From Coriobacteriaceae bacterium AF45-21 (GTDB lineage: Bacteria > Actinomycetota > Coriobacteriia > Coriobacteriales > Coriobacteriaceae), in contig JAQCYU010000001.1 of assembly GCA_027682925.1 (NCBI GenBank), positions 62,001 through 126,000 on the forward strand: a stretch of 64,000 nt of DNA. The letters are read 5' to 3'. This document shows, in pieces, positions 1 to 64,000 of the stretch. How positions within the stretch are numbered: position 1 is the stretch's first letter; every line of letters begins with the position of its first letter. The notes below the pieces were generated by a model. The model did no database searches and was not told where the DNA came from. It saw only the letters and a list, made by a program, of their open reading frames with translations. Made by a program: the position numbers and the translations under genes.

Positions 1-204
1 TAAGCTGTAAACGATGTTTTGGCCATGGCGCTCGTCGGTCACCAGCCCGGCGTTTTTGAGCGTCGCCAAATGATGGCTCAATGACGGCTTGCTGATGTCA
101 AAATGCTCGGCAAGCTCCCCGGCCGTACAATTGCCCTCGCGCAGCAACTCCAAAATGCGCCGTCGCGTTGGATCGGCAAGCGCCTTAAAACCCTCTCCCG
201 GCAT
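1..204 (-). CDS. ArsR-family winged-helix regulator, SdpR-like (partial)
   Basis: DNA-binding transcriptional repressor, cut off by the window edge, so only the first 68 codons are present. The visible part is a complete helix-turn-helix: KALADPTRRRILELLREG, then a helix with TAGELAEHFDISKPSLSHHL and the wing LKNAGLVTDERHGQNIVYSL. No metal-binding cysteine motif is visible in the recognition helix. The wording of the helix resembles SdpR-type autorepressors, which usually precede an SdpI-like membrane protein; that partner would lie outside the window. The ATG is at 204-202 with a strong AGGAGG-like ribosome site at about 209-214. A promoter with an overlapping palindrome sits just upstream, which suggests autoregulation. 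Confidence 0.85.
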   Translation of the reverse strand, partial: MPGEGFKALADPTRRRILELLREGNCTAGELAEHFDISKPSLSHHLATLKNAGLVTDERHGQNIVYSL

Positions 205-238
205 AAGACCTCCTCTCATCATCTCTCATGACGCGCAC

Positions 239-267
239 ACTATACTCGATATTTAGATGTTTGTCTA
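239..267 (-). promoter_or_regulatory. Sigma-70-type promoter of the ArsR-like gene
   Basis: On the minus strand a -35 box TAGACA (262-267) is followed after exactly 17 bp by a -10 box TATAGT (239-244), about 35 bp before the start codon of the regulator. Confidence 0.65.
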
Positions 268-276
268 ACTGTCTAA
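253..276. promoter_or_regulatory. Candidate ArsR operator
   Basis: TTAGA-N6-TCTAA (253-268) is a perfect 5+5 inverted repeat overlapping the -35 box. TGTCTAA is then repeated directly at 262-268 and 270-276. Position and symmetry fit autorepression; binding is inferred. Confidence 0.45.
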
Positions 277-453
277 TCTTGTACTCAAAAAAATAGCCGC
301 CCCCGCGTAATGCGAAGACGGCCACTTCTCACGCCATAAACGTGTTTCGGAGTTGGCTAACCCGCGGCAACGGGTGCCATCTGCTTCATCTTATGCGAAT
401 CCCGATCTCATTTCAACAAGCCCCTAGGGCTCAAATGGAATCGTGATAATCCC

Positions 454-459
454 TATAAT
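454..459 (+). promoter_or_regulatory. -10 box upstream of tcdA
   Basis: A consensus TATAAT lies 45 bp before the tcdA start. No good -35 box is visible at the right distance. The rest of 205-503 holds no gene that I can support. Confidence 0.4.
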
Positions 460-503
460 GGCGATAGCCCAAACACGATCCGCTTCCCCATCGGAGGACA
501 TCT

Positions 504-1301
504 ATGACCGAAACCGCAGCCGCAGCTCCCGTCGAGACACGCGACACCAAACTCGAGATCATCATGGGCCGTGAGGCACTCGATAGACTCGCCAACGCCA
601 CGGTGCTGGTGCTCGGCTGCGGAGGCGTGGGCTCTAACTGCTGCGAGGCACTTGTCCGCGGCGGCATCGGTCATTTTGTGATTCTGGACAAGGATATCGT
701 CGCGCCCAGCAACATCAATCGACAGGCCATCGCCTTTCACAGCACCGTCGGCAAGCGCAAGGTTGACGTGATGGAAGCCATGATCCACGACATCAATCCC
801 GCCGCCAGCGTTATCAAGCGCACCGAATACCTGCTGAGCGACAACATCGACGAGTTCTTCGCGAGCGTTTCTGAGCAGACGGGTGGCAAGCTAGACTACG
901 TCGTCGACGCCATCGACACCATCTCGGCCAAGCTCACCATTGCCAAATATGCTCAGGACCATGACATCCGTTTGGTTAGCTCCATGGGCGGGGCCAACAA
1001 ACTCCATCCCGAGTGCCTCCGCTTTGCCGACATCTTCGATACGGTACGTGACCCCATGAGCCGCATTATGCGCAAAGAATGTAAGAAGCGCGGAATCAAG
1101 AGCCTACACGTACTGTTTAGCTGCGAGGAATCGGTTAAGACACAGCCCCGCGATCCTTTCAACATCCACGAGCGCACCGAGCTGGGAACTGCCAGTTTTA
1201 TGCCGCCCATCATGGGCCAGATGATCGCCGGCGAGGTTATCCGTCAGATCAGTGGCCGCGGCACCGAGCGCGTGCGCGCCGATGGCCAGCGCCTAGACTA
1301 G
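504..1301 (+). CDS. tcdA: TcdA/YgdL-type ThiF-fold enzyme, probable tRNA t6A dehydratase
   Basis: E1-like adenylating enzyme of the ThiF/MoeB/HesA superfamily. In the TcdA branch it uses ATP to cyclise the threonylcarbamoyl group of t6A37 in ANN-decoding tRNAs. The 265-residue protein has the nucleotide loop VLVLGCGGVGSNCCEAL near residue 35, the D-x-D-x-V strand ILDKDIVAPSNINRQ, and DYVVDAIDTISAKL near residue 130. It ends with the MPPIMGQMIAGEVIRQI helix typical of the family. The length matches E. coli TcdA. The ATG at 504 has a GGAGG site at 493-497. It is followed after 14 nt by tatD, so the two are probably co-transcribed. Family assignment is firm; the exact substrate is by homology. 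Confidence 0.85.
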   Translation: MTETAAAAPVETRDTKLEIIMGREALDRLANATVLVLGCGGVGSNCCEALVRGGIGHFVILDKDIVAPSNINRQAIAFHSTVGKRKVDVMEAMIHDINPAASVIKRTEYLLSDNIDEFFASVSEQTGGKLDYVVDAIDTISAKLTIAKYAQDHDIRLVSSMGGANKLHPECLRFADIFDTVRDPMSRIMRKECKKRGIKSLHVLFSCEESVKTQPRDPFNIHERTELGTASFMPPIMGQMIAGEVIRQISGRGTERVRADGQRLD

Positions 1302-1315
1302 CGGAGCGCGCCGAG

Positions 1316-2098
1316 ATGGAGCCCCGGTTATTTGATGCACACTGCCATCTTGATCTAATGGCTCACCCGGACGCCGTTGCCGATGAGGCAACGGCGCTGG
1401 GCCTGATTCTATTTGACTGCGGCGTCGATCCGCACGACTTTGCACGCGCCAAGAAGCGCGCCTGCGGCCGTTCAAATATCTTTGCCGGCATCGGCCTCCA
1501 TCCCTGGTGGCTCGCCGACGGACGATGTGGCAACGCTGAAATCAATCTGCTTTGCGAAGTTGCTGCCCAAGAGCGCTATATCGGCGAGGTCGGGCTCGAC
1601 TTTTCCGCTCGTTTTGCCGGAAGCGAGCCGCTACAAGCACAGGCATTTGACCGGCTCTGCGATGCACTCGCGCAGCACCCTCTTGCCGGGCGCGTGATAT
1701 CAATTCACGCTGTTCGTTCGGCAGGAACCGTACTGAACGTCCTCGAATCGCATGGACCACTCATCCCAAACTCCGACTCCCCCGTTATCATCTTCCACTG
1801 GTTTAGCGGTACTTCGGACGAACTCGCCCGCGCGCGTAATGCGGGCTGTTATTTTTCCGTCAACGAACGCATGCTCGCGTCCAAACGAGGACGCGAATAC
1901 GCACGACAGATTCCACTCGACCGTCTACTGCTCGAGACCGATGCGCCGGCCGAGCCAAACACAGAAACAAGCGCGCAGTCGCTCATCAAATCGCTCGCAA
2001 GGACCTCGATGCGCATTGCCTCACTCAAAAACTGTGACGCAAAGCGCATCGAGTCGGTAGTTTTAGCAAATGCGCACTCTGTTTTTGACCTTCGCTAA
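1316..2098 (+). CDS. tatD: TatD-family metal-dependent hydrolase/DNase
   Basis: TIM-barrel metal-dependent hydrolase of the TatD family (3'-5' exonuclease/deoxyribonuclease activity in characterised members). At 260 residues it is of normal length. Visible motifs are FDAHCHLDLM near the start (the first metal ligands), GIGLHPWW, GEVGLDFSARF with the bridging Glu, SIHAVRSAG, and LLLETDAPAE near residue 210. The start at 1316 has GGAG ten bases upstream and lies 14 nt after tcdA. A strong hairpin ends the unit at 2119-2152. Confidence 0.9.
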   Translation: MEPRLFDAHCHLDLMAHPDAVADEATALGLILFDCGVDPHDFARAKKRACGRSNIFAGIGLHPWWLADGRCGNAEINLLCEVAAQERYIGEVGLDFSARFAGSEPLQAQAFDRLCDALAQHPLAGRVISIHAVRSAGTVLNVLESHGPLIPNSDSPVIIFHWFSGTSDELARARNAGCYFSVNERMLASKRGREYARQIPLDRLLLETDAPAEPNTETSAQSLIKSLARTSMRIASLKNCDAKRIESVVLANAHSVFDLR

Positions 2099-2118
2099 CC
2101 ACTGTGGGCAAAAATGCC

Positions 2119-2152
2119 AAGGGACATGCGAATCGCACAACGCAGTCCCTAT
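2119..2152. terminator. Bidirectional terminator between tatD and the FGGY kinase
   Basis: GGGACATGCG (2121-2130) pairs with CGCAGTCCC (2141-2149) across a 10-nt loop, with one bulged base. TATTTT follows on the plus strand and a T-rich stretch follows on the minus strand. The genes converge here. Confidence 0.7.
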
Positions 2153-2179
2153 TTTGGAAGGCAGTACAATTCGGCAGCA

Positions 2180-3696
2180 TTACACCAATTCGTGCATGAG
2201 ATCACGGTTGCGTGCATACAATTCGTCAAAGATATGACGACGCGACGCATATAGCTCGTGGGCAGCCATATCGGGCACGATTGTTTGTGCAACGCCAAGG
2301 ACTTGGGCGAGTTCATCCCATGATGCATAGGCGCCACCTGCGAGAGCTGCCATGATGGCATCACCGAAGCATGCGCCCACCGTAACCTTGGCAACCGAGA
2401 CCTCGCGCCCGCATACGTCGGCGATAGCCTGCATCCAAACTGGATTCTTGGTTCCACCTCCGACAAGCATAATGCGCCCAATTGGCAGTCCATGCTCTCG
2501 CTCGATAATGTCGACATGGGATGCAACGGTATACGCGACGCCTTCCAAGGCGGCGCGAACCATATGGGCTCGCGTATGCCTTCCGGTCAGGCCAAAGAAG
2601 ACGCCACGTGCCTCGGGATCGTTGAGCGGAGTACGCTCCCCCGCAAAGTACGGCAGGCACAGGAGCCCATCGGCACCCGGCGCCACATCGGCGGCATCAT
2701 GCGCCATGACCGAATATGCATCGGGGCCACCGTGGCCCTCGGCCTCCACGGCGTCGCGATACAGCTCTTGGCGCAGCCACGATGTGAGTGCACCCGCCGT
2801 ATTGGTCCCCGCACAGATCCCGTAAGTTCCGGGAATGATAAACGTCCCTGGCCACAGGCGGGCATCATCGACCATATGATCAGCTAGGTAGATGAAATAC
2901 GCCGTGCTCCCCAACTGAACCATCATATCGCCGGGACGAAATACACCCGTCGAAATGGCCTCGGCACCAGAGTCGCCCGTTCCCACTAAGACAGGTGTCC
3001 CTGCCGCGAGCCCTGTCGCCTCAGCCGCGCGCTGCGTAATCACCCCGGCAATATCGGTAGCCGACATTACCTCCGTCATCTGGTCAGGCCGGCAGAAACG
3101 AGCACATTCCCGAGCATCAACCCTCCAAGTGTAGCGGTCGTATAGGGGAAGAAAATCCTCCGCCAAGTAACGGTCCACCGTAAAACGCCCCGTCAACTTT
3201 GCGCATAGAAACGATGATGCCGTCAGGAACTTCGCGGCACGTTCGTGCACCTCGGCATATTCTCCTTAAACCATAAGATCTTGGGAGCAATATCTGATGA
3301 GCAGGGATCGTGCCCGAAAAGTTCGCGTGCGCGACCTGACCCATATTCGGAAAGGAGCTCGTCAATCTGCGGCTTCGAACGTGCATCGACTCCATACAAA
3401 ATCGCGGGCGCCAGCGCGTTGCACTCGGTATCGACCGGCACACAGTCGCAACCCAATGCGGAAAGGCCCACGCATCCGATCTGCGCCGCGTTAACCCCCG
3501 ATCGCATCACCAGCTCGCGCGACAAGCGGCAAAAATCGCCCCACCAAACTGCCTCCGCATCATGCTGGTACCATCCATCACGTGGGTTGTCCGTCTCATG
3601 TCCACAAGAGGCTTGGCAAACGATGTTGCATCGATCATCGATTAAAACGCCTTTAGAGGCGCTTGTCCCAATATCAATACCCAGATAGAGCGCCAT
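2180..3696 (-). CDS. FGGY-family carbohydrate kinase, XylB-like (apparent frameshift near 3255)
   Basis: ATP-dependent sugar kinase related to xylulokinase. The N-terminal half opens with LGIDIGTSASKGVLID (phosphate loop). The C-terminal half carries LVGGGTKNPVWMQAIADVCG, the second FGGY signature. Two frames are needed. The frame breaks in the sequence ATGCCGAGG at about 3251-3258, where one extra C restores the reading through to HERAAKFLTASSFLC and gives a 505-residue protein, the normal family length. I therefore treat it as one gene with a probable sequencing deletion. It is the last gene of the minus-strand locus and starts 6 nt after the BtpA gene. The substrate is unknown; a ketose released by the upstream enzymes is a reasonable inference. 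Confidence 0.8.
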
Positions 3697-3702
3697 AGGT
3701 GC

Positions 3703-4512
3703 CTACTCCCCTCGCGCCGTACGAGCGGCAGCCATAAAACGAACCACCCGCTCAACATCAACCGGGGCATCCAGCTTTCCGTCGCGCTTTAAGCACGTGC
3801 CGACAAACGCGCCATCGTAGTGAGCAAATACGTCAGCCACGGTATTTTCGCGACAACCGGTGCCACATACCACGGGCACTTCGCCAACACGCTCGCGGAC
3901 CTCGTCGGCAAGCTCGCCCGAAGCGCCACGACCGGCAGCCGAACCGCCGATGACTATCGCATCCGGTAGGCAATTAAAGAGAAGTGAATCGGCAATGTCC
4001 GCGGTCGTGCGGTCGTTGAGATAAACCTCGCCCTCGCTCGTGATGAAGTGAAAAAGCTTGAGGTCGTCCAAGCGCAGCGCCGCCTTGCGACGCATGGTGT
4101 GAGCGAAATCTCGGTTAATCAGCCCGAGATCACCGGCCCAGGCACCGCAAAAATTGCAGCGCGTGAACTGCGCGTCGACGGCAGCGCACAGCTCGATTGT
4201 GGCATCACCATCGTAAATTGCCTCAGCTCCCCAAGGAGTCGACAGATCATGGGACAGAGCCCCGATTACATAGCCCATCGATGCAAGGGTTGAGGGAGAA
4301 ACATGCTGCTCATAGGGCATCGAGAGCTCATTGGTAATCAAAATGCCATCGACACCGCCCTGCTGCAACGCCTCGAGATCGCGCTTGGCGGCTTCCACGA
4401 CCTGCGATACGCTTCCGCCCGGGTAATACAGCGGATCGCCCGGCAGAGGACGCAGGTGCAGCATTCCGATAACCGGCTTTTCGTTCTTGAACATCGAAGT
4501 TAGAAACGACAT
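3703..4512 (-). CDS. BtpA/SgcQ-family protein
   Basis: TIM-barrel protein of the BtpA family. The family was named from a cyanobacterial photosystem I biogenesis factor, but in heterotrophs it is found in sugar operons (E. coli SgcQ) with no settled reaction. Family traits seen are PVIGMLHLRPLPGDP at the N terminus, GGVDGILITNE near residue 55, HFITSEGEVYLNDRT, DAIVIGGSAAGR and VPVVCGTGCRENTV. I chose the ATG at 4512-4510 because AAGGAG sits 6 nt before it; an in-frame ATG 15 nt upstream lacks such a site. Product 269 residues. It lies between yjbQ and the FGGY kinase and probably acts on the same pathway. Confidence 0.8.
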   Translation of the reverse strand: MSFLTSMFKNEKPVIGMLHLRPLPGDPLYYPGGSVSQVVEAAKRDLEALQQGGVDGILITNELSMPYEQHVSPSTLASMGYVIGALSHDLSTPWGAEAIYDGDATIELCAAVDAQFTRCNFCGAWAGDLGLINRDFAHTMRRKAALRLDDLKLFHFITSEGEVYLNDRTTADIADSLLFNCLPDAIVIGGSAAGRGASGELADEVRERVGEVPVVCGTGCRENTVADVFAHYDGAFVGTCLKRDGKLDAPVDVERVVRFMAAARTARGE

Positions 4513-4545
4513 AACGTGCTCCTTCATAGGGTTATTGCAGGGACG

Positions 4546-4974
4546 TTACTCCCCCAGCACCTCGACGTACACTTTTCGCTTCTGCGGACCGTCAAACTCC
4601 GCAAGATAGATGTTCTGGGCACTTCCGCACACGATGTGGCCATCTTGGACGGGAAAGAAGCAACTGTTTCCACAAATCATGCTCTTGATATGCCCACAGG
4701 AGTTGTTACCGGTGGCTCCATAGCTCGGCAGGAAGTGTGCATGCGCATAGGGGGCATCGAGTGGGGCGATGCGATCAAGCGTCTCCATAAGATCCGTCTC
4801 CACGCAGGGCAGCCCCTCGTTTACCACGATTCCGCAGGTCGTATGCGACAAAATAATCGCCGCCAAGCCATTGGTCACCGAGCTGCGTTCGATGGCAGCG
4901 TGCACGTCCTCGGTAATATCGATGAACTGGTCCGGAGCAGTCGATAGATAGCTCAATGTCTCGAGCGTCACCAT
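4546..4974 (-). CDS. yjbQ: YjbQ family protein (UPF0047)
   Basis: Small conserved protein of about 142 residues. YjbQ homologues show weak thiamine-phosphate synthase activity in vitro, but the physiological role is unknown. Hallmarks present are ILSHTTCGIVVNEG, LPSYGATGNNSCGHIKSM and the C-terminal IYLAEFDGPQKRKVYVEV. The start could be ATG 4974 or the in-frame GTG 4980, which overlaps the stop of the preceding gene as GTGA. An AAGGGG site upstream could serve either. Overlap with the amidohydrolase implies translational coupling, so YjbQ is likely part of the catabolic locus rather than of thiamine synthesis. Confidence 0.85.
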   Translation of the reverse strand: MVTLETLSYLSTAPDQFIDITEDVHAAIERSSVTNGLAAIILSHTTCGIVVNEGLPCVETDLMETLDRIAPLDAPYAHAHFLPSYGATGNNSCGHIKSMICGNSCFFPVQDGHIVCGSAQNIYLAEFDGPQKRKVYVEVLGE

Positions 4975-4976
4975 GT

Positions 4977-5837
4977 TCACTCATCCCCTTCAAGAAAACG
5001 CAGGGCATTACCCCAGTAGAGCCTTTCTCGCGCATCATCGCGCATGGGCACGGTATCGAGCGCCCGCTTGAGTTTGAATGCACGGAAGCGCGGCGTATTG
5101 CTGGCGAACATCACTTGGTGCGATAGCGCGCGCTCATACCACAGCGGCCCCATATCGACCGTGAAAAGACGCTGCATCATCTCCTCGGGCGAATCGATGT
5201 AAGTGATAGAGGTGTCCGCGTAGCAGTTGGGATACTTGAGCAGCATCGCCACGGTCTCGCGCACCCAGGGCCAGCCAAAATGGGTCAAACTAAAACGCAC
5301 ATTTGGATGCGTTGCGATTGTGTGCTCAAATGCAAGCGGGTTACTGCGCGAGAGCTCTGCGCCCGGCTCCCAAGACATACCGGCATGGAAAACCACCGGC
5401 TTGTTATAGCGCTCGCACAGTTCGTAAAGCGGCTCGGCCACAGCATCATCGGGGGCAAAACCCTGCTTTGCAGGATGCAGGCAAAGCCCCTTTGCCCCCA
5501 ACTCGGTAAAGGCGCGCTCCAATTCGTCTGCGGCACCGCTCACCTGCGGGTCTACGCTCGCAAATCCCCACAGACGATCGGGATGTGCGGCAACCAGCAT
5601 GGCAATCTGGTCATTGGTGCCAAAGTGCCCTCCGCATGCCGTGGTTACATCGAGCGGCATGAGCACGCTCTTCTGCACATCGCAGACGTCCATCTCGACT
5701 TGAAGCTCATCCCAATCCATGGGGCCCATATGCCCCATACCAAATTCTCGTGACCAAAAACCGAATCCATCAGGCTCATCACCCGGCGTACAGATCTCGC
5801 CGTAGAGCATAGGATGGACCAACATGTCGATAACCAT
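4977..5837 (-). CDS. Amidohydrolase_2-family TIM-barrel hydrolase
   Basis: Metal-dependent hydrolase or decarboxylase of the amidohydrolase-related family. Visible are MVIDMLVHPMLYG at the start (with H but not a canonical HxH), WGFASVDPQ, KGLCLHPAKQGF, KPVVFHAGMSW near residue 155 and FSLTHFGWPW (the barrel histidines), and LYWGNALRFL at the end. It has 286 residues from the ATG at 5837, which is preceded by AAGGAG at 7 nt; an upstream ATG lacks a site. It follows the second PfkB kinase after 27 nt and overlaps yjbQ by a few bases. The reaction cannot be told from sequence; opening or cleaving a ring or an amide of the locus substrate is possible. Confidence 0.75.
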   Translation of the reverse strand: MVIDMLVHPMLYGEICTPGDEPDGFGFWSREFGMGHMGPMDWDELQVEMDVCDVQKSVLMPLDVTTACGGHFGTNDQIAMLVAAHPDRLWGFASVDPQVSGAADELERAFTELGAKGLCLHPAKQGFAPDDAVAEPLYELCERYNKPVVFHAGMSWEPGAELSRSNPLAFEHTIATHPNVRFSLTHFGWPWVRETVAMLLKYPNCYADTSITYIDSPEEMMQRLFTVDMGPLWYERALSHQVMFASNTPRFRAFKLKRALDTVPMRDDARERLYWGNALRFLEGDE

Positions 5838-5864
5838 TTCGTACTCCTTTCCAGGCATTTGACC

Positions 5865-6665
5865 CTAGTACGGCTCAAACGAACCGATCACTCGGGACGA
5901 CAGCTCAGCGCCCGCCTTCATACACGCCGGAATATCAAGGCCATCGATCACGCCCTTGGTAAACCCGGCGATATACGAGTCGCCGGCACCCACGGTATTA
6001 ACGACCTTCTCCGCCGGCACGATCCCGCACTCATAGAAGCGCTCACCGTCATAGGCAATGCTTCCCTTCTCGCCAAGCGTGGCAACCGCAACGCGCGGCC
6101 CCAATTCCTGCGCGTGACGTACCCAGTCCCGCAGCTCCGGAGTGTCATCTTCAAACGACATAAATGCGTAGTCAACGTAGGGAAAATGATTCTCGCAGGC
6201 ATATTCGGGATCCTGGCTGAACACCGAGAAGTCCATAACCACCGTCTTGCCCGCATCATGCCACTCGGGCAGGAGGTCCAAACAATTGCCAAACAGGTCG
6301 GTATGAATGATGTCATGCTCTAGGATAAACGCCCGGTCATCTTCATTCGGACGATATGTCTCCATTACGCCATCGATTGCCTCGAGATGCACGCGATCGA
6401 CGCCGTCTTTCAATGCCATGAGCATCACCGAGGTGTCGCCATCCTCCACCCGCAGATGAGAGATATCAAACCCCTCGGCGGCCAGCGCCTCTCTCATCTT
6501 GTCTCCGTACTCGTCCTTGCCGACAACCGACACGGCGGATACCGAAACGCCCATTCGTGCAAGATGGATACCCCAGTCAATGCCATTACCAGTCGGATAG
6601 AACACGCCGATGTTTTGATAGACGTCCGCACAGCAAAAACCAGCCGCACACGCTTTAATACCCAT
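5865..6665 (-). CDS. PfkB-family sugar kinase, FrlD-related (second copy)
   Basis: Ribokinase-fold ATP-dependent kinase of 266 residues. The sugar-binding side shows FYPTGNGIDWGIHLARMGV in place of the usual GGNAVN motif. The catalytic end carries VNTVGAGDSYIAGFTKGV, where GAGD supplies the base. General resemblance to fructoselysine 6-kinase FrlD includes the pattern VVMDFSVF and YVDYAFMS. The ATG at 6665 has GGAG at 6 nt; an upstream TTG was rejected. A long hairpin (6683-6716) lies directly upstream. It shares only moderate similarity with the neighbouring kinase at 6787-7650, so the locus encodes two distinct kinases, perhaps for two epimeric substrates. Confidence 0.8.
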   Translation of the reverse strand: MGIKACAAGFCCADVYQNIGVFYPTGNGIDWGIHLARMGVSVSAVSVVGKDEYGDKMREALAAEGFDISHLRVEDGDTSVMLMALKDGVDRVHLEAIDGVMETYRPNEDDRAFILEHDIIHTDLFGNCLDLLPEWHDAGKTVVMDFSVFSQDPEYACENHFPYVDYAFMSFEDDTPELRDWVRHAQELGPRVAVATLGEKGSIAYDGERFYECGIVPAEKVVNTVGAGDSYIAGFTKGVIDGLDIPACMKAGAELSSRVIGSFEPY

Positions 6666-6682
6666 GGTCTTCTCCAATGTTC

Positions 6683-6716
6683 AAAAGGGGACCCACCACA
6701 TGGCGAGCCCCCTTTT
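6683..6716 (-). terminator. Intercistronic hairpin between two kinase genes
   Basis: AAAAGGGG (6683-6690) pairs with CCCCTTTT (6709-6716), and the whole 34-nt segment folds almost end to end with G-U pairs. No T tract follows the stem, so it may be a partial terminator or an RNA stability element that lowers expression of the distal genes. Confidence 0.5.
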
Positions 6717-6786
6717 CGCGTTTCGCTTATTGTTTTGCATCGGCTGTCCAAGGCCTCATAGCCAGACCGCCGTACGCTTTCTTAAG

Positions 6787-7650
6787 CTATTCGACGATTG
6801 GTGCTCCGTGGCCCCAAGAACCTTCCATGCCGCACACGGTCGAGGCAAACCCGGCAGCAAAGTCGAGCGCGCGCTCGATGGCCTCGGCGCCACCCTCACC
6901 ACGCTTGGCGGAATCGAGATAGCACATCAAAAACGAGGTGAGGAACGAGTCGCCCGCCCCCATGGTGTCCTTCATGTCCGTTACCGGTTTAGCCAGCTGG
7001 CGGTAATAACGCTCGCCGTCGTAAGCGATGCAGCCCTCGGCGCCCGCCGTAGCCGACACAAAACGCGGACCCAGATCCTTCACCCATGCCAGACGCTCGC
7101 GAATCTCGTCCTCACTCGCGGCATCCGCCGCACTAAAGAAAGCAAAATCGACATAGGGCGCAATCTGCTCGTAGTACTCGTCGGTGGAGTCGTCCGAAAA
7201 GTCAAAAGAGACCGTGACGCCCGCAGCCTTCAACTTGGGCAGCTCGCGCTCGGTGAAGCAATAGTTGCCCGAATGAACCACATCGAACTGCTTCATGTAC
7301 GAAAGGTCAAAGCGATCGAGAACATAGCGCGCATCGCCACGGATACCGCCCTCGTTGGAGCCGAGGAAGACACGGTCACCGTCAACGACGGTCACGCGAG
7401 CCGCTCCGTTCTCGCCAATCATCTGCTCGCACTTGTCAAGCTCGATACCCTCATCCTCGAGGCTTGTAATGACATGCTCGGCAGCGGCGTCATTGCCAAA
7501 AATGCCCATGTATGCAGAGCGTGCGGCACCGCATTTCTTGGCATAAACGGCGAAGTTCACCGCATTGCCGCCGGGATACATGGTGTGGATATGCTCGTAG
7601 CGATCGACGACGTTGTCGCCAAATCCGAGCGCGTTAACGTTAAATGCCAT
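6787..7650 (-). CDS. frlD: Fructoselysine 6-kinase-like PfkB kinase (FrlD-like)
   Basis: Ribokinase-fold kinase expected to phosphorylate O6 of an Amadori compound. It resembles E. coli FrlD over its length: GFGDNVVDRYEH at the N terminus, YPGGNAVNFAVYAKKCG (sugar binding), NDRVF-like GDRVFLGSNEGG, SFDFSDDSTDEYY, YVDFAFFSAADAASEDE and DTMGAGDSFLTSFL (catalytic Asp). FrlD has the same run of features, including SGGNAVN, DFSDK and IDTMGAGDSFIAGF. Product 287 residues. It begins 14 nt after the frlB-like gene with an AAGGGG ribosome site. The substrate could be fructoselysine or another fructosamine. Confidence 0.8.
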   Translation of the reverse strand: MAFNVNALGFGDNVVDRYEHIHTMYPGGNAVNFAVYAKKCGAARSAYMGIFGNDAAAEHVITSLEDEGIELDKCEQMIGENGAARVTVVDGDRVFLGSNEGGIRGDARYVLDRFDLSYMKQFDVVHSGNYCFTERELPKLKAAGVTVSFDFSDDSTDEYYEQIAPYVDFAFFSAADAASEDEIRERLAWVKDLGPRFVSATAGAEGCIAYDGERYYRQLAKPVTDMKDTMGAGDSFLTSFLMCYLDSAKRGEGGAEAIERALDFAAGFASTVCGMEGSWGHGAPIVE

Positions 7651-7664
7651 GGCCTTTGCCCCTT

Positions 7665-8633
7665 CTAGTACTCGACAACACCCATATAGCGACGGAAATC
7701 GGGATCGTGATCAAACACCTTGCCGCGTGCAGCACGCAGCTCGCAGTTCATGGCGTAGAACAGCACCGGGTCCAGATAGGCACGGACGCTCGCCGGCACG
7801 GCTTCCATACCGTACTCCTTGGCATCGAGCACCATCAGCGTATCGGTATGCGTCTTAAGGAACGCAAGGGCGCGCTCGTCCATGGCACGGCACTCGCTGG
7901 AGCCCATCTGCAGGAAGTAAAAAACGCCATCCTGAGTAGCCTCGAAGGGGCCGTGGAAGTACTCGGCAGAGTGGATGTAGCTGCAGTGCTGCCACTGCAT
8001 CTCCATAAGAGAGCAGATAGCGAAACCGTAGGTCTGGCTAAAGTTGGGACCGCTGCCCAGAATGTAGAAGAACTCGTGCTCCTGGCAAAGCTTGGCAAAA
8101 CGATCGCCTAGCTCGGCATTTACCTTCTCACGTGCCGGGGGAAGAATCTTATCCATCTCGGCGATACCGGCATACATATCGGCAAGATCGGCGTAGCCCT
8201 CCTGCTGATCGAGCAGCTCGGCCGCAAGCGACAGCGAAATGCCAGCGGGGACCTCGGCCTGCGGCACGCCCTCGCCCCACGGGTAGACCCACGTGGTCCA
8301 CTTGCCGGAGTCAATCTTGGATCCAGCGTTGTCGGTCTGGGCGATCACCGTAGCGCCGGCAGCAAGGGCAATCTCACAGCCCTCGACGACCTCGGGGGTG
8401 TTGCCACTGTGGCTGCAAGCAATGACCAGGGATTTCTCACCCAAGCGGCGCGGGCGCATGATATCAAACTCGCGAGCCGTATAGATATACGAAGTGAAGG
8501 TGGTTGCCTCGCGCTGCAGAAGCTCATGAGCCGGGATCAAATCGATCATGGAGCCACCGCAAGCAATCCAGTAGACGCTGTCGAACTTGCCCTTCTCGGC
8601 AATTGCCTCTTTGATCAGATCGTGTGCGTTCAT
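7665..8633 (-). CDS. frlB: Fructoselysine-6-phosphate deglycase-like SIS protein (FrlB-like)
   Basis: Double SIS-domain sugar isomerase/deglycase. FrlB splits fructoselysine 6-phosphate into glucose 6-phosphate and lysine. Here the first SIS domain shows SVYWIACGGSMIDLIPAHE and ACSHSGNTPEVVEGCEIA. The second has FFYILGSGPNFSQTYGFAI, WQHCSYIHSAEYFHGPFE (catalytic His/Glu region) and the telling C terminus HDPDFRRYMGVVEY, which matches the DHNPDDRRYYGGLVEY ending of E. coli FrlB. The start at 8633 has AAAGGA upstream, giving 322 residues. Close relatives such as FraB (fructose-asparagine) cannot be excluded. Confidence 0.82.
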   Translation of the reverse strand: MNAHDLIKEAIAEKGKFDSVYWIACGGSMIDLIPAHELLQREATTFTSYIYTAREFDIMRPRRLGEKSLVIACSHSGNTPEVVEGCEIALAAGATVIAQTDNAGSKIDSGKWTTWVYPWGEGVPQAEVPAGISLSLAAELLDQQEGYADLADMYAGIAEMDKILPPAREKVNAELGDRFAKLCQEHEFFYILGSGPNFSQTYGFAICSLMEMQWQHCSYIHSAEYFHGPFEATQDGVFYFLQMGSSECRAMDERALAFLKTHTDTLMVLDAKEYGMEAVPASVRAYLDPVLFYAMNCELRAARGKVFDHDPDFRRYMGVVEY

Positions 8634-8695
8634 ATCCAGTTCCTTTCTTGTTTGGTCCGCAATCAATGACGTTGGCTGCGTGGCCGATAGTTGGT

Positions 8696-9547
8696 TTAGT
8701 CAATCAGATATTTCTCGAATGCGGCCATGTTCTTGGCATCTGCCGCCGCCGGGTCATCGTAGTAACGCCCGTCCGTGATTTCCTGGCCCAGCATGCCATC
8801 GAAACCATGGGCATTAAGCGTAGCGACGAAGGCGTCCATATCGTGCTTGCCATCGCCCCACACCAGATGGCCATACGGGTCACCGTCGATAAAGTGCATC
8901 TCGTGAATTGCCCCATCACCAAAGGCGGCAAACCAGTCCTCGAGCGTCTCGCCCGCAACGCCCATCGCGGTTGTATCAACCATGGGCTGTAAGTACGGGC
9001 TCGCGACCTCGTCAATCATGCGCTTCGCATCGGAAACCGTCGTTACAAGGTTGCTCTCCTCGGGACGCAGGCTTTCCATCGTAAGCACCAGACCGTGCTC
9101 ACCGGCATACTCCGCCAGAATGGACAAGTGCTCGCGGCTGCGCTTCCAGGCTTCCTCGCGGTCCTCGTCCCAGTCGCCCCAGCCCGAGTTGACGGACATA
9201 CGGTCGCACCCAAGTACCTCGGCAAGCTCAATGCCGTGCTTAAAGTACGCCAGGCTGCGCTGTTCATGCAGCGGTTTGCGTGCGCAGTACTGCCAAGGAT
9301 AGACAACATTCTCGGGGCACAGAGTACGATACCTAAGCCCACGGTCTGCAGCTTTTTTCGCCAGGACCTCAGCCTCAAAGTAGCCCGTATGGTCGAGTGT
9401 CACATGCGGCTCTGCACACCACAGCTCAATGGACTCAAAGCCCAAACGCTGCTGCACATCAAGGAAGTAATCGAGCGACCACATGATGTAGTGGATATTC
9501 ATGCCCGCAATCTGTTCGCGGCGCAGCGTCGGCTTGGATTCAGACAT
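8696..9547 (-). CDS. frlC: FrlC-like sugar-phosphate isomerase/epimerase (xylose isomerase-like TIM barrel)
   Basis: TIM-barrel metalloenzyme. FrlC interconverts psicoselysine and fructoselysine. Family traits are LGFESIELWCAEPHV (strand 2), the metal site at LTMESLRPEESNLVTTVSDA, the string LQPMVDTTAMGVAGET, and EMHFIDGDPYGHLVWGDGKHD (His and Asp ligands). Length 283. A perfect AAGGAGG lies 6 nt before the ATG at 9547, inside the last codons of the preceding gene; the two genes are separated by a single base, so they are translationally coupled. Confidence 0.78.
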   Translation of the reverse strand: MSESKPTLRREQIAGMNIHYIMWSLDYFLDVQQRLGFESIELWCAEPHVTLDHTGYFEAEVLAKKAADRGLRYRTLCPENVVYPWQYCARKPLHEQRSLAYFKHGIELAEVLGCDRMSVNSGWGDWDEDREEAWKRSREHLSILAEYAGEHGLVLTMESLRPEESNLVTTVSDAKRMIDEVASPYLQPMVDTTAMGVAGETLEDWFAAFGDGAIHEMHFIDGDPYGHLVWGDGKHDMDAFVATLNAHGFDGMLGQEITDGRYYDDPAAADAKNMAAFEKYLID

Positions 9548-9548
9548 C

Positions 9549-11131
9549 TTATGCCTCCTTATTTCGATCGAACACGATTTGTCCGTCCGACATCGTCATA
9601 TCAACCGCAAGATCGCGTGCGTCGCGATAATCGAGGTCGAACACATCCCGATCGAGCACGCAGATATCGGCAAGCTTGCGACCTCGAGCGTACCCAGTTC
9701 GTCTTCGCGCATCAGATCGTACACGCCCCCGGCAGTCCAAGCACGCAAGAGCTCGACAAGCGTCAGCGTGTTGGCCTCATTCACGGGCAGTCCATCGTCG
9801 AAGTATCCGCCGCACGCGCTGTAGATTGACTCGCCCAGGCTCGGAATCAGCAGTGGCAAATCCGTACCACAGCACACCGTGCATCCGGAATCTTCCATGC
9901 CGCGGCGATTCCAGCTGTGCAAAAGTCGCGTCTCGCCAATTTGTCGACGCATCATCGACAGGCAATCCTCGCGCCGGTCCAGCGTCAGAATCTGCGGATA
10001 GACCTCGCAAATTCCACCTAACTTGCCAAACTCGACAAGATCGGTCGGGTCAGAGTTCTCGAGATCGGTAATCGCATGGCGGCGAAGCAACCGTCCATGC
10101 TCGTCTCGAGGCAGCGAGGCATAGAGCGCCACGGTGCGACGAACGGCTCCATCGCCCTGGCAATGCAAGGAATATCGGAAGCCGTCAGCATCAATTGCGC
10201 GCAGCTCGTTCTCAATCAGATCCCACTCGGGCTCCTCGACAACCGTCTTGCCGGCAGCGCCCGCATCGGCCGTGTCCTCATAGGGGTCAATCATCTCGGC
10301 AAGCCCCGCCCATACGCCGCGATCGGTCATACGGTTGAAGCCAGAAAAACGAACGAACGATCCCCGGAAGCGCTCTCGTGCCTCGCGAGCATATGACAGA
10401 TTTGCACCGGCACCCACCGGCTGCGACATCATAGAGACGCGAACCGTCAGCTCACCAGATTCCTCACGGCGAGCCATTTCGTCGGCAAAACCGTAGTAGT
10501 CATCAAACGCCATCTCCTTGATGGCGGTAACGCCGCGCTCGTTAAGCATGCTCATGTAGTCCGAATACCCCGCACGTACCTCGGGCAGCGCGAGGAAATC
10601 GCTCATCATGCGCCAGATCTTCTCGGCATAGCACGCCTGGGGTGTGAAGCCGTATCGCGCACTGGCGGCAGCATTGAGAACGCAGGTCTCCGCACCCGGT
10701 GTAAAGCAGACGACAGGGATATCGCCAAAACAATCGTCAAACACAGCTGCCGTATTTGCGTTCTCGGCATCCGATGCCAACGTTTCGGGCAGGTTGTGGC
10801 CAAAAGCCGCCGCGCAATCCGGATGATCTTCTTTCCATGCACGCAAGAGCGACACGGCCTCTTTGGCATCAGTGATGCCGGACAGATCAGACCCCAACGT
10901 CCGCAGCGCCCAGCCTGTATAGAAGGTATGTACATCGATCAGGCCAGGCATGACGGTGCGGTCGCCCAGGTCAACTACCTCGTCCGCTTGGGTCAAATAC
11001 GAAGCTACCTCACACTTGGTGCCAACAGCCTCAATTCGATTGCCACGGACCGCTACGAAACCTTCAAACGGCAGGTCCCCCGTACCGGTAAAGACGCTCT
11101 TAGACGTCAGGACCGTCAAACGATCAGACAT
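9549..11131 (-). CDS. YtcJ-like amidohydrolase (PF07969; apparent frameshift near 9679)
   Basis: Zn-dependent amidohydrolase of the YtcJ/N-substituted formamide deformylase type. Visible are the N-terminal composite-sheet strand with VMPGLIDVHTFYTGWAL, the segment GVTAIKEMAFDDYYGF, YSLHCQGDGAVRRTV, and VCCGTDLPLLIPSLGESIY. The C-terminal strand, with KLADICVLDRDVFDLDY, is read in another frame. One added G in the GTCGCAAGC stretch (about 9679) joins them as GTLEV-GKLADICVLDRD, the standard ending of this family, and gives 527 residues. ATG 11131 is preceded by GGTGG, 9 nt after the transporter stop. It may release the amino-acid or acyl part of the imported compound. Confidence 0.78.
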
Positions 11132-11140
11132 CACAACCAC

Positions 11141-12604
11141 CTACACCGGAAGCATGCCAGAGATTGCCGTTACGATCAGGCCAAAGACGACCATGAAAAT
11201 GAAGAACTTCCAAATGGTCTTCCACCATTGGCCAAACGAAATCTTAGCCACGGCAAGGCCGGCGACCGTCATGCCCGCCACGGGGCTGATAGTGTTGATG
11301 GTCTGATTAGCAAACTGGAGCGCGGTAACGGCAGCCTCGGGATTGAGGCCCATAAGCTCGGTCAGCGGACCCATGACGGGCATGGTGAGCGCCGCAAGTC
11401 CAGAACTCGAGGGAACCAGCAAAGAGAGCAGGCCAAGGACGATATACATAAACGTGGTGTAGACGGCGGCGGGTGCACCGGCGAGCGCAGTAGCGAGCGC
11501 CTGGAGGATGGTGTCGATGATCATGCCGCCCTCGGCGATGACCAGAATGCCGCGAGCGATACCGATAACGATGGCGGCGTACGCAAAGTCGGCGAGACCC
11601 TTAACGAACTCCTCAGCGATCGTCTGCTGGTCAAGACCGCCCAGGATACCGGCAAGCAAGCCCATGCCAAGAAACACGGCGGAAATCTCATTCATGTACC
11701 AGCCCTGGGTAACAAGACCCCAGACGATGATGCCCATACCGCAAGCAAAATCGATAAGCACGAGCTTCTGACGGATAGTGAACTCTTCCTCGATGGAGGC
11801 ATCGGTCACGGAAAACTCAACACGCTTGAGCTTATCGTCCTCGTACGTAATGGACGACTCGGGATTTTTCTTTACACGCATGGCGTAGCGCATGGCCCAT
11901 GCGATACCGACGGCAGTGAAGATGACCCAAGAAACGGCGCGCAGCCACAGCTGAGGATTGCCCTCGATACCAATGATGCCTTGGGCGATCAAAACATTAA
12001 ACGGGTCGATGGTCGAAGCACAATATCCCAGGTTAGGACCAAGGAAGCAGATGATAAACGCCGTCATCGAGTCATACCCGATACCCATCATGATGGGAAT
12101 GAAGATGGCATAGAACGGCAGGGCTTCCTCAGACATACCAAACGTAGTGCCGCAAATGGACAGCAGCGTCATCGTGATGGGAATGATGAGGATGTCCTTG
12201 TTCTTGAGCTTTTTAATCACACGGCTCATGCCGGCATTCAAAGCGTTGGTCTTGGTGATAATTGCGAACGATCCGCCAATCAATAAGACGAACGCAACGA
12301 CATCGGCAGCCTCCTGGATGCCCTTGGTGGGCGCTTGCAGGACCGCGAAGATATCCTGACCCAGATTGATGGTCTCGCCGGTCTCGGAATCGGTGTAGTT
12401 CTTATCGACCTGTTCATAGGTTCCAGCAACGGCGACTTCACGCTCGCCCGCCGCTGTCGAAATCGTCTTGCGCTGATACTGACCAGAGGGAACGATCCAA
12501 GTCAGGACCGCAAAGACAACGATCAGCAAGAACATGATCGTATAGACATGCGGTAATTTGAACTTAAAACGTCTGTTTGTCTTCTTCGCCTTCGTATCTG
12601 ACAT
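11141..12604 (-). CDS. YfcC-family (DcuC superfamily) membrane transporter
   Basis: Integral membrane carrier of the YfcC/C4-dicarboxylate anaerobic carrier family (PF03606), 487 residues. About twelve hydrophobic segments alternate with short loops. An N-terminal cytosolic tail rich in Lys is followed by IMFLLIVVFAVLTWIVPSG. Family motifs are FGMSEEALPFYAIFIPIM and GPNLGYCASTIDPFNVLIAQ in the first half, and LLVPSSSGLAALTMPVMGPL with LQFANQTINTISPVAGMTV in the second. ATG 12604 has GGAGG at 6 nt; the longer frame upstream was rejected. It is the first structural gene of the locus, so it probably imports the substrate. Some Amadori loci use Dcu-type carriers, but no substrate can be read from sequence. 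Confidence 0.82.
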   Translation of the reverse strand: MSDTKAKKTNRRFKFKLPHVYTIMFLLIVVFAVLTWIVPSGQYQRKTISTAAGEREVAVAGTYEQVDKNYTDSETGETINLGQDIFAVLQAPTKGIQEAADVVAFVLLIGGSFAIITKTNALNAGMSRVIKKLKNKDILIIPITMTLLSICGTTFGMSEEALPFYAIFIPIMMGIGYDSMTAFIICFLGPNLGYCASTIDPFNVLIAQGIIGIEGNPQLWLRAVSWVIFTAVGIAWAMRYAMRVKKNPESSITYEDDKLKRVEFSVTDASIEEEFTIRQKLVLIDFACGMGIIVWGLVTQGWYMNEISAVFLGMGLLAGILGGLDQQTIAEEFVKGLADFAYAAIVIGIARGILVIAEGGMIIDTILQALATALAGAPAAVYTTFMYIVLGLLSLLVPSSSGLAALTMPVMGPLTELMGLNPEAAVTALQFANQTINTISPVAGMTVAGLAVAKISFGQWWKTIWKFFIFMVVFGLIVTAISGMLPV

Positions 12605-12664
12605 AGATACCTCCAAAGAACTCGAGACTGCATCGCATCTCGCTTCAACGCTTGCACAAGGCAA

Positions 12665-12683
12665 ACGTTCTATGACGTTCTAT
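12665..12683. promoter_or_regulatory. Tandem 9-bp repeat upstream of the transporter gene
   Basis: ACGTTCTAT occurs at 12665-12673 and again at 12675-12683, a 10-bp period that puts both copies on one face of the helix. They lie 61-79 bp before the transporter start and could be a binding site for the adjacent GntR regulator. Inference only. Confidence 0.4.
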
Positions 12684-12774
12684 AGATTACCAGCAGCTTT
12701 TCCCGTCATCAAGATAATTTCAAACTGATTGCCGCAACGCGGTTGAACGGTTGCGTTCGCACCGTGAACGGTAT

Positions 12775-12810
12775 GGAAACGCCCGGTGAGATGATCCACC
12801 GGGCGTTTCC
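12775..12810 (-). terminator. Hairpin after the GntR gene
   Basis: A perfect 13-bp stem (12775-12787 with 12798-12810) and 10-nt loop, starting 13 nt after the regulator stop. It has no following T tract. It probably separates regulator transcription from the structural genes. Confidence 0.65.
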
Positions 12811-12822
12811 ATTCGCAATGTC

Positions 12823-13566
12823 CTAGATGTCAAAAACGTAGCGAGACCCAACGATCCGCTGACGACCGATGATAAACGGCCGCCGTTGCTCATCGAAAAA
12901 GAAGGCTTCCATATAAAACAAGGGTTCGCCAACGGGAACCGCCAGCAACCGAGCGACCTCGGGCGATGCGCACGCGATCTCGAGCGTGCACGGGTCGGTA
13001 AACGCGGGCATGCGGCCCGTCTGGTTGCGCACGAACTCAAAAATGGATTGGTTAGATAGAGGCGCCGTTGATAGATAGGCGTTGTCCTCGTAAACGTATA
13101 TGTTGTTCTCAAGCATGACGGGGACGCCATCGGCAGTACGCACACGCTCGACGCAAATCAAGTCAGTTCCAACGGGAACACCAAAGAACTGTGCTTCGGT
13201 AGAATCCGCCGGCAGTATCTTTCTCGAAATGACACACGCCCCCGGTTCCATTCCGTTAACGCGGCATGCGTCCGAAAAACTCTGGACGTCATCCTTCTGG
13301 CGAATCTTGCGCTTGAGCTTGGGGGCATTGACGAACGTGCCTTTCCCCTGTCGCTTCGTTAGATAGCCCTGCTGGACGAGCTCCTCAATAGCGCGTCGCA
13401 CGGTAACGCGGCCAACTTTATAGCTCTCAGCCAATTCGAATTCGTTGGGTATCCGCGCGCCTGCCTTGTAGGCGCCGGAGTTGATTTCGTTTTTAATGAT
13501 ATCAATGACCTGTTGGTACAGCGGTATCGCTGCTTTACCGTCAGTTAGCCCTTCAGTCGGTGGCAT
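12823..13566 (-). CDS. GntR/HutC-family regulator with UTRA domain (FrlR-like position)
   Basis: Effector-responsive repressor of 247 residues. The N-terminal winged helix is clear: IPLYQQVIDIIKNEINSG, then IPNEFELAESYKVGRVTVRRA (recognition helix) and LVQQGYLTKRQGKGTFV (wing). From about residue 90 a UTRA ligand domain follows, with VPVGTDLICVERVRTADGVP, FEFVRNQTGRMP and PLFYMEAFFFDEQRRPFIIG. UTRA domains bind phosphorylated sugars or amino sugars, and FrlR of the fructoselysine operon belongs to the same family. It lies just upstream of the transporter and faces the same way, so local control of the locus is the obvious inference. Confidence 0.85.
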   Translation of the reverse strand: MPPTEGLTDGKAAIPLYQQVIDIIKNEINSGAYKAGARIPNEFELAESYKVGRVTVRRAIEELVQQGYLTKRQGKGTFVNAPKLKRKIRQKDDVQSFSDACRVNGMEPGACVISRKILPADSTEAQFFGVPVGTDLICVERVRTADGVPVMLENNIYVYEDNAYLSTAPLSNQSIFEFVRNQTGRMPAFTDPCTLEIACASPEVARLLAVPVGEPLFYMEAFFFDEQRRPFIIGRQRIVGSRYVFDI

Positions 13567-13586
13567 ATACCCTCTCCCAGCACAAT

Positions 13587-13632
13587 TAAGTCAAAAGCGG
13601 GCTCAAGGGCATTCAACAAGCCCTTAAGCCCG
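13587..13632 (-). terminator. Rho-independent terminator
   Basis: GCGGGCT and AAGGGC on the left (13596-13609) pair with GCCCTT and AAGCCCGC on the right (13619-13632). TTTTGACTT follows on the minus strand. It lies 85 nt after the HAD gene. A small dyad AGCATA-N3-TATGCT (13636-13650) adjoins it. Confidence 0.7.
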
Positions 13633-13716
13633 CATTAGCATAAAGTATGCTTGCTGCCGCACCAAAATGTCGGGTATTTACTCATCTGACCCGAAAAACG
13701 CGCAACTACCGCGCTC

Positions 13717-14375
13717 CTAAGAAAGCGTGAGCAGCTCCGGCAGCTGGTCGATAATCTTGTCCGCGGCATCCTGGCTAAAGCCAAAGCGTTCCTCGCGCTT
13801 GGCAATGACCGTCAGGCCGGCTCGCTTACCCGCGGTAATGCCCGGAACGGAATCCTCAACGCAGCAGCAACGATTCGCGGGCAGCCCCAGCAGGTCCAGC
13901 GCATGCAGGTAGATGTCGGGCTCGGGTTTGCTCTCCTTAAACTGCTCGCCGCTCACCACATACTCAAAGGCATCAGACAGCCCGCATGCGTTGAGCACTT
14001 CCTCGATGCTAACCATGGGAGACGAGCTGGCAAGCGCCACGCGAACGCCACGGCGCGGCAGCTCTCGAATCGTATCCACGGCGCCTGGGTTAATCAAAGC
14101 CTGATAGTCACGCGGACGCTTATGCGCCCACTCGTCCCAACGGGTCAACGCCTCCTCGCCAGTGAAGTGTCCCTTACCGGCGCGCTCAAGCCAATCGACC
14201 AGCATATGCAGGAAGACTGATGCGAGGTACCGACCTGCCCATTCAACTCCTCTTGAGTCAGATTAAGTCCAAGCTCCTTGGCAAACGCGGCAGTCTCGCC
14301 CAAGTAGTAATACTCGGTATCGACAATGACGCCGTCCATGTCAAAGATAACGGCGTCGAACGGAAATGCGGACAC
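13717..14375 (-). CDS. HAD-IA hydrolase, beta-phosphoglucomutase-like (apparent frameshift near 14211)
   Basis: Phosphatase or phosphomutase of the HAD superfamily. Motif I is FDAVIFDMDGVIVDTE at the N terminus. Motif II/III elements are VALASSSPMVSIEE and the KESKPEPDIYLHALDLLG stretch, and motif IV is CCCVEDSVPGITAGKRAG. The frame breaks in the cap domain near 14211. Adding one C to the CC run joins TSHQSS to LHMLVDWLERAG and gives 219 residues, a normal length. The GTG at 14375 has GGAGGG 4-5 nt upstream and is preferred over earlier starts. The substrate is unknown. Confidence 0.75.
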
Positions 14376-14390
14376 GGCACCCTCCCTAAC

Positions 14391-14416
14391 AAAAGGACGC
14401 CCGCAAGCAGGCGCCC
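14391..14416 (-). terminator. Rho-independent terminator after the Cof-type HAD gene
   Basis: A 10-bp stem with two G-U pairs (14395-14404 with 14407-14416) closes on a tight loop. It is followed on the minus strand by TTTTG. It separates the two HAD genes. Confidence 0.7.
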
Positions 14417-14439
14417 GAGCCATGCATTAATCGGCGATT

Positions 14440-15282
14440 CTAACCCAGCAGCTTATCCAGCGCCACCGCAATGCCATCTTCGTTGTTATCGGCGGTCACC
14501 ATCTGGGCTACAGCCTTAACCTCTTCGACGGCGTTACCCATGGCAACACCGGTGCCGGCCCACTCAATCATGGACTTGTCGTTCTGGCCGTCGCCAAACG
14601 ATACGACCTCACTGGCATCGATGCCGAGCTTGGGCAGGGCACCCTCGAGTGCGCGGGCCTTGTCGATACCGGGCGCCGTGTACTCAAAGTACCAGTCGGC
14701 CGTAAACATGCCCGAAAGCGTCTGCTTAAAGGGCGCATACATCTCCTCGTGATGTGCCTGCAGGTAGGCTGGATCGCCCGCCGTCAGCAGCTTGTCCACG
14801 GGATAAGTGTCCACGACCTCATGCAAGCTCTCGACCTCACGGATCTTAAGGTCGCAGGCATCGCGCTCATACTTGACGATATTCTTCTGCGAACCGTCCG
14901 GCAGTGTGATCATGCAGCGATACGAGTCCACGACGTGCAGGTCCCGACCGAGCGAGATCATGGGAATCACGTCGAAATTGCGCAGATGATCAATCAGACG
15001 GTGCAGCTCAGCAGCCGGCATGGCCTGGTCAAAAAGGACCTCATCGGTCTGAGCGTCGACCACATGCGCGCCATTAAAGGCAACCAGCAGACCGTCATGG
15101 TTTTGAAGGTCGAGCTCCTGCGCCAAGGCGTGCAGTCCCCATGCGGGACGGCCCGAAGCCAAGATGAGCTTAATGCCCGACTCCTGCGCCGCGAGCAGCT
15201 TCTCGCGCGTACGCGGGCTAATCACTTTCTGATCGTTGGTGAGCGTACCGTCGATATCCATCGCGATGGCTTTGACTGCCAT
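14440..15282 (-). CDS. Cof-type HAD-IIB sugar phosphatase
   Basis: HAD-IIB phosphatase of the Cof/YidA type, which dephosphorylates sugar phosphates or pyridoxal phosphate in studied members. AIAMDIDGTLTNDQKVIS is motif I, ILASGRPAWGLHAL motif II, GIDKARALEGALPKLG contains the motif III Lys, and VVSFGDGQNDKSMIEWAG is motif IV. Product 280 residues. The ATG at 15282 has GGGAGG upstream, so a 17-codon upstream extension was dropped. It appears to be its own transcription unit, ending in the hairpin at 14391-14416. Confidence 0.85.
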   Translation of the reverse strand: MAVKAIAMDIDGTLTNDQKVISPRTREKLLAAQESGIKLILASGRPAWGLHALAQELDLQNHDGLLVAFNGAHVVDAQTDEVLFDQAMPAAELHRLIDHLRNFDVIPMISLGRDLHVVDSYRCMITLPDGSQKNIVKYERDACDLKIREVESLHEVVDTYPVDKLLTAGDPAYLQAHHEEMYAPFKQTLSGMFTADWYFEYTAPGIDKARALEGALPKLGIDASEVVSFGDGQNDKSMIEWAGTGVAMGNAVEEVKAVAQMVTADNNEDGIAVALDKLLG

Positions 15283-15431
15283 ATATGCCTCCCTGTCATT
15301 GAACAACCTTGTCTGAGCCATCATACAGAACACCCATCGCGACTCCGTTTACAACGGGCAAAAAGTCATATTGTCTCGAACATGAACGGCGTGTGGTCGT
15401 GAAGCTTTATCGCTCAGGTCAAATACGTCTG

Positions 15432-16106
15432 CTAGCGACGCTCATCCGTCGGTGCGCCCTCGACGATCGCGATGCCCGCCGATGCGCCTAACGCGCTGGC
15501 GCCGGCCTCGATGAATGCGCAAGCCTCTTCGTAATTATGGATACCGCCCGCCGCCTTGATTGCCACGGCATCGCCGAGCACCTCGTGCATCAGCCGCACG
15601 TCCTCGAGCTTAGCACCGCCAAAGCTTCTGCCGGTCGATGTCTTAAGGAATCCCGGCTTGGCCTCCAGCGCGATCTCGCATACACGGCGCTTGGCGGCGT
15701 CGTCACCGTCCAGCTTGCACATCTCGACGATTACCTTGTCAGTGATGCCATGCGCGCGACAAAAATCAGCAATGGTAGTCATCTCGCGCTCGATGGCATC
15801 AAAATCGCGGTTCTCGATCGACCCCTGATTCAAAACGTAGTCAATCTCGGTAAAGCCACACGCAGCGTATTCCTCAAACCTCGCAAGCTTCTCCTCAAGC
15901 GTCATAGTGCCCTGGGGAAAGTCGATGGCGCCGGCAAGGATGATGTCAGAGCCCTCGAGCATGGCGCGGCCCGTCTCGTACTCCTGAAGGTTCGCAAATA
16001 CGCAGCGAAAGTTGTACTTTAACGCCTTCTCGACATACTGCTCAAACGTGTCCTCGGGGGCATCGATATAGTCGATGTATTTATTGATGGGTTTGGCAAG
16101 TGTCAT
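15432..16106 (-). CDS. deoC: Deoxyribose-phosphate aldolase
   Basis: Class I aldolase that splits 2-deoxyribose 5-phosphate into acetaldehyde and glyceraldehyde 3-phosphate in nucleoside catabolism. The TIM barrel of 224 residues shows the Schiff-base lysine in PGFLKTSTGRSFGGA, the second lysine in AVAIKAAGGIHNYEEA, and the Asp/Cys neighbourhood EIDYVLNQGSIENRDFD. Length fits the family. ATG 16106 is preceded by AAGGAGG. A short hairpin and a palindrome lie upstream, suggesting repressor control. No other deo genes are adjacent. Confidence 0.88.
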   Translation of the reverse strand: MTLAKPINKYIDYIDAPEDTFEQYVEKALKYNFRCVFANLQEYETGRAMLEGSDIILAGAIDFPQGTMTLEEKLARFEEYAACGFTEIDYVLNQGSIENRDFDAIEREMTTIADFCRAHGITDKVIVEMCKLDGDDAAKRRVCEIALEAKPGFLKTSTGRSFGGAKLEDVRLMHEVLGDAVAIKAAGGIHNYEEACAFIEAGASALGASAGIAIVEGAPTDERR

Positions 16107-16140
16107 GCTGGGCCTCCTTGTTCAGGACTGACAACCGATT

Positions 16141-16164
16141 CGTGGTTTCACGCGAAAAACCACG
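16141..16164 (-). promoter_or_regulatory. Dyad upstream of deoC
   Basis: CGTGGTTT (16141-16148) pairs with AAACCACG (16157-16164), 35 bp before the deoC start. It could be a leader hairpin or an operator. Confidence 0.4.
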
Positions 16165-16225
16165 TTCAATGTACGCCCGACATACAAGGACAGCGTCCGC
16201 ATTCCGACAAGTGGTATGAAATTAG

Positions 16226-16245
16226 CTGTAAACGTATATTTACAG
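16226..16245. promoter_or_regulatory. Palindromic candidate operator
   Basis: CTGTAAA-N6-TTTACAG is a perfect 7+7 inverted repeat about 120 bp upstream of deoC. The shape resembles LacI-type sites, but the protein is unknown. Confidence 0.4.
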
Positions 16246-16347
16246 ACAGCGAATGGCACCGCACGCGGATGCCGACAGCAAGACATCCCCCCTCAATACA
16301 CCCTCATGCCCCTTTACTGTTTGCGACCAGAAATGATGAGCTGCACA

Positions 16348-16383
16348 ACGTCGTTAGCGGTCGAATTCGACCTCTGACGACGT
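16348..16383. repeat. 36-bp near-perfect palindrome
   Basis: Two 18-nt halves (16348-16365 and 16366-16383) match as reverse complements at 16 of 18 positions, with no spacer, centred on GAATTC. It could extrude as a cruciform or bind a dimeric protein. It lies at the left edge of the ClpP-VirD4 island. Confidence 0.7.
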
Positions 16384-16524
16384 CACGCGACTCATCGTAT
16401 CCGACCGACAACAGAAAAGGGGCACGTTCGCATAGCGTGGCGCGTGACGGTTGCAAAACCACCCCATTTGAAACAAACGCAAAAAAGTACTTGCAAAGAC
16501 GCGTTCCGACATATAAGTTGATAA

Positions 16525-16544
16525 AAGACCGCCGTTGCGGTTTT
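16525..16544 (+). terminator. Short hairpin followed by TTTT
   Basis: AAGACCGC pairs with GCGGTTTT around the loop CGTT. A promoter-like TATAAG lies about 15 bp upstream. It may be a leader hairpin or attenuator of the downstream genes. Confidence 0.35.
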
Positions 16545-16778
16545 AAGTAGATCGAGCATATGAAGTTTGAGTTTTAGCGTGTAAGAGAAAGAAGATCGGC
16601 AAAGTACAACCCCAAACGCAATGACAACTTAATGAGGTAACTGCCACATGTGAGGCACCCAGGGCATTGCTGTCTCGATTTTGAGCACGATGCCTTCCGC
16701 CTTGCATGGGCCGTTCCATCCCGCCCCTGCAGCAACTGCCTCACGGGCTCATTGAAAACCGCATAGCACCCCAACGTC

Positions 16779-16814
16779 AGCACATCACCCACGGCAAGCA
16801 CATCACTCACGACA
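16779..16814 (+). repeat. 18-bp tandem repeat in a C/A-rich leader
   Basis: Two adjacent copies (16779-16796 and 16797-16814) agree at 16 of 18 positions, and a third CACATCA follows. The frame is open through it and would encode a His/Asn/Gln-rich stretch, but the best start codon lies downstream at 16862. Confidence 0.55.
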
Positions 16815-16861
16815 ACCAACACATCAACAAACAGCACGAACATCAACCGATTGGAGAAGCT

Positions 16862-17752
16862 ATGACAAACCACCACGCTGAAGACGGCGATAAGAAAAGC
16901 ATTCTGGATGCCCGCATTGAGCGAGCATATGCAAACGAATATGACGCCGTCTTTGCCGCCGCGACCATCAAGAACTACGCGTCGCTACCGCTCGCGACGA
17001 TCTTGGCCGACCACCCTCAACTGCTGAAGCGCTGCACAAAGATCATGGGCGACCCCGACATTCGCAAGCTGACAGACCCCTATGCCCCAAAACGCGACAA
17101 CGATTCGTACGTTCTTACCGTAGGCTGCCTAGCCCATATGCTTACGGCGCTCGACACGAAACTCAAGCTCGAATGGGAACCCGACGAGCGTCATGAACTC
17201 GAAAGCAAGCGGAACACCCTGCGCACCGCACTGTTCCTTCCGTTGGACGGCCTCAAGCGCTGCAACGTCGAGCTCAATACACAGGCGCGGCAAAAGCCCG
17301 GGACCACAGGGCAGAAAACTCCAAGACCCCATGCGGCCATCGTCGACCGCAACCGATATAACCGCATGACCGCGCATTTTTCTGCCGAGGGAGCAGCCAT
17401 AAGGACGCTGATCGACCTGCTGTGCCTCCTGAGCATCAACGAGCTATTTGAGGGCTATCTCGCCCTTGTTCCCGCGACGGCACCCAAGTCGGTAGCAAAG
17501 ATCATCGAGACCTGCAGACGCCAGTTTGAGCGCCATCGCAATGGCAGCGAGATGAACGCCAGCATCGCGCAGTACTACGCGGCTCATTACAAAAATGACG
17601 GATGTGCCCCTGTCGAGCATCAGCTGCGGCTCGCCTACACCACGCCCGCCGCAACGCTCTATCGCTTTGGAGCCCTTGGCGCTTGCGAGCCGCACGAACA
17701 GGCAGCCTGCCCCACAACCGAGCTCGATCTCAGGCTCGGACGAACCCTGTAG
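16862..17752 (+). CDS. Protein of unknown function, first gene of the ClpP-VirD4 island
   Basis: I do not recognise a family. The 296-residue protein is soluble and mostly helical, with no signal peptide or membrane segment. The N terminus is charged (HHAEDGDKKSILDARIERAY). A middle stretch holds many basic residues (LESKRNTLRTALFLPLDGLKR), and two Cys lie near the C terminus. The ATG at 16862 has GGAG at 5 nt. The frame is open a further 52 codons upstream, but that part has no ribosome site. The ClpP-like gene follows 63 nt downstream on the same strand, so a role in the same process is likely. Confidence 0.55.
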   Translation: MTNHHAEDGDKKSILDARIERAYANEYDAVFAAATIKNYASLPLATILADHPQLLKRCTKIMGDPDIRKLTDPYAPKRDNDSYVLTVGCLAHMLTALDTKLKLEWEPDERHELESKRNTLRTALFLPLDGLKRCNVELNTQARQKPGTTGQKTPRPHAAIVDRNRYNRMTAHFSAEGAAIRTLIDLLCLLSINELFEGYLALVPATAPKSVAKIIETCRRQFERHRNGSEMNASIAQYYAAHYKNDGCAPVEHQLRLAYTTPAATLYRFGALGACEPHEQAACPTTELDLRLGRTL

Positions 17753-17815
17753 CCCGCCAGCCCCTCCGCGGGCAACAATCCTATTCCACAACACAACCAA
17801 CAGAAAGGAGTCCTC

Positions 17816-18433
17816 ATGGACACCAATCATTCCCCCGTCATCAGTCCCCTCACCATGCGTGAATCCGCCCGAGGTATCACGCTCACCAGCATTTACGATG
17901 AGATGCTCGCCCGTCGCGAGCTCTCCGTCATGGGAAACATCGAAACCCCGATGGCCCACGACCTGTGCCAGCAAATCCGCCTGCTCGATGCCACCGACCC
18001 CAGCCGTCCCATCACCATATTTGTCGCCGGCACCGGGGGAAGCGTTCGATCGGGTCTTGCTATCTATGACGCCATGCGCCTCGCATCGTGCCCCATCCGC
18101 ACCGTCTGTCTGGAATTCGCCGCGTCCATGGGCGCCGTGATCTTTATGGGCGGCGACGATCGCCGTATGGCGCCCCATGCGGAGCTCATGATTCACGACC
18201 CGCTGATCCCCCAGGGGGCAGGCGGCTCGGCACTTGCGCTGCAGGAAACCAGCCGGCGTCTCATGCAGACCCGCAAGACCCTCACGCAAATCCTCTCGGA
18301 CCGCAGCGGTCTCACGCCCAAGCGTATCCAGTCCCTCACTGCAAAAGACACCTACCTTTCGGCCGAGCGCGCCGTCGAACTCGGCTTTGCCCACGAAATC
18401 CTCTCGACCACCAAGGAGGTCGCCCATGTCTAA
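17816..18433 (+). CDS. ClpP-like serine protease
   Basis: Protein of the ClpP/crotonase fold, 205 residues. The oxyanion segment ITIFVAGTGGSVRSGLAIYDAM matches the ClpP GG-S turn. The nucleophile Ser lies in LEFAASMGAVIFMGG, and the catalytic His in HAELMIHDPLIPQGAGG. The C-terminal helix with LSAERAVELGFAHEIL also fits ClpP. It differs from housekeeping ClpP in its long N terminus and in lying next to a VirD4-like ATPase rather than a Clp chaperone. An AAAGGAG site precedes ATG 17816. The stop overlaps the start of the next gene by 8 bp, so the two are co-translated. The substrate is unknown. Confidence 0.82.
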   Translation: MDTNHSPVISPLTMRESARGITLTSIYDEMLARRELSVMGNIETPMAHDLCQQIRLLDATDPSRPITIFVAGTGGSVRSGLAIYDAMRLASCPIRTVCLEFAASMGAVIFMGGDDRRMAPHAELMIHDPLIPQGAGGSALALQETSRRLMQTRKTLTQILSDRSGLTPKRIQSLTAKDTYLSAERAVELGFAHEILSTTKEVAHV

Positions 18434-19729
18434 CCTCGCCAGCCGCCTCGCCGCATCTGAGTCCGCATCGTCCACCATCCTCGCCAAGGATCGAACGCTT
18501 TCCTGCGACACCCGCCAAACGGGACTCAACAACAATGCACTTGTGATCGGCCCCTCGGGAGCCGGCAAGACCCGAAACGTCCTCAAGCCCAACCTGCTGC
18601 AAATGAACGCAAGCTACATCGTGCTCGACACCAAAGGCACGCTCTGTCGCGAGTGGGACCCGTGCTGGCAGCCCACGGTTACCGCGTGCAATGTCTCAAC
18701 TTCGCCGACCTCAACACCGTCCCGGTCCTTGCATGCGGCATCGAGCGCTGCGGCTACAACCCCCTAAGGCACATTCGCCGCAAGGCGGACGGCAGGCCCA
18801 ACCAACAGGACATCCTCTCGGTGGCAAAGGCCATCTGCCCCATCGAGGACAACAACCAGCCTTTTTGGGATCATGCGGCGGCAAACCTGCTGTCGTGTCT
18901 TATCGCCTACGTCACCGAACAGCTACCCGCCGAGGAGCAGACGATCAGCTCGGTCATCAAGCTGATCGAGCACCTGCAGGACGGTGCCACGGGTCGATTG
19001 TTTGACGACCTGATCACGACCGACCCCCAAAGCTATGCCCTCTCGCTATGGCGGCGCTACGCCATTACGCAAAATGCCGAGCGCATGCACGCGAGCATCG
19101 TCGGCATCCTTGCCGAAAAGGTCATGTGTCTGGGATTCGACGGTGCGGCACAGCTCTATCGTGAGTGCCATCAGGTGGACTTCGCTTCCATGGGACACAC
19201 CCCCTGCGCCCTGTTTGTAACCGTGAGCGATATTGACCGCAATCTCGATCCGCTGACCGGCCTCTTTATTTCGCAGGCGTTTATGGGCCTCATTCGCGAG
19301 GCCGATAGGCAGCCCGATGGTAGCCTGCCCGTGCCCGTGCGCTTTATGCTCGATGACTTCGCAAATCTACAGATCCCCCAGATCGACAACGTGCTCTCGA
19401 TTATCCGAAGCCGCAACATCTGGGCAACGCTGCTGCTGCAGTCGACCAACCAGCTCGATGCGCTCTATGGCGAGGCACGCGCACGCTCCATCATGGGCAA
19501 CTGCGACACGCATCTGGTGCTGGCGTTCCAGGATCCCGAGAGCGCCCGGGTGTTTTCCGACCGCGCCGACGCGCTGCCCAGTACGCTCATGGCGACGCCG
19601 ATCGATCGCTCGTGGCTCTTTGTACGCGGTCGCACTCCCGAACAGGTCGAGCGCTTTAGGCTCGAAGACCATCCGCTCTACGGGGAGCTGCCCGAGGCGC
19701 AGCGAGGCCATGCGGAGGCCGAGCTCTAG
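18426..19729 (+). CDS. VirD4/TraG-like coupling-protein ATPase (apparent frameshift near 18653)
   Basis: FtsK/HerA-type ATPase of the type IV coupling protein family. Walker A is NALVIGPSGAGKTRNVLKPN near residue 40, and Walker B is VPVRFMLDDFANLQIPQIDN. The C-terminal half shows NIWATLLLQSTNQLDALYGE and NCDTHLVLAFQDPESARVF, both typical of TraG/VirD4. The frame breaks after TKGTLCRE; one added G (GAGGTGGGACC) gives TLCREVGPVLAAHGY and a 434-residue protein. There is no N-terminal membrane anchor, unlike classical VirD4. No relaxase, VirB4 or pilin gene is nearby, so a stand-alone system with the ClpP-like protease is possible. Confidence 0.78.
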
Positions 19730-19807
19730 ACGCAGGGCCCTCGCAGCGCGCGGCGCCCCAGCGATGTTCCACAAAGGCCGTGCGCCCCGGGACCACGGCA
19801 AAGCAAA

Positions 19808-19837
19808 GGGGCCCGCATCCGATAGGATACGGGCCCC
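19808..19837. terminator. Terminator between VirD4-like gene and pgi
   Basis: A 13-position stem with one mismatch (19808-19820 with 19825-19837) and loop GATA. T-rich sequence follows on the minus strand, so it mainly serves pgi. The genes converge. Confidence 0.75.
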
Positions 19838-19870
19838 TGACTATAAGACGCGATGCGTTAACAGCAGCGA

Positions 19871-21563
19871 CTACTTGCGATGCGCGCGATAGAACTCGAT
19901 AAGCGCCTGAGTCGAAGCGTCCTGCTCGGCCTTGGCGGCATCGTCGTGGAAGGCCGGGGTGATCTGCTTGGCAAGCTGCTTGCCCAGCTCGACACCCCAC
20001 TGGTCGTAGGAGTCGATGCCCCAGACCGTGCCCTCGACAAACGTGATGTGCTCGTACAGGGCGATGAGCTCGCCGAGCGCGAACGGGGTCAACGTATCGC
20101 CGAAGATCGAGGTCGTCGGGCGATTGCCCTCAAAGCAACGGGCCGGGACGATCTGCTCGGGCGTGCCCTCGGCGCGCACCTCGTCGGCCGTCTTGCCAAA
20201 GGCGAGCGCCTTGGTCTGGGCCAGGAAGTTGCCCAGGAACAGCTCATGCACGTCCTGGCCGCTATCGGTCGCAGGGTTGGCGGTATTGGCAAAGGCGATG
20301 AAATCGGCCGGAACCACCACGGTGCCCTGGTGCAGCAGCTGGTAGAAGGCATGCTGGCCGTTGGTGCCGGGCTCGCCCCAGAAGATCTCACCGGTGTCGG
20401 AGGTCACGGCGCTGCCGTCCCAACGGACATGCTTGCCGTTGGACTCCATGGTGAGCTGCTGCAGGTAGGCCGGGAAGCGGTGCAGGTACTGGCAGTACGG
20501 CAGCACGGCGTGGCTCTTGGAACCGAAGAAGTTGACGTACCAGACGTTGAGCAGGCCCATCAGCGCAACCGCATTGTTCTCGAGCGGCGTGTTGCAGAAG
20601 TACTCGTCGATAGCGTGGAAGCCCTCGAGGAACTGCTGGAAGCGCTCGGGACCGAGCACGACGATCAGCGACAGGCCCACGGCGGAGTCGACGGAGTAGC
20701 GGCCGCCGACCCAGTTCCAGAAGCCGAGGCGTTGGCGGGGTCGATACCGAGGCCTCAACCTTCTCGAGTGCGGTGGAAACGGCGACGAAGTGCTTTGCCA
20801 CGGCCTCGGCATTCTGCTCATCGGAGCCGTCGATGGCGCCCTGGGCCTTGAGCTGATCGAGCATCCAGGTCTTGACCTCGCGAGCATTCGTGAGGGTCTC
20901 GAGCGTGGTGAAGGTCTTGGAGACGATGATCACGAGCGTGGTCTCGGGATCCAGACCCTTAAGCTTCTCGGCCTGGTCGTTGGGGTCGATGTTGGAGATA
21001 TAGCGGCAGTCGATACCGGCGTCGGCATAGGGACGCAGGGCCTCGTAAGCCATGACCGGGCCCAGATCGGAGCCGCCGATGCCGATGGACACCAGGTGCT
21101 CGATCTTCTTGCCGGTAACGCCCTTCCACTCACCGGAGCGCACGCGCTCGGCGAAGGCATACATGCGATCGAGGACCTCGTGCACGTCGGCGACGACGTC
21201 CTGGCCGTCAACGATGAGCTGGCCCTTCTCGCTTGCCGGGCGGCGCAGTGCGGTGTGCAGGACGGCGCGGTCCTCGGTGGTATTGATGTGCTCGCCGGAG
21301 AACATGGCGTCGCGGCGCTCCTCGAGCTTCACCTCGCGGGCAAGATCGCACAGCAGCTTGACGGTCTCATCGGTCACCAGGTTCTTCGACAGATCGAAGT
21401 GCAGGTCACCAGCGTCAAAGCTCAGCTTGTTCACGCGCTCGGCATCGGCGGCGAACCAGGCCTTGAGGTCGATACCTTCGGCCTCGAGCTTCTCCTGATG
21501 AGCCTCGAGTGCCTTCCAAGCGGCGGTCGACGTAGCATCGATAGGTGCGGCAACAGTTGCCAT
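19871..21563 (-). CDS. pgi: Glucose-6-phosphate isomerase (two apparent frameshifts near 20725 and 20747)
   Basis: Interconverts glucose 6-phosphate and fructose 6-phosphate in glycolysis. The N-terminal half shows the first SIS region [36 protein letters not shown] and [20 protein letters not shown]. The C-terminal half shows [48 protein letters not shown] (catalytic Glu) and [13 protein letters not shown]. The halves are out of frame. Adding one G and one T in two short runs within about 25 bp restores GIDPANAFGFWNWVG and gives 564 residues. ATG 21563 has GAGGAGG upstream. The fully conserved protein argues that the breaks are sequence errors. Confidence 0.88.
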
Positions 21564-21686
21564 AGAGTCCTCCTCAGCATACGGGCGCACGCCTCCATGC
21601 GCCCGGACATTCAGATGCCACTATTCTAGCGCAGGTCAAGACCGTAATCAGCGAGCGTTGCCAATCGGCCCCCAAACGGCAACCGA

Positions 21687-21752
21687 CCAAAAAGGGACAG
21701 GTTTATTTTGGCAGGTCAAACGCTTTACCAATCAAAAATACCTATCCCTTTA
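21687..21752 (-). terminator. Imperfect hairpin with repeated GGGACAG motif
   Basis: AAAGGGACAGG (from 21690) pairs imperfectly with CCTATCCCTTT (to 21751), downstream of the Fe-ADH-like gene. It is T-rich on the minus strand. The motif CCAAAAAGGGACAG at 21687-21700 recurs at 22420-22433 on the other side of that gene. Confidence 0.5.
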
Positions 21753-21761
21753 TGCCAAATA

Positions 21762-22337
21762 TTAGGCCGCGGCACACACGCTGCCGAGCAGCTCGCGCAG
21801 AGGAGACCCAATGCCCTCCAGCAGTTCGGGCGCGATAATGGCAAAAACGGGAACCTCGCCGGCGCCCACGACAGCAGGCACCTTGCCCTCCGAGATAATG
21901 CATCCATAAGGGACAAAACCGTCTTCGCCGGCATCGAGCGCCGCCATGCGACGCGCGAGTTCGCGCGCAAAGCCAGCAGTATCGGCATCGCCAATCGCTA
22001 GGACAAAGTCCACGCCTTCGTCGGTCGCCAGGGCCACGGCTTCGTCGATCAGCTCGTCTCCCCCGTCGCCCTCAACCGAGCCGCAGCGGAAAAGCACACG
22101 CTCGAGCAGGGCTCGATCAAGCGAGCCAAGTGCCGCCGAGACAAGCTCATCGCGCGTATGCTTGTCACCGCCCAGCACGACCAGCGCCTTGGTGCCGCCA
22201 TAGTGGGCAACCAATCGCCCGCACCAGCGAGTCACATCCCCATCCGCAACCAAGCGCGTCGGCATACCAAACCCATAATTGACCATCTTTTCCACAACCT
22301 TTCCGTGCGCATAGGCGGTATCAATCGTTAGGCTCAT
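21762..22337 (-). CDS. Short Fe-ADH-like protein (N-terminal domain only)
   Basis: The 191-residue protein resembles the nucleotide-binding half of iron-containing alcohol dehydrogenases such as BdhA. YGFGMPTRLVADGDVTRW matches the usual FGxPT start, TKALVVLGGDKHTRDEL the first strand, and EGVDFVLAIGDADTAGFARE the DFIxAxGGGS segment, although GGGS has become GDAD. The last part, VPVFAIIAPELLEGIGSPLREL, resembles the strand before the metal domain. The iron-binding helical domain (about 190 residues) is missing, and no remnant is seen downstream. It may be a degenerate or repurposed half-enzyme. The ATG lies at 22337 with no strong ribosome site. Confidence 0.5.
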   Translation of the reverse strand: MSLTIDTAYAHGKVVEKMVNYGFGMPTRLVADGDVTRWCGRLVAHYGGTKALVVLGGDKHTRDELVSAALGSLDRALLERVLFRCGSVEGDGGDELIDEAVALATDEGVDFVLAIGDADTAGFARELARRMAALDAGEDGFVPYGCIISEGKVPAVVGAGEVPVFAIIAPELLEGIGSPLRELLGSVCAAA

Positions 22338-22419
22338 GCTACGAAGCGAGCTTTTCCGAGCTGTTTCGCGCTCTTTAGGGCTGCGTTAAAAACCCGATGC
22401 AACCGCACGACCATACCTG

Positions 22420-22433
22420 CCAAAAAGGGACAG
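22420..22433 (+). repeat. Second copy of the CCAAAAAGGGACAG motif
   Basis: An exact 14-nt match to 21687-21700 in the same orientation. The two copies flank the Fe-ADH-like gene. Confidence 0.6.
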
Positions 22434-22510
22434 ATTTTGACGGTGTCCGGTCGAGCAGGTATTATCGAACAGGTATTCGATAAGAACATGTGTTTGATGG
22501 GAGGGCTCGG

Positions 22511-24015
22511 ATGGCGCACGAGCAGCACACCTACATCTGCATCGACCTCAAGACGTTTTATGCCAGCGTCGAGTGCGTCGATCGTGGGCTCGATCCGCTC
22601 AACACCAACCTGGTCGTTGCCGACGAATCGCGCGGACGCACGACTATCTGTCTCGCTATCACGCAGGCTATGAAGGACCTAGGGATTCACAACCGCTGTC
22701 GCCTGTTCGAAATACCCGATGGCATCGACTACATCAAGGCCGTACCGCGCATGCAGCACTACATGGAGGTGTCGGCGCGGATCTACGGTATCTACCTGGA
22801 ATACGTCAGTCCGCAAGACATTCACGTCTACTCAATTGACGAGTGTTTTATCGACGTGACGCCATATCTGGACCTCTATCACACCGATGCGGAAGGCTTC
22901 GCCTGCATGTTGCGCGACGAGGTCCTCGCGCGCACCGGCATCACGGCGACGGTCGGCATCGGCCCCAACCTATTCCAGGCCAAGGTAGCACTCGACATCA
23001 CTGCCAAGCATGTGCCCAGTCGCATCGGCACACTCGACGACGAGACCTTTCGCAAGGAGATCTGGCCCCATCGCCCCATCACCGACATCTGGGGCATCGG
23101 CCCCGGCGTGGCGGCCCGTCTCGAGAAATACGGTGTCTACGACCTGATGGGGGTCGCAGCGCTCGACGAGAACCTGCTCTACGACGAACTCGGCGTCAAT
23201 GCCGAATATCTTATCGACCACGCCTTCGGGCGTGAGCCGACAACCATCGCCGATATCCAAGCTTATCGCCCGCAAGCGACCTCGACCACCACAGGCAGGT
23301 GCTCTCGAAGGGCTATGCCTATGAGCAGGCCTACACCGTCTTGCGCGAGATGGTCGACAACGCCGTGTTGGACCTAGTCGATAAGCACGTGGTCTGCGAC
23401 AGCATCTCGCTCTTTGTGGGTTATGCGAGCGAACGAGCTGACATACGCCGCCTCGACGCCAGCGGTACAGCGCAATATGTGGACGGATGCGGACACCTAC
23501 GCTCGAGCACGTCGAGCATCGAACCCACCGCAACCGCCGGCCCTGAGCTCGCGCCCCGTGCGCCCAAGCCCGTCCAGCGCGATGACGAACGGCGCCGCCT
23601 GGTGCGGGAGGCGCAGGCTATCGATGGCATCTTTGTGGGAGAGCATGGCGGCAAACCGCGCGGTGGCTATGCCGCACTCTTAGCGCACTCCAACGCCTCG
23701 CGCAAGCTGCCCGAGCGCACCAATTCGTTTAAGAAGATCATGGGCTATTTCGATGAGCTCTGGGCGCAGACTGTCGATCCCAAACGACCAGTCAAGCGCA
23801 TCAACCTGGGATTTGGCAACCTCATGCCGGAGGAGTTTGCCACCATCGATCTATTTAGCGATGTCGAGGCCGATGAGCGCGAGCGCGAGCTGGCCCGTGC
23901 CGTGCTGGCTGTAAAAGGCAAATACGGCAAGAACGCGCTCGTCAAGGGATTAAGCTTTACCGCCGGCGCCACCGCACGCGAACGCAACGATCAGGTAGGA
24001 GGGCACCGTGCCTAA
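22511..24015 (+). CDS. Y-family DNA polymerase, UmuC/UvrX-like (apparent frameshift near 23296)
   Basis: Translesion DNA polymerase. TYICIDLKTFYASVECVDRG holds the first catalytic Asp and the steric-gate region. HVYSIDECFIDVTPYLDLY holds the SIDE catalytic pair. TVGIGPNLFQAKVALDITAK and DIWGIGPGVAARLEKYGV are palm and helix-hairpin-helix elements. The little finger and C terminus (KGYAYEQAYTVLREMVDNAV onward) are in another frame. One added C (GGCCAGGTGCTC) joins them as TTGQVLSKGYAYEQ, giving 501 residues. ATG 22511 has GGGAGGG upstream. The stop overlaps the yolD-like gene, an arrangement known from Firmicutes plasmids and prophages. Confidence 0.83.
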
Positions 24016-24433
24016 GCCCCAACAGCAGCCGATGCGGCCACCGACACCTTTTGAACGCCTAGCGGACCCCGAGGGAAGACGTCGCTCCGCCGACCCCAAG
24101 CTCACCGCTAACGGCGCCGTCCGTGCCGGCCGTGCCGCGCAGTTTATGCCCTTTGCCGCCCTCACGGGATATTACGAACTCGTGCGCAAGCAAGAGATCA
24201 CCGCCGAACCAAAATGTGAACTCACGGAAGAAAAAGCCCTCGAGCTTTCGAAAAAGCTCGAGGGCCTCAAACGTGGCGACCTAGTCCGCGTCACCTATTA
24301 CGATGCGTACGGCTATCGCTCCCGCACCGGCATCCTCGACGAGGTACTCCCTGCCTTCAAGCTCCTCAAGCTCAAAGACATCGCCATCGATTTCGATGAC
24401 ATTCTTGACATCGAACTGCGCGGACGAGCCTAG
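24008..24433 (+). CDS. YolD-like protein
   Basis: Small accessory protein of the YolD-like family (PF08863), 141 residues, expected to work with the overlapping Y-family polymerase. It carries the family phrase GRAAQFMPFAALTGYYELVR and a C-terminal beta-rich part with RGDLVRVTYYDAYGY and DIAIDFDDILDIEL. The GTG start at 24008 overlaps the polymerase stop and has an AGGAGGG site, so translation is coupled. The first 30 residues are Pro/Arg-rich and likely disordered. Confidence 0.82.
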   Translation: MPKPQQQPMRPPTPFERLADPEGRRRSADPKLTANGAVRAGRAAQFMPFAALTGYYELVRKQEITAEPKCELTEEKALELSKKLEGLKRGDLVRVTYYDAYGYRSRTGILDEVLPAFKLLKLKDIAIDFDDILDIELRGRA

Positions 24434-24459
24434 ACAAGGAAGTGCATCCAAGGCGGCGC

Positions 24460-24843
24460 TTACAGCGTCATGACGTAGTAACCCGCATCCTTCACGGCCG
24501 CCACGAGAGCACCGCGATCGATTGGCCGCTTGGAGCGCACGCGCGCCGTGTGGTCCGCGTACGTTACCGTTGCCCACACACCATTCAGCGCATTGAGGGC
24601 ATTGGCCACATTCTGAGCGCAGCCATCGCAGCTCATGCCGCCGATGAGCAGCTCATCGCTATAGGGGTAGTGGGACGGATCGGTATCCGCAACCACTACC
24701 TTCTTGGCCTTCTTACCGCTCGTGCCATCGCTGCAGCAGCTCTTTCCGTGTGTCGAAGCGACAATACGCCGCAGGCCAAAGAACATGCCGACGACAATCG
24801 CGGCAAGCACGATGATATTTGCAGGGTTTAGCAAGTCTTCCAT
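24460..24843 (-). CDS. Membrane-anchored heavy-metal-associated (HMA) domain protein
   Basis: A 127-residue protein with one N-terminal membrane segment (NIIVLAAIVVGMFFGLRRIV), a Cys pair in GKSCCSDG, a Lys-rich linker and a C-terminal HMA domain. The HMA metal loop is LIGGMSCDGCAQNVANALNA, with CxxC for Cu(I) or a similar soft metal; the fold continues with VTYADHTARVRSKRPI. It looks like a tethered copper chaperone. ATG 24843 was chosen for its GGGG site; six upstream codons are less likely. A CsoR-like palindrome lies 30-47 bp upstream. No P-type ATPase is in the window. Confidence 0.75.
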   Translation of the reverse strand: MEDLLNPANIIVLAAIVVGMFFGLRRIVASTHGKSCCSDGTSGKKAKKVVVADTDPSHYPYSDELLIGGMSCDGCAQNVANALNALNGVWATVTYADHTARVRSKRPIDRGALVAAVKDAGYYVMTL

Positions 24844-24872
24844 GCGATCCCCTTTCTCCAAACTCTTATACC

Positions 24873-24890
24873 TATACCCCCATGGGGTGT
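24873..24890 (-). promoter_or_regulatory. Candidate CsoR-type copper operator
   Basis: ACCCC-CAT-GGGGT (76-88 of the 24800 block) sits inside TATACCCCCATGGGGTGT. Copper-sensing CsoR proteins bind such G-tract palindromes. Its place directly upstream of the HMA gene supports this, but the regulator is not in view. Confidence 0.45.
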
Positions 24891-24952
24891 TCCCATCTTA
24901 CTCCAAACTCGTGTCGGTTCGGTCAATTAGTTTCCCGCTTCAAACTTTTTTG

Positions 24953-24995
24953 TTGACCTTGGCTTACTTTCGTGTATAAGTTTTCCTAGGCTAAC
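24953..24995 (+). promoter_or_regulatory. Promoter of DUF3793-flavodoxin unit with DtxR-like half site
   Basis: The -35 box TTGACC (24953-24958) and the -10 box TATAAG (24975-24980) are spaced 16 bp. TAGGCTAAC (24987-24995), overlapping the expected transcription start, matches the core of actinobacterial DtxR/IdeR iron boxes. Confidence 0.55.
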
Positions 24996-25019
24996 AACTG
25001 AGGACCCGAAAGGAGCATC

Positions 25020-25724
25020 GTGACTCGAACCATTGACATCCCAACATACCAAACGGCTGTCGTGCGCAACTGCTCCCCTACGCTCGCAGGTATCAAGCCG
25101 GCCTCGCTCTTTACCTATCCCGGCGTTTACGCCAACCAAGGCGGAAAACCCGGCGCCGCCCATATCGAAGAGCGACGCTCTCGCCTGCTCGCGGTCATTG
25201 CCCAATGCAACCGCGAGCTCCAGCCACTCGGGATCCATATGAGCGTTTTGGTCTGGCGCCCCTGCGGAGCGCTCATCTATGTGTACCGCCCTGCGGACCT
25301 CATGCGATACCTCTCCGACCCCCGCGCCACGACGGCGCTTACCGCCGAAGGTTACGATGTCCACAACCTGCCCGCATCCCTGGTGCATCTCGCCGCGCGC
25401 ATCACGCTGGCAAGCAGCAATGCCGCAGAAAGCGCCTATGACAGCAGCGTCTGCGCACTCGCGCGAAATAGGCACTGCGATACGGGGTGCATGTGCGAGT
25501 TCCCCCACGAAATTGGCTATTTTTTGGGCTATCCCTACGAAGATGTCCATCAGTTTATCGTCCAGCACGGCGAAAACTATAAGGTCTTTGGCGCATGGAA
25601 GGTATACACAAACGTTGAGCAGGCGCTCACGACCTTCGATTCCTATCGCGCATGCACGCAATACCTTACGTACATCTATCAACAGGGCTGCACCCTGGGA
25701 CAACTTGTCCAGGCAACCCGATAG
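25020..25724 (+). CDS. DUF3793 family protein
   Basis: Protein of 234 residues with the DUF3793 hallmark CMCEFPHEIGYFLGYPYEDV followed by FIVQHGENYKVFGAWKVYTN. The central half carries several Cys (RNCSPTLAGIKPASLF near the start, NRHCDTGCMCEF). The function is not established; genes of this family are often next to flavodoxins and iron-uptake genes in anaerobes. The GTG start at 25020 has AAAGGAG upstream. The flavodoxin gene follows after 46 nt under the same promoter. Confidence 0.85.
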   Translation: MTRTIDIPTYQTAVVRNCSPTLAGIKPASLFTYPGVYANQGGKPGAAHIEERRSRLLAVIAQCNRELQPLGIHMSVLVWRPCGALIYVYRPADLMRYLSDPRATTALTAEGYDVHNLPASLVHLAARITLASSNAAESAYDSSVCALARNRHCDTGCMCEFPHEIGYFLGYPYEDVHQFIVQHGENYKVFGAWKVYTNVEQALTTFDSYRACTQYLTYIYQQGCTLGQLVQATR

Positions 25725-25770
25725 AGCATACAAAACGCGGCCGCACGCCGCACAACCGAAAGGAAAACAT

Positions 25771-26190
25771 ATGAGCAAGATCGCCGTCGTCTATTGGAGT
25801 GGCACGGGCAATACCGAGGCCATGGCAAACCTCGTCGCCGAAGGCGCCACGTCCGCGGGTGCCGAGACTGAGGTCATCCCCTGCGCCGACTTCTCTGCCG
25901 ACAGGGCCGCCGACTACGACGCCTTCGCCTTCGGCTGCCCCGCCATGGGCTCCGAGGAACTCGAGTACGATGAGTTCCAGCCGATGTGGGACGAGGTCAA
26001 GGAGGTTCTCGGCGACAAGAAGGTCGTCCTCTTTGGCTCCTATTCGTGGGCCGAGGGCGAGTGGATGGACAACTGGAAGGCCGACGCCGACGAGGCGGGC
26101 GTCAACGTCGTCGATTCCGTCATCTGCTACGACGCTCCCGACGATGAGGGCGAGGCGGCCTGCCGCGCCCTTGGAGCCGAGCTCGCCTAG
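25771..26190 (+). CDS. Short-chain flavodoxin
   Basis: FMN-dependent electron carrier of 139 residues that can replace ferredoxin when iron is scarce. The phosphate loop YWSGTGNTEAMANLV is at residues 7-21. The flavin-stacking loops are FAFGCPAMGSEELEYDEF and LFGSYSWAEGEWMDNW, both canonical for clostridial-type flavodoxins. The protein is strongly acidic, as usual. ATG 25771 is preceded by GAAAGGAA. It is co-transcribed with DUF3793 and ends in a strong bidirectional terminator. Confidence 0.92.
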   Translation: MSKIAVVYWSGTGNTEAMANLVAEGATSAGAETEVIPCADFSADRAADYDAFAFGCPAMGSEELEYDEFQPMWDEVKEVLGDKKVVLFGSYSWAEGEWMDNWKADADEAGVNVVDSVICYDAPDDEGEAACRALGAELA

Positions 26191-26250
26191 CGGCAATGAG
26201 CTCCGCCCATAACGAGCTCTGCACCAAAACACATTCGCATCCCAACAAAA

Positions 26251-26284
26251 ACGGGAGCCGGATCACATCCGGCTCCCGTTTTCT
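26251..26284. terminator. Bidirectional rho-independent terminator
   Basis: A perfect 13-bp stem (26251-26263 with 26267-26279), loop CAC, TTTTCTG on the plus strand and TTTTT on the minus strand. It ends flavodoxin and the amino-acid ABC operon. Confidence 0.9.
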
Positions 26285-26307
26285 GTTATGTCAGTCATAT
26301 AAAGCGG

Positions 26308-27058
26308 CTACGAGATATTTCCCAAGAACGCCTTGGTGCGCTCGCTCTTGGGGTGGTCGAAGACCTCGCTCGGCGTACCCTCTTCCACGATAACGCCGCC
26401 GTCCATAAAGACGACGCGGTCGGCGACGTCGCGGGCAAAGCCCATCTCATGCGTCACGACGATCATGGTCATACCGTCACGTGCAAGATCGCGCATAACG
26501 CCAAGAACGTCGCGAACCAGCTCGGGGTCGAGCGCCGACGTGGCCTCGTCAAAGAGCATGACGTGAGGGTTCATCGACAGGGCGCGGGCGATGGCAACGC
26601 GCTGCTGCTGGCCACCCGAGAGCTGGCTCGGCATAAAGTCGATGCGCTCGGCAAGACCGACCTTGGTCAGCTCCTCGATAGCGATTTTCTCGGCCTCTTC
26701 CTTGCTGCGCTTGAGTACCTTTTGCTGTGCGAGCATGACGTTCTTTTTGACTGACAGGTGCGGGAACAAATTGAACTGCTGGAACACCATACCCAGATGC
26801 GTACGTACCTTGTTAAGGTCGACGCCCTTGGCGCAAACGTCCACGCCCTCAACGACGATCGAGCCGCTCGTGGGATGCTCCAGACGATTGATGCAGCGAA
26901 GCATCGTCGACTTGCCCGAGCCCGAAGGACCCAGGACTACGACGACCTCGCCCTTGTGCACATCCAGATCGATGTCGCGCAGGACCACGTTATCGCCGAG
27001 GCTTCTGGAGGTTCTTGATGCTGACGACGACCTCGTTCGAGTTATTGGTTTCGCTCAT
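26308..27058 (-). CDS. glnQ: Polar amino-acid ABC transporter ATPase, GlnQ-like (apparent frameshifts near 27000)
   Basis: ATP-binding subunit of a polar amino-acid importer. Walker A is [18 protein letters not shown], the Q-loop is in [16 protein letters not shown], the signature is [19 protein letters not shown], Walker B is [17 protein letters not shown], and the H-loop follows in [11 protein letters not shown]. The first 18 codons ([19 protein letters not shown]) are in another frame. Adding one G and one T in AAGCCTCGGC gives [16 protein letters not shown] and a 250-residue protein. The ATG at 27058 has AGGAGG. It is the last gene of a three-gene operon after the binding protein and the permease. 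Confidence 0.86.
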
Positions 27059-27070
27059 GATAGGACCTCC

Positions 27071-28432
27071 TTACAGACCGGCGATGTGGTCGGCGGGCGT
27101 CGCGACGACCTGTCCAGCGCTCTTGGCGGGACGCTTCTTCTTGGTTTCGGCCGTCCCCAGAAGCCTCGCCTCAAGACCGCTCACCAAGCGAGCAAGCGGC
27201 AGGGTGATGACCAGGTAGAACAGCGCGGCAACCACATATGGCGTAATGGAACCCGTCGTGGCCACGATGGTACGGGCGTTCATGACGATCTCGACCACGC
27301 CCACGGCCGCGAGCAGCGACGTATCCTTGTAAAGCAGGATAAACTCGCTGGTCAGCGTAGGCAGGACATTGCGGAACGTCTGCGGAATCATAACGTAGAG
27401 CAGCGTCTGGAAGGCGTTCATGCCCAGCGAGCGCGCGGCCTCGTTCTGGCCCTTGGGGATCGACTGAATACCGGCGCGGAAGATCTCGCACAGGTAGGCG
27501 GACGAGTTCATGGCCATGACGATGACGCCCAGCACATAATCGTCAACCTTGACGCCGGCCAGCGGCAGGCCAAAGAACGCGATGTAGATCTGCAGGAACG
27601 CCGGCGTACCGCGGATGATATTCACATAGATGCCGGCAAGGCAACGCAGGATGCGCGACTTGGAGATGCGCATGAGTGACAAGGCAAAGCCAAAGGGAAT
27701 GGCCAACGGAAATGCCACGAGCACGATCGAGAGCGACATGAGGAAGCCTTTGAATACGATCGGCAGGCTCTGAACCAAAATGACCGGGTTCAGGAACAGG
27801 CGAAGGAACATGTTGGAATTCCATGCCTCGACCCACGGCTGCTCCTTAAGGTCGGCCAGGAAGTTATCGAATGCCGTCACGCCCTTAATCTCGACGGAAG
27901 GAATCTTGGAGATCTTCTTGGTTGAACCGTCAGCCAACGTGTAGGTGCCGCTAAAAGCCTCGTCGCCGCCCTCGACGGGGAAGGTCACGCCGTAGACCTC
28001 GACACGGAAATAGCCGCCGGCCGGAGCCGTCTCGCCAAAATCGATCTTGAGCGTCTGGCCGTCGACCTTGCACGTGGGCTTCATGGGCGTACGGTCCAAG
28101 AGGTCCTCGCCCGAGAGCATCGTCAGGCGCGTATCGTCGACACCAAACGTCGTGCCGTCGACAAACGTCAGCGAAAGACCGCTCAGCTCCTCATCGGCAT
28201 CGGCCTGGACTTCCCAGGTAATGCGCGTCTCGGTACCACCGACCACATCGCTGCCCGAGCCGGTGTTGGGTCGGGCGGTGATCTTTGCGGTCTCAAGCGC
28301 CTGGGCGGTCGAGGGTGCATATGTCCCCACGCACACCAGCGCGAGCGCCACGGCCATGGCGCAGGCTAGCTTTTGGAGTAAGGCGGGCAGTGGAGAACGC
28401 CGCTCCGTGGCCCCTTTGTTCAATCGAGACAA
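27071..28432 (-). CDS. Amino-acid ABC permease with large extracellular N-terminal domain
   Basis: HisM/GlnP-type inner-membrane permease (453 residues) with an unusual N-terminal extension. The TTG start at 28432 has TAGGAG at 5 nt. A signal-like segment ([18 protein letters not shown]) is followed by about 150 residues of beta-rich sequence with no recognised family (for example [20 protein letters not shown]). The permease domain begins near residue 210 and contains the EAA loop around [21 protein letters not shown]. The last residues are Lys-rich. The extracellular part could help capture substrate or contact the separate lipoprotein encoded upstream. Confidence 0.83.
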
Positions 28433-28500
28433 GGTGGCTCCTATCGTAGAAGTTGCCGGCAAAACAAGACGGAAACGCGGTCCGTCGAGAGAAGCGCAAA

Positions 28501-28527
28501 GGCCCTCTCCGCAAAACGGAAAGGGCC
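28501..28527 (-). terminator. Intercistronic terminator/attenuator
   Basis: An 11-bp stem with one G-U pair (28501-28511 with 28517-28527), followed on the minus strand by TTTGCGCTT. Lying between the binding-protein and permease genes, it would let the lipoprotein be made in excess. Confidence 0.7.
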
Positions 28528-28548
28528 CGCACGCAATCAAGCATCTAT

Positions 28549-29409
28549 TTACTTGATGTTGTACTTAGTCATGAGGGCGTCGACGGTACCGTCATCGGTC
28601 AGGTCCTTGATGGCCTGGTTGATATCGTCCTTGAGCTTGGTGTTGCCCTGGTTGATGGCGATGGCGTACTCTTCGCCGGTGCTGATCTGCTTGATGGTCT
28701 GGCAGGTGTTGAACTGCTCGGCGGTCAGCTGGCTGGCGACGGAGCGGTTGGTGACTACGGCATCGCCCTTATCAGACTGCAGGGCGCTGAAGCACTCAGT
28801 AGCGTCCTTGTAGGGAACGATCTTAGCCTTGGGGAAGTTCTCCTGGGCAAAGGCCTCGGCGGTCGAACCAGACTGGACGATAATCGTAGCGTCGGCGTTA
28901 TTGAGCTTCTCGCTGTAATTGTCGGCCGTGATGTCGGTGTTATCGACCTTGGTCACGATAGCCTGGTCATCCATATAGTAGGAGTCGGAGAAAGCGACTT
29001 CCTTCTCACGCTCGGGCGTGTTGGTGATAGCCGCGATGGAGACGTCATACTTGGCGCCCGAAGCGACGCCCGGAACCAGCGTGTCAAAGTCATTGTTGAC
29101 GTACTCGACACCCAGACCCAGCTTGTCGGCGATGGCCTTGATGAGTTCAAGGTCAAAACCCTGATAGTCACCGTTGTCGTCCTTATACTCAAACGGAGCG
29201 TATTCGGCAGAGGTGCCGACGGTCAGCGTGCCGTCCTTGACGAGCGCGTACTCCTTGGACCCGTCGACCTTCTCGACCTTCACGTCATCAGAGCCGTTGG
29301 AACCGGCATCGGAACCAGAGGTGGCGTTGGACGAGCCGCAGCCCGTCAGAGCAAGGGCGAGCGCCATGGCACCCGTGGCGGCAAATGCGCCAAGCTTCTT
29401 GAGTTTCAT
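28549..29409 (-). CDS. Amino-acid ABC transporter substrate-binding lipoprotein
   Basis: Family 3 solute-binding protein, 286 residues. The lipoprotein signal is MKLKKLGAF ... ALALTGCGSS, with the lipid-modified Cys near residue 24. A Ser/Gly/Asp linker follows, then GTLTVGTSAEYAPFEYKDDN, YQGFDLELIKAIADKLG (the family 3 signature) and DVSIAAITNTPEREKEVAFSD. ATG 29409 has GGAAGGAG upstream; a longer frame beginning at 29541 crosses the promoter and was rejected. The ligand is a polar amino acid; glutamine or cystine cannot be separated by sight. Confidence 0.88.
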   Translation of the reverse strand: MKLKKLGAFAATGAMALALALTGCGSSNATSGSDAGSNGSDDVKVEKVDGSKEYALVKDGTLTVGTSAEYAPFEYKDDNGDYQGFDLELIKAIADKLGLGVEYVNNDFDTLVPGVASGAKYDVSIAAITNTPEREKEVAFSDSYYMDDQAIVTKVDNTDITADNYSEKLNNADATIIVQSGSTAEAFAQENFPKAKIVPYKDATECFSALQSDKGDAVVTNRSVASQLTAEQFNTCQTIKQISTGEEYAIAINQGNTKLKDDINQAIKDLTDDGTVDALMTKYNIK

Positions 29410-29466
29410 GATCAGTCTCCTTCCAATGACCCCACGTGATTCAGGGGTCTGCAAAAACCGATGGTT

Positions 29467-29495
29467 ATTATGCACCCGCTTGTGGGAATCTGCAA
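29467..29495 (-). promoter_or_regulatory. Promoter of the amino-acid ABC operon
   Basis: -35 TTGCAG (29490-29495), 17 bp, -10 CATAAT (29467-29472) on the minus strand. A leader dyad GACCCC/GGGGTC (29428-29433, 29444-29449) lies between promoter and start codon. Confidence 0.65.
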
Positions 29496-29555
29496 TTAGA
29501 AAACTGATTGAAACAAGCCCATAACGTGAATGAAACACCACTTTGCGACTGTTTA

Positions 29556-30422
29556 TTACTGCTGCAATGACCTTAAGAGTTTAATTTCAACCGCATATCC
29601 TGCAAGTTCGTTCGGTGTCTCCAAAATGAAAGGCAACGCACGCAGACGGTCATTCGATACAATATTCTGCATAACCTGCATACCACCGCCAAGCTCCTCG
29701 CTACCAAGGTAGCCCTTACCGATGCACTCATGGCGATCCTTGTGGGCGCCGCAGGGGTTCTTGGAATCATTGATATGCACAGCGCGCAGGCGCTCGATAC
29801 CCACCACGCGATCGAACTCGTCAAGCACGCCGTCAAGATCGCGGACGATGTCATAGCCGGCGTCATGCACATGGCAGGTGTCCAGGCAAACGCCCAGCTT
29901 GTCCGAAAGCTCGGGGCGCTTGTCGCAAACGCCCTCGATGATGAGCGCCAGCTCCTCAAAGCCGCGGCCCACCTCGGTGCCCTTTCCGGCCATGGTCTCG
30001 AGCAGCACCGTCGTCTGCTGGCCCTCAAACATCACCTGACACAGGGTGTCGACGATCATCTGAATGCCGGCGTCGGAACCCTGCCCCACATGCGCACCAG
30101 GATGGAAGTTGTAGTAGTTGCCGGGCAGCGCTTCCATGCGCTGCAGGTCCTCGGCCATAGCTTCCAAGGCAAACTCGCGCGCCCGCTCTTTGGCCGAGCA
30201 GGGGTTATAAGTATACGGGGCATGCGCCACGAGCGGACCAAAGTCGTTTTGTTCCATAAGCTCGCGCAAGGCCGCCACGTCATCCGTATCAAGGTCTTTC
30301 GCCTTGCCGCCGCGCGGGTTGCGCGTGAAGAATGCAAAGGTGTTGGCGCCAATGGATAGCGCCGTCTCCCCCATCGCCCGATAGCCCTTCGTCGTCGAAA
30401 GATGACACCCAATCGTCAGCAT
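29556..30422 (-). CDS. nfo: Endonuclease IV (AP endonuclease)
   Basis: Zn-dependent apurinic/apyrimidinic endonuclease of base-excision repair, 288 residues. Characteristic segments are [16 protein letters not shown] at the N terminus, [48 protein letters not shown] (the family NxHPG motif), [33 protein letters not shown] and [19 protein letters not shown]. All expected His/Glu/Asp ligands are visible. The gene begins just after repeat element A; GGGGAGCTGGAG before the ATG supplies the ribosome site. Confidence 0.92.
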
Positions 30423-30442
30423 CTCCAGCTCCCCCTCATCAG

Positions 30443-30505
30443 TTGCGGTGAAATACGGTCTATTGGTGCCCTATTTTGGCGCAAACAGACCGTATTCCAC
30501 CGCAA
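30443..30505. repeat. Long hairpin repeat, copy A
   Basis: Arms 30443-30470 and 30478-30505 pair at 24 of 28 positions around a 7-nt loop. The outer 13 nt of the right arm plus its 12-nt flank (GTTATAAAAGGG) are identical to copy B at 31608, while the inner stem differs in sequence yet is still paired. Confidence 0.75.
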
Positions 30506-30573
30506 GTTATAAAAGGGGCATCAGGAGCAAAGGCCTCCAGGCATTCCACACGCTGGCGCCATGCCCCCACGCC

Positions 30574-31592
30574 CTAAAGTTTCAAACGAATCGCATCGAT
30601 GATGTGCGCACAGCGCTGTGTGGCGGCTAGGGACATGATGGGGCTTTCGAGTTTCCCCGCCCGAATGAGCTGGGTCGCATGCTGGATTTCGCCGTAGAAA
30701 TCATCGACCTCAAACGGGGCATTTATTTCGAGCATTCGTCCGTCGGAGTACTTCACATGGGCGAGCTCGGGGCGATGGAGGCGCTCGATTTCCAACGAGC
30801 CCCGCTCGCAGGCAATCGTTAAGCGGCTTTCATATGCTGCTTTGCCGTCGACCACCATATGAATGGGTATACCGCCGACATTCATATGGATCTCATCGGC
30901 CCAATCCACGCGGCCGCCCGATACGTCACGCCAGCGAACTTCACGAGACGAAACATCGCACGCACCCGCAAGCAAATCCTCAAACCACCCGACCGCATAG
31001 CAGCCCATGTCATATAGACAGCCACCCTGCAACGGATCGAGCAGATAACTCGAAGGGGACTCACCGTAATCGAGTTTTTGCACGCTTTCGATCGAGACGA
31101 TACGGCCGAGCTCGCCCGACGCAAGCAAACCCTTCACGCGAGTACGCATCGGACAAAACCGATTTTCATCGCCTCCATAAACGGCACACCGTACTCACGG
31201 GAAACGGAGGCGATCGCATGGGTCTCTTCTTCATTCAAAACGGCCGGCTTTTCGCACAGCACGGCCTTTCCCGCGCGCAGTGCCCGACAGACCCAATGCG
31301 CATGCATGCCATGTGGAAGAGCCAAGTAGATTGCGTCGACATCGGGGTCGGCAATCAGCGCATCATAAGCCGCATCGCCGCCATCGTCAGTCGTGGCATA
31401 ACTGTGTGCGGCATCAATCGAAAACGCTCGGCAAAACTCCTCAACATGAGAAGGAGTGCGACCGGCGGCAGCCACAAGCCGTGCCCCGTCCACCTCCTTG
31501 AGCGACGAAGCAAATCGATGCGAAATGCGCCCAGCGCCCAAAACGCCCCAACGAACCTCACGTAAATCATCACATGAATCCCGATGGCCCAC
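30574..31592 (-). CDS. Gfo/Idh/MocA-family oxidoreductase (apparent frameshift near 31151)
   Basis: NAD(P)-dependent sugar or cyclitol dehydrogenase. The Rossmann start VRWGVLGAGRISHRFASSL and the motif AVLCEKPAVLNEEET (EKP, cofactor and catalytic Lys) are in the first part. The GSLEIERLHRPELA substrate domain is in the second. The frame breaks at GTCCGATG; one extra C gives GFVPMRTRVKGLLASGELG, the usual link, and a total of 339 residues. The GTG start at 31592 has GGGGG at 5 nt; an earlier ATG lies inside repeat B and was rejected. It sits between the two hairpin repeats, downstream of the aldo-keto reductase. Confidence 0.8.
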
Positions 31593-31607
31593 GACAGCCC
31601 CCTTCAG

Positions 31608-31670
31608 TTGCGGTGGAATAGTTCCTGTTTGGCCCCTATTCTGCCGTAAACAGGAACTATTCCACCGCAA
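31608..31670. repeat. Long hairpin repeat, copy B
   Basis: Arms 31608-31630 and 31648-31670 pair perfectly over 23 bp with a 17-nt loop. The flank GTTATAAAAGGG follows, as in copy A. It begins 12 nt after the aldo-keto reductase stop on the minus strand. Confidence 0.8.
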
Positions 31671-31682
31671 GTTATAAAAGGG

Positions 31683-32873
31683 TCATGAGGAGCGTGTTTT
31701 ACCGAAGACTTTAAGCATGGCCGTTACGGGGCCCGGCTGGAAGCGTCGGCGCACGTCATCGAGACGCTCGGGGATATCGATATGCTGCGGGCAGTGGCGC
31801 GCGCATTTGCCGCACTTGACGCAATTGCTCACCAGCTTGGGCTCGCTCGTGCGCACCGCACTCGCCGTAAAGTATTGCGACAGCCCCGTAAACCAGCTGT
31901 GCGCATAGCTCGCGTTGTAGGCGGCAAAACATCCAGGGATATTGATGCCTTTAGGACACGGCATGCAATAGCCGCATCCCGTGCAGGGCACGCGATTCGA
32001 CTTTTCAAACTCTTCCAGCACGCGTGCGATGGTATCGAGCTGAGTCGCTGTCATCGAATCCGGCAGGGCACGATCGGCCAACGCCGCGTTCTCATCCACC
32101 TGCGCGGTATCGGTCATACCCGATAGCAGCATCGTCACCTGAGGATGGTTCCACACCCACGAAAGCCCCCAGGCGGCAGGGGTGCGCAAATGCGGGTCAC
32201 GGGCACTATCGAGCACGGCGCGGGCCCGCGGCGGCAGTTTACCCGCTAGACGACCGCCCAGCAGCGGCTCCATCACAAACACCGCGAGCCCGCGCTCCGC
32301 AGCCGCCATGAGTCCCGCCGTTCCCGCTTGGTAATGCTCGCCGGCATAGTTGTACTGGATCTGGCAAAAATCCCAGTCATATGCGTCAAGCATCGTAAGG
32401 AAGTCCGCCGCGCTGCCGTGGTACGAAAAACCAATCTGGCGAATGCGCCCCGCCGCCTTTTGACGCGCGATCCAGTCCTCGATGCCCAACGCCACCACAC
32501 GTTCCCACTGGGCGGGCGAGGTAATGTTGTGCATGAGGTAATAGTCGATATGTTCGGTCCGCAGGCGGCGCAGTTGCTCGTCGAAGAACCGGTCGAAATC
32601 CTCCGCGCATTTGCACGAAGCATGCGGCAGCTTGGTTGCGAGCAAAACCTGGTCGCGCAAGCCCAGGCGCTCAAGCGACGCACCCACGCACGCCTCGTTG
32701 CCGGGATAGAGATAGGCCGTGTCCAGGTAGTTAATCCCCTGCTCCACCGCACGGGAGATGATGGCGTCGGCGGTCTTCGCATCCGGGCGTCCCGGCGCAC
32801 CGGGAAACCTCATGCAGCCCAGTCCCAACGCCGAGATACGGTTGCCGCTTTTGGGGTCAACGCGATATTGCAC
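31683..32873 (-). CDS. Aldo/keto reductase with C-terminal dicluster ferredoxin domain
   Basis: Oxidoreductase of 396 residues. The AKR barrel shows ALGLGCMRFPGAP, INYLDTAYLYPGNEACVG (catalytic Asp/Tyr), VLLATKLPHASCK and HIDYYLMHNI. From about residue 300 two 4Fe-4S motifs follow: CTGCGYCMPCPKGINIPG and CVKCGKCARHCPQHIDIPE. Such AKR-ferredoxin fusions are common in anaerobes and probably take electrons from ferredoxin rather than NADPH. The GTG at 32873 has GGGAGGGG at close range and matches the conserved N terminus, so upstream ATGs were dropped. Confidence 0.85.
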   Translation of the reverse strand: MQYRVDPKSGNRISALGLGCMRFPGAPGRPDAKTADAIISRAVEQGINYLDTAYLYPGNEACVGASLERLGLRDQVLLATKLPHASCKCAEDFDRFFDEQLRRLRTEHIDYYLMHNITSPAQWERVVALGIEDWIARQKAAGRIRQIGFSYHGSAADFLTMLDAYDWDFCQIQYNYAGEHYQAGTAGLMAAAERGLAVFVMEPLLGGRLAGKLPPRARAVLDSARDPHLRTPAAWGLSWVWNHPQVTMLLSGMTDTAQVDENAALADRALPDSMTATQLDTIARVLEEFEKSNRVPCTGCGYCMPCPKGINIPGCFAAYNASYAHSWFTGLSQYFTASAVRTSEPKLVSNCVKCGKCARHCPQHIDIPERLDDVRRRFQPGPVTAMLKVFGKTRSS

Positions 32874-33036
32874 GGCCCCTCCCTTCGCCATCAGCGCCTC
32901 GGCAAGGCGAAACACAACGGTTACGCGGCCGAAACATCATGGAATCGCAATCGAGAACGTATCGTAACGCAGCAGAAATCGAGCCGTCACGCCAGCGCTT
33001 TAACATCAGCAAAAAGCCCGATGAAAGGAGCCACCC

Positions 33037-33807
33037 ATGCCCGCGCTCGACCTTTGGAATCTCGCATCCCAGCTCAAAAGCACCGATTATCGCTGGGTTG
33101 ACCTCACCCACACGCTCTCGTGCGACACCCCGCACTGGTTTGGCTTTAAGCCGTTTGAGTCCACCAAGCTCTTCGACTACCTGCCCGATACGCCCGAAGA
33201 CATGCTCGCGCCCATGCGATGCTTCCAGTATTCGGTCGCCTCGCAGTACGGTACCCACGTCGACGCACCGCGCCACTTCCATGTCGATGGCCGTTCCCTT
33301 GGCGAGATTAACCCTATCGAGTTTATGCATCCGCTCTGCGTCATCGACAAGCACAAGGAGTGCGCCGCAAACCCCGATTTCGTCCTGACCGTCGATGACC
33401 TCAAGGCTTGGGAGGCCGAGCACGGCCGCATTCCCGAGGACGCCTTTGTCGCCTTCCGCTCCGACTGGTCCAAGCTCGCTGACCTCGAAAACAAGGACGA
33501 GGACGGCCAGCCTCACTATCCCGGCTGGAACCTCGACGCCATCAAATGGCTTGTAGAAGAGCGCAACATCGGCGCCATCGGTCACGAACCGGCAGACACC
33601 GACCCCGCATCCGTGACCACGCGCGAGGATGCCTACCCCTATCCCGGCGAGCAATACATCCTCTCGGTCGACCGTTACCAGATCGAGGTCATGGACCATC
33701 TGGACGAGCTTCCCGCCACGGGTGCTGTCATCTTCTGTACCTTCCCCAAAGTGCGTGATGGCGTCGGATACCCCGCACGCGTCTTTGCGGTCTGCCCCGC
33801 GTCATAA
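33037..33807 (+). CDS. Cyclase-family metal-dependent hydrolase (kynurenine formamidase-like)
   Basis: Hydrolase of the cyclase family (PF04199), which includes kynurenine formamidase and other amide or lactone hydrolases. The metal motif HxGTHxDxPxH appears as SQYGTHVDAPRHFHVDG near residue 70. RWVDLTHTLSCDTPHWFGF is the typical N terminus, and IGAIGHEPADTDPAS with VIFCTFPKVRDGVGYPARVFA completes the fold. Product 256 residues; AAAGGAG lies before ATG 33037. It is divergent from the aldo-keto reductase and followed by a terminator. No tryptophan-degradation genes are adjacent, so the substrate is open. Confidence 0.83.
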   Translation: MPALDLWNLASQLKSTDYRWVDLTHTLSCDTPHWFGFKPFESTKLFDYLPDTPEDMLAPMRCFQYSVASQYGTHVDAPRHFHVDGRSLGEINPIEFMHPLCVIDKHKECAANPDFVLTVDDLKAWEAEHGRIPEDAFVAFRSDWSKLADLENKDEDGQPHYPGWNLDAIKWLVEERNIGAIGHEPADTDPASVTTREDAYPYPGEQYILSVDRYQIEVMDHLDELPATGAVIFCTFPKVRDGVGYPARVFAVCPAS

Positions 33808-33889
33808 GTTCCCGTGTTCCCATACGTTTGTTCTTCTAAATACGGCTATCCGGCGCACACAACATACCCCGGCAGCATACAATCCATCA

Positions 33890-33916
33890 GGCGCCCCTTA
33901 CGCGGGCGCCCTTTTT
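33890..33916 (+). terminator. Rho-independent terminator
   Basis: GGCGCCC (33890-33896) pairs with GGGCGCC (33904-33910) and is followed by CTTTTTA. It ends the cyclase gene just before the panE-like gene. Confidence 0.85.
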
Positions 33917-33933
33917 ATGGGGAGATGATTCAC

Positions 33934-34847
33934 ATGCAGATCAACAAGGTCGCTTTTATCGGCAAGGGCGGCGTCGGCCTGCTCTACGGCAGCATGATTG
34001 CCAAGCCCTCGGCAATGACGCCGTCGAATACGTTATGGATGACGCCCGTTTTGAGCGTCACGCGGGCGATGCGCTCACCGTCAACGGAAAGCCTTGCGAT
34101 CTCACGTCCGTCCGCGCCAGCGAGGCAGCGCCCGCCGATCTGGTCATCCTGACAGTCAAGACCACCGGTCTCGACCAAGCACTCAAGACTATGGAACGTG
34201 TCGTGGGACCCAACACGCTCATCGCCTCGCTGTGCAACGGCATTACGAGCGAGCAAAAGATTGCCGAACGCTTTGGCTGGGAGCATACCGTCCTGGGTAT
34301 CTGCCAGGGCATGGACGCCGTATTCCTCGACGGCGCGCTCACCTTTACCAATGCGGGCGAAATCCGCTTTGGTGCAGCCGCCGGCACCGACCCCGCGACC
34401 GTCGCCGCTATCGACGAGCTCTATACGCGCTGCGGCATCGCCCATACCGTCGAGGACGACATCGCCCACCGCATGTGGGCCAAACTCATGCTCAACGACG
34501 GCATCAACCAGACCTGCATGGCCTACGGCGGGACCTACGGAAGCGCCACGGAGCCGGGCTCCGAGCAGCGTCGCTGCTTTGTTTCCGCCATGCGCGAAAC
34601 GCTTGCGGTCGCCAACGCCGAGGGCGTTGAGCTGACCGAGGCAGACCTGACGCAAATGGTGCACCTCATCGAGGGAATCGACCCCGCTGGTATGCCCTCG
34701 ATGGCTCAAGACCGCATCGCAAGGCGCAAAACCGAGGTTGATGAGTTCGCGGGCACCATCTGCCGCCTCGCAGCCAAACACCATATCCAGGCACCGCAAA
34801 ACGAGTGGCTCTATCGGCGCATCCGCGATATCGAGAAAAGCTGGTAG
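33934..34847 (+). CDS. Ketopantoate reductase-family protein, PanE/ApbA-like (apparent frameshift near 34005)
   Basis: NADPH-dependent 2-oxo acid reductase family. The Rossmann start KVAFIGKGGVGLLYGSMIAK is followed after the frame break by DDARFERHAGDALTVNGKPC, DLVILTVKTTGLDQAL (typical PanE), TLIASLCNGITSEQKIAERF and VLGICQGMD. The C-terminal helical domain includes RMWAKLMLNDGINQTCMAYGG, with the Lys/Asn positions expected for catalysis. One extra G at AAGCCC restores MIAKALGNDAVEYVMDDARF and 304 residues. Whether it makes pantoate or acts on another oxo acid is uncertain, because no pan genes are near. Confidence 0.78.
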
Positions 34848-34884
34848 CGTCAACGCGCCGCATTCAACAGTCTTAACAGCAAAA

Positions 34885-34915
34885 CCGCCGCAAGGGGACC
34901 TTTCCCCTGCGGCGG
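34885..34915 (+). terminator. Hairpin terminator after panE-like gene
   Basis: The left arm from 34885 (CCGCCGCA then GGGG) pairs with the right arm 34904-34915 (CCCC then TGCGGCGG). The stem is strong but only weakly T-rich afterwards. The genes converge here. Confidence 0.6.
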
Positions 34916-34955
34916 CCTCATCTTCGTCTACGATCGGCGGCCGATCTCACAACAG

Positions 34956-35162
34956 TTAGCGTTGCGACCCCGGCACCTCGTCCTCATCGTCGCGGCAAAG
35001 GACAACACCGGCGCTTCCCAGCAGCGTGGCCGCGATCAGCGCGCCGACCACGATAGGAGCAGCCCCGCATGTCCCCTGAATGCCCGCGACGAGCGCGGCC
35101 GTGGGACCAAGGCAGCCAAGCATCAACGCGACGGCGGCAACGGCAATATCTCGAGCATTCAC
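34956..35162 (-). CDS. Small two-helix membrane protein of unknown function
   Basis: A 68-residue protein with two hydrophobic segments (IAVAAVALMLGCLGPTAAL and IVVGALIAATLLGSAGVVL) and an acidic tail DDEDEVPGSQR. The start is GTG at 35162 with GGAGG about 10 nt upstream, which is rather distant. No family is recognised. It reads away from the secreted 3D-domain gene that lies upstream on the same strand. Confidence 0.5.
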   Translation of the reverse strand: MNARDIAVAAVALMLGCLGPTAALVAGIQGTCGAAPIVVGALIAATLLGSAGVVLCRDDEDEVPGSQR

Positions 35163-35348
35163 AAGACCACTTCCTCCAAGAGAAAGACCTTATTTCTCAA
35201 GAACCAGTGTGCCCCGCATCCATACGCCCAGCGTACCGCCACGGTAAGGGCTCTGTTAACTCAAACGCATACATAGAACGGACGTCCTTACGTTGCCCTA
35301 AAGCTCGGTAAAGACGCCCGTCCGCCAAATATCCGTGATGCAGAAAAA

Positions 35349-36121
35349 TTACCAACCGGTGTAGTAGTCGGTGGTCCGGCAGCGCAGCCGGAGTCATAGA
35401 CCTTGCAATCACCCTTGGAGCCCGTAAAGGTCGAGCCCTGGGCCATATCGCCCGCGGCAACAACGTAATAGCCGTCGGAATCGCGCCAGAAGCCCTCAGA
35501 ATCCTGAGTCCATTCGCCCGTGCGATAGTGATAAAGCACATTGCTGCTGTAATAGGTCTCGCGGCGCCCGTTGTAGTTATTGACACCCGCAGAGCACGTC
35601 AGGCCCGACCCGTTCGCGTAGGACGCGGCAGACGCGTAGGACGGAGTGTAACCGGCGTTGTAGTACGAAGCCTGGGCGACCTCGGCAGCCTCCGCCTCGG
35701 CGGCAGCCTCGAGCGCTTCGCGCTTGGCATCCTCAAGCGCAATGCGCAGCTCATCGAGCTCGGTCGACTTGGCGTCGACCTCCCCCATCGTCAACAGGCT
35801 ATCCGCGCCGTCGATGCAACCCTGCAGCACAGCGCGCTCGTCATCGGTGGCATAGTCACCGTACATGTTCATGATGATCTGAGCGCGCATCTCCAGGGAA
35901 TCGCGCTTGGCCTCCATCGAGGCGTTCCACTCCTGCATAGAGCCATAACCGTCGCTGCAGTAGTCGACGGGCTGCACCAGCGTCGCTTCGGACGGCGTAA
36001 GTCCAACCGTATCGGATAGTGTTGCCGCGTGGGCATCAGTTGCGCCGGCGCCCGCCAAAAGTGCCACGGTCAGAGCGGCGGAAAGGGCGGCGGCTTTCGG
36101 TTTTCGTGAATCGATCCTCAT
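35349..36121 (-). CDS. Secreted coiled-coil protein with C-terminal 3D-like domain (apparent frameshift near 35376)
   Basis: Exported protein of 257 residues. The signal peptide is MRIDSRKPKAAALSAAL ... DAHAATL. A helical, Glu/Ala-rich segment (LDELRIALEDAKREALEAAA) suggests a short coiled coil. The C terminus resembles the 3D/RlpA-like domain: ETYYSSNVLYHYRTGEWTQD, DGYYVVAAGDMAQGSTF and KVYDSGCAAG. One extra base at 35376 gives the natural end TTDYYTGW and a stop at 35349. 3D domains are linked to peptidoglycan binding or lytic activity, so a cell-wall role is inferred. A GGAGG site lies upstream of ATG 36121. Confidence 0.72.
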
Positions 36122-36336
36122 GTAGCTGGAAACCTCCGTAGTGCGTTTTTGCTGCGTTTGAGCTGCGTGTGATTCGATCGCGCTGCATAGTACCCCGAGC
36201 AAATCGCGACCTGCGGTTTTACTCAAAAGGCGCACGTCAATTGCGTAAAACTCACATCCTCTCAACAGGAGTTTTCCACAACTCGAATGCATAAAGCGTG
36301 TCAAAAACCCTGTTTTTGCACCCGTTCTATGCAAAA
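36122..36336. other. Upstream region of the 3D-domain gene
   Basis: No gene seen. A small hairpin CAAAAAC-CCT-GTTTTTG (36303-36319) lies between the metY terminator and the 3D-domain gene. No clear promoter could be assigned. Confidence 0.4.
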
Positions 36337-36372
36337 AAGGCGCCTGTGCAACCATTGTTCGCACAGCGCCTT
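36337..36372 (-). terminator. Rho-independent terminator of metY
   Basis: AAGGCGC and TGTGC (36337-36349, one bulge) pair with GCACA and GCGCCTT (36361-36372). TTTTTT follows on the minus strand, 60 nt after the metY stop. Confidence 0.85.
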
Positions 36373-36432
36373 GAGCAGGCATTTTATGCAGTTATACCTA
36401 TCGGGTCGCAAGGGGTCCTTACACAAGTCGCC

Positions 36433-37741
36433 TTACTCGTCCAGCGCGGCGAAGGCCTGCTTCAGATCCCAAATGATATCCTCGGCGTTCTCGGTACCGA
36501 TGGAAAGACGGATCGTGGAGGGCGTGATGTTCTGCTCGGCGAGCTCCTCGGCAGAGAGCTGGGAGTGCGTGGTGGTAGCCGGGTGCACGACGAGCGACTT
36601 GACGTCAGCCACGTTGGCAAGCAGCGAGAACACCTGCAGATGATCGATGAACTTCCAAGCCGCCTCCTGGCCGCCCTTGATCTCAAAGGTGAAGATCGAA
36701 GCGCCGCCGTTGGGGAAGTACTTCTGATAGAGCTCGTGATCGGGGTGCTCAGGCAGGCTCGGGTGGTTCACCTTGGCGACGTGGCTGTCACCAGCCAGGA
36801 ACTCAACGACCTTCTTGGTGTTCTCGACATGACGGTCAACGCGCAGCGACAGAGTCTCGGTGCCCTGGAGCAGGACCCAGGCGTTGAACGGGCTGATGCA
36901 GGCGCCCTCGTCACGCAGCAAGATAGCACGGACATAGGTCGCGAAGGCGGCGGGACCGGCAGCCTCGGCAAACGAAACACCGTGGTAGGAGGGGTTGGGC
37001 TCAGCGATCTGGGCGTACTTTCCGCTCGCCTTCCAATCGAAGTTACCGCCGTCGACGATCACACCGCCCAGTGAAGTGCCGTGACCGCCGATGAACTTGG
37101 TTGCGGAGTGGACGACGATGTTGGCACCATGCTCCAGCGGACGGAACAGATACGGGGTGCCGAGGTGTTGTCGACACAACCGGCAGACCGTGCTTCTTGG
37201 CGATCTCGGAGATGGCGTCGATGTTGGGGATGTCGGAGTTGGGGTTGCCGAGCGTCTCGAGATAGATGACCGTGGTGTTGTCCTTGATGGCACCCTCGAC
37301 CTCTTCCAGGTTATGGGCATCGACAAACGTGGTCTCGACGCCAAACTGGGAGAGCGTATGCTCCAGCAGGTTGTAGGAGCCACCGTAGATGGTCTTCTGG
37401 GCCACCACGTGGTCACCGGCCTGGGCAAGAGCCTGCAGGGTATAGGTGATGGCAGCGGCACCGGAGGCGACGGCAAGACCCGCCACGCCACCCTCGAGTG
37501 CGGCGACACGGTCCTCGAAGACGCCCTGAGTGGAGTTGGTCAGACGGCCGTAGATGTTACCGGCGTCGGCAAGACCAAAGCGGTCGGCGGCGTGCTGGGA
37601 GTTGCGGAACACATAGCTCGTGGTCTGATAGATAGGCACGGCGCGGGAGTCGGATGCGGGATCGGCGCTCTCCTGGCCAACGTGAAGCTGCAGGGTATCG
37701 AAACCAAAGGTGTGCTCGGGGTTGTTGATGAACTGGCTCAT
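36433..37741 (-). CDS. metY: O-acetylhomoserine sulfhydrylase-type enzyme (two apparent frameshifts near 37162 and 37176)
   Basis: PLP enzyme that makes homocysteine from O-acetylhomoserine and sulfide. The N terminus [19 protein letters not shown] and the phosphate-binding [20 protein letters not shown] are followed by [15 protein letters not shown]. The PLP lysine lies in [20 protein letters not shown], and the C terminus has [16 protein letters not shown] and [14 protein letters not shown]. Two deletions within about 15 bp split the frame. Adding one G and one T gives VVVDNTFGTPYLF, the conserved Asp motif, and 436 residues. ATG 37741 has AAGGAG. It is transcribed divergently from a LysR gene and preceded by a leader with a small Cys/Met peptide. 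Confidence 0.88.
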
Positions 37742-37760
37742 GATGATCTCCTTGATCGAA

Positions 37761-37833
37761 CAAAAGTAAATAAAAAGAGAGAAGTAAGTCGCTGTCTCCT
37801 GATCACGCCGACGGGCGCAAACAGGAGCCCGGC
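37761..37833 (-). promoter_or_regulatory. Candidate attenuator in the metY leader
   Basis: Two mutually exclusive stems can form in the minus-strand RNA: GCCGGGC with GCCCG/GGC (within 37807-37833), and CTCCTG with CAGGAG (37796-37801 with 37822-37827). A T-rich tract (37761-37784) follows. They overlap the end of the leader peptide, as in translation-controlled attenuation. Confidence 0.45.
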
Positions 37834-37856
37834 ATTCGTCTTGGTAAGCAATTCAT
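37803..37856 (-). CDS. Putative 17-residue leader peptide of metY
   Basis: A short frame encoding MNCLPRRMPGSCLRPSA lies in the 5' leader, 61 nt before metY. It has an excellent AGGAGG site 7 nt before its ATG. Two Cys and one internal Met codon in 17 codons fit a sensor of cysteine or methionine supply. Too short for similarity evidence; the ribosome site and the downstream stems are the support. Confidence 0.5.
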   Translation of the reverse strand: MNCLPRRMPGSCLRPSA

Positions 37857-37923
37857 ATGCGGGCCTCCTTTCGCATCCCGGTTCCGTGGTTGGCTTAATT
37901 ACCTACGCCTTTGTGTGTTTTGA

Positions 37924-37952
37924 ATAGTACGAGCATTGTTTCCCTCGGTCAA
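37924..37952 (-). promoter_or_regulatory. Promoter of metY
   Basis: -35 TTGACC (37947-37952), 17 bp, -10 TACTAT (37924-37929). The predicted start lies about 60 nt before the leader peptide. Confidence 0.7.
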
Positions 37953-37972
37953 TCACTTAAAAGCGCTAACTT

Positions 37973-37993
37973 GTTATCTGTTTTATAGATAAC
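37973..37993. promoter_or_regulatory. LysR-type binding site
   Basis: GTTATCT-N7-AGATAAC is a perfect 7+7 dyad centred about 65 bp upstream of the expected metY transcription start and 20 bp before the LysR gene. This is the usual place for activation of the target and autorepression. Confidence 0.6.
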
Positions 37994-38013
37994 TATCGAA
38001 AGGACGGGCGCCG

Positions 38014-38916
38014 ATGACCCTCCAGCAGCTTCGCTTTTTGATCGCCGTGGCAGAGTCCGGTTCGATCAACGCCGCAGCTCAGCGCCTCTATACCGCACAG
38101 TCCAATATCTCCAACGCCGTCAAAAGCCTGGAACAGGAACTTCATATCGAAATCTTTACGCGCTCTAGCCGCGGTGTTGCACTCACCAACGACGGCACCG
38201 AGCTTTTGGGTTATGCACGCCAGGTCGTAGAGCAGGCCGACATGCTCGAGGCCCGCTACGAGGACGGCGGTACCCCGCAAGCCCGCCTCGCCATTTCCGC
38301 CCAGCACTACGCCTTTTCGGTCGAGGCCTTTGTCAACGTGGTCGAGCGCTGCCGCGACAGCAAGTTCGAGTTCATCATGCGCGAGACCACCACTTCGCAG
38401 ATCATCGATGACGTCCGCGCATTTCGCAGCGACATCGGCATTCTCTATCTGGACGACTTTAACGCCCGCGTTCTGCAGAAGGCTTTTGCCGATGCGCGCG
38501 CGAGCTTCCATCCCCTCTTCGACGCGACGGTCCACGTCTTCGTTAGCGAGCGCCACCCGCTTGCCCGCCGCCCGCAGCTGTCCCTTGCCGACCTCACACC
38601 CTATACGCGTTATAGCTTTGAGCAGGGAACCTCAAACTCCTTCTATTACGCCGAGGAACCGTTTAGCTATATCCCTTGCGACCGCAACATACGAATCTCG
38701 GACCGCGGAACACTTACTAACTTACTTATCACGTCGAACGGTTACACCCTGTCGACCGGCGTCCTCTCCAATGAAATGCAATGGGGTATGGCATCGATCC
38801 CGTTAGCAGACGCCCCAACGATGCGCGTAGGCTATATCATGCACGACGAGCGCAAGCCCTCTCCCCTCTTGCAGCAATACCTCGACGAACTCAACCGCAT
38901 CATCCATGCCAACTAA
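38014..38916 (+). CDS. LysR-family transcriptional regulator
   Basis: Regulator of 300 residues. The winged helix is MTLQQLRFLIAVAESGSINAAAQRLYTAQSNISNAVKSLEQ at the N terminus, with the wing at FTRSSRGVALTNDG. The periplasmic-binding-like effector domain runs from about residue 90 (RLAISAQHYAFSVEAFVNVV) to the end, with the core strand IGILYLDDFNARVL. The pattern resembles sulfur-control LysR proteins. Divergent orientation and the shared dyad make metY the likely target, with a sulfur metabolite as effector. ATG 38014 has AAAGGA upstream. Confidence 0.88.
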   Translation: MTLQQLRFLIAVAESGSINAAAQRLYTAQSNISNAVKSLEQELHIEIFTRSSRGVALTNDGTELLGYARQVVEQADMLEARYEDGGTPQARLAISAQHYAFSVEAFVNVVERCRDSKFEFIMRETTTSQIIDDVRAFRSDIGILYLDDFNARVLQKAFADARASFHPLFDATVHVFVSERHPLARRPQLSLADLTPYTRYSFEQGTSNSFYYAEEPFSYIPCDRNIRISDRGTLTNLLITSNGYTLSTGVLSNEMQWGMASIPLADAPTMRVGYIMHDERKPSPLLQQYLDELNRIIHAN

Positions 38917-39015
38917 CTGTCGGAAGACGGGGTAGAAATCGTAGATTGCTAGCCCCCGGCGGGCATGGCGCTACAATGGTCACTCACACGAAACGTACCC
39001 AACGAAAGGAAGCCC

Positions 39016-39501
39016 GTGAAGGTCATCATCTATACCGACGGCTCGGCCCGATCAAATCCGGGACGCGGCGGCTACGGCGCCGTGCTCAAATACACCAACC
39101 CCGCCGGCAAGACCTTCACCTCCGAGCTTTCACGCGGTTACGCCAAGACCACCAACAACCGCATGGAGCTCATGGCCGTTATCGTGGCGCTCGAGGCACT
39201 CAACCGCCCCTGCGAGGTCGAGGTCCATTCCGATTCGCAGTACGTCGTCAACGCCTTCAACAAACACTGGATCGACGGCTGGAAAAAGCGCGCTTGGAAA
39301 ACTGCCAACAAGCAGCCCGTCAAGAACCGCGACCTGTGGGAGCGCCTGCTTGCCGCAAAGAGCAAGCACAAAGTGGAGTTCATCTGGGTTAAGGGCCACG
39401 CCGGCCACGAGCTCAACGAGCGCTGCGACGAGCTCGCCACCACGGCGGCCGACGGCAGCAACCTCGATATCGATACCGGCTTTAACGAGAGCGACCTGTA
39501 A
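39016..39501 (+). CDS. rnhA: Ribonuclease HI
   Basis: Removes RNA from RNA-DNA hybrids; 161 residues. The four catalytic acids are visible: Asp in [17 protein letters not shown], Glu in [15 protein letters not shown], Asp in [15 protein letters not shown] and the last Asp in [16 protein letters not shown]. The handle region [20 protein letters not shown] and the His of WVKGHAGH are intact. The GTG start at 39016 has AAAGGA upstream; an in-frame ATG 51 nt earlier lacks a site. Confidence 0.93.
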
Positions 39502-39576
39502 CGGCGTTTTCGCACGCTATTTCCTGCCCCCTCGCGCTACACTCATCCTGTAAACCGAACGGCACGAGGGGGATAC

Positions 39577-40682
39577 ATGCTGCGTATAGCGACCATCGGC
39601 ACATCCATGATCACCGACGACTTTATCCAGGTCGTCAACGCCAACGACCAAGCCGCGTTTGTGGGCACGCTCTCGCGCGATGCCGAGCGCGGCGCCGCCT
39701 TTACCACCGAACACGGCGGCGAGCGTAACTTCACCGCACTTGACGAGCTTGCGTCCGCCGACGACGTCGACGCCGTCTACATCGGCAGCCCCAATGCGCT
39801 CCACTACGAGCAGGCCCTTGCCTGCATCGCCGGTGGCAAGCACGTCATCGTCGAGAAACCCTTCTGCGCCACCGAAGCGCAGGCGCTGGAAGTCTTCCGC
39901 GCTGCCGAGGCAGCAGGTGTCGTGGCCCTCGAGGCCATGCGTCCCCTCCACGATCCCGCCTTCCACGCCATCGAGGACGCCCTGGGCGAGATCGCCCCCA
40001 TCCGCCGCGCCTCATTGCGCTTTGGCAAGTATTCCTCGCGCTACAACGAGATTCTCGCGGGACGCGCCACCAATATCTTCGACTGCAATATGGCATCGGG
40101 TTCCCTCATGGACATTGGCGTCTACACCGTCGAGCCCATGGTCGAGATTTTCGGCATGCCTCCGGCCTTACGAGCATGACTACTCTGCTCGACCCCACCA
40201 CGCGACAGCTCACGCACGGCCCCATCGACGGCTGCGGTTCCATCCTCGCCAGCTACGGCGGTGGCCGCATCTCCGTCGAGCTCGCGCACTCCAAAATTAC
40301 GAATGACCTGCTGCCCTCGCAGATCGAAGGCGAGCGTGGCACTATCCAGATCGACCATCTGTCCACGCCCCGCAACGTCCGCATCGACTATCGCGGCGAC
40401 GTCGTACGCGGCTCGGCGACCGAGGCACCGCGCGAACAGGGCGAGAACGGCCGCGTGCTCGACCTGCCCAAATCGAGCAACACTATGGAATACGAACTCG
40501 CAGACTTTATCACCGCCATCGGCGGCATCGATAACGTTAAGGAAGAGATTTGGGAGACCCCGGCGGGACGCCACGAGCTTGGCCACTACCGCGATGTCAC
40601 ACTCGTCTCACTGCGCATCATGGATGCCGTGCGCCAGCAGGCCGGCATAACCTTCCCGGCCGACGCAGGCAAGCAGGCATAG
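39577..40682 (+). CDS. Gfo/Idh/MocA-family oxidoreductase (apparent frameshift near 40174)
   Basis: NAD(P)-dependent dehydrogenase. The Rossmann start is MLRIATIGTSMITDDFIQVV (note GTS rather than GxG), followed by VDAVYIGSPNALHYEQALA, HVIVEKPFCATEAQA (EKP) and EAMRPLHDPAFHAIEDAL. The DIGVYTVEPMVEIFG segment supplies the catalytic Asp and Tyr. The frame breaks after PPALR; one added base at about 40174 continues into MTTLLDPTTRQLTHGPIDG, giving 368 residues. GAGGGGG precedes the ATG. The acylphosphatase-domain gene follows after 2 nt. Confidence 0.8.
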
Positions 40683-40684
40683 CT

Positions 40685-41095
40685 ATGGGCCTCTTCGATA
40701 CGTTCTTCTCCAGCGTCACCGGCGGCAGTCGAGAGCCTCAAAAACCATCAAACGTCGAGCTCGAGCTGCGCCGCAGGCTTACTGTGCTCGCAAGCGACGA
40801 GGCCACTCAAGACACTCCCCTGCGCTATTTCCTGCGCTGGACGGGGCAAGTCCAGGGCGTTGGCTTTCGCTTTACCCACACCAACCTCGCGCAGGCACGC
40901 GCGCTCACCGGCTGGGTGCGTAACATGGAAGACGGCTCAGTCGAGATGGAGATACAGGGAGCTCCGGCAAACGTCCTATCTCATCTCGAGGCGCTTCATG
41001 CCTCCTACGAGCGCATGGGAACACGTTTTCGCCTCGTAGACGCCCAGGCCCGAGCCCCACTTGCCAATGAAGACGGTTTCACGCCTCGTTATTAG
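40685..41095 (+). CDS. Acylphosphatase with N-terminal extension
   Basis: Hydrolyses acyl phosphates such as carbamoyl phosphate. The acylphosphatase domain starts near residue 45: RYFLRWTGQVQGVGFRFTHT (catalytic Arg), followed by LTGWVRNMEDGSVEMEIQG (catalytic Asn). The first 44 residues (MGLFDTFFSSVTGGS onward) are not part of the domain and are of unknown use. Product 136 residues. It starts 2 nt after the oxidoreductase stop and is probably translated with it. Confidence 0.85.
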   Translation: MGLFDTFFSSVTGGSREPQKPSNVELELRRRLTVLASDEATQDTPLRYFLRWTGQVQGVGFRFTHTNLAQARALTGWVRNMEDGSVEMEIQGAPANVLSHLEALHASYERMGTRFRLVDAQARAPLANEDGFTPRY

Positions 41096-41156
41096 TATTG
41101 TGTGCTAAATACGGTATCATTTACCTACGACCGTTGACAGAAAAGAGGCGAGGCGC

Positions 41157-41537
41157 ATGGCGGTGCAAAGAAGGAATACCAGGCAGCGAAAGCTGGTTCT
41201 TGACGCCGTGCGCCAAAGCTATAACCATCCCACCGCCGACGAAATCTACACCGTCGTGCGCGCGCAGGATGACAAAATCAGCCGCGGTACGGTCTACCGC
41301 AACCTCAATCTCTTGGCCGACGCCGGCGAGATTCTCTCCATCAAGACGCCAGGCGGAAGTCGCTTCGATCGCACCATCGAGCCGCACGCACATATCATCT
41401 GCACCTCGTGCAGCCGCGTCATCGACGTACCGCTCCCCTTCGATGCCCAGCTCGACACCAAGGCGTCCGAGCAAATCGGCTGGCACGTCACGTCGCACTA
41501 CACCATCTTCGAGGGCCTTTGCCCCGACTGCCGGTAG
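41157..41537 (+). CDS. Fur/PerR-family metalloregulator
   Basis: A 126-residue Fur-family repressor. The winged helix includes NHPTADEIYTVVRAQDDKIS and GTVYRNLNLLADAGEIL. The dimerisation and metal domain shows SRFDRTIEPHAHIICTSC and the C-terminal CPDC, so the structural zinc site (two CxxC pairs) is intact. RFD together with HAH suggests PerR-like or Fur-like regulatory ligands; the sensed metal or peroxide cannot be fixed by eye. It has its own short promoter region (a TATCAT-like -10 near 41115). A small dyad TTAG-N9-CTAA (41092-41108) lies there. Confidence 0.85.
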   Translation: MAVQRRNTRQRKLVLDAVRQSYNHPTADEIYTVVRAQDDKISRGTVYRNLNLLADAGEILSIKTPGGSRFDRTIEPHAHIICTSCSRVIDVPLPFDAQLDTKASEQIGWHVTSHYTIFEGLCPDCR

Positions 41538-41543
41538 ATGTTT

Positions 41544-41608
41544 GGGACATGCCTTAAAATCCACCTTTCCGCACTTTGCGGCAAAAAGAAGATTTCTAGG
41601 TATGTCCC
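41544..41608. terminator. Large hairpin between converging fur-family and HAD genes
   Basis: GGGACATGCCT (41544-41554) pairs with AGGTATGTCCC (41598-41608) with one G-U pair. An inner hairpin CCGC-N5-GCGG sits in the loop. GAAAA flanks the outside. It probably acts as a two-way terminator. Confidence 0.6.
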
Positions 41609-41614
41609 GAAAAC

Positions 41615-42412
41615 CTACTCGGCGAGCAGACGGCGCAGTTCCTCTTCGACCGTGCGCACGTAGCGGACGTGGTCGTTGATGCCACGCATAGAGGGATTGC
41701 AGCTCTCCATTAGATAAGGATGGCCCACTACGTTGAGCATGTCGCGGTCGTTCTCGTTATCGCCAAACGCCATCATCTCATCGGGCGAAATACCCAGGGC
41801 ACGACCGTAATCGGCAAGCGCGGAACCCTTACCCGAATCAAAGCCGATAAAGTCCGTCCATTCGGTTCCCGACGTCATCACGTCGACACGGTCGCTAAAG
41901 AGGCGCTCGAAATACTCCAGGGCCGCCGGCTGATTCACCTCGGGCGTCTGGAAGGCAATCTTAATGACGTCCTCGTCGATGTCCTCGGGGCGGTCGACCA
42001 CCGCCACATCGCAGTGGACCTCATAGCGCAAATGGTCGACGAACGCATCGTTGCCGCTCATGGTGTAGAGGTGTCCCTCACACGAAAGGGTCACGTCGGC
42101 ATGGGGATACGCAACCACGGCATTCGCGATATCCATAGCAAGGCTACGCTCCATGGAGCGCTTGACAACGGCACGCCCCTCGCTCATCACCAGGGCTCCG
42201 TTTTCGCATACATAGGCGAGCTCATCGGCCACCGGGGCAAACAGATGGCGCAAGCTCGCATATTGACGGCCGCTCGCCGGCATAAACACGATACCGCGAC
42301 GATGCAGCTCATCAATGAGCTCAAAGGCCTCGGAACGCGGCTCGCGCTCCCCCGGATGCAGCAACGTGCCGTCCAAATCGCATGCAATCAGCTTGATTCC
42401 CTCAAGACCCAT
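41615..42412 (-). CDS. Cof-type HAD-IIB phosphatase
   Basis: Sugar-phosphate or cofactor phosphatase, 265 residues. Motif I is KLIACDLDGTLLHPGE, motif II VFMPASGRQYASLRHL, the motif III Lys is in FDSGKGSALADYGRALG, and motif IV is MMAFGDNENDRDMLNVVG. ATG 42412 with GGGGGAAG upstream is preferred to a longer frame. A second Cof-type enzyme is encoded at 14440-15282; the two differ clearly in cap-domain sequence. Confidence 0.85.
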   Translation of the reverse strand: MGLEGIKLIACDLDGTLLHPGEREPRSEAFELIDELHRRGIVFMPASGRQYASLRHLFAPVADELAYVCENGALVMSEGRAVVKRSMERSLAMDIANAVVAYPHADVTLSCEGHLYTMSGNDAFVDHLRYEVHCDVAVVDRPEDIDEDVIKIAFQTPEVNQPAALEYFERLFSDRVDVMTSGTEWTDFIGFDSGKGSALADYGRALGISPDEMMAFGDNENDRDMLNVVGHPYLMESCNPSMRGINDHVRYVRTVEEELRRLLAE

Positions 42413-42441
42413 ATGCTTCCCCCAAAGCCTCCTATCAACAG

Positions 42442-42482
42442 CAAGACGGGCCTTGATTGGTCGCCCCTCAAAGCCCGCCTTG
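42442..42482 (-). terminator. Hairpin after the UreE-like gene
   Basis: A 15-position stem with two G-U pairs (42442-42456 with 42468-42482), 14 nt after the gene. No T tract follows, so termination is uncertain. Confidence 0.5.
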
Positions 42483-42495
42483 CGCATACGCGCGC

Positions 42496-43074
42496 TTAGC
42501 TGCGCGTCTTTTTTACGATGGTAAAGTTGGGAGCCATGCTCACGACGACCTCCGCCGCACTCGACGCAAAGCGCCGGTCCGAATCGAGTTCACGGGTAAC
42601 CACCGAGAGCCGAACGCCCTCGACGCCCCGGAGCATGCGGCCCAAAACAGGCTGCACCGGCGTATACATGCGCACGGTATGCTCGTCCGAATCGCCTCGG
42701 AAAAGCGGCGTGTGCATATTGCCGATCTCCCAGCACGCATGCGCGAGCGCAATCGGGTCCATGCGGTCAACTTCGACCAAATAAACCTCGGCGCTGCGCA
42801 GACGTACGACAACCACCACGGGCACCGCACCCGTGTGGTCGATAGCGAGCACGTCACCGTCGGCAAGACGACCGCCGTCGGCAGTATCCAGCCGAACATC
42901 GACCGTGCGCCCCAGCTCCGTCACTCCCACAAGCGCGCATACATCAGCCTGGTCCCAATCGAGCAGCAGCTCGTCAACTTCAAAGACGCCGCCCAACTTC
43001 CGACGAAGCAGGAGTTCATAGGACGGATCGTTGAGATTTCCCAAGCACGTCGTCGAAACCAAGCGTTCAGGCAT
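42496..43074 (-). CDS. UreE-like protein (putative metallochaperone)
   Basis: A 192-residue protein that resembles urease accessory protein UreE in its second half: ALAHACWEIGNMHTPLFRGD corresponds to the UreE motif with GNRHxP and the metal-binding His, and VQPVLGRMLRGVEGVRLSVV to the following helix. The first half (VLAIDHTGAVPVVVVVRLRSAEVYLVE) fits the peptide-binding UreE_N barrel. The His-rich tail of classical UreE is absent. No urease genes are in the window. It starts 3 nt after the SlyD-like FKBP gene, so the pair is co-translated. A nickel-delivery role, for example in hydrogenase maturation, is an inference. Confidence 0.62.
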   Translation of the reverse strand: MPERLVSTTCLGNLNDPSYELLLRRKLGGVFEVDELLLDWDQADVCALVGVTELGRTVDVRLDTADGGRLADGDVLAIDHTGAVPVVVVVRLRSAEVYLVEVDRMDPIALAHACWEIGNMHTPLFRGDSDEHTVRMYTPVQPVLGRMLRGVEGVRLSVVTRELDSDRRFASSAAEVVVSMAPNFTIVKKTRS

Positions 43075-43077
43075 ACT

Positions 43078-43506
43078 CTAACCCTCGACCTCGACGAGCT
43101 CGATATCAAAGTTGAGATCCTTGCCGGCCAGCTCGTGGTTGGCGTCGAGCGTCACGGCCTCGGGCGTCACGTCAATGACCACGGCGGGGACGGGCATACC
43201 GCTCGGCGTGGACAGGAAGAGCTTCATGCCCTTCTCGATCTGCTCGATGTTGGGAACCTGCTCGGCCGGGAAGGTGATAACCATCTCGGGATTGTGCTCG
43301 CCGTAGGCATCGGCAGCCGGGATGTGCACGGTCTTCTTCTCGCCCACTTGCATGTCGACAACAGCGGCGTCGAAGCCCTTGATCATCTGGCCGGCGCCAC
43401 AGGTGAACTCCAGCGGCTCGCCGCGATCGTAGGAGCTATCGAACTGCGTGCCGTCGTCGAGCGCGCCGCGATAATGAGTCTTGACCTTCTTGCCCTGGTT
43501 GGACAT
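43078..43506 (-). CDS. slyD: FKBP-type peptidyl-prolyl isomerase, SlyD-like
   Basis: Folding helper with an FKBP domain interrupted by the IF chaperone flap, 142 residues. Visible are VKTHYRGALDDGTQFDSSYD, FTCGAGQMIKGFDAAVVDMQ and VGEKKTVHIPAADAYGEHNP (the flap start), then LDANHELAGKDLNFDIELVE (SlyD end). The Cys/His-rich nickel-binding tail of E. coli SlyD is missing; the protein stops right after the core. It is directly upstream of the UreE-like gene, which supports a joint metal-insertion or folding task. Confidence 0.88.
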   Translation of the reverse strand: MSNQGKKVKTHYRGALDDGTQFDSSYDRGEPLEFTCGAGQMIKGFDAAVVDMQVGEKKTVHIPAADAYGEHNPEMVITFPAEQVPNIEQIEKGMKLFLSTPSGMPVPAVVIDVTPEAVTLDANHELAGKDLNFDIELVEVEG

Positions 43507-43626
43507 GGTAACCTCCGTGATAAGGGCGGCGCATAATGCGGGCCGCCGTGAACATATGGCGCTAACTATACCCTAGTCATACAATTCAAAGACAGTTTGC
43601 AAAGAAACGCTGCAACCGGAGGAACC

Positions 43627-44640
43627 ATGGCATATCCCGTATTTGACCTACACTGCGACACCGCCGACCGAATCGGCTGGGCCACGCTCGATCTCGACCT
43701 GCGCTTTACCGCCGGCACCGACGGTTATTTCCCCGGCGACGAAACGCATCCGCAAGATTTCGACCTCATCGAGGGCAACGCCTGCGCCATCTCGCTCGCA
43801 AAGATCGGCAACACGCCGTGGGCACAGTGCTTCGCCACGTTTGTCCCCGACGAGATTCCCACCGCCCACGCCGCGCGCTTCCAGGCGCAAATCATGGCGC
43901 ATATGAGCGGCCAGGCCATGCTCAACCACGACAGTATGGTCAACGTGCGCAGCGCCGCAGACATTCGCCCCGCGCTCAAGGACGGCAAGGTCGCTTGCAT
44001 CCACACCATCGAAAACGCCACGTTCTTTGCCGAGGACCCCGCGCTGATCGAAGTGCTTAAGAATTTGGGCGTACTCATGTCATCACTCAGCTGGAACGCG
44101 CAGGGACCGCTCGCGAGCGGACACGATACCCACGCCGGCCTCACCGCCGCCGGCATCGAGGCACTTACGCAGATGGAGCACGCCGGCATGGTACTCGACG
44201 TCTCCCACCTCAACGATGAGTGCTTTGACGAGGTTGTCACCCACGCCACGCGCCCCTTCGTCGCCAGCCACTCCAACTCCCGTGCGGTTTGCGGCGTCAA
44301 GCGCAACCTTACCGACGACCAGTTCCGCACCATTCGCGACATGGGTGGCATCGTCGGCCTCAACTACTGCAGCGAGTTCCTTTCCAACGACGCAACCGAC
44401 AAGACCGCCGCAGACGTCACCTTCGACCAGCTGGCGGCACATATCGAGCACTGGCTCGACCTGGGCGGCGAGGACGTCATCGCGCTCGGCGGCGACTGGG
44501 ACGGCGCCACGGTGCCCGCTTTCCTCTCCGATGCCAGCAAGATGCCCGAGTTCCAGAACATGCTTTCCAAGCATTTTGGCAAGACCGTGATGCAAAAGCT
44601 CTGCAGCGACAACGCGCTTGCCTTCTTCGAGCGTTATTAA
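43627..44640 (+). CDS. Membrane dipeptidase-family (M19) metallopeptidase
   Basis: Zn-dependent dipeptidase of the renal dipeptidase family, 337 residues. The N-terminal metal motif is PVFDLHCDTADRIGW (HxD). The bridging Glu is in VACIHTIENATFF, and the His ligands are in MVLDVSHLNDECFDEV and FVASHSNSRAVCGVKRNL. The C-terminal IALGGDWDGATVP holds the catalytic Asp. All ligands are present. ATG 43627 has CCGGAGG upstream. It appears to be a single-gene unit; a GC-rich hairpin follows. Confidence 0.9.
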   Translation: MAYPVFDLHCDTADRIGWATLDLDLRFTAGTDGYFPGDETHPQDFDLIEGNACAISLAKIGNTPWAQCFATFVPDEIPTAHAARFQAQIMAHMSGQAMLNHDSMVNVRSAADIRPALKDGKVACIHTIENATFFAEDPALIEVLKNLGVLMSSLSWNAQGPLASGHDTHAGLTAAGIEALTQMEHAGMVLDVSHLNDECFDEVVTHATRPFVASHSNSRAVCGVKRNLTDDQFRTIRDMGGIVGLNYCSEFLSNDATDKTAADVTFDQLAAHIEHWLDLGGEDVIALGGDWDGATVPAFLSDASKMPEFQNMLSKHFGKTVMQKLCSDNALAFFERY

Positions 44641-44657
44641 TTTCACATCCCTTGAGC

Positions 44658-44691
44658 GGGCCGGCATGCCGAACGGTCGACATGCCGGCCC
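44658..44691 (+). terminator. GC-rich hairpin after the dipeptidase gene
   Basis: A perfect 11-bp stem (44658-44668 with 44681-44691) with a 12-nt loop and no T tract. The YgjP gene follows on the same strand. Confidence 0.5.
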
Positions 44692-44713
44692 GTCCCCAAT
44701 CTGAGGACCGCTT

Positions 44714-45490
44714 TTGACGCAGCAGTTTACGATTTCCGTATCCCGACCGGATGGGACGCCCATCCCCGTCGTCGTTACCAAAAAGCGCGTCAAGAACTTC
44801 AACCTACGCGTCACATCGAGCGGTGAAGTCCACGCCAGCGCACCGCTCGGCGCCAGCCGCGAGCGTATCGAAGCGTTTGTGAAGCGTAACAGCGCCTGGA
44901 TTATCAGCCGACTTGCCCAGCGCGAGCAACGTCAGGCGACGGCACGAGAGCCGCTCAGCCCCTCGTCCATCATTGCGCTTTGGGGCAAGCCCATCACGGT
45001 ACAGGATGCACTCGATCACAACTTTGCATCACCCGCGCCGCGACCCAAACAGGCTACCTTTGCAAGTTTTATGGGCACCGATGAATCGAACGAAGGCCCA
45101 CAGGCCAAACGGCACACAATCCTCGATGGCCTAACGTCCGATGAGCTCCAAGCCCGCATCGACCAGCTCTATACATCCGAGGTCACCACGGCGCTGGGCG
45201 ATATGGTGCACGCATACGAAATCGCAATGGGTGTCGCCGTTTTCCGCGTTTCCGTGCGCGGCATGAAAACGCGTTGGGGCTCCTGCACGCCCAAATCCGG
45301 TGCCGTTCGCATCGCACGAGAACTTGCCGCCTACCCCGTCGAATGCCTCGACATGGTTGTCGCCCACGAGCTTGTCCACTTGCTCGAGCCAAGCCACAGT
45401 CAGCGGTTTCACGCCCTGCTCGACACGTACTGCCCCAACAATAGAGCACTGTCCCAGCGGCTCAAGCAACCACCCATAGAGACGTATTAG
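44714..45490 (+). CDS. YgjP/DUF45-type M48-like metallopeptidase
   Basis: Putative zinc protease of the YgjP family (PF01863), 258 residues. The zinc motif HExxH is in DMVVAHELVHLLEPSHSQRFH, and the second half of the site is the downstream SHSQRFHALL His. The N terminus RVKNFNLRVTSSGEVHASAPLG and the middle FRVSVRGMKTRWGSCTPKSG are the diagnostic family segments. The TTG start at 44714 has TGAGGA upstream. The biological substrate is unknown. Confidence 0.85.
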   Translation: MTQQFTISVSRPDGTPIPVVVTKKRVKNFNLRVTSSGEVHASAPLGASRERIEAFVKRNSAWIISRLAQREQRQATAREPLSPSSIIALWGKPITVQDALDHNFASPAPRPKQATFASFMGTDESNEGPQAKRHTILDGLTSDELQARIDQLYTSEVTTALGDMVHAYEIAMGVAVFRVSVRGMKTRWGSCTPKSGAVRIARELAAYPVECLDMVVAHELVHLLEPSHSQRFHALLDTYCPNNRALSQRLKQPPIETY

Positions 45491-45496
45491 AACCGG

Positions 45497-45982
45497 TTAG
45501 CGCACGCGCTCGATCTCGACACCGCAGCTTGCCAGGGGAAGACCGACGGGCGCCCAAGGCTTATCGAGCTTAACACGCACGCCAAACAGCAGGGGGTAGC
45601 GACGCAGCAGCATCTGGGCCACACCCTCGGCTGCAGCCTCGATAAGCTTAAACGTGTGCTCGCGCAGATAGCTATCGACATCGTGGCACACCGTGCCATA
45701 GTCAATCGAGGCGTCCAGGTTATCGTGCTCCCCCGCTGCACGCAGGTCGGCATAGAGCACCAGGGACACGATGAACTTCTGGCCCAGCACATTCTCTTCG
45801 GGATACACGCCGTGGTTGGCAAAGACCTCGAGACCGTCGATAGTAATGCGATCGGCATGGCGAAGATCGTCATGGCTCACGTGGGGCACCGCCGTTGCGG
45901 TGGATATTTCGCCCCTTCCACGGCGAGCGAGCTCGGCGCCTTCAGTCCTGGTTGCATTCTCGGGCAGTTTCTTGTTACTCAT
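45497..45982 (-). CDS. folB: Dihydroneopterin aldolase with N-terminal extension
   Basis: Converts 7,8-dihydroneopterin to 6-hydroxymethyl-dihydropterin in folate synthesis. The FolB core starts near residue 43: ADRITIDGLEVFANHGVYPEEN, followed by LGQKFIVSLVLYADLRAAGE, DNLDASIDYGTVCHDVDSYL, TFKLIEAAAEGVAQMLL and VRVKLDKPWAPVGLP. The catalytic Glu/Lys positions are intact. About 42 extra residues precede the core, but ATG 45982 has a clear AAGGAG, so I keep them. It is the last gene of the folE-HD-folB operon. Confidence 0.9.
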   Translation of the reverse strand: MSNKKLPENATRTEGAELARRGRGEISTATAVPHVSHDDLRHADRITIDGLEVFANHGVYPEENVLGQKFIVSLVLYADLRAAGEHDNLDASIDYGTVCHDVDSYLREHTFKLIEAAAEGVAQMLLRRYPLLFGVRVKLDKPWAPVGLPLASCGVEIERVR

Positions 45983-46024
45983 CGCGATCGTCTCCTTCGT
46001 TTAGAACCCCGACCGCGCAACTAA

Positions 46025-46606
46025 CTACACGCGAATCGACAGGTTCTTTTTATCGTCGCTCCAGTTGCAAGCATTGCGCGCGGGGCATGCAAAGCAGGCG
46101 CGCGAGGCCTTGTCGGCCGCATAGAGCAGACGCTCAAGCGGTTGGCTGTTCACGCGCAGCTTTCGATGGCCCAGAATGGCCGTCTTAATGGCTGCGGCAT
46201 CGGCCGGCTCAAACGCCACGTCATCGGGCATGCCGTCGAGAATCGCATCAGCGACGCGTTCGCTTGCAACATCATGGGATATACCCGATTCGTACTGTTC
46301 ATCTTTGCCGATATCGTGAAGAAGTGCCGTGGCGTAGATGACCTCGCGGTCAAACTCGAGCTGTTCCTCGAGATTCTTGATCCACATAATGCGAGCGACA
46401 TCCAGCAGGTGGTCAATACCGTGGCGGCAGAAGATGCGCCCCGATTCCAACTGTGCAATGTTGCCCAGGTGCCGCCGGAACAGCCCGTTGGCACAAATGT
46501 AATCAATGCGAGGCATGGCGCCAAAGGGAGTCAGGCCCGAAGCCATAAAGCCGCGACGCGGCGTCCCCTCATCGGTCTTCGATGTAAAGTCGTTGACGAC
46601 TCTCAT
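46025..46606 (-). CDS. HD-domain phosphohydrolase with Cys-rich tail, in folate operon
   Basis: Metal-dependent phosphohydrolase of 193 residues. The HD signature is spread over GRIFCRHGIDHLLDVARIMW, YATALLHDIGKDEQYESGIS and ILGHRKLRVNSQPLERLLYAADK. The C terminus carries four Cys in ASRACFACPARNACNWS, a possible zinc or Fe-S site. It starts 2 nt after folE and precedes folB. Its place between GTP cyclohydrolase and aldolase raises the possibility that it removes phosphate from dihydroneopterin triphosphate, a step without a fixed gene in many bacteria. That is inference. Confidence 0.75.
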   Translation of the reverse strand: MRVVNDFTSKTDEGTPRRGFMASGLTPFGAMPRIDYICANGLFRRHLGNIAQLESGRIFCRHGIDHLLDVARIMWIKNLEEQLEFDREVIYATALLHDIGKDEQYESGISHDVASERVADAILDGMPDDVAFEPADAAAIKTAILGHRKLRVNSQPLERLLYAADKASRACFACPARNACNWSDDKKNLSIRV

Positions 46607-46608
46607 GG

Positions 46609-47165
46609 TTAGCGGCCCAGCATCCTAAAGAACCGCTCCTCGAGCGCTGGATTGGTCTCAAAGACGCCGCGGCGAGCGAGCGTCACGGTCTTGGTGCCGG
46701 GCTTTTGCACGCCACGCATCGTCATGCACATATGCTCGGCCTCCATCAACACAATCGCTCCCTGGGGAGCAAGATACTCCATGAGGCATCGGCAACCTGT
46801 GCACACAGCTGCTCCTGCAGCTGCAGACGACGGGCATAGACCTCAACCGTGCGGGCAAGCTTAGACAGACCTGCCACGCGACCGTTAGGGATATAGCCAA
46901 TCGCAGCCTTGCCATAAAACGGCAGCAGATGATGTTCACACAGCGAGTAGAATGTGATGTCGCGCTCGATAACCAAATCGTTCGAAGCGACGGCAAAAGT
47001 TTTGGACAGGTGCTCCTCGGCACTCTGGTCCATACCGCCGGCAATCTCGCCATACATACGGGCGACGCGCGCCGGCGTCTCCAGCAGGCCCTCGCGAGTT
47101 GGGTCCTCGCCTATACCTTCAAGTAGCAGCTTAATGGCAGTCTCGACTTTTTCCTGATCGACCAT
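46609..47165 (-). CDS. folE: GTP cyclohydrolase I (apparent frameshift near 46785)
   Basis: First enzyme of folate synthesis, turning GTP into dihydroneopterin triphosphate. [21 protein letters not shown], the zinc site [21 protein letters not shown] (Cys, His, His) and [20 protein letters not shown] are in the first part. [20 protein letters not shown] with the third zinc Cys is in the second. The frame breaks at GCCTCATGG; one added C gives [20 protein letters not shown] and 185 residues, as expected. The upstream end faces nrdG; the promoter was not resolved. Confidence 0.9.
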
Positions 47166-47232
47166 CTGGGCCTCACTTTTTTCGATTTCGCGTTCGCGCT
47201 ATGGTACCACGCCCTCCGGCATCGGCCACAAG

Positions 47233-47814
47233 CTACATAGTATGGGTCGAATAGACCGGATCGTCCCGCCAAAGCTCCACGGCGTCGCAAAGCGCAACGT
47301 TCTCGCGCTCGGCACGGGCACGCGTGGCGTTCATATCGATTACGCGCTGATTGCTCGAGCCCCTAAAGCGCAACGAGATATCGTACAGATCCTGAACGAA
47401 CGGACCGTCCACCAACATATCGAGACAGGCGAGAATGCGGTCTGTCACCTCGGTATGGTGACGACCGCCCGGCATAAGCTCCTCGAGTACGTCGCCGGTA
47501 AAGCACCAAATGGTCTTCCCCGACCCCACAGGATAAGCGGCACGAACACGCTCAATAAAATCAACGAGCCCCGCCTGGTTCTCGGGTTCCATAGGCTCCC
47601 CGCCCAGAATCGTCAGGCCATCGATAAAGGGATGGTCGAGACTCTCGATAATCTTATTCTCGACGGCACGATCGAACGGTTCGCCCGCGGCAAAGTCCCA
47701 CGCGACGGAGTTGAAGCAATTCTTGCACCCACGACGGCACCCGCTCACAAACAGAGAAGTACGAACGCCTTCCCCATCAGCAATGTCGAAATACTTAATG
47801 TTCGCGTAGTTCAT
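47233..47814 (-). CDS. nrdG: Anaerobic ribonucleoside-triphosphate reductase activating protein
   Basis: Radical SAM enzyme that installs the glycyl radical in NrdD, 193 residues. The cluster motif CxxxCxxC is in FVSGCRRGCKNCFNSVAW near residue 22, and the SAM-binding GGEP in GLTILGGEPMEPENQAGLV. ATG 47814 has AGGAAGG at 6 nt and matches the conserved start MNYANIKYFDIADGEGVRT, so upstream codons were dropped. It lies downstream of nrdD on the same strand, but 426 bp of inverted-repeat sequence separates the two. Confidence 0.92.
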   Translation of the reverse strand: MNYANIKYFDIADGEGVRTSLFVSGCRRGCKNCFNSVAWDFAAGEPFDRAVENKIIESLDHPFIDGLTILGGEPMEPENQAGLVDFIERVRAAYPVGSGKTIWCFTGDVLEELMPGGRHHTEVTDRILACLDMLVDGPFVQDLYDISLRFRGSSNQRVIDMNATRARAERENVALCDAVELWRDDPVYSTHTM

Positions 47815-47828
47815 AGGTAACCTTCCTG

Positions 47829-47914
47829 GGGGTCTGGAGTATATCATCCCGTCCTCAGACATTCTCGGCCTTCGGCCTGCGAAACTGCGGGCGGAACGAT
47901 ATACTCCAGACCCC
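47829..47914. repeat. Nested inverted-repeat element 3 (before nrdG)
   Basis: Perfect 17-nt arms (47829-47845 and 47898-47914) enclose GTCCTCAGACAT (47851-47862), a small inner dyad GGCC-TTC-GGCC, and GCGGAAC abutting the right arm. The boxes resemble those in the elements at 57564 and 57870. The right arm of the RNA ends 15 nt before the nrdG start. Confidence 0.75.
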
Positions 47915-48091
47915 TCGCGAGCGATACTCAATGAACGTAGCGAACATCGAGTATAGGGTTCGAGGTCTAATAAAAACTTTGTTGCAGCTCAACCGCCATC
48001 GCAAGCAAAGCGTTGTTGCAAGTCAACTCATTTCCGCTAAGAACTTCGAGGAGTGAGCAGACCGCGAGCTGCATCTCCGCTACGTCAACTT
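47915..48091. other. Spacer between two inverted-repeat elements
   Basis: No gene. A further dyad (ATACTC near 47930 with GAGTAT near 47950) and two similar stretches, TTGTTGCAGCTCAAC and TTGTTGCAAGTCAAC, are visible. Confidence 0.4.
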
Positions 48092-48229
48092 GGCCGCCCC
48101 GTAGCGAGGCCCCGGACCTTTGCTCGATATGAGTTCCGCACGAACAGGAGGCGCCAGTGGCGCCTCCGTCGTGAGCCAGGACTGTCCGAAATAGCGAGTA
48201 AAGGTCCGGGGCCTCGCTACGGGGCGGCC
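48092..48229. repeat. Nested inverted-repeat element 4 (after nrdD)
   Basis: Arms of 35 nt (48092-48126 and 48195-48229) with one mismatch. An inner 9-bp palindrome GGAGGCGCC-AGT-GGCGCCTCC (48147-48167) sits between them. GTTCCGCA and TGTCCGA in the spacers are relatives of the boxes in the other elements, in reverse orientation. The outer edge is 11 nt after the nrdD stop. Confidence 0.78.
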
Positions 48230-48240
48230 TGGGATGGTTA

Positions 48241-50463
48241 TTAGAGATGCAGCACGCGGTCGCGGATCTCCTCGGTTCGACCCTGGTTCCAGAACTGGGT
48301 ACCGATGTAGCCGCACGTACGACGAGCGACATTCATCTTCTCCTGGTCGCGGTTGCCGCAGTTGGGGCACTCCCACACCAGCTTGCCATCGTCCTCGACA
48401 ATCTTAATCTCGCCGTCGTAGCCGCACACCTGGCAGTAATCGCTCTTGGTGTTGAGCTCGGCGTACATGATGTTGTCGTAGATGTACTGCATCACGCGAA
48501 TGACAGCCTTGAGGTTGTCCTGCATGTTGGGAACCTCGACGTAGGAGATGGCACCGCCCGGCGAAAGCTGCTGGAACATACCCTCGAACTTGAGCTTGTC
48601 GAATGCGTCGATCTCCTCGGACACGTGGACGTGGTAGCTGTTGGTGATGTAGCCCTTGTCCGTCACGCCCGGGATAATGCCAAAACGGCGCTGCAGGCAC
48701 TTGGCGAACTTGTAGGTCGTCGACTCCAACGGCGTGCCGTACAGCGAGAAATCGATGTCGCTTGCAGCCTTCCACTCCGCGCACCTGTCGTTCATGCGCT
48801 GCATGACGGCCATGGCAAAGGGCGTGCCCTCCTTCTCGGTGTGGCTGTGGCCCGTCATGTACTTGACGCACTCATACAGGCCGGCATAACCCAGACTAAT
48901 GGTGGAGTAACCGCCCACGAGCAGCTTGTCGATCGTCTCGCCCTTCTTCAGGCGGGCGAGGGCACCGTACTGCCAAAGAATCGGTGCGGCATCCGAAAGC
49001 GTACCCATCAGACGCTCATGACGGCACAGCAGGGCGCGGTGGCACAGCTCAAGGCGCTCGTCGAAGATCTTCCAGAACTTATCCATGTCCTGATGCGAGC
49101 TCAGCGCGACATCGGGCAGGTTGATGGTCACAACGCCCTGGTTAAAGCGACCGTAGTACTTGGGCTTGTTCGGGTCATAGTTCAGCGCGTTGGCCACGTT
49201 GTTAAATCCGTTACCGGAGCGGTCGGGCGTCAGGAAGCTGCGGCAACCCATGCAGGTATAGCAGTCGCCGTTGCCCGCGGTCTCGCCCTTCGACAGCTTG
49301 AGCTCGCGCATCTTCTTCTCGGAGATGTAGTCGGGCACCATGCGCTTGGCGGTGCACTTAGCAGCCAGCTGGGTCAGGTAGAAGTACGGGGAATTCTCGT
49401 GAACGTTATCGTCCTCGAGCACGTAGATGAGCTTGGGGAACGCCGGGGTGATCCACACGCCGGCTTCGTTCTTAACGCCCTCATAGCGCTGACGAAGCGT
49501 CTCCTCCACAATCATGGCAAGGTCGTGCTTCTCCTGGGGCGTACGGGCCTCATTGAGATACATAAAGACCGTCACGAACGGCGCCTGGCCATTCGTGGTC
49601 ATAAGGGTCACGACCTGATACTGAATCGTCTGAACGCCGCGACGGATCTCGTCACGCAGGCGGTCCTCAACAACCTCGCGGACCTTTTCGGGAGATGCGG
49701 AAACGCCAAGCTCCTCGAGCTCGCGGGCGACCTCGCCGCGAATCTTTTGACGGCTCACCTCGACGAACGGGGCAAGATGGGTCAGCGAAATAGACTGGCC
49801 GCCGTACTGGGAAGAAGCAACCTGGGCGATAATCTGCGTCGCGATGTTGCAGGCAGTCGAGAAGCTATGCGGCTTCTCGATCAGCGTGCCCGAGATAACG
49901 GTGCCGTTCTGGAGCATATCCTCCAGGTTCACCAGGTCGCAGTTATGCATGTGCTGGGCAAAGTAGTCGGAATCGTGGAAGTGGATCAGGCCCTCGTTGT
50001 GGGCATCCACGATCTCCTGGGGCAGCAGCACGCGCTGAGTCAGGTCCTTGGAAATCTCGCCGGCCATGTAGTCGCGCTGAACGGAGTTGACGGTCGGGTT
50101 CTTGTTAGAGTTCTCCTGCTTGACCTCTTCGTTATTGCACTCGATCAACGACAGGATCTTGTCATCGGTCGTGTTCTTCTGGCGCTTCAGGCTCTGAACA
50201 TAGCGATAGATGATGTAGTGGCGGGCGACCTCGTAGCAGTCGAGACGCATGATCTCGTCCTCGACCAAATCCTGGATCTCCTCGACCGAAACGGTGTGGC
50301 CCGCGTTCTCGCATGCCTCGGCGACGTTTTGCGCCGCATAAACCACCTGGCGGTCGGTTAGACGAGAGCTCTCCTCGACCTCCAAGTTTGCGGCGCGAAT
50401 CGCATTGACGATCTTATCGATGTCAAAGACAACCTCGGTGCCGCTGCGCTTGATGATCTTCAT
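48241..50463 (-). CDS. nrdD: Anaerobic ribonucleoside-triphosphate reductase
   Basis: Class III ribonucleotide reductase, 740 residues, making dNTPs without oxygen. The N-terminal ATP-cone begins MKIIKRSGTEVVFDIDKIVN. The catalytic barrel includes HNCDLVNLEDMLQNGT, GNGDCYTCMGCRSFLTPDRSG and FGIIPGVTDKGYITNSYHV. The C-terminal zinc site is CQVCGYDG and CPNCGN, and the glycyl radical lies in VARRTCGYIGTQFWNQGR. All are intact and there is no frameshift. ATG 50463 is chosen to fit the conserved start. NrdR boxes overlap the promoter upstream. Confidence 0.95.
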   Translation of the reverse strand: MKIIKRSGTEVVFDIDKIVNAIRAANLEVEESSRLTDRQVVYAAQNVAEACENAGHTVSVEEIQDLVEDEIMRLDCYEVARHYIIYRYVQSLKRQKNTTDDKILSLIECNNEEVKQENSNKNPTVNSVQRDYMAGEISKDLTQRVLLPQEIVDAHNEGLIHFHDSDYFAQHMHNCDLVNLEDMLQNGTVISGTLIEKPHSFSTACNIATQIIAQVASSQYGGQSISLTHLAPFVEVSRQKIRGEVARELEELGVSASPEKVREVVEDRLRDEIRRGVQTIQYQVVTLMTTNGQAPFVTVFMYLNEARTPQEKHDLAMIVEETLRQRYEGVKNEAGVWITPAFPKLIYVLEDDNVHENSPYFYLTQLAAKCTAKRMVPDYISEKKMRELKLSKGETAGNGDCYTCMGCRSFLTPDRSGNGFNNVANALNYDPNKPKYYGRFNQGVVTINLPDVALSSHQDMDKFWKIFDERLELCHRALLCRHERLMGTLSDAAPILWQYGALARLKKGETIDKLLVGGYSTISLGYAGLYECVKYMTGHSHTEKEGTPFAMAVMQRMNDRCAEWKAASDIDFSLYGTPLESTTYKFAKCLQRRFGIIPGVTDKGYITNSYHVHVSEEIDAFDKLKFEGMFQQLSPGGAISYVEVPNMQDNLKAVIRVMQYIYDNIMYAELNTKSDYCQVCGYDGEIKIVEDDGKLVWECPNCGNRDQEKMNVARRTCGYIGTQFWNQGRTEEIRDRVLHL

Positions 50464-50688
50464 CCTCTTGCCTCTTTCGCGTCGTAGTCTCATTGCGCTT
50501 CAGAGCCAAACGATGCCCGGCAGGGCTTGCCCCTGTCTTGCGGCGCCGTCGCGCAATCTGTGTTCTCGATAAACCATAGGTCCTCATGCGGACAATCCTC
50601 GCGGCCGATCAAGCGGCTCAAAGATCTATCCAAATGGGGCAAATAAGGTCCTCGTTCTCTGTCCGCCATCTATCATACGACAAAGAGG

Positions 50689-50736
50689 CATCTATATCCT
50701 GTATTCTTTTTTTAGTTCAAACACAACATATAGTGT
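50689..50736 (-). promoter_or_regulatory. nrdD promoter with paired NrdR boxes
   Basis: ACACAACATATAGTGT (50721-50736) matches the NrdR consensus at 15 of 16 positions. A degenerate partner (50689-50704) lies 32 bp away, the usual three helical turns. The -35 TTGAAC (50715-50720) and -10 TATAGA (50691-50696), 18 bp apart, lie within the two boxes, so NrdR would block transcription. Confidence 0.65.
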
Positions 50737-50739
50737 TTC

Positions 50740-51100
50740 AGCAGGTCAAAGCAATTGGTCATTTTGCAGACGCATTAATTATGAGGGGTTCTTGGCAAGT
50801 CGGTAAAACGTTACCAACACGGCTACCTGCATGGCAGTTATAAAACCCCCTTAGTCAAGCCGCTGACAAATCCTACCAAAACCAAGCCGCTCACGCCAAA
50901 AGAATCCAAAAGATTATGCTTGACCAACATGTTGCGGTCGTGCCTTGCCGAGCCCCATGTAACCGCGGCACGAATCCTTGAAAGATATGTGTATGCAAAC
51001 AGAGAAGATGAGAGTTTTCTCGGATGACTACTGAGAAGCATCCCAGAAGATCAAAAAACTCGAAATTTGGTGACGTATTTGGCGACCCATTTGGCGAGCA
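50740..51100. other. Intergenic stretch without a supported gene
   Basis: Lower GC than the genes around it. A 67-codon open frame (50838-51041, minus) has no ribosome site or similarity that I recognise. Probably the far upstream region of nrdD and the trailer of the tRNA unit. Confidence 0.45.
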
Positions 51101-51135
51101 AAACAAAACAGCCCAGAGGCTAAGCCTCTGGGCTG
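51101..51135 (-). terminator. Terminator of the tRNA-Gly/tRNA-Val unit
   Basis: A perfect 12-bp stem (51109-51120 with 51124-51135), loop TTA, followed on the minus strand by TTTTGTTTTG. Confidence 0.9.
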
Positions 51136-51143
51136 CGAACATT

Positions 51144-51218
51144 TGGTGGGCGTTAGAAGATTTGAACTTCTGACCTCTTCCGTGTCAGGGAAGCGCTCTC
51201 CCCCTGAGCTAAACGCCC
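51144..51218 (-). tRNA. tRNA-Val (anticodon GAC)
   Basis: Cloverleaf of 75 nt including encoded CCA. The acceptor GGGCGTT pairs with AACGCCC, the D-arm has AGCTCAGGGGGAGAGC, the anticodon loop is CTGACAC, and the T-arm contains GTTCAAATC. It lies 3 nt after tRNA-Gly in one transcript. Confidence 0.95.
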
Positions 51219-51221
51219 AAA

Positions 51222-51297
51222 TGGAGCGGACAACGGGGCTCGAACCCGCGACCCCAACCTTGGCAAGGTTGTGCTCTACCAACTGAGCCATGTCCGC
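51222..51297 (-). tRNA. tRNA-Gly (anticodon GCC), copy 1
   Basis: A 76-nt gene with CCA. Acceptor GCGGACA/TGTCCGC, anticodon loop TTGCCAA, T-loop GTTCGAGCC. Identical in sequence to the copies at 53696 and 53920. Confidence 0.96.
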
Positions 51298-51440
51298 TTA
51301 CGAGGATTAATCTTACGTGATACCCGCATCCTATGCAAGAACTTTTTTTTGAAAAGTTTTGCGACGCCCTCTCGAACCTCGCGAAGACATCAGCCACCAC
51401 GGAAAGCGCGAGCAAACGCAAACTCGCCGCAAGAGGCCCC

Positions 51441-53173
51441 CTACAACTCAGCGAGCATGATCCAGGCAGAGCTGTCCTGCGCAAGTCTGCCGTCTGCAAG
51501 CGGTGATGAGGTGAGCAGGACCTTGCCCGCCGGCAGCTCCACGGGTGCTGCACCGAAGTTCGTCACACACGCCCAGCCGTTGTCGCGGCGATAGGCGATG
51601 ACGCCGCCCTCAGCGCCCTCGGCACCATCCGCAAGGCCGGTGCGCCCGTCAAGATCGAGCCACGCAAGATCGTTAGCGCACCCGCGCAGCTTGCGCCGCA
51701 GCCAGAGGGCGTCACGATAGAGCGCAAGCATCGATGTCGGGTCCGCCTCTTCCCTATCGGCAGCGTAATCGGAAAACCATGCAGGCTGCGGCAGATGGGG
51801 CGCCGCATCGGCGTCCATCGGCGAAAATCCAAACGATCCGCCCTGCGCGGGATCGTCCGTCGCCACCCACGGCAGGGGCACACGACAGCCGTCGCGCCCC
51901 TTCTCGCGCTTCGATCCGTGCGTATTGGTCGCAGTGGGATCTTCGAGTGCAGCCCACGGGATGTCAGCCACCTCAAAAAGGCCGAGCTCCTCACCCTGAT
52001 ACACGTATGCCGAGCCCGGAAGCGCCAGCTCAAGCAAAAGGGCCGCCCGCGCGCGGCGCTCGCCGAGTTCACGGTCCTCGTCATAAGACGACCCGTCGCG
52101 TAAGAGCCAGTCGAGCGCAATCTGGTGGTAGCGCGTCGCCTTGATCTGCGGCAGGGCGAAGCGCGTCGCCACACGAGGCACGTCGTGGTTGGAAAGTACC
52201 CAGGTCGAGGCGGAATCGGATTCGATGGCTGCCTTCAAGCCCTCCTCGATTGCAGCGTGCATGTCATCATAGGTCCAAGTGGCCTTGGCGAACTCAAAGT
52301 TAAATGTCTGGCCAAGCTCGCTGGGGCGCGCGTAGAGATACTGGCGCTCGGGCAGCACCCACGCCTCGGCAACAGCGCTGCGCGGCGGATTATAGCGGTC
52401 GAACACGCGGCGCCACTCGCGATAGATCTCGTGAACCTCGTTGCGATCCCACAGCGGATGGGTGCCGTCGTCAACCATGTCATCGCCCTCGGCGAGATGC
52501 CACTGGTCGAGATCATCGCGGTCGAGATCCTTGGCGAGACCGTGCGCCACATCAATGCGAAAGCCATCGACGCTCGATCGCTCCAAAACGCCAGGACGTC
52601 GCAAAAGAACGCGCGAACCTCGGGGCATGACCAGTCAAAGTCCGGCTGCTCGGGCGTAAACATGTGCAGATACCACTGACCGTCCGCAACACGCGTCCAG
52701 GCGGGGCCGCCAAAGTTGGCATTCCAATTGGTGGGAGGCAGCTCGCCATGCTCGCCGCGACCATCACGGAAGATATAGCGGGCGCGCTCGGGCGATCCGG
52801 GGCCGGCGGCAAGAGCGGCTTTGAACCAGGGGTGCTGGTTGGACGAATGGTTGGGCACGATGTCGACGATGACCTTGATGCCGCGCGCGTGAGCCGCGGC
52901 GATCATGTCATCGAAGTCGTCAAGCGAGCCGAGACGTTGGTCGACATCGCAGTAGTCCGCCACGTCATAGCCGCCATCGACAAGAGGCGATGGGTAAAAC
53001 GGGCTCAGCCAGATGGCCTCGATACCCAGCCGCTCAAGATAGTCCATCTGCTGGGTAATGCCCGCGATATCGCCCAAACCCGAACCAGTCGAGTCCTTAA
53101 ACGAGCGCGGGTAAATCTGATAGATCGCGGCATCGGACATCCATGAGCGCGAGGAGGACTTTTCTGTAGCCAT
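51441..53173 (-). CDS. GH13 alpha-glucosidase/oligo-1,6-glucosidase (apparent frameshift near 52573)
   Basis: Glycoside hydrolase family 13, cutting small alpha-glucosides. The first part shows AAIYQIYPRSFKDSTGSGLG, AIWLSPFYPSPLVDGGYDVA and VIVDIVPNHSSNQHPWF. After the frame break come DGFRIDVAHGLAKDL (nucleophile Asp), SAVAEAWVLPE (acid/base Glu) and TWVLSNHDVPRVATR (transition-state Asp). QGEELGL and a C-terminal beta domain complete it. One added G (CGAGGCGTCGAT) gives WSDRGVDGFRIDVAH and 577 residues. ATG 53173 has AAGGGAG. No transporter or regulator adjoins; it is flanked by tRNA genes. Confidence 0.88.
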
Positions 53174-53478
53174 GGGGTGTGTCTCCCTTGCAACGAGGTT
53201 TTGTGAGATGCCCACGATGATACGCCCAAAGCTGACATTCACGGCAATCAACGCCGCAGCCACGCCCCAAACGCTCGCCCCCTCTCGGGCTCGAGCCTCC
53301 TGGGACGAATCGATCGATTAGTGAAAAGAACGGAAGGCCCACTCCTCCGGCCACGACAGCGAGCGGGCTCCGGGTGCCCCAAGTTGCCGCGAAAGAGGAG
53401 GGAAGCGTACTTTATGTACGCGACCGACGATTGAGGGGCAAGATGGGGTGCCCGGGGCTCGCGCAGCGTCAACAAAAA
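53174..53478. other. Intergenic region with imperfect nested dyad
   Basis: No gene. An inner dyad GCGTAC-TTTAT-GTACGC (53405-53421) is enclosed by weakly complementary 15-nt arms (53377-53391 and 53444-53458, 12 of 15). The layout is like the larger nested elements, but the junction boxes are not clearly shared. Confidence 0.4.
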
Positions 53479-53500
53479 ACGCGGTTCGTTAGAACCGCGT
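53479..53500 (-). terminator. Rho-independent terminator
   Basis: ACGCGGTTC-GTTA-GAACCGCGT, 9-bp stem, followed on the minus strand by TTTTTT. It lies just downstream of the tRNA-Gly fragment. Confidence 0.85.
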
Positions 53501-53508
53501 AAGATAGT

Positions 53509-53526
53509 TGGAGCGGACAACGGGGC
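53509..53526 (-). pseudogene. tRNA-Gly 3'-end fragment
   Basis: Eighteen bases identical to the 3' end of tRNA-Gly (acceptor strand, part of the T-arm, and CCA), after which the sequence diverges. The remaining tRNA is not found nearby. It could be a duplication remnant or an old integration scar. Confidence 0.6.
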
Positions 53527-53661
53527 GTCTGCGTATTCGCTTCGCGGATCCGCACCGGCTTCGGCCGCCTGCCGGCGTCCTCGCCAGCTCGCTACAAACG
53601 CTCCGCGTTTGCTTAACGCTCGCTCCCTCTCGGGTTCGAGCCCAAGCGATGGGTACGAAAA
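53527..53661. other. GC-rich spacer between tRNA fragment and terminator
   Basis: No gene. It contains GGGTTCGAGCCC, a T-arm-like string in the opposite orientation to the neighbouring tRNA genes, and small GC dyads. Confidence 0.35.
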
Positions 53662-53687
53662 AGCCCGGCTACCGTAGTAGTCGGGCT
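53662..53687 (-). terminator. Terminator of tRNA-Gly copy 2
   Basis: An 11-position stem with one mismatch (53662-53672 with 53677-53687), followed on the minus strand by TTTTTCG. Confidence 0.85.
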
Positions 53688-53695
53688 GCTGCGTT

Positions 53696-53771
53696 TGGAG
53701 CGGACAACGGGGCTCGAACCCGCGACCCCAACCTTGGCAAGGTTGTGCTCTACCAACTGAGCCATGTCCGC
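53696..53771 (-). tRNA. tRNA-Gly (anticodon GCC), copy 2
   Basis: 76 nt with encoded CCA, identical to copy 1. A terminator follows directly. Confidence 0.96.
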
Positions 53772-53786
53772 ATATGTAAAACAAAA

Positions 53787-53804
53787 CGGGCGCCGGAGCG
53801 CCCG
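53787..53804 (-). terminator. Terminator of tRNA-Cys
   Basis: CGGGCGC-CGGA-GCGCCCG, followed on the minus strand by TTTTGTTTT. Confidence 0.85.
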
Positions 53805-53813
53805 GATGTTGTC

Positions 53814-53885
53814 TGGAGGCGAAGCGGATTCGAACCGGGGGTAAAGGCTTTGCAGGCCTCTGCCTTACCACTTGGCCACTTCGCC
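53814..53885 (-). tRNA. tRNA-Cys (anticodon GCA)
   Basis: A 72-nt gene with CCA. Acceptor GGCGAAG pairs with CTTCGCC, the anticodon loop is CTGCAAA, and the T-loop GTTCGAATC. Discriminator base U, as usual for tRNA-Cys. Confidence 0.95.
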
Positions 53886-53886
53886 G

Positions 53887-53909
53887 AAAAAGGACCGCCT
53901 AAACGGTCC
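53887..53909 (-). terminator. Terminator of tRNA-Gly copy 3
   Basis: GGACCG pairs with CGGTCC around a 6-nt loop; TTTTTCG follows on the minus strand, right before tRNA-Cys. Confidence 0.75.
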
Positions 53910-53919
53910 GGAAATGCAA

Positions 53920-53995
53920 TGGAGCGGACAACGGGGCTCGAACCCGCGACCCCAACCTTGGCAAGGTTGTGCTCTACCAACTGAGCCATGTCCGC
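53920..53995 (-). tRNA. tRNA-Gly (anticodon GCC), copy 3
   Basis: 76 nt with CCA, identical to copies 1 and 2. First gene of the 53.7-54.0 kb cluster. Confidence 0.96.
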
Positions 53996-54100
53996 TTGCA
54001 GGTTATTAATTTACGCGAGTTGTCCAAAAGACGCAAGTACTTTTTTCAAAAAACTTGTCTGCCGCATGTTCTTAGTAGCTAAACGCGCTAAAGCGATTGG

Positions 54101-54847
54101 CTAGGCACACGACTCCAGCGCTCCGCTAAACAGCTTCACCATCTGCACGCGCGTGCCGGCGCCGTCCGTACGACGAGCAACCTCCACGTTATCGACGAGC
54201 ATACGCATAAGCTTGATACCACGGCCGCGCTCCTCTGATGCGACCGGTTCGCTCGTTTCATCGATAGAATAGCCGGCACCTCGATCAAGCACCTCAACCA
54301 CAACGCGATCGCCATAGGCCTGAACCGTCAGGACGCACCCGATACCGCCCGCATGGTCATAGGCATTACCCAGCGCCTCCCCCGACGCCAACGCGACATC
54401 GTAGCGCTCGTCACGGCGCAACGGAAGCGATTCAAGGAGTTCGGCGATGCGATGTCGGTAGTATGGAAGATTCTCGATACCCTGACGGACCTCGACGCTC
54501 TTACTCCAGCGAGGCAGCTCCCCCACCGGAATGGCGGGAATAGACTCCCGTGCCGGCCCCGCGACATGAAGAATATCGACAAGACGGGCAATCTCCAAAA
54601 AGCGAACAACTTCACCTGATGCATTGACGAGCGAAAGCAGGCCTTCTCGCCTCATGAGCTCACGAGCGCGCGTAAGCAGGAATGCCAAGCCCGTCGAATC
54701 GATAAAGCTAACAGCCTGGCAGTTGATGACGACACGACGCACGCCGCGGCCAATCAAAGCATCCAACCGCCGACGCAGCGCAGGCACCGTGGCGATGTCG
54801 ATATCGCCTGGTGGCGTCAAAACCACTATGTCATTCCACTCATTCAT
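54101..54847 (-). CDS. STAS domain fused to HATPase_c serine kinase (anti-sigma/antagonist fusion)
   Basis: A 248-residue signalling protein with two parts. The STAS domain (residues 1-95) has DIVVLTPPGDIDIATVPALR and VVINCQAVSFIDSTGLAFLL, with the phosphorylatable Ser-Thr of DSTG as in SpoIIAA/RsbV. The C-terminal half is a GHKL ATPase like SpoIIAB/RsbW, with VALASGEALGNAYDHAGGIG (N box), VEVLDRGAGYSIDE (G1) and EERGRGIKLMRMLVDNV (G2). Kinase and antagonist are normally separate proteins, so the fusion is unusual. It is encoded directly downstream of a PP2C phosphatase, its natural partner. ATG 54847 is preferred; a TTG six codons earlier is possible. Confidence 0.8.
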   Translation of the reverse strand: MNEWNDIVVLTPPGDIDIATVPALRRRLDALIGRGVRRVVINCQAVSFIDSTGLAFLLTRARELMRREGLLSLVNASGEVVRFLEIARLVDILHVAGPARESIPAIPVGELPRWSKSVEVRQGIENLPYYRHRIAELLESLPLRRDERYDVALASGEALGNAYDHAGGIGCVLTVQAYGDRVVVEVLDRGAGYSIDETSEPVASEERGRGIKLMRMLVDNVEVARRTDGAGTRVQMVKLFSGALESCA

Positions 54848-54925
54848 ACGACCATGGTTCCCCAAAAAAGCCCACTCGATGCATTCGTTTCCCCAACCGT
54901 ACGGATTCAGCCCGCCCAGCGTCGT

Positions 54926-57270
54926 CTATGAACGACCCCGTAAAAACTCAAGGGACACCAATGCAATGTCATCGTCCAGCGCCGATTCGGTAAATCGGTC
55001 AAGCTCGCCCAAGACCTTGCCGCAAATGCCCGACACGCCCTCACCCGAGACAGAGAGCAGAAGGTCGCGAAGGCGCTGCTCGCCAAAGAAAGCACCCGAG
55101 CGGTCACGCGCTTCGATTGTTCCGTCGGTGTACATAAATAGCATGTCACCAGGAGCGAACGTAAACACGCCTGTCTCGTATACCATGCTCTCAAAGGCAC
55201 CGATTACCCCCGATTGGCATCCAAGCAGCTCGACCTCCCCCCCACGGGCCTCGCCGCCACCCAGCGGCATCGACTCTGGCCTGATGACCATGGTCGGAGG
55301 ATGGCCCGCCGAACAATACGTTGCACGTCCGGCTTTAAGGTCAATCTTGGCGATAAAGGCCGTCACGAACGTCTCGACCCTTGAAAAGCCCATGAGCATG
55401 CTGTTAAGGGAGCGTGCCATGCGGGCCGGCCCAGCGCCCTCCCAGGCATATGCCGTCAGGGCCGTCTTGACGAGCGCGGACATCGATGCAGCCTCAATGC
55501 CTTTGCCAGACACATCGCCCAGAATCATGACGGCGCAATCGTCGGGAAGACGGATGAGCGTATAGAAATCGCCGCCGACCAACGCCGAGTTCGTGGCCGA
55601 CAGGTACACCGAATCGGCGGCGATTCCCGGAACATCCCCCAGTGAATTTCTCATGCCAATCTGAAGGGTCTGAGCGATATGGCGCTCCTCACGCTTTTGA
55701 GATTCGCCTTCATAGATCAGTTCAAAGTCATGAGCCAAGTGCACCAAGTAGTCATATTCAAGGTCATCAATCGGCTCTTGGCTACCATCACGAAGCAGCA
55801 GCGCGCGCGTCGTCGGGCCCTTCGCAACAGAAGCAGGAACGATCGCGTCGTTACTGTGCTTGCCATCGCCCTCAGAGCGCGGGCGCCCCGCCTCGATGCC
55901 GGCGTCGACGTAGAGACCCTGGCAAGGCAGGCCATGCGCCCTAAGCCAGCCTCCCATAGGCATCGATTCGTCAACGCGAGTTATACGGACGTGTTTAAGG
56001 TCCTCGGCGCTCGTGCCGCCCAAAACAGATGCCTCAAAGCCATCAGGGCCAGCCCCCAGACGTGCCGCTGGCGCCGTCGTGGAAAAGAAAAGCTTCTCGG
56101 GATCGTCCGGCAAAGCAACGCGACTGCCGCCTTCAAAATCTATGACGTAGGAATCCAGACTGGCGTCATACTCAATAGGGCAAAAATGGCAGTTGAGCAT
56201 ATTGCAGATCTCGGACGATACCGCCTGGGTAGCCGCGGCGGAATCGTCTAGAAGGTAAACAACTCGTCACGCAAGACATTGAGCGAGCGGCCAAGCTCGG
56301 CCGTGCGACGGGAGCGAAGGCTCGATGCCATGCCGACCAGCTGGATAGACAGGTAATCGCAAATGACCTCGAGCACATTAACGTCATAGGCGAGCGGTGC
56401 CTGAGGGCGTTTCCAACCAACTTCCAGCACGCCAAGGATCTGCGTACCGTAAAAAACGGGAAGACAGATCTCGCTGCGGTACGGAGGCATATCCTGCATG
56501 CGCAACAGGTGCTTAGAACGATTGTCCAGATCCATGAACATACCGGAGGCGACCTTATCACCCTCAAGGTCCTGTTGAATCGACAAGCGACAGGCACGCG
56601 ACTCACGAAGAACATACGTCGGAATGCCAGCGCCATACGGCAAAAACTCAGGAAGGTAGCTGTCGTACAGCTCCTTGGAAACACCGCGAAGTTTAAAACC
56701 ACCGCTCTCAGAAAAATAGATAGCGGCACCCGAAGCATCGAGCGTTCCTACAAGCTGGTTCAAAACGGTATCAAGTAGGCTGGGCAGCTCATCGGAGCCC
56801 ACGGTACTCATAATGACCGAGAGCGTGCCAGAGAGGCGCTTGTTCGCCACTCTAAGCTCCGAAAGCGCACGCTTGAGTTGCCGGTCGTGAGAATACTGTT
56901 CCTCGATACTGTGAAGCGCCACCAGGACACGTGGTGCGCGGCGCCCAAAGATGTGTGGAGGCGTTACGGAGCCCGCACGAACCAAGACGGGAATAAAAGA
57001 GCCGTCACTCAGCTTGAGCATCAGTTCGTTCTCGGAGCCATCAGTTTCAAATGGCAGACGATGTTCCGTCGCACGTTCAAAAGCGGACGAGTACAGGACG
57101 TCTTTAACATCTCCGCCGATGACGTCGGCGCGTTCCTCGCACATCAAACCAAGTAAGCGATTATTCACATGCAGAATGGTTCCGTCGAGCTCGCAGATGA
57201 TGACAGCATCGCTCGTGATCTCGACTAGTTGGGCAACGTCTGCCCACTCGTTGCGTTCAAGCGTTTCCAT
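54926..57270 (-). CDS. PAS-GAF-SpoIIE phosphatase (apparent frameshift near 56250)
   Basis: Sensor phosphatase of 781 residues that should dephosphorylate a STAS protein. A PAS domain lies near residues 10-110 (SDAVIICELDGTILHVNNRLL), and a GAF domain near 150-320 (LVGTLDASGAAIYFSESGG, LGVLEVGWKRPQAPLAYDV). The PP2C/SpoIIE domain forms the C-terminal third, with VGGDFYTLIRLPDD, ILGDVSGKGIEAASMSALV, YCSAGHPPTMVI, LFMYTDGTIEARD and ALDDDIALVSLEF; all metal-binding Asp are present. A stop splits GAF and phosphatase, but one added C at 56250 reads through (FTFLDDSAAATQAVSSEICN). It pairs with the STAS-HATPase gene in one operon. ATG 57270 has GAGG upstream. Confidence 0.8.
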
Positions 57271-57294
57271 CGTGGACCTCACCGTCTATCGGTA

Positions 57295-57318
57295 ACAAAA
57301 AAGCCTCCGAAGAGGCTT
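57295..57318 (-). terminator. Terminator of tRNA-Leu
   Basis: AAGCCTC-TTCG-GAGGCTT on the minus strand with a UUCG-type loop, followed by TTTT. Confidence 0.9.
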
Positions 57319-57329
57319 CTCAAATGCGA

Positions 57330-57419
57330 TGGTGTCGGAGGCGGGACTTGAACCCGCATGACCAAAAAGCGGTCACTAGCACCTCAAGCTAGCGCGTCTG
57401 CCAATTCCGCCACTCCGAC
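57330..57419 (-). tRNA. tRNA-Leu (anticodon GAG)
   Basis: A class II tRNA of 90 nt with CCA. Acceptor GTCGGAG/CTCCGAC, anticodon loop TTGAGGT, a variable arm GACCGC-TTTTT-GGTC and T-loop GTTCAAGTC. Confidence 0.95.
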
Positions 57420-57563
57420 ATGCTATGTTGTTGATTCGCGGTTCGTTTTGTTGGACCCGCGCGTTCAACGAGGAAGATAATAACCTATGATTCGAGAACT
57501 GTGCAAGCACTTTTTTCAAAAAAGTTTACGAATTTGTAATTGCGCAGGTAGATCCGCATGTCC

Positions 57564-57688
57564 GGCCCCGAATCGGTGCTGCCTCCCGGCGCGTCCTCGG
57601 GCATGAGCGATATTTTGCTGCGCACTTCGTGCTGCAAAATATCGCTCCCTCTGCGGAATGCGCCGGGAGGCAGCACCGATTCGGGGCC
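57564..57688. repeat. Nested inverted-repeat element 1
   Basis: Perfect 29-nt outer arms (57564-57592 and 57660-57688). Box GTCCTCGGGCAT (57593-57604) abuts the left arm, and CCTCTGCGGAAT (57648-57659) abuts the right. An inner 14-bp stem (57605-57618 with 57634-57647) fills the middle. Total 125 nt. Confidence 0.85.
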
Positions 57689-57748
57689 TACCAACACATA
57701 CTCCAGGCACAGTTCTCAAACATGTTCTGGGGCTGATGCAAATTTGGT

Positions 57749-57803
57749 GGCTCGGCAAAGCCGAGCCCTTATATGGAGAGGCCGGAGCCAAAGCTCCGGC
57801 CTC
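57749..57803. terminator. Two consecutive GC hairpins
   Basis: GGCTCGG-N5-CCGAGCC (57749-57767), then an 11-bp stem GAGGCCGGAGC/GCTCCGGCCTC (57778-57788 with 57793-57803). They lie between repeat elements 1 and 2 and may terminate opp transcription. Confidence 0.55.
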
Positions 57804-57869
57804 ACTAACTTTCCTATTAGATTAAGTGAGCGATCAAGGAATCTCACTCCCCTCTGCCGCGTTAACGCA

Positions 57870-57993
57870 GGGCCCGCCCTGGTGTTGCTTTTCAGAACAT
57901 TCCGCAGGCGGAGGAAGCCCCACAGCGCGTAGCGCGCAGCGGGGCTTCCGACATGTCCGAGGACGTTCTGAAAAGCAACACCAGGGCGGGCCC
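57870..57993. repeat. Nested inverted-repeat element 2
   Basis: Perfect 29-nt outer arms (57870-57898 and 57965-57993), unrelated in sequence to element 1. ATTCCGCAGGCGGA (57899-57912) abuts the left arm and ATGTCCGAGGAC (57953-57964) the right. These are the element 1 boxes in reverse orientation. Inner stem GGAAGCCCC/GGGGCTTCC (57913-57921 with 57941-57949). Total 124 nt. It begins 17 nt after the oppF stop. Confidence 0.85.
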
Positions 57994-58009
57994 GGACGAG
58001 AACAACCGA

Positions 58010-59036
58010 CTACAGGTCGATGTGCGATCCTTGATCGGGAACGGCTCGGCGAAGTGGCACGCGCAGCAGTGGCCCGGGGCAACTTCCTTAAACTCAGGAG
58101 CTTCTCGGAGCAGATGCCCTGCGCGATCGGGCAGCGCGTGTGGAAACGGCAGCCGGTCGGCGGATCCAGCGGCGACGGCGGATCGCCGGCGAGGATGATG
58201 CGCTTGCGGGTCTTCTGAATATCCGGATCGGGAACCGGCACGGCAGATAGCAGCGACTGCGTGTACGGATGGTGAGGCTCGCTATAGAGCGTCTTCCAGT
58301 CCGAAACCTCGACCATCTTACCCAGATACATAACGGCAACGCGATCGGAGATGTGCTGCACGACGGACAGGTCGTGGGCAATGAAGAGATAGGCCGTACC
58401 GAACTTGTCCTGAAGTTCCTTGAGCAGGTTCAGAACCTGGGCCTGAATGGAAACATCCAGAGCGGAAACGGGCTCGTCGCAGATGATCAGCTTGGGCTTC
58501 AGAGCGAACGCACGGGCGATGCCGACACGCTGACGCTGACCGCCCGAGAACTCGTGCGGATAGCGGTTGATGTGCTCGGGGTTCAGACCGACGACGTCCA
58601 GCAGCTCACGGACACGCTCAATGCGCTCCTCCTTGGTGCCCACGCCATGAATAGTCATGGGCTCGGAGACGATCTCGCCGATGGTCATACGAGGATTGAG
58701 CGAAGCATAGGGGTCCTGGAAGATGAACTGCATCTCACGACGCATGTCCTTGATCTCATGCTTGCTCATCTCGGCAACGTCTTTGCCCTGGAAGAACACC
58801 TTACCTGCCGTCGGCTTGGTCAGGCGCATGATGGTGCGGCCCGTGGTGGACTTACCGCAACCAGACTCGCCGACCAGGCCAAAGGTCTCGCCCGGATAAA
58901 TCTCGAACGAAATGTCATTCACAGCAGAGACGACGCGCTTGGAAAAACGCTTGGCGAACATGCCGGACTCTGCGGGGAACTCCTTAGAAAGATGCTCGAC
59001 CTTCAGCAGCGGAGTGCGCTCGTTATTGTCTGTCAT
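58010..59036 (-). CDS. oppF: Oligopeptide ABC transporter ATPase OppF (two apparent frameshifts near 58042 and 58106)
   Basis: Second ATPase of the oligopeptide importer. Walker A is [20 protein letters not shown], the signature is [15 protein letters not shown], Walker B is [18 protein letters not shown], and the C-terminal oligopeptide motif is [17 protein letters not shown]. After this the frame drifts. Adding one G at about 58106 and one at about 58042 gives [13 protein letters not shown], then [10 protein letters not shown] and a stop at 58010, a normal OppF end (342 residues). Without repair the frame runs on into repeat element 2. The ATG at 59036 directly follows the oppD stop. Confidence 0.87.
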
Positions 59037-60128
59037 TTACGCCTCGCCTCCCTTCTTGGAATCCTTGCGCGTGCGGGACGTCTCAGGGGCGTTCTTGAGG
59101 AACTCGGGGTCACCGGAATAATGGCACGCAGAATAGTGGCCGGACTCGGTGACAACGCGCTCGGGGCGCTGCTTGCGGCACTTGTCCGTCGCATAGGGGC
59201 AGCGAGGAGAGAAGACGCAGCCCTCGGGCAGGTTCATGAGCGAAGGCGGGTTGCCGTGAATCGGCGTCAGCGGCTTCTTCTCATCGATGGCCTGCTCCGG
59301 GATGGAGCGAATAAGACCCCAGGTGTAGGGATGGCGGCTCTCGTAGAAGATTTCCTCAGCAGTACCGAACTCGACGGGACGGCCGGCGTACATAACCATA
59401 ATCTTATCGGCCATATCGGCGACGACGCCCAGGTCATGGGTAATCATAATAATGGCGTTGCCGTTCTTCTCCTGCATCTCCTGCATGAGCTCGATAATCT
59501 GAGCCTGAATGGTAACATCCAGAGCCGTCGTGGGCTCGTCGGCAATCAGGATATCGGGATCGCAGGCAAGAGCCATAGCGATCATGACGCGCTGACGCAT
59601 ACCGCCGGAGAACTGGTGCGGATACTCATTGACGCGCTTCTCGGGCTCGGGGATACCCACGAGGTCCAAAAGCTCGGTGGCGCGCTTGAGCGCCTCCTGC
59701 TTGGAGTAGCCACGGTGCAGACGAAGGCCCTCGCCCACCTGCTTGCCGATCTTATAGACCGGGTTCAAGGAGGTCATAGGATCCTGGAAAATCATCGCGA
59801 TATCGTTACCGCGAATGTGCTGCATCTCTTCCTCGGTCATCTCGAGGATAGAACGACCGCGATAGCGAACGTCGCCGCCCTCAATCTTTCCCGGAGGCAT
59901 CGAGATAAGACCCATGATGGTCATGGCGGTCACGGACTTACCGGAGCCGGACTCACCGACGACACCGAGGGTCTCGCCACGATCGAGCGTGTAGGAGACA
60001 CCGTCGACAGCGCGAACAACGCCATCTTCGGTGTGGAAATACATCTTAAGGTCATCGACCTCGAGCAGATGCTGGCCCTCGGGAACCGGCTGGTCCTTCA
60101 GGTCCACATAGTTCTTGTTCTTCTTCAT
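59037..60128 (-). CDS. oppD: Oligopeptide ABC transporter ATPase OppD
   Basis: First ATPase of the importer, 363 residues, intact. Walker A is TLGVVGESGSGKSVTAMTIM, the Q-loop is IAMIFQDPMTSLNPVY, the signature is QFSGGMRQRVMIAMALA, Walker B is DILIADEPTTALDVTIQAQ, and the H-loop is IIMITHDLGVVADMAD. The C-terminal Opp domain carries CVFSPRCPYATDKC, a conserved Cys set reported to bind an Fe-S cluster in some homologues. It lies 2 nt after oppC and abuts oppF. Confidence 0.93.
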   Translation of the reverse strand: MKKNKNYVDLKDQPVPEGQHLLEVDDLKMYFHTEDGVVRAVDGVSYTLDRGETLGVVGESGSGKSVTAMTIMGLISMPPGKIEGGDVRYRGRSILEMTEEEMQHIRGNDIAMIFQDPMTSLNPVYKIGKQVGEGLRLHRGYSKQEALKRATELLDLVGIPEPEKRVNEYPHQFSGGMRQRVMIAMALACDPDILIADEPTTALDVTIQAQIIELMQEMQEKNGNAIIMITHDLGVVADMADKIMVMYAGRPVEFGTAEEIFYESRHPYTWGLIRSIPEQAIDEKKPLTPIHGNPPSLMNLPEGCVFSPRCPYATDKCRKQRPERVVTESGHYSACHYSGDPEFLKNAPETSRTRKDSKKGGEA

Positions 60129-60130
60129 CC

Positions 60131-61065
60131 TTATGCGTCCTTCATCTTGACGTCGAGGGCGTCGCGCAAACCGTCACCCAGCAGGGTGAAGGCGAGCACC
60201 GTCGAGAGAATTGCCAGACCGGGCATGATCATCATCCAGGGAGCAGTCAGAAGATACTGCTGACCGTCCTGAATCATGGAGCCCCACGAAGCGTAGGCGG
60301 AATAACGCCCATGCCGAGGAAGGACAGAGCGGACTCGGTCAGAATAGCGCCGCCGATGTTCATGGTCGCGTAGACCACGATGGAAGCAACGGAGTTCGGG
60401 AAGATATGGCGCATAACGATACGGGCATCGGATGCACCCATGGCACGGGCGGCGTCAACATAGTCGTTCTCTTTGACCGTGAGGATCGCGGATCTAAAGA
60501 CGCGCGCAATCGAAGGCCAGCCGAGAATACCGATGGCGATGAAAACATTTTGAAGACCACGGCCGATAACGGCGATCATGGCGACGACGAACAGCACGTA
60601 CGGGAACGCCAGGAAGATGTCCGCGCAGCGCATGATAATCGTATCCCAGATGCCGCCATAGAAACCGGCAAGGGCGCCCATGACCAGACCGATCACCGTA
60701 GAGATGGCGGTGGCCATAATACCGACGGAAAGCGAAACGCGTGCACCGTAGATAACACGGACGAGAATGTCACGACCAAGAGAGTCGGTGCCAAACGGGT
60801 GCTCGGCACACGGAGCCAGCAGCGAAGTCTCGGCCATGGTGGTCGAGTCAGAAGCCGTAGGAGAGCCGAGCCAGGGCTTAGCCCACAGATCGGCGGTCAG
60901 GGCGACCACAACAACGATGATGATCCAGCAGACACCGATAACGGCGAGCTTGTTCTTACGAAGACGCTTAAAAGCGTCGCCCCACAGCGTGCGGGACTTG
61001 GCGGGAGCAGATGCGGCCTTGGTGGCGGTAGCCTGCTCCTGAGACTGAGAATCAGTTTCCTGCAT
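60131..61065 (-). CDS. oppC: Oligopeptide ABC permease OppC (apparent frameshift near 60295)
   Basis: Inner-membrane permease with five to six segments after a soluble N-terminal tail (TLWGDAFKRLRKNKLAVIG). CAEHPFGTDSLGRDILVRVI is the diagnostic OppC/DppC phrase, and the EAA loop is AARAMGASDARIVMRHIFPN. The frame ends too early after GVIPP. One added T (CCTTACGC) gives YASWGSMIQDGQQYLLTAPW and the usual C terminus up to the stop at 60131, 311 residues. ATG 61065 has GGGAGG upstream. Confidence 0.87.
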
Positions 61066-61079
61066 GAGACGTACCTCCC

Positions 61080-62117
61080 TTAGGCCTTATCCGACGGACC
61101 GCCAAGGCGGATGCGCGGGTCGAGGAATGCATAGCTAATGTCGACGAGCAGGTTGATCACCATAACGACGACAACAATGAGCGTAACGCCGCCCATAACG
61201 ATGGGCCAGTCGCGCATGCTAATGGCGCGGTAGACCTCGAAGCCGATGCCGGGCCAGTTAAAGACCGTCTCGGTCAGGATGGCGCCCGAAAGCATGCCGC
61301 CGAAGTCGACACCAATATAGGTAACGACGGGGATGAGTGCATTCTTAAGCGCATGCTTGATAATGATCGCGCGATTGGAGAGACCCTTGGCCTTTGCCGT
61401 ACGGATGTAATCCTGGTTCATGACGTCAAGCAGCTGCGAGCGCATAATGCGGGCGGCATAAGCGGTCGAAACCGAAGCCAGCGTAATGGTCGGAAGCACA
61501 TAGTGCATCCAATCCTGATACTGAGAGCTGGAACCGCCGGCACCCGAGATCGGCATGGAGAATGCACCGCCCGTGGCGTCCTTGAGAATGACGCCAAAGA
61601 ACAGCTGCAGCAACATACCGAGCCAGAAGGCCGGGACGGCAACGAGAATCGACGTGGTGAGCGTTACCAAAATATCCCAGAAGGAATAACGCTTGACCGC
61701 CGAAATGATACCCGCACCGATACCCATGATTGCCTCGAGCACGATAGCGCACGCGGCAAGTTTGACCGTATACGGATACTTCTGGGCAAAGATTTCCGTA
61801 ACCGGCAGCTTGCGCTGGTACGAATTGCCCAGATCGCCATGAAGCAGGCCGTTCATGTAATACAAGTAACGGTCCACGAGCGACGTTTGAACGGGGTCGC
61901 CGTTCTCGTCAAGGATCGCGTTGCCGTCCTCGTCCGTCTGGACCAGGTGATAGCGAACGCGAAGCTGAAGCTCTACCTCGGGGGACAGAGCCTTGTCTCC
62001 ACCGATCAGCTTGATCGGATCTCCCGGCACGATATTCTGGAGGGCGAACAGAATCAGCGTAACGCCCAAAAACACCGGGATGAACTGAAGCACACGTTTA
62101 ACGATGTACTTACCCAT
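61080..62117 (-). CDS. oppB: Oligopeptide ABC permease OppB
   Basis: Permease of 345 residues, intact. The N-terminal segment VKRVLQFIPVFLGVTLILFA is typical, followed by a soluble insert with GDGDPVQT-like acidic residues (TDEDGNAILDENGDP) that is longer than in many OppB. The EAA loop is RTAKAKGLSNRAIIIKHALK, and ILTETVFNWPGIGFEVYRAI and DIRIRLGG-like DPRIRLGGPS end it. It follows oppA with a hairpin between them, as expected for lower permease expression. Confidence 0.92.
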   Translation of the reverse strand: MGKYIVKRVLQFIPVFLGVTLILFALQNIVPGDPIKLIGGDKALSPEVELQLRVRYHLVQTDEDGNAILDENGDPVQTSLVDRYLYYMNGLLHGDLGNSYQRKLPVTEIFAQKYPYTVKLAACAIVLEAIMGIGAGIISAVKRYSFWDILVTLTTSILVAVPAFWLGMLLQLFFGVILKDATGGAFSMPISGAGGSSSQYQDWMHYVLPTITLASVSTAYAARIMRSQLLDVMNQDYIRTAKAKGLSNRAIIIKHALKNALIPVVTYIGVDFGGMLSGAILTETVFNWPGIGFEVYRAISMRDWPIVMGGVTLIVVVVMVINLLVDISYAFLDPRIRLGGPSDKA

Positions 62118-62148
62118 ACCACTCCCCTATCTAGGGATTAACCTAAAT

Positions 62149-62176
62149 GGGATGCCGATCGCCAGACCGGCATCCC
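62149..62176 (-). terminator. Intercistronic hairpin between oppA and oppB
   Basis: GGGATGCCG pairs with CGGCATCCC (62149-62157 with 62168-62176), followed by ATTTAGG. It likely reduces read-through into the permease genes. Confidence 0.65.
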
Positions 62177-62273
62177 AAAATTACCATCAGCCAGTTTACC
62201 CCAGGTTAGGGAGAACTGTATGTTTCCCATGAGTCTACGTAAATACTTGACCCTCACGGAAGCTGCAAAACCC

Positions 62274-63949
62274 TTAGGCGAGCTCGGCGGTACCCAGATC
62301 GGCGTGCTTCTGCGGATCAACATAGAGATGCTTGACGCGGTCAGAGCCAGCGATGGTGTGCGTGTAGAACATCACCGGGATAACCGGGCAGTCAGCGGCG
62401 ACCATGGCGTCGGCCTCCCGCATCTTGGCGATGCGCTCCTCGTCATCAACCGTGGTGCGGGCCTCGTCGACCTTGGCATCGAACTCGGGGTTGCTGTAAC
62501 CGGAGCGGTTGTCGCCACCGAGGGAGTCGGAGTGGAACAGCGGGTACAGGAAGTTGTCCATGATCGGGTAATCGGCGATCCAGCCCAGACGGCCGAACTG
62601 ATAGTTGAAGTTCTGATACTGCTCGAGCAGGGCAGACCACTCAGGGGTATCGGAGACAGCGGTAACGCCAACCTTGGCGAGGTCGCCGATGATGGACTCC
62701 ATGATCTCCTTGTGACCACCGTCCTGGTTGTAGGAAAGGGTCACATTAATGCCACGATCGCCGTTAGCGCCAGCGGGAGCGACCTTGTCGAGGTACTCGT
62801 TAGCCTTGTCGACGTCATAGGCGCAGAACTCCCATGCGCCCTCCTTGTAGCCGGCGATTCCCGGAGGAACGATGCCGTCAGCGGGGGTACGGGTACCCTT
62901 GAAGATGGTCTTGCAGATGGCCTCACGGTTGATGGCCAGGGAGATGCCCCTGCGCAGGTCGGCGTTATTGAACGGCTCGGCCGTGGTGTTGCAGGTCAGA
63001 TAGTACGTGGAAGGCTCGGCACCGAGCAGCATATGCTCGCCGTCACCCATGGTGTAGCCGTCCTTGGACTCGCCACGGTCCTTCTTTGCGGCGTCGATCT
63101 GAGCAACGGGAACGTCGCAGACATCGAGGTTACCGGCCTGGAACTCCTTGTAAGCGGTCTCCATGTCCTTGATGACCTGGAAGTGGATGGCGTCGATCTT
63201 GGCCTTGTCGCCATAGTAATCGTCAAACTTCTTGAGGTTGATCTCCTGACCATCCTCCCACTTGCCGTCCATCATGAACGGGCCGTTACCGACCGGGGCA
63301 AGGTAGAAGCTCTTGACATCGGACTCGGCGCACTCGGGAACCGGGGACAGAGCCGGGTGAGAGGCGACGAAGGGGAAGTCGGCGTAAGCGGAAGACAGCT
63401 TGACGACGAGGGTCTCATCGTCGGGGCAAGTAACACCGCTGAGCTCGGTAGCGTTGCCGGCAAGCAGATCGTCATAGCCCTCGACCATGGAAAGGTGGTA
63501 GGAGACCTCGGAAGGACCATACTCGGTAGCGATGGCCGACTTGGTGTTGACCAGGCGCTCCCAACCGAGCTTGAAGGACTTGGAAGTAACGTCGTCACCG
63601 TTGTGGAACTTGGCCTTCTTGATCTTGAAGGTGAACTCGGTGGCGTCGTCGTTAGCCTCAAAGGACTCGCAAGCCAGCGGAACGATCTCGCCCTTCTCGG
63701 GGTCGTACTCCGTCAGAGCGTCGAAGAGCTGGTACTCGACCTGAGTGCCTGATCCTCCTGGACGTTGTAGGGGTCGATGCAGACCGGGTTGTTGATGTAG
63801 AAGTTCAGCGTCGAACCGGAGTCAGATCCGGAAGCGTCGCCGCCCTTCTTGCCGCACGCGGCAAGAAAAGCCATGGAGCTCGCAGCGAGGGTGCCGCCAA
63901 CAAAGGCGCGACGACCCATAACGGGCTGGTGGAACATAGAATCAGCCAT
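62274..63949 (-). CDS. oppA: Oligopeptide-binding lipoprotein OppA, Tat-type signal (apparent frameshift near 63748)
   Basis: Family 5 solute-binding protein. The N terminus MADSMFHQPVMGRRAFVGGT carries a twin-arginine (RR-x-F) and a lipobox LAACGKK, so export by Tat followed by lipidation is likely. After INNPVCIDPYNVQEDQ the frame breaks. One added G gives EDQGTQVEYQLFDALTEYDP and 558 residues. Later segments are typical of family 5: NADLRRGISLAINREAICKT and GRLGWIADYPIMDNFLYPLF. ATG 63949 has AGGAGG. It is the first gene of the opp operon; the promoter is partly beyond the window. Confidence 0.87.
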
Positions 63950-64000
63950 GCCATCCTCCTTATGAGATAGGACAAAGTGAATTCGGCCGGGCAACGTCGA

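What the first reader, a model, noticed from the sequence alone, without database searches (positions are those of the whole stretch)
57564..57993. Family of foldback elements with fixed architecture, conserved junction boxes and freely variable arms
Elements 1 and 2 are 125 and 124 nt long. Each has perfect 29-nt arms, but the arms of the two share no sequence. What they share are short boxes abutting the arms: GTCCTCGG-R-CAT on one side and CTGCGGAAT on the other, in opposite orientations in the two elements. Each also has an inner stem of its own sequence. Conserved boxes with arms that differ wholly yet stay perfectly complementary are not what one expects of ordinary terminators or MITEs, whose ends are conserved. 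A mechanism that copies the local flank into an inverted duplicate around a core (template switching or snap-back synthesis), or strong selection for the fold, is needed.
Basis: seen in the sequence. Interest (0 to 1): 0.78.

Follow-up and report, generated by a model that had tools for sequence, protein, structure and literature searches.

The report
Nested hairpins copying gene 3' ends
Gut Collinsella bacteria and their relatives carry a family of very long DNA hairpins just after the ends of genes; a short internal motif stays much the same while the two arms change together, and at about a third of the gene-end sites tested the outermost layer is an inverted copy of the end of the gene itself.

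Summary
The elements are real. E1 (57564-57688, +) and E2 (57870-57993, -) have perfect 29-nt arms and the shared boxes, but the arms are not unrelated: 18 of 30 positions match. Two more lie in the window: 47829-47914 + (by model) and 48106-48215 - (by reading only). The family belongs to Collinsella and other Coriobacteriales; one model finds 14 places in the nearest genome. In 22 of 30 locus groups it lies 36-70 nt after the stop codon of a same-strand gene.

Long-form arms stay 97% Watson-Crick while they diverge. G.U and A.C mismatches are equal (24:24); RNase P RNA of the genus gives 251:35. Transversion-type double changes are common. This points to DNA-level homogenisation by template switching more than to stepwise RNA compensation. 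In 8 of 22 gene-end groups, against 4 of 189 Collinsella control ends, the outermost stem is an inverted copy of the coding end. At pfkA the copy is absent from all 36 sites without the element. groEL shows no such copy at any site. Function (3'-end structure or terminator) is inferred.

The parts
57564..57592 (+). E1 main stem, left arm (29 nt)
   Evidence: perfect complement of 57660-57688
57593..57605 (+). E1 box 1 GTCCTCGGGCATG
   Evidence: shared with E2 and the family
57606..57646 (+). E1 inner stem and loop (57606-57621 / 57631-57646)
   Evidence: inverted repeat read; inner stems vary and swap between loci
57651..57659 (+). E1 box 2 CTGCGGAAT
57660..57688 (+). E1 main stem, right arm
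57491..57504 (+). E1 outer stem, left part (upstream region of the tRNA-Leu gene)
   Evidence: inverted repeat I5 with 57707-57720; the outer stem passes the shuffle test in 12 of 17 orthologous copies
57707..57720 (+). E1 outer stem, right part
57965..57993 (-). E2 main stem, left arm (element reads on -)
   Evidence: perfect complement of 57870-57898
57952..57964 (-). E2 box 1 GTCCTCGGACATG
57913..57949 (-). E2 inner stem and loop
   Evidence: inverted repeat I4
57899..57907 (-). E2 box 2 CTGCGGAAT
57870..57898 (-). E2 main stem, right arm
58028..58037 (-). E2 outer stem, left part, in the 3' end of the oppF-type coding sequence
   Evidence: inverted repeat I8; relatives L092 and L110 show a 17-nt inverted copy of the coding end here
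57831..57840 (-). E2 outer stem, right part: inverted copy of the coding end
57834..59036 (-). gene upstream of E2: oligopeptide ABC transporter ATPase (oppF type)
   Evidence: Pfam PF00005, PF08352; in relatives the stop is 44-46 nt before box 1
48106..48215 (-). fourth element, variant boxes (TCCTGGCTCAC / GTGCGGAA), 3' of nrdD
   Evidence: found as a control hit and read; not matched by model R1 at E 0.01 or R2 at E 0.1
47829..47914 (+). third element, opposite orientation to the fourth
   Evidence: R1 35.6 bits; R2 49 bits
48241..50463 (-). gene upstream of the fourth element: anaerobic ribonucleoside-triphosphate reductase NrdD
   Evidence: Pfam PF13597

Best explanation
E1 and E2 are members of an old, dispersed family of nested hairpins of Coriobacteriales that sit directly behind genes, where some relatives have ordinary intrinsic terminators. 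Anatomy, from the inside out: inner stem; an asymmetric internal loop with conserved boxes (TCCTC / TGCGGAA); a main stem of about 29 bp; a second internal loop (CCCAYC / TGCGNTNAC); and often an outermost stem. Shown here: position, recurrence of the boxes, covariation of the arms, replacement of one hairpin by another between the same flanks, and, at 8 of 22 gene-end groups, an outermost stem that is an inverted copy of the coding 3' end. Inferred: (1) the arms stay complementary mainly because DNA polymerase switches template at the hairpin and copies one arm from the other (quasi-palindrome correction), and the same process can extend a hairpin outward by copying its flank; (2) the internal loops, which that process would erase, are kept by selection because something recognises them; (3) in the cell the transcript ends or is protected at these hairpins.
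For: Family and boxes. Position: box 1 is 36-70 nt after the stop of a same-strand gene in 22 of 30 locus groups (which prints up to 6 members a group); the genes read as groEL, pfkA, Fe-dependent alcohol dehydrogenase, grcA-like, pta, fba-like, PFOR, oppF (my reading of translations) and nrdD. At groEL and pfkA, sites not matching my element pattern have a T-run of 4 or more after the hairpin in 7 of 26 and 13 of 39, element sites in 1 of 33 and 0 of 18. Arms: 28 of 32 outer-stem pairs change on both sides across 20 sequences. 103 long-form elements (those with at least 22 of 28 arm pairs) give 2877 positions with 24 G.U, 24 A.C and 28 other mismatches; 9 short forms give 8, 7 and 18 in 251 positions; all 126 elements with at least 18 pairs gave 54, 55 and 123. 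Control: RNase P RNA, 30 Collinsella sequences, Rfam structure, 101 pairs: 251 G.U, 35 A.C, 43 other. Event level 21:21 against 32:5, p = 7e-4; double changes transversion:transition 122:74 against 9:26, p = 7e-5. Coding-end copy: score 12 or more in 8 of 22 groups against 4 of 189 Collinsella gene ends, p = 1.4e-6; two of the 4 are themselves variant elements. pfkA: 17 of 21 element sites against 0 of 36 others. Template switching as a maker and keeper of RNA hairpins is published (PMC8794818, abstract and passages read).
Against: The groEL site shows no coding-end copy in 36 element and 23 other sites, so that step is not general. The equal G.U and A.C counts include related sequences, and a need for pairing in both strands could give the same symmetry: 7 of 30 groups have no same-strand gene on the left and one has it 134 nt away. 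Some double changes compare arms that may have been replaced whole, not mutated. Element tails are not U-rich, so intrinsic termination of the textbook kind is not shown. No transcript data were available. G020 lacks the pfkA element between short GAAAT repeats, so in that strain a deletion is as likely as an ancestral empty site. The coding-end comparison takes the best member of each group (up to 12 orthologues) against single control ends, which favours the elements.
Confidence: 0.6

Rival explanations
1. Structured mRNA 3' elements kept by RNA selection alone: extended terminators or mRNA-stabilising stems whose pairs are compensated step by step, with box-binding by RNA polymerase, a ribonuclease or an RNA-binding protein.
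For: Sense orientation right after stop codons in 22 of 30 groups; extreme covariation; some relatives have T-run terminators at the same sites.
Against: No G.U preference, unlike RNase P of the same genus; many transversion-type double changes; some elements, E1 among them, have no same-strand gene before them.
Confidence: 0.2
2. REPIN-like miniature mobile DNA moved by a REP-associated tyrosine (Y1) transposase, with the hairpin as a single-strand substrate.
For: Y1_Tnp matches in 53 of 65 genomes of the family; dispersed extragenic copies 3' of genes; inverted pairs (E2/E1, 48106/47829, and groups 13/12 between map and infA); whole hairpins exchanged between the same flanks.
Against: Of 19 RAYT-like genes examined (of more listed) none has the element beside it; four have other palindromes close by. 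Model searches of the same 20 loci gave only an E1-type copy near an IS200-type gene (L445), a palindrome without box 1 about 1.5 kb from one Y1 gene (L438) and a weak match to a palindrome beside another (L433). groEL sites carry it across the family and in two genomes of another family. G073 has the groEL element but no Y1 match.
Confidence: 0.1
3. A DNA-structure site: a cruciform or a gyrase or topoisomerase site that relieves supercoiling behind highly expressed genes, as proposed for BIMEs (recalled, not from a call).
For: Position behind genes that I expect to be highly expressed (not measured); no strand asymmetry of mismatches; both orientations occur.
Against: Boxes are asymmetric and orientation is biased to sense; no direct evidence.
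Confidence: 0.08

Closest known systems
REPINs / REP sequences and BIMEs (PMC3116915, passages read; PMC3733652, abstract, passages and section 6 read; BIMEs recalled)
   Same: Dispersed extragenic palindromes, mostly 3' of genes, able to form long hairpins; inverted pairs; [quoted passage not shown]
   Different: REPs have a GTAG or CGTC tag and a short stem, REPINs conserved ends; here the conserved boxes are internal and the long arms vary. No linked RAYT was found.
Intrinsic (Rho-independent) terminators
   Same: Same stretch just behind the stop codon; GC-rich hairpin; T-run terminators occupy the same groEL and pfkA sites in some relatives.
   Different: Hairpin of about 80 nt (short form) to 145 nt (long form), nested internal loops with conserved boxes, and only 1 of 51 element sites with a T-run of 4 or more.
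Template-switch / quasi-palindrome mutations (PMC8794818, abstract and passages; PMC3820800, abstract only)
   Same: Predicts perfect stems, multi-base double changes and new inverted copies; in the yeast study such events were seen only under high transcription.
   Different: A mutation process, not an element family; here it would act repeatedly on one family whose internal loops are conserved.
Collinsella-1 RNA (RF01700; name seen in PMC2864571, passages)
   Same: Structured RNA of the same genus.
   Different: A different sequence and place: one strong hit in each of 3 of 10 genomes searched, none of the three at an element; not listed for 57400-58150 at E up to 5.

Membership tests
REP / REPIN | dispersed extragenic palindrome in many copies per genome | tested here: met
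   14 distinct places in G001 with model R1
REP / REPIN | GTAG or CGTC tag with conserved ends | tested here: not met
   arms and ends vary; conserved boxes are internal. CGTC occurs at box 1 in many copies, but the published CGTC stem (8-9 bp, A/T first) and CCA tail do not fit
REP / REPIN | RAYT gene flanked by the repeat | tested here: not met
   0 of 19 RAYT-like loci; not all Y1 genes were examined
Intrinsic terminator | GC-rich hairpin shortly after the stop codon | tested here: met
Intrinsic terminator | U-tract after the hairpin | tested here: not met
   T-run of 4 or more in 1 of 33 (groEL) and 0 of 18 (pfkA) element sites
Intrinsic terminator | transcript ends at the hairpin | not testable with these tools
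   no RNA data
MITE / foldback transposon | conserved terminal inverted repeats | tested here: not met
   ends vary between locus groups
MITE / foldback transposon | target-site duplication | tested here: inconclusive
   a GAAAT repeat flanks the pfkA element by comparison with G020 only, which also fits deletion
Rfam families (4227 models) | score at the gathering threshold | tested here: not met
   only tRNAs in the window; no plausible family for 57400-58150 at E up to 5
Template-switch maintained hairpin | mismatches symmetric between G.U and A.C; double changes of transversion type | tested here: met
Template-switch maintained hairpin | inverted copy of flank present only where the hairpin is present | tested here: inconclusive
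   met at pfkA (17 of 21 against 0 of 36), not at groEL (0 of 36 against 0 of 23)

The most novel reading that the evidence does not exclude
Self-extending hairpins: a conserved internal loop, recognised by a still unknown factor at the ends of active genes, is the only selected part; everything around it is generated and kept complementary by template switching, which grows the hairpin outward in layers and finally copies the end of the neighbouring gene into its far arm. The repeated boundary YC|GG...CC|TGCG at both nested levels would mark where each layer was joined.
Probability: 0.25. Interest if true: 0.8.

Novelty: new variant of a known kind. Interest (0 to 1): 0.62.

Why it matters
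It gives a natural system with many copies and many species in which the question of how long stems stay perfectly paired can be tested directly: arms that change together, an RNase P control from the same genomes that behaves differently, and sites with and without the inverted copy. It also describes a repeat family at gene 3' ends of common human gut bacteria that five paper searches did not turn up (I saw listings and abstract starts, for only 15 of 88 papers, and passages of PMC2864571). That is a limited search of an open-access library.

Tried and rejected
RAYT link: Y1 genes are common, but none of the 19 RAYT-like genes examined has the element beside it. Because one search used a simple hairpin and box scan, I repeated the 20 loci with both models: an E1-type copy lies near an IS200-type tnpA in G015 (L445), which I take as chance; L438 has a match to a palindrome without box 1 (read); L433 has a weak match to the palindrome already seen beside its Y1 gene. 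Rfam: no family fits. Collinsella-1 was checked because of its name and rejected. Integron attC sites were considered for the hairpin shape and dropped without a test. A shared 7-mer upstream or downstream of the elements was sought and not found beyond shuffles. A second pfkA hairpin type (one place in each of 6 of 20 genomes) is not a second dispersed family.

Controls that I redid: the first gene-end control contained undetected elements; the second (5 of 283) still included loci from other bacteria; the third is Collinsella only, 4 of 189, and two of its four hits are variant elements. The first RNase P control (389 G.U and 5 A.C) used a structure predicted from the same alignment, which disfavours A.C; with the Rfam structure it is 251 and 35.

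Limits: elements were found by their boxes, so box conservation cannot be taken from them; box variation was read at groEL sites, in model hits and in 15 R2 hits, of which 13 have TCCTC...TGCGG and two have one box changed. The 141 entries count one element (L043) twice. Model counts count most elements on both strands and can include other long palindromes. R2 hits in family f2 (6 genomes) were not read; 5 loci of two of the 9 f5 genomes were read. Gene calls come from a codon-usage script of mine. Pattern-negative groEL sites include degenerate elements. One search pfkA sites elements.

Full report
WHAT IS THERE. The window contains the two elements as described: E1 57564-57688 (+) and E2 57870-57993 (-), each with perfect 29-nt arms, box 1 GTCCTCGGRCATG, box 2 CTGCGGAAT and its own inner stem. 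One statement of the finding is wrong: the arms are not unrelated. Aligned outward from the boxes they agree at 18 of 30 positions (shuffled mean 8.8, p = 2e-4). Each element also has a further outer stem. Two further members lie in the window: 47829-47914 + (models R1 and R2) and 48106-48215 -, just behind nrdD; the latter has variant boxes and is not matched by either model at the thresholds used, so its membership rests on reading. So the window holds two inverted pairs: E2 with E1 behind oppF, and 48106 with 47829 behind nrdD.

A FAMILY, AND WHERE. The pattern TCCTCGGNCATN{25,55}CTGCGGAA has 78 matches in 13 of 39 relatives, all in one genus, and none for the reversed control. Other Collinsella species carry a short form in which the inner stem is shorter. 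A covariance model of the long form (R1) finds matches in 45 of 65 genomes of the family and in 3 of 149 genomes drawn from the phylum, all three in the same family; G001 has 14 distinct places. Such a model can also pick up other long palindromes, as one hit shows. A short-form model (R2) finds matches in 48 of 158 genomes of the order: 33 in the family, 9 in family f5 and 6 in f2. Of 15 R2 hits read, 13 have TCCTC...TGCGG and two have one box changed; 5 of the 15 are from two f5 genomes, all with both boxes, and two of those follow a GroEL-like C-terminus. The f2 matches were not read.

POSITION. 141 entries (one element counted twice) fall into 30 locus groups by flanking sequence. In 22 of 30 groups box 1 lies 36-70 nt after the stop codon of a same-strand gene (up to 6 members printed per group). 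The genes read as groEL, pfkA, iron alcohol dehydrogenase, a glpF-like channel, grcA-like, pta, homoserine kinase, an aldolase, oppF, PFOR, thiC, map, rplX and others (my reading of translations). Eight groups do not fit: seven have no same-strand gene on the left, E1's among them, and one has it 134 nt away. E1 lies between the opp operon and a tRNA-Leu gene transcribed away from it.

SAME SITE, DIFFERENT HAIRPINS. At groEL (59 species) and pfkA (57 species) I compared the DNA behind the stop codon. At groEL, long-form species have the long form, others a short form with quite different arms, and some a plain hairpin with a T-run. At pfkA, 12 closely related strains have the box element, 6 have a different long hairpin between the same flanks (CCCATC and TGCGTTTAC), and G020 has neither. 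Element sites rarely have a T-run of 4 or more after the stem (1 of 33 groEL, 0 of 18 pfkA); pattern-negative sites have it in 7 of 26 and 13 of 39 (the groEL ones include degenerate elements). Inner stems also swap: nearly the same arms occur with different inner stems (groups 5 and 7), and the same inner stem occurs at different loci (L169 and L081; L139 and L025).

HOW THE ARMS CHANGE. On 20 aligned elements, 28 of 32 outer-stem pairs show changes on both sides; shuffles and slid controls are far lower. Among 2877 arm positions of 103 long-form elements with at least 22 of 28 pairs, 97.4% are Watson-Crick, with 24 G.U, 24 A.C and 28 other mismatches; 9 short forms give 8, 7 and 18 in 251 positions. 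With the laxer cut of 18 pairs, 126 elements give 54, 55 and 123. RNase P RNA from 30 Collinsella genomes, on the Rfam structure (101 pairs), gives 251 G.U, 35 A.C and 43 other (with a predicted structure 389, 5 and 12). At the level of distinct events this is 21:21 against 32:5 (p = 7e-4), and transversion-type against transition-type double changes are 122:74 against 9:26 (p = 7e-5). RNA compensation is commonly held to pass through G.U (PMC8794818, passage) and so favours transitions. Equal counts are what one expects if either arm mutates freely and is then copied from the other in DNA. A need for pairing in both strands would also give symmetry, and some double changes may be whole-arm replacements; I cannot exclude either.

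THE OUTERMOST STEM. In 8 of 22 groups with a called stop codon (pfkA, alcohol dehydrogenase, pta, homoserine kinase, oppF, group 14, thiC, group 28) the DNA beyond the element holds an inverted copy of the end of the coding sequence at score 12 or more. Of 189 dereplicated Collinsella control gene ends, 4 reach that score, and two of those are variant elements; Fisher p = 1.4e-6 (an earlier control that included other bacteria gave 5 of 283). The comparison is generous to the elements, since it takes the best member of each group. At pfkA the copy is present in 17 of 21 element sites and in 0 of 36 others; at groEL it is absent from all 36 element sites and 23 others. Because the left copy is coding sequence, I infer that the far arm is the copy.

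INTERPRETATION. The published template-switch mechanism (PMC8794818, abstract and passages) predicts perfect stems, multi-base double changes and new inverted copies; a yeast study found such events only under high transcription (PMC3820800, abstract). Both fit hairpins behind genes of this kind. I place termination or 3'-end protection first as the function, on position alone.

KNOWN KINDS. REPs and REPINs are the nearest family, but their tagged, conserved ends and a linked RAYT are not found here. Intrinsic terminators share the position but not the U-tract. Collinsella-1 RNA is a different locus. Five paper searches found no description of this family.

Noticed in passing
window 30443-30505 and 31608-31670: Two related 63-nt hairpins (TTGCGGTG-G/A-AATA...CACCGCAA, score 18 each); a similar hairpin lies behind pfkA in G010, G020 and G044. 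Looks like a second palindromic repeat family.
   Followed up: no
window 16307-16424: A further long imperfect hairpin of 118 nt (score 19.5) without the boxes.
   Followed up: no
window 57834-59036 (-): The oppF-type reading frame departs from its relatives near the 3' end and runs through E2, whereas relatives stop 44-46 nt before box 1. This may be real or a sequencing effect.
   Followed up: partly
L433, L434, L435, L437, L438: Y1 (RAYT-like) genes in short-form Collinsella have other long palindromes near them (several with GGGGACTGTCCC, GGGGACGTGTTCC or GGGGACAGGCAC), a different repeat class.
   Followed up: partly
L262 and L283 (groEL sites of G018 and G059): Long near-perfect palindromes containing GGGGACGGGT lie shortly behind the groEL hairpin, possibly related to the palindromes near Y1 genes.
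   Followed up: no
window 57749-57803: Two compact GC-rich hairpins between E1 and E2 (GGCTCGGCAAAGCCGAGCC; GAGGCCGGAGCCAAAGCTCCGGCCTC), with similar ones at this site in L089.
   Followed up: no
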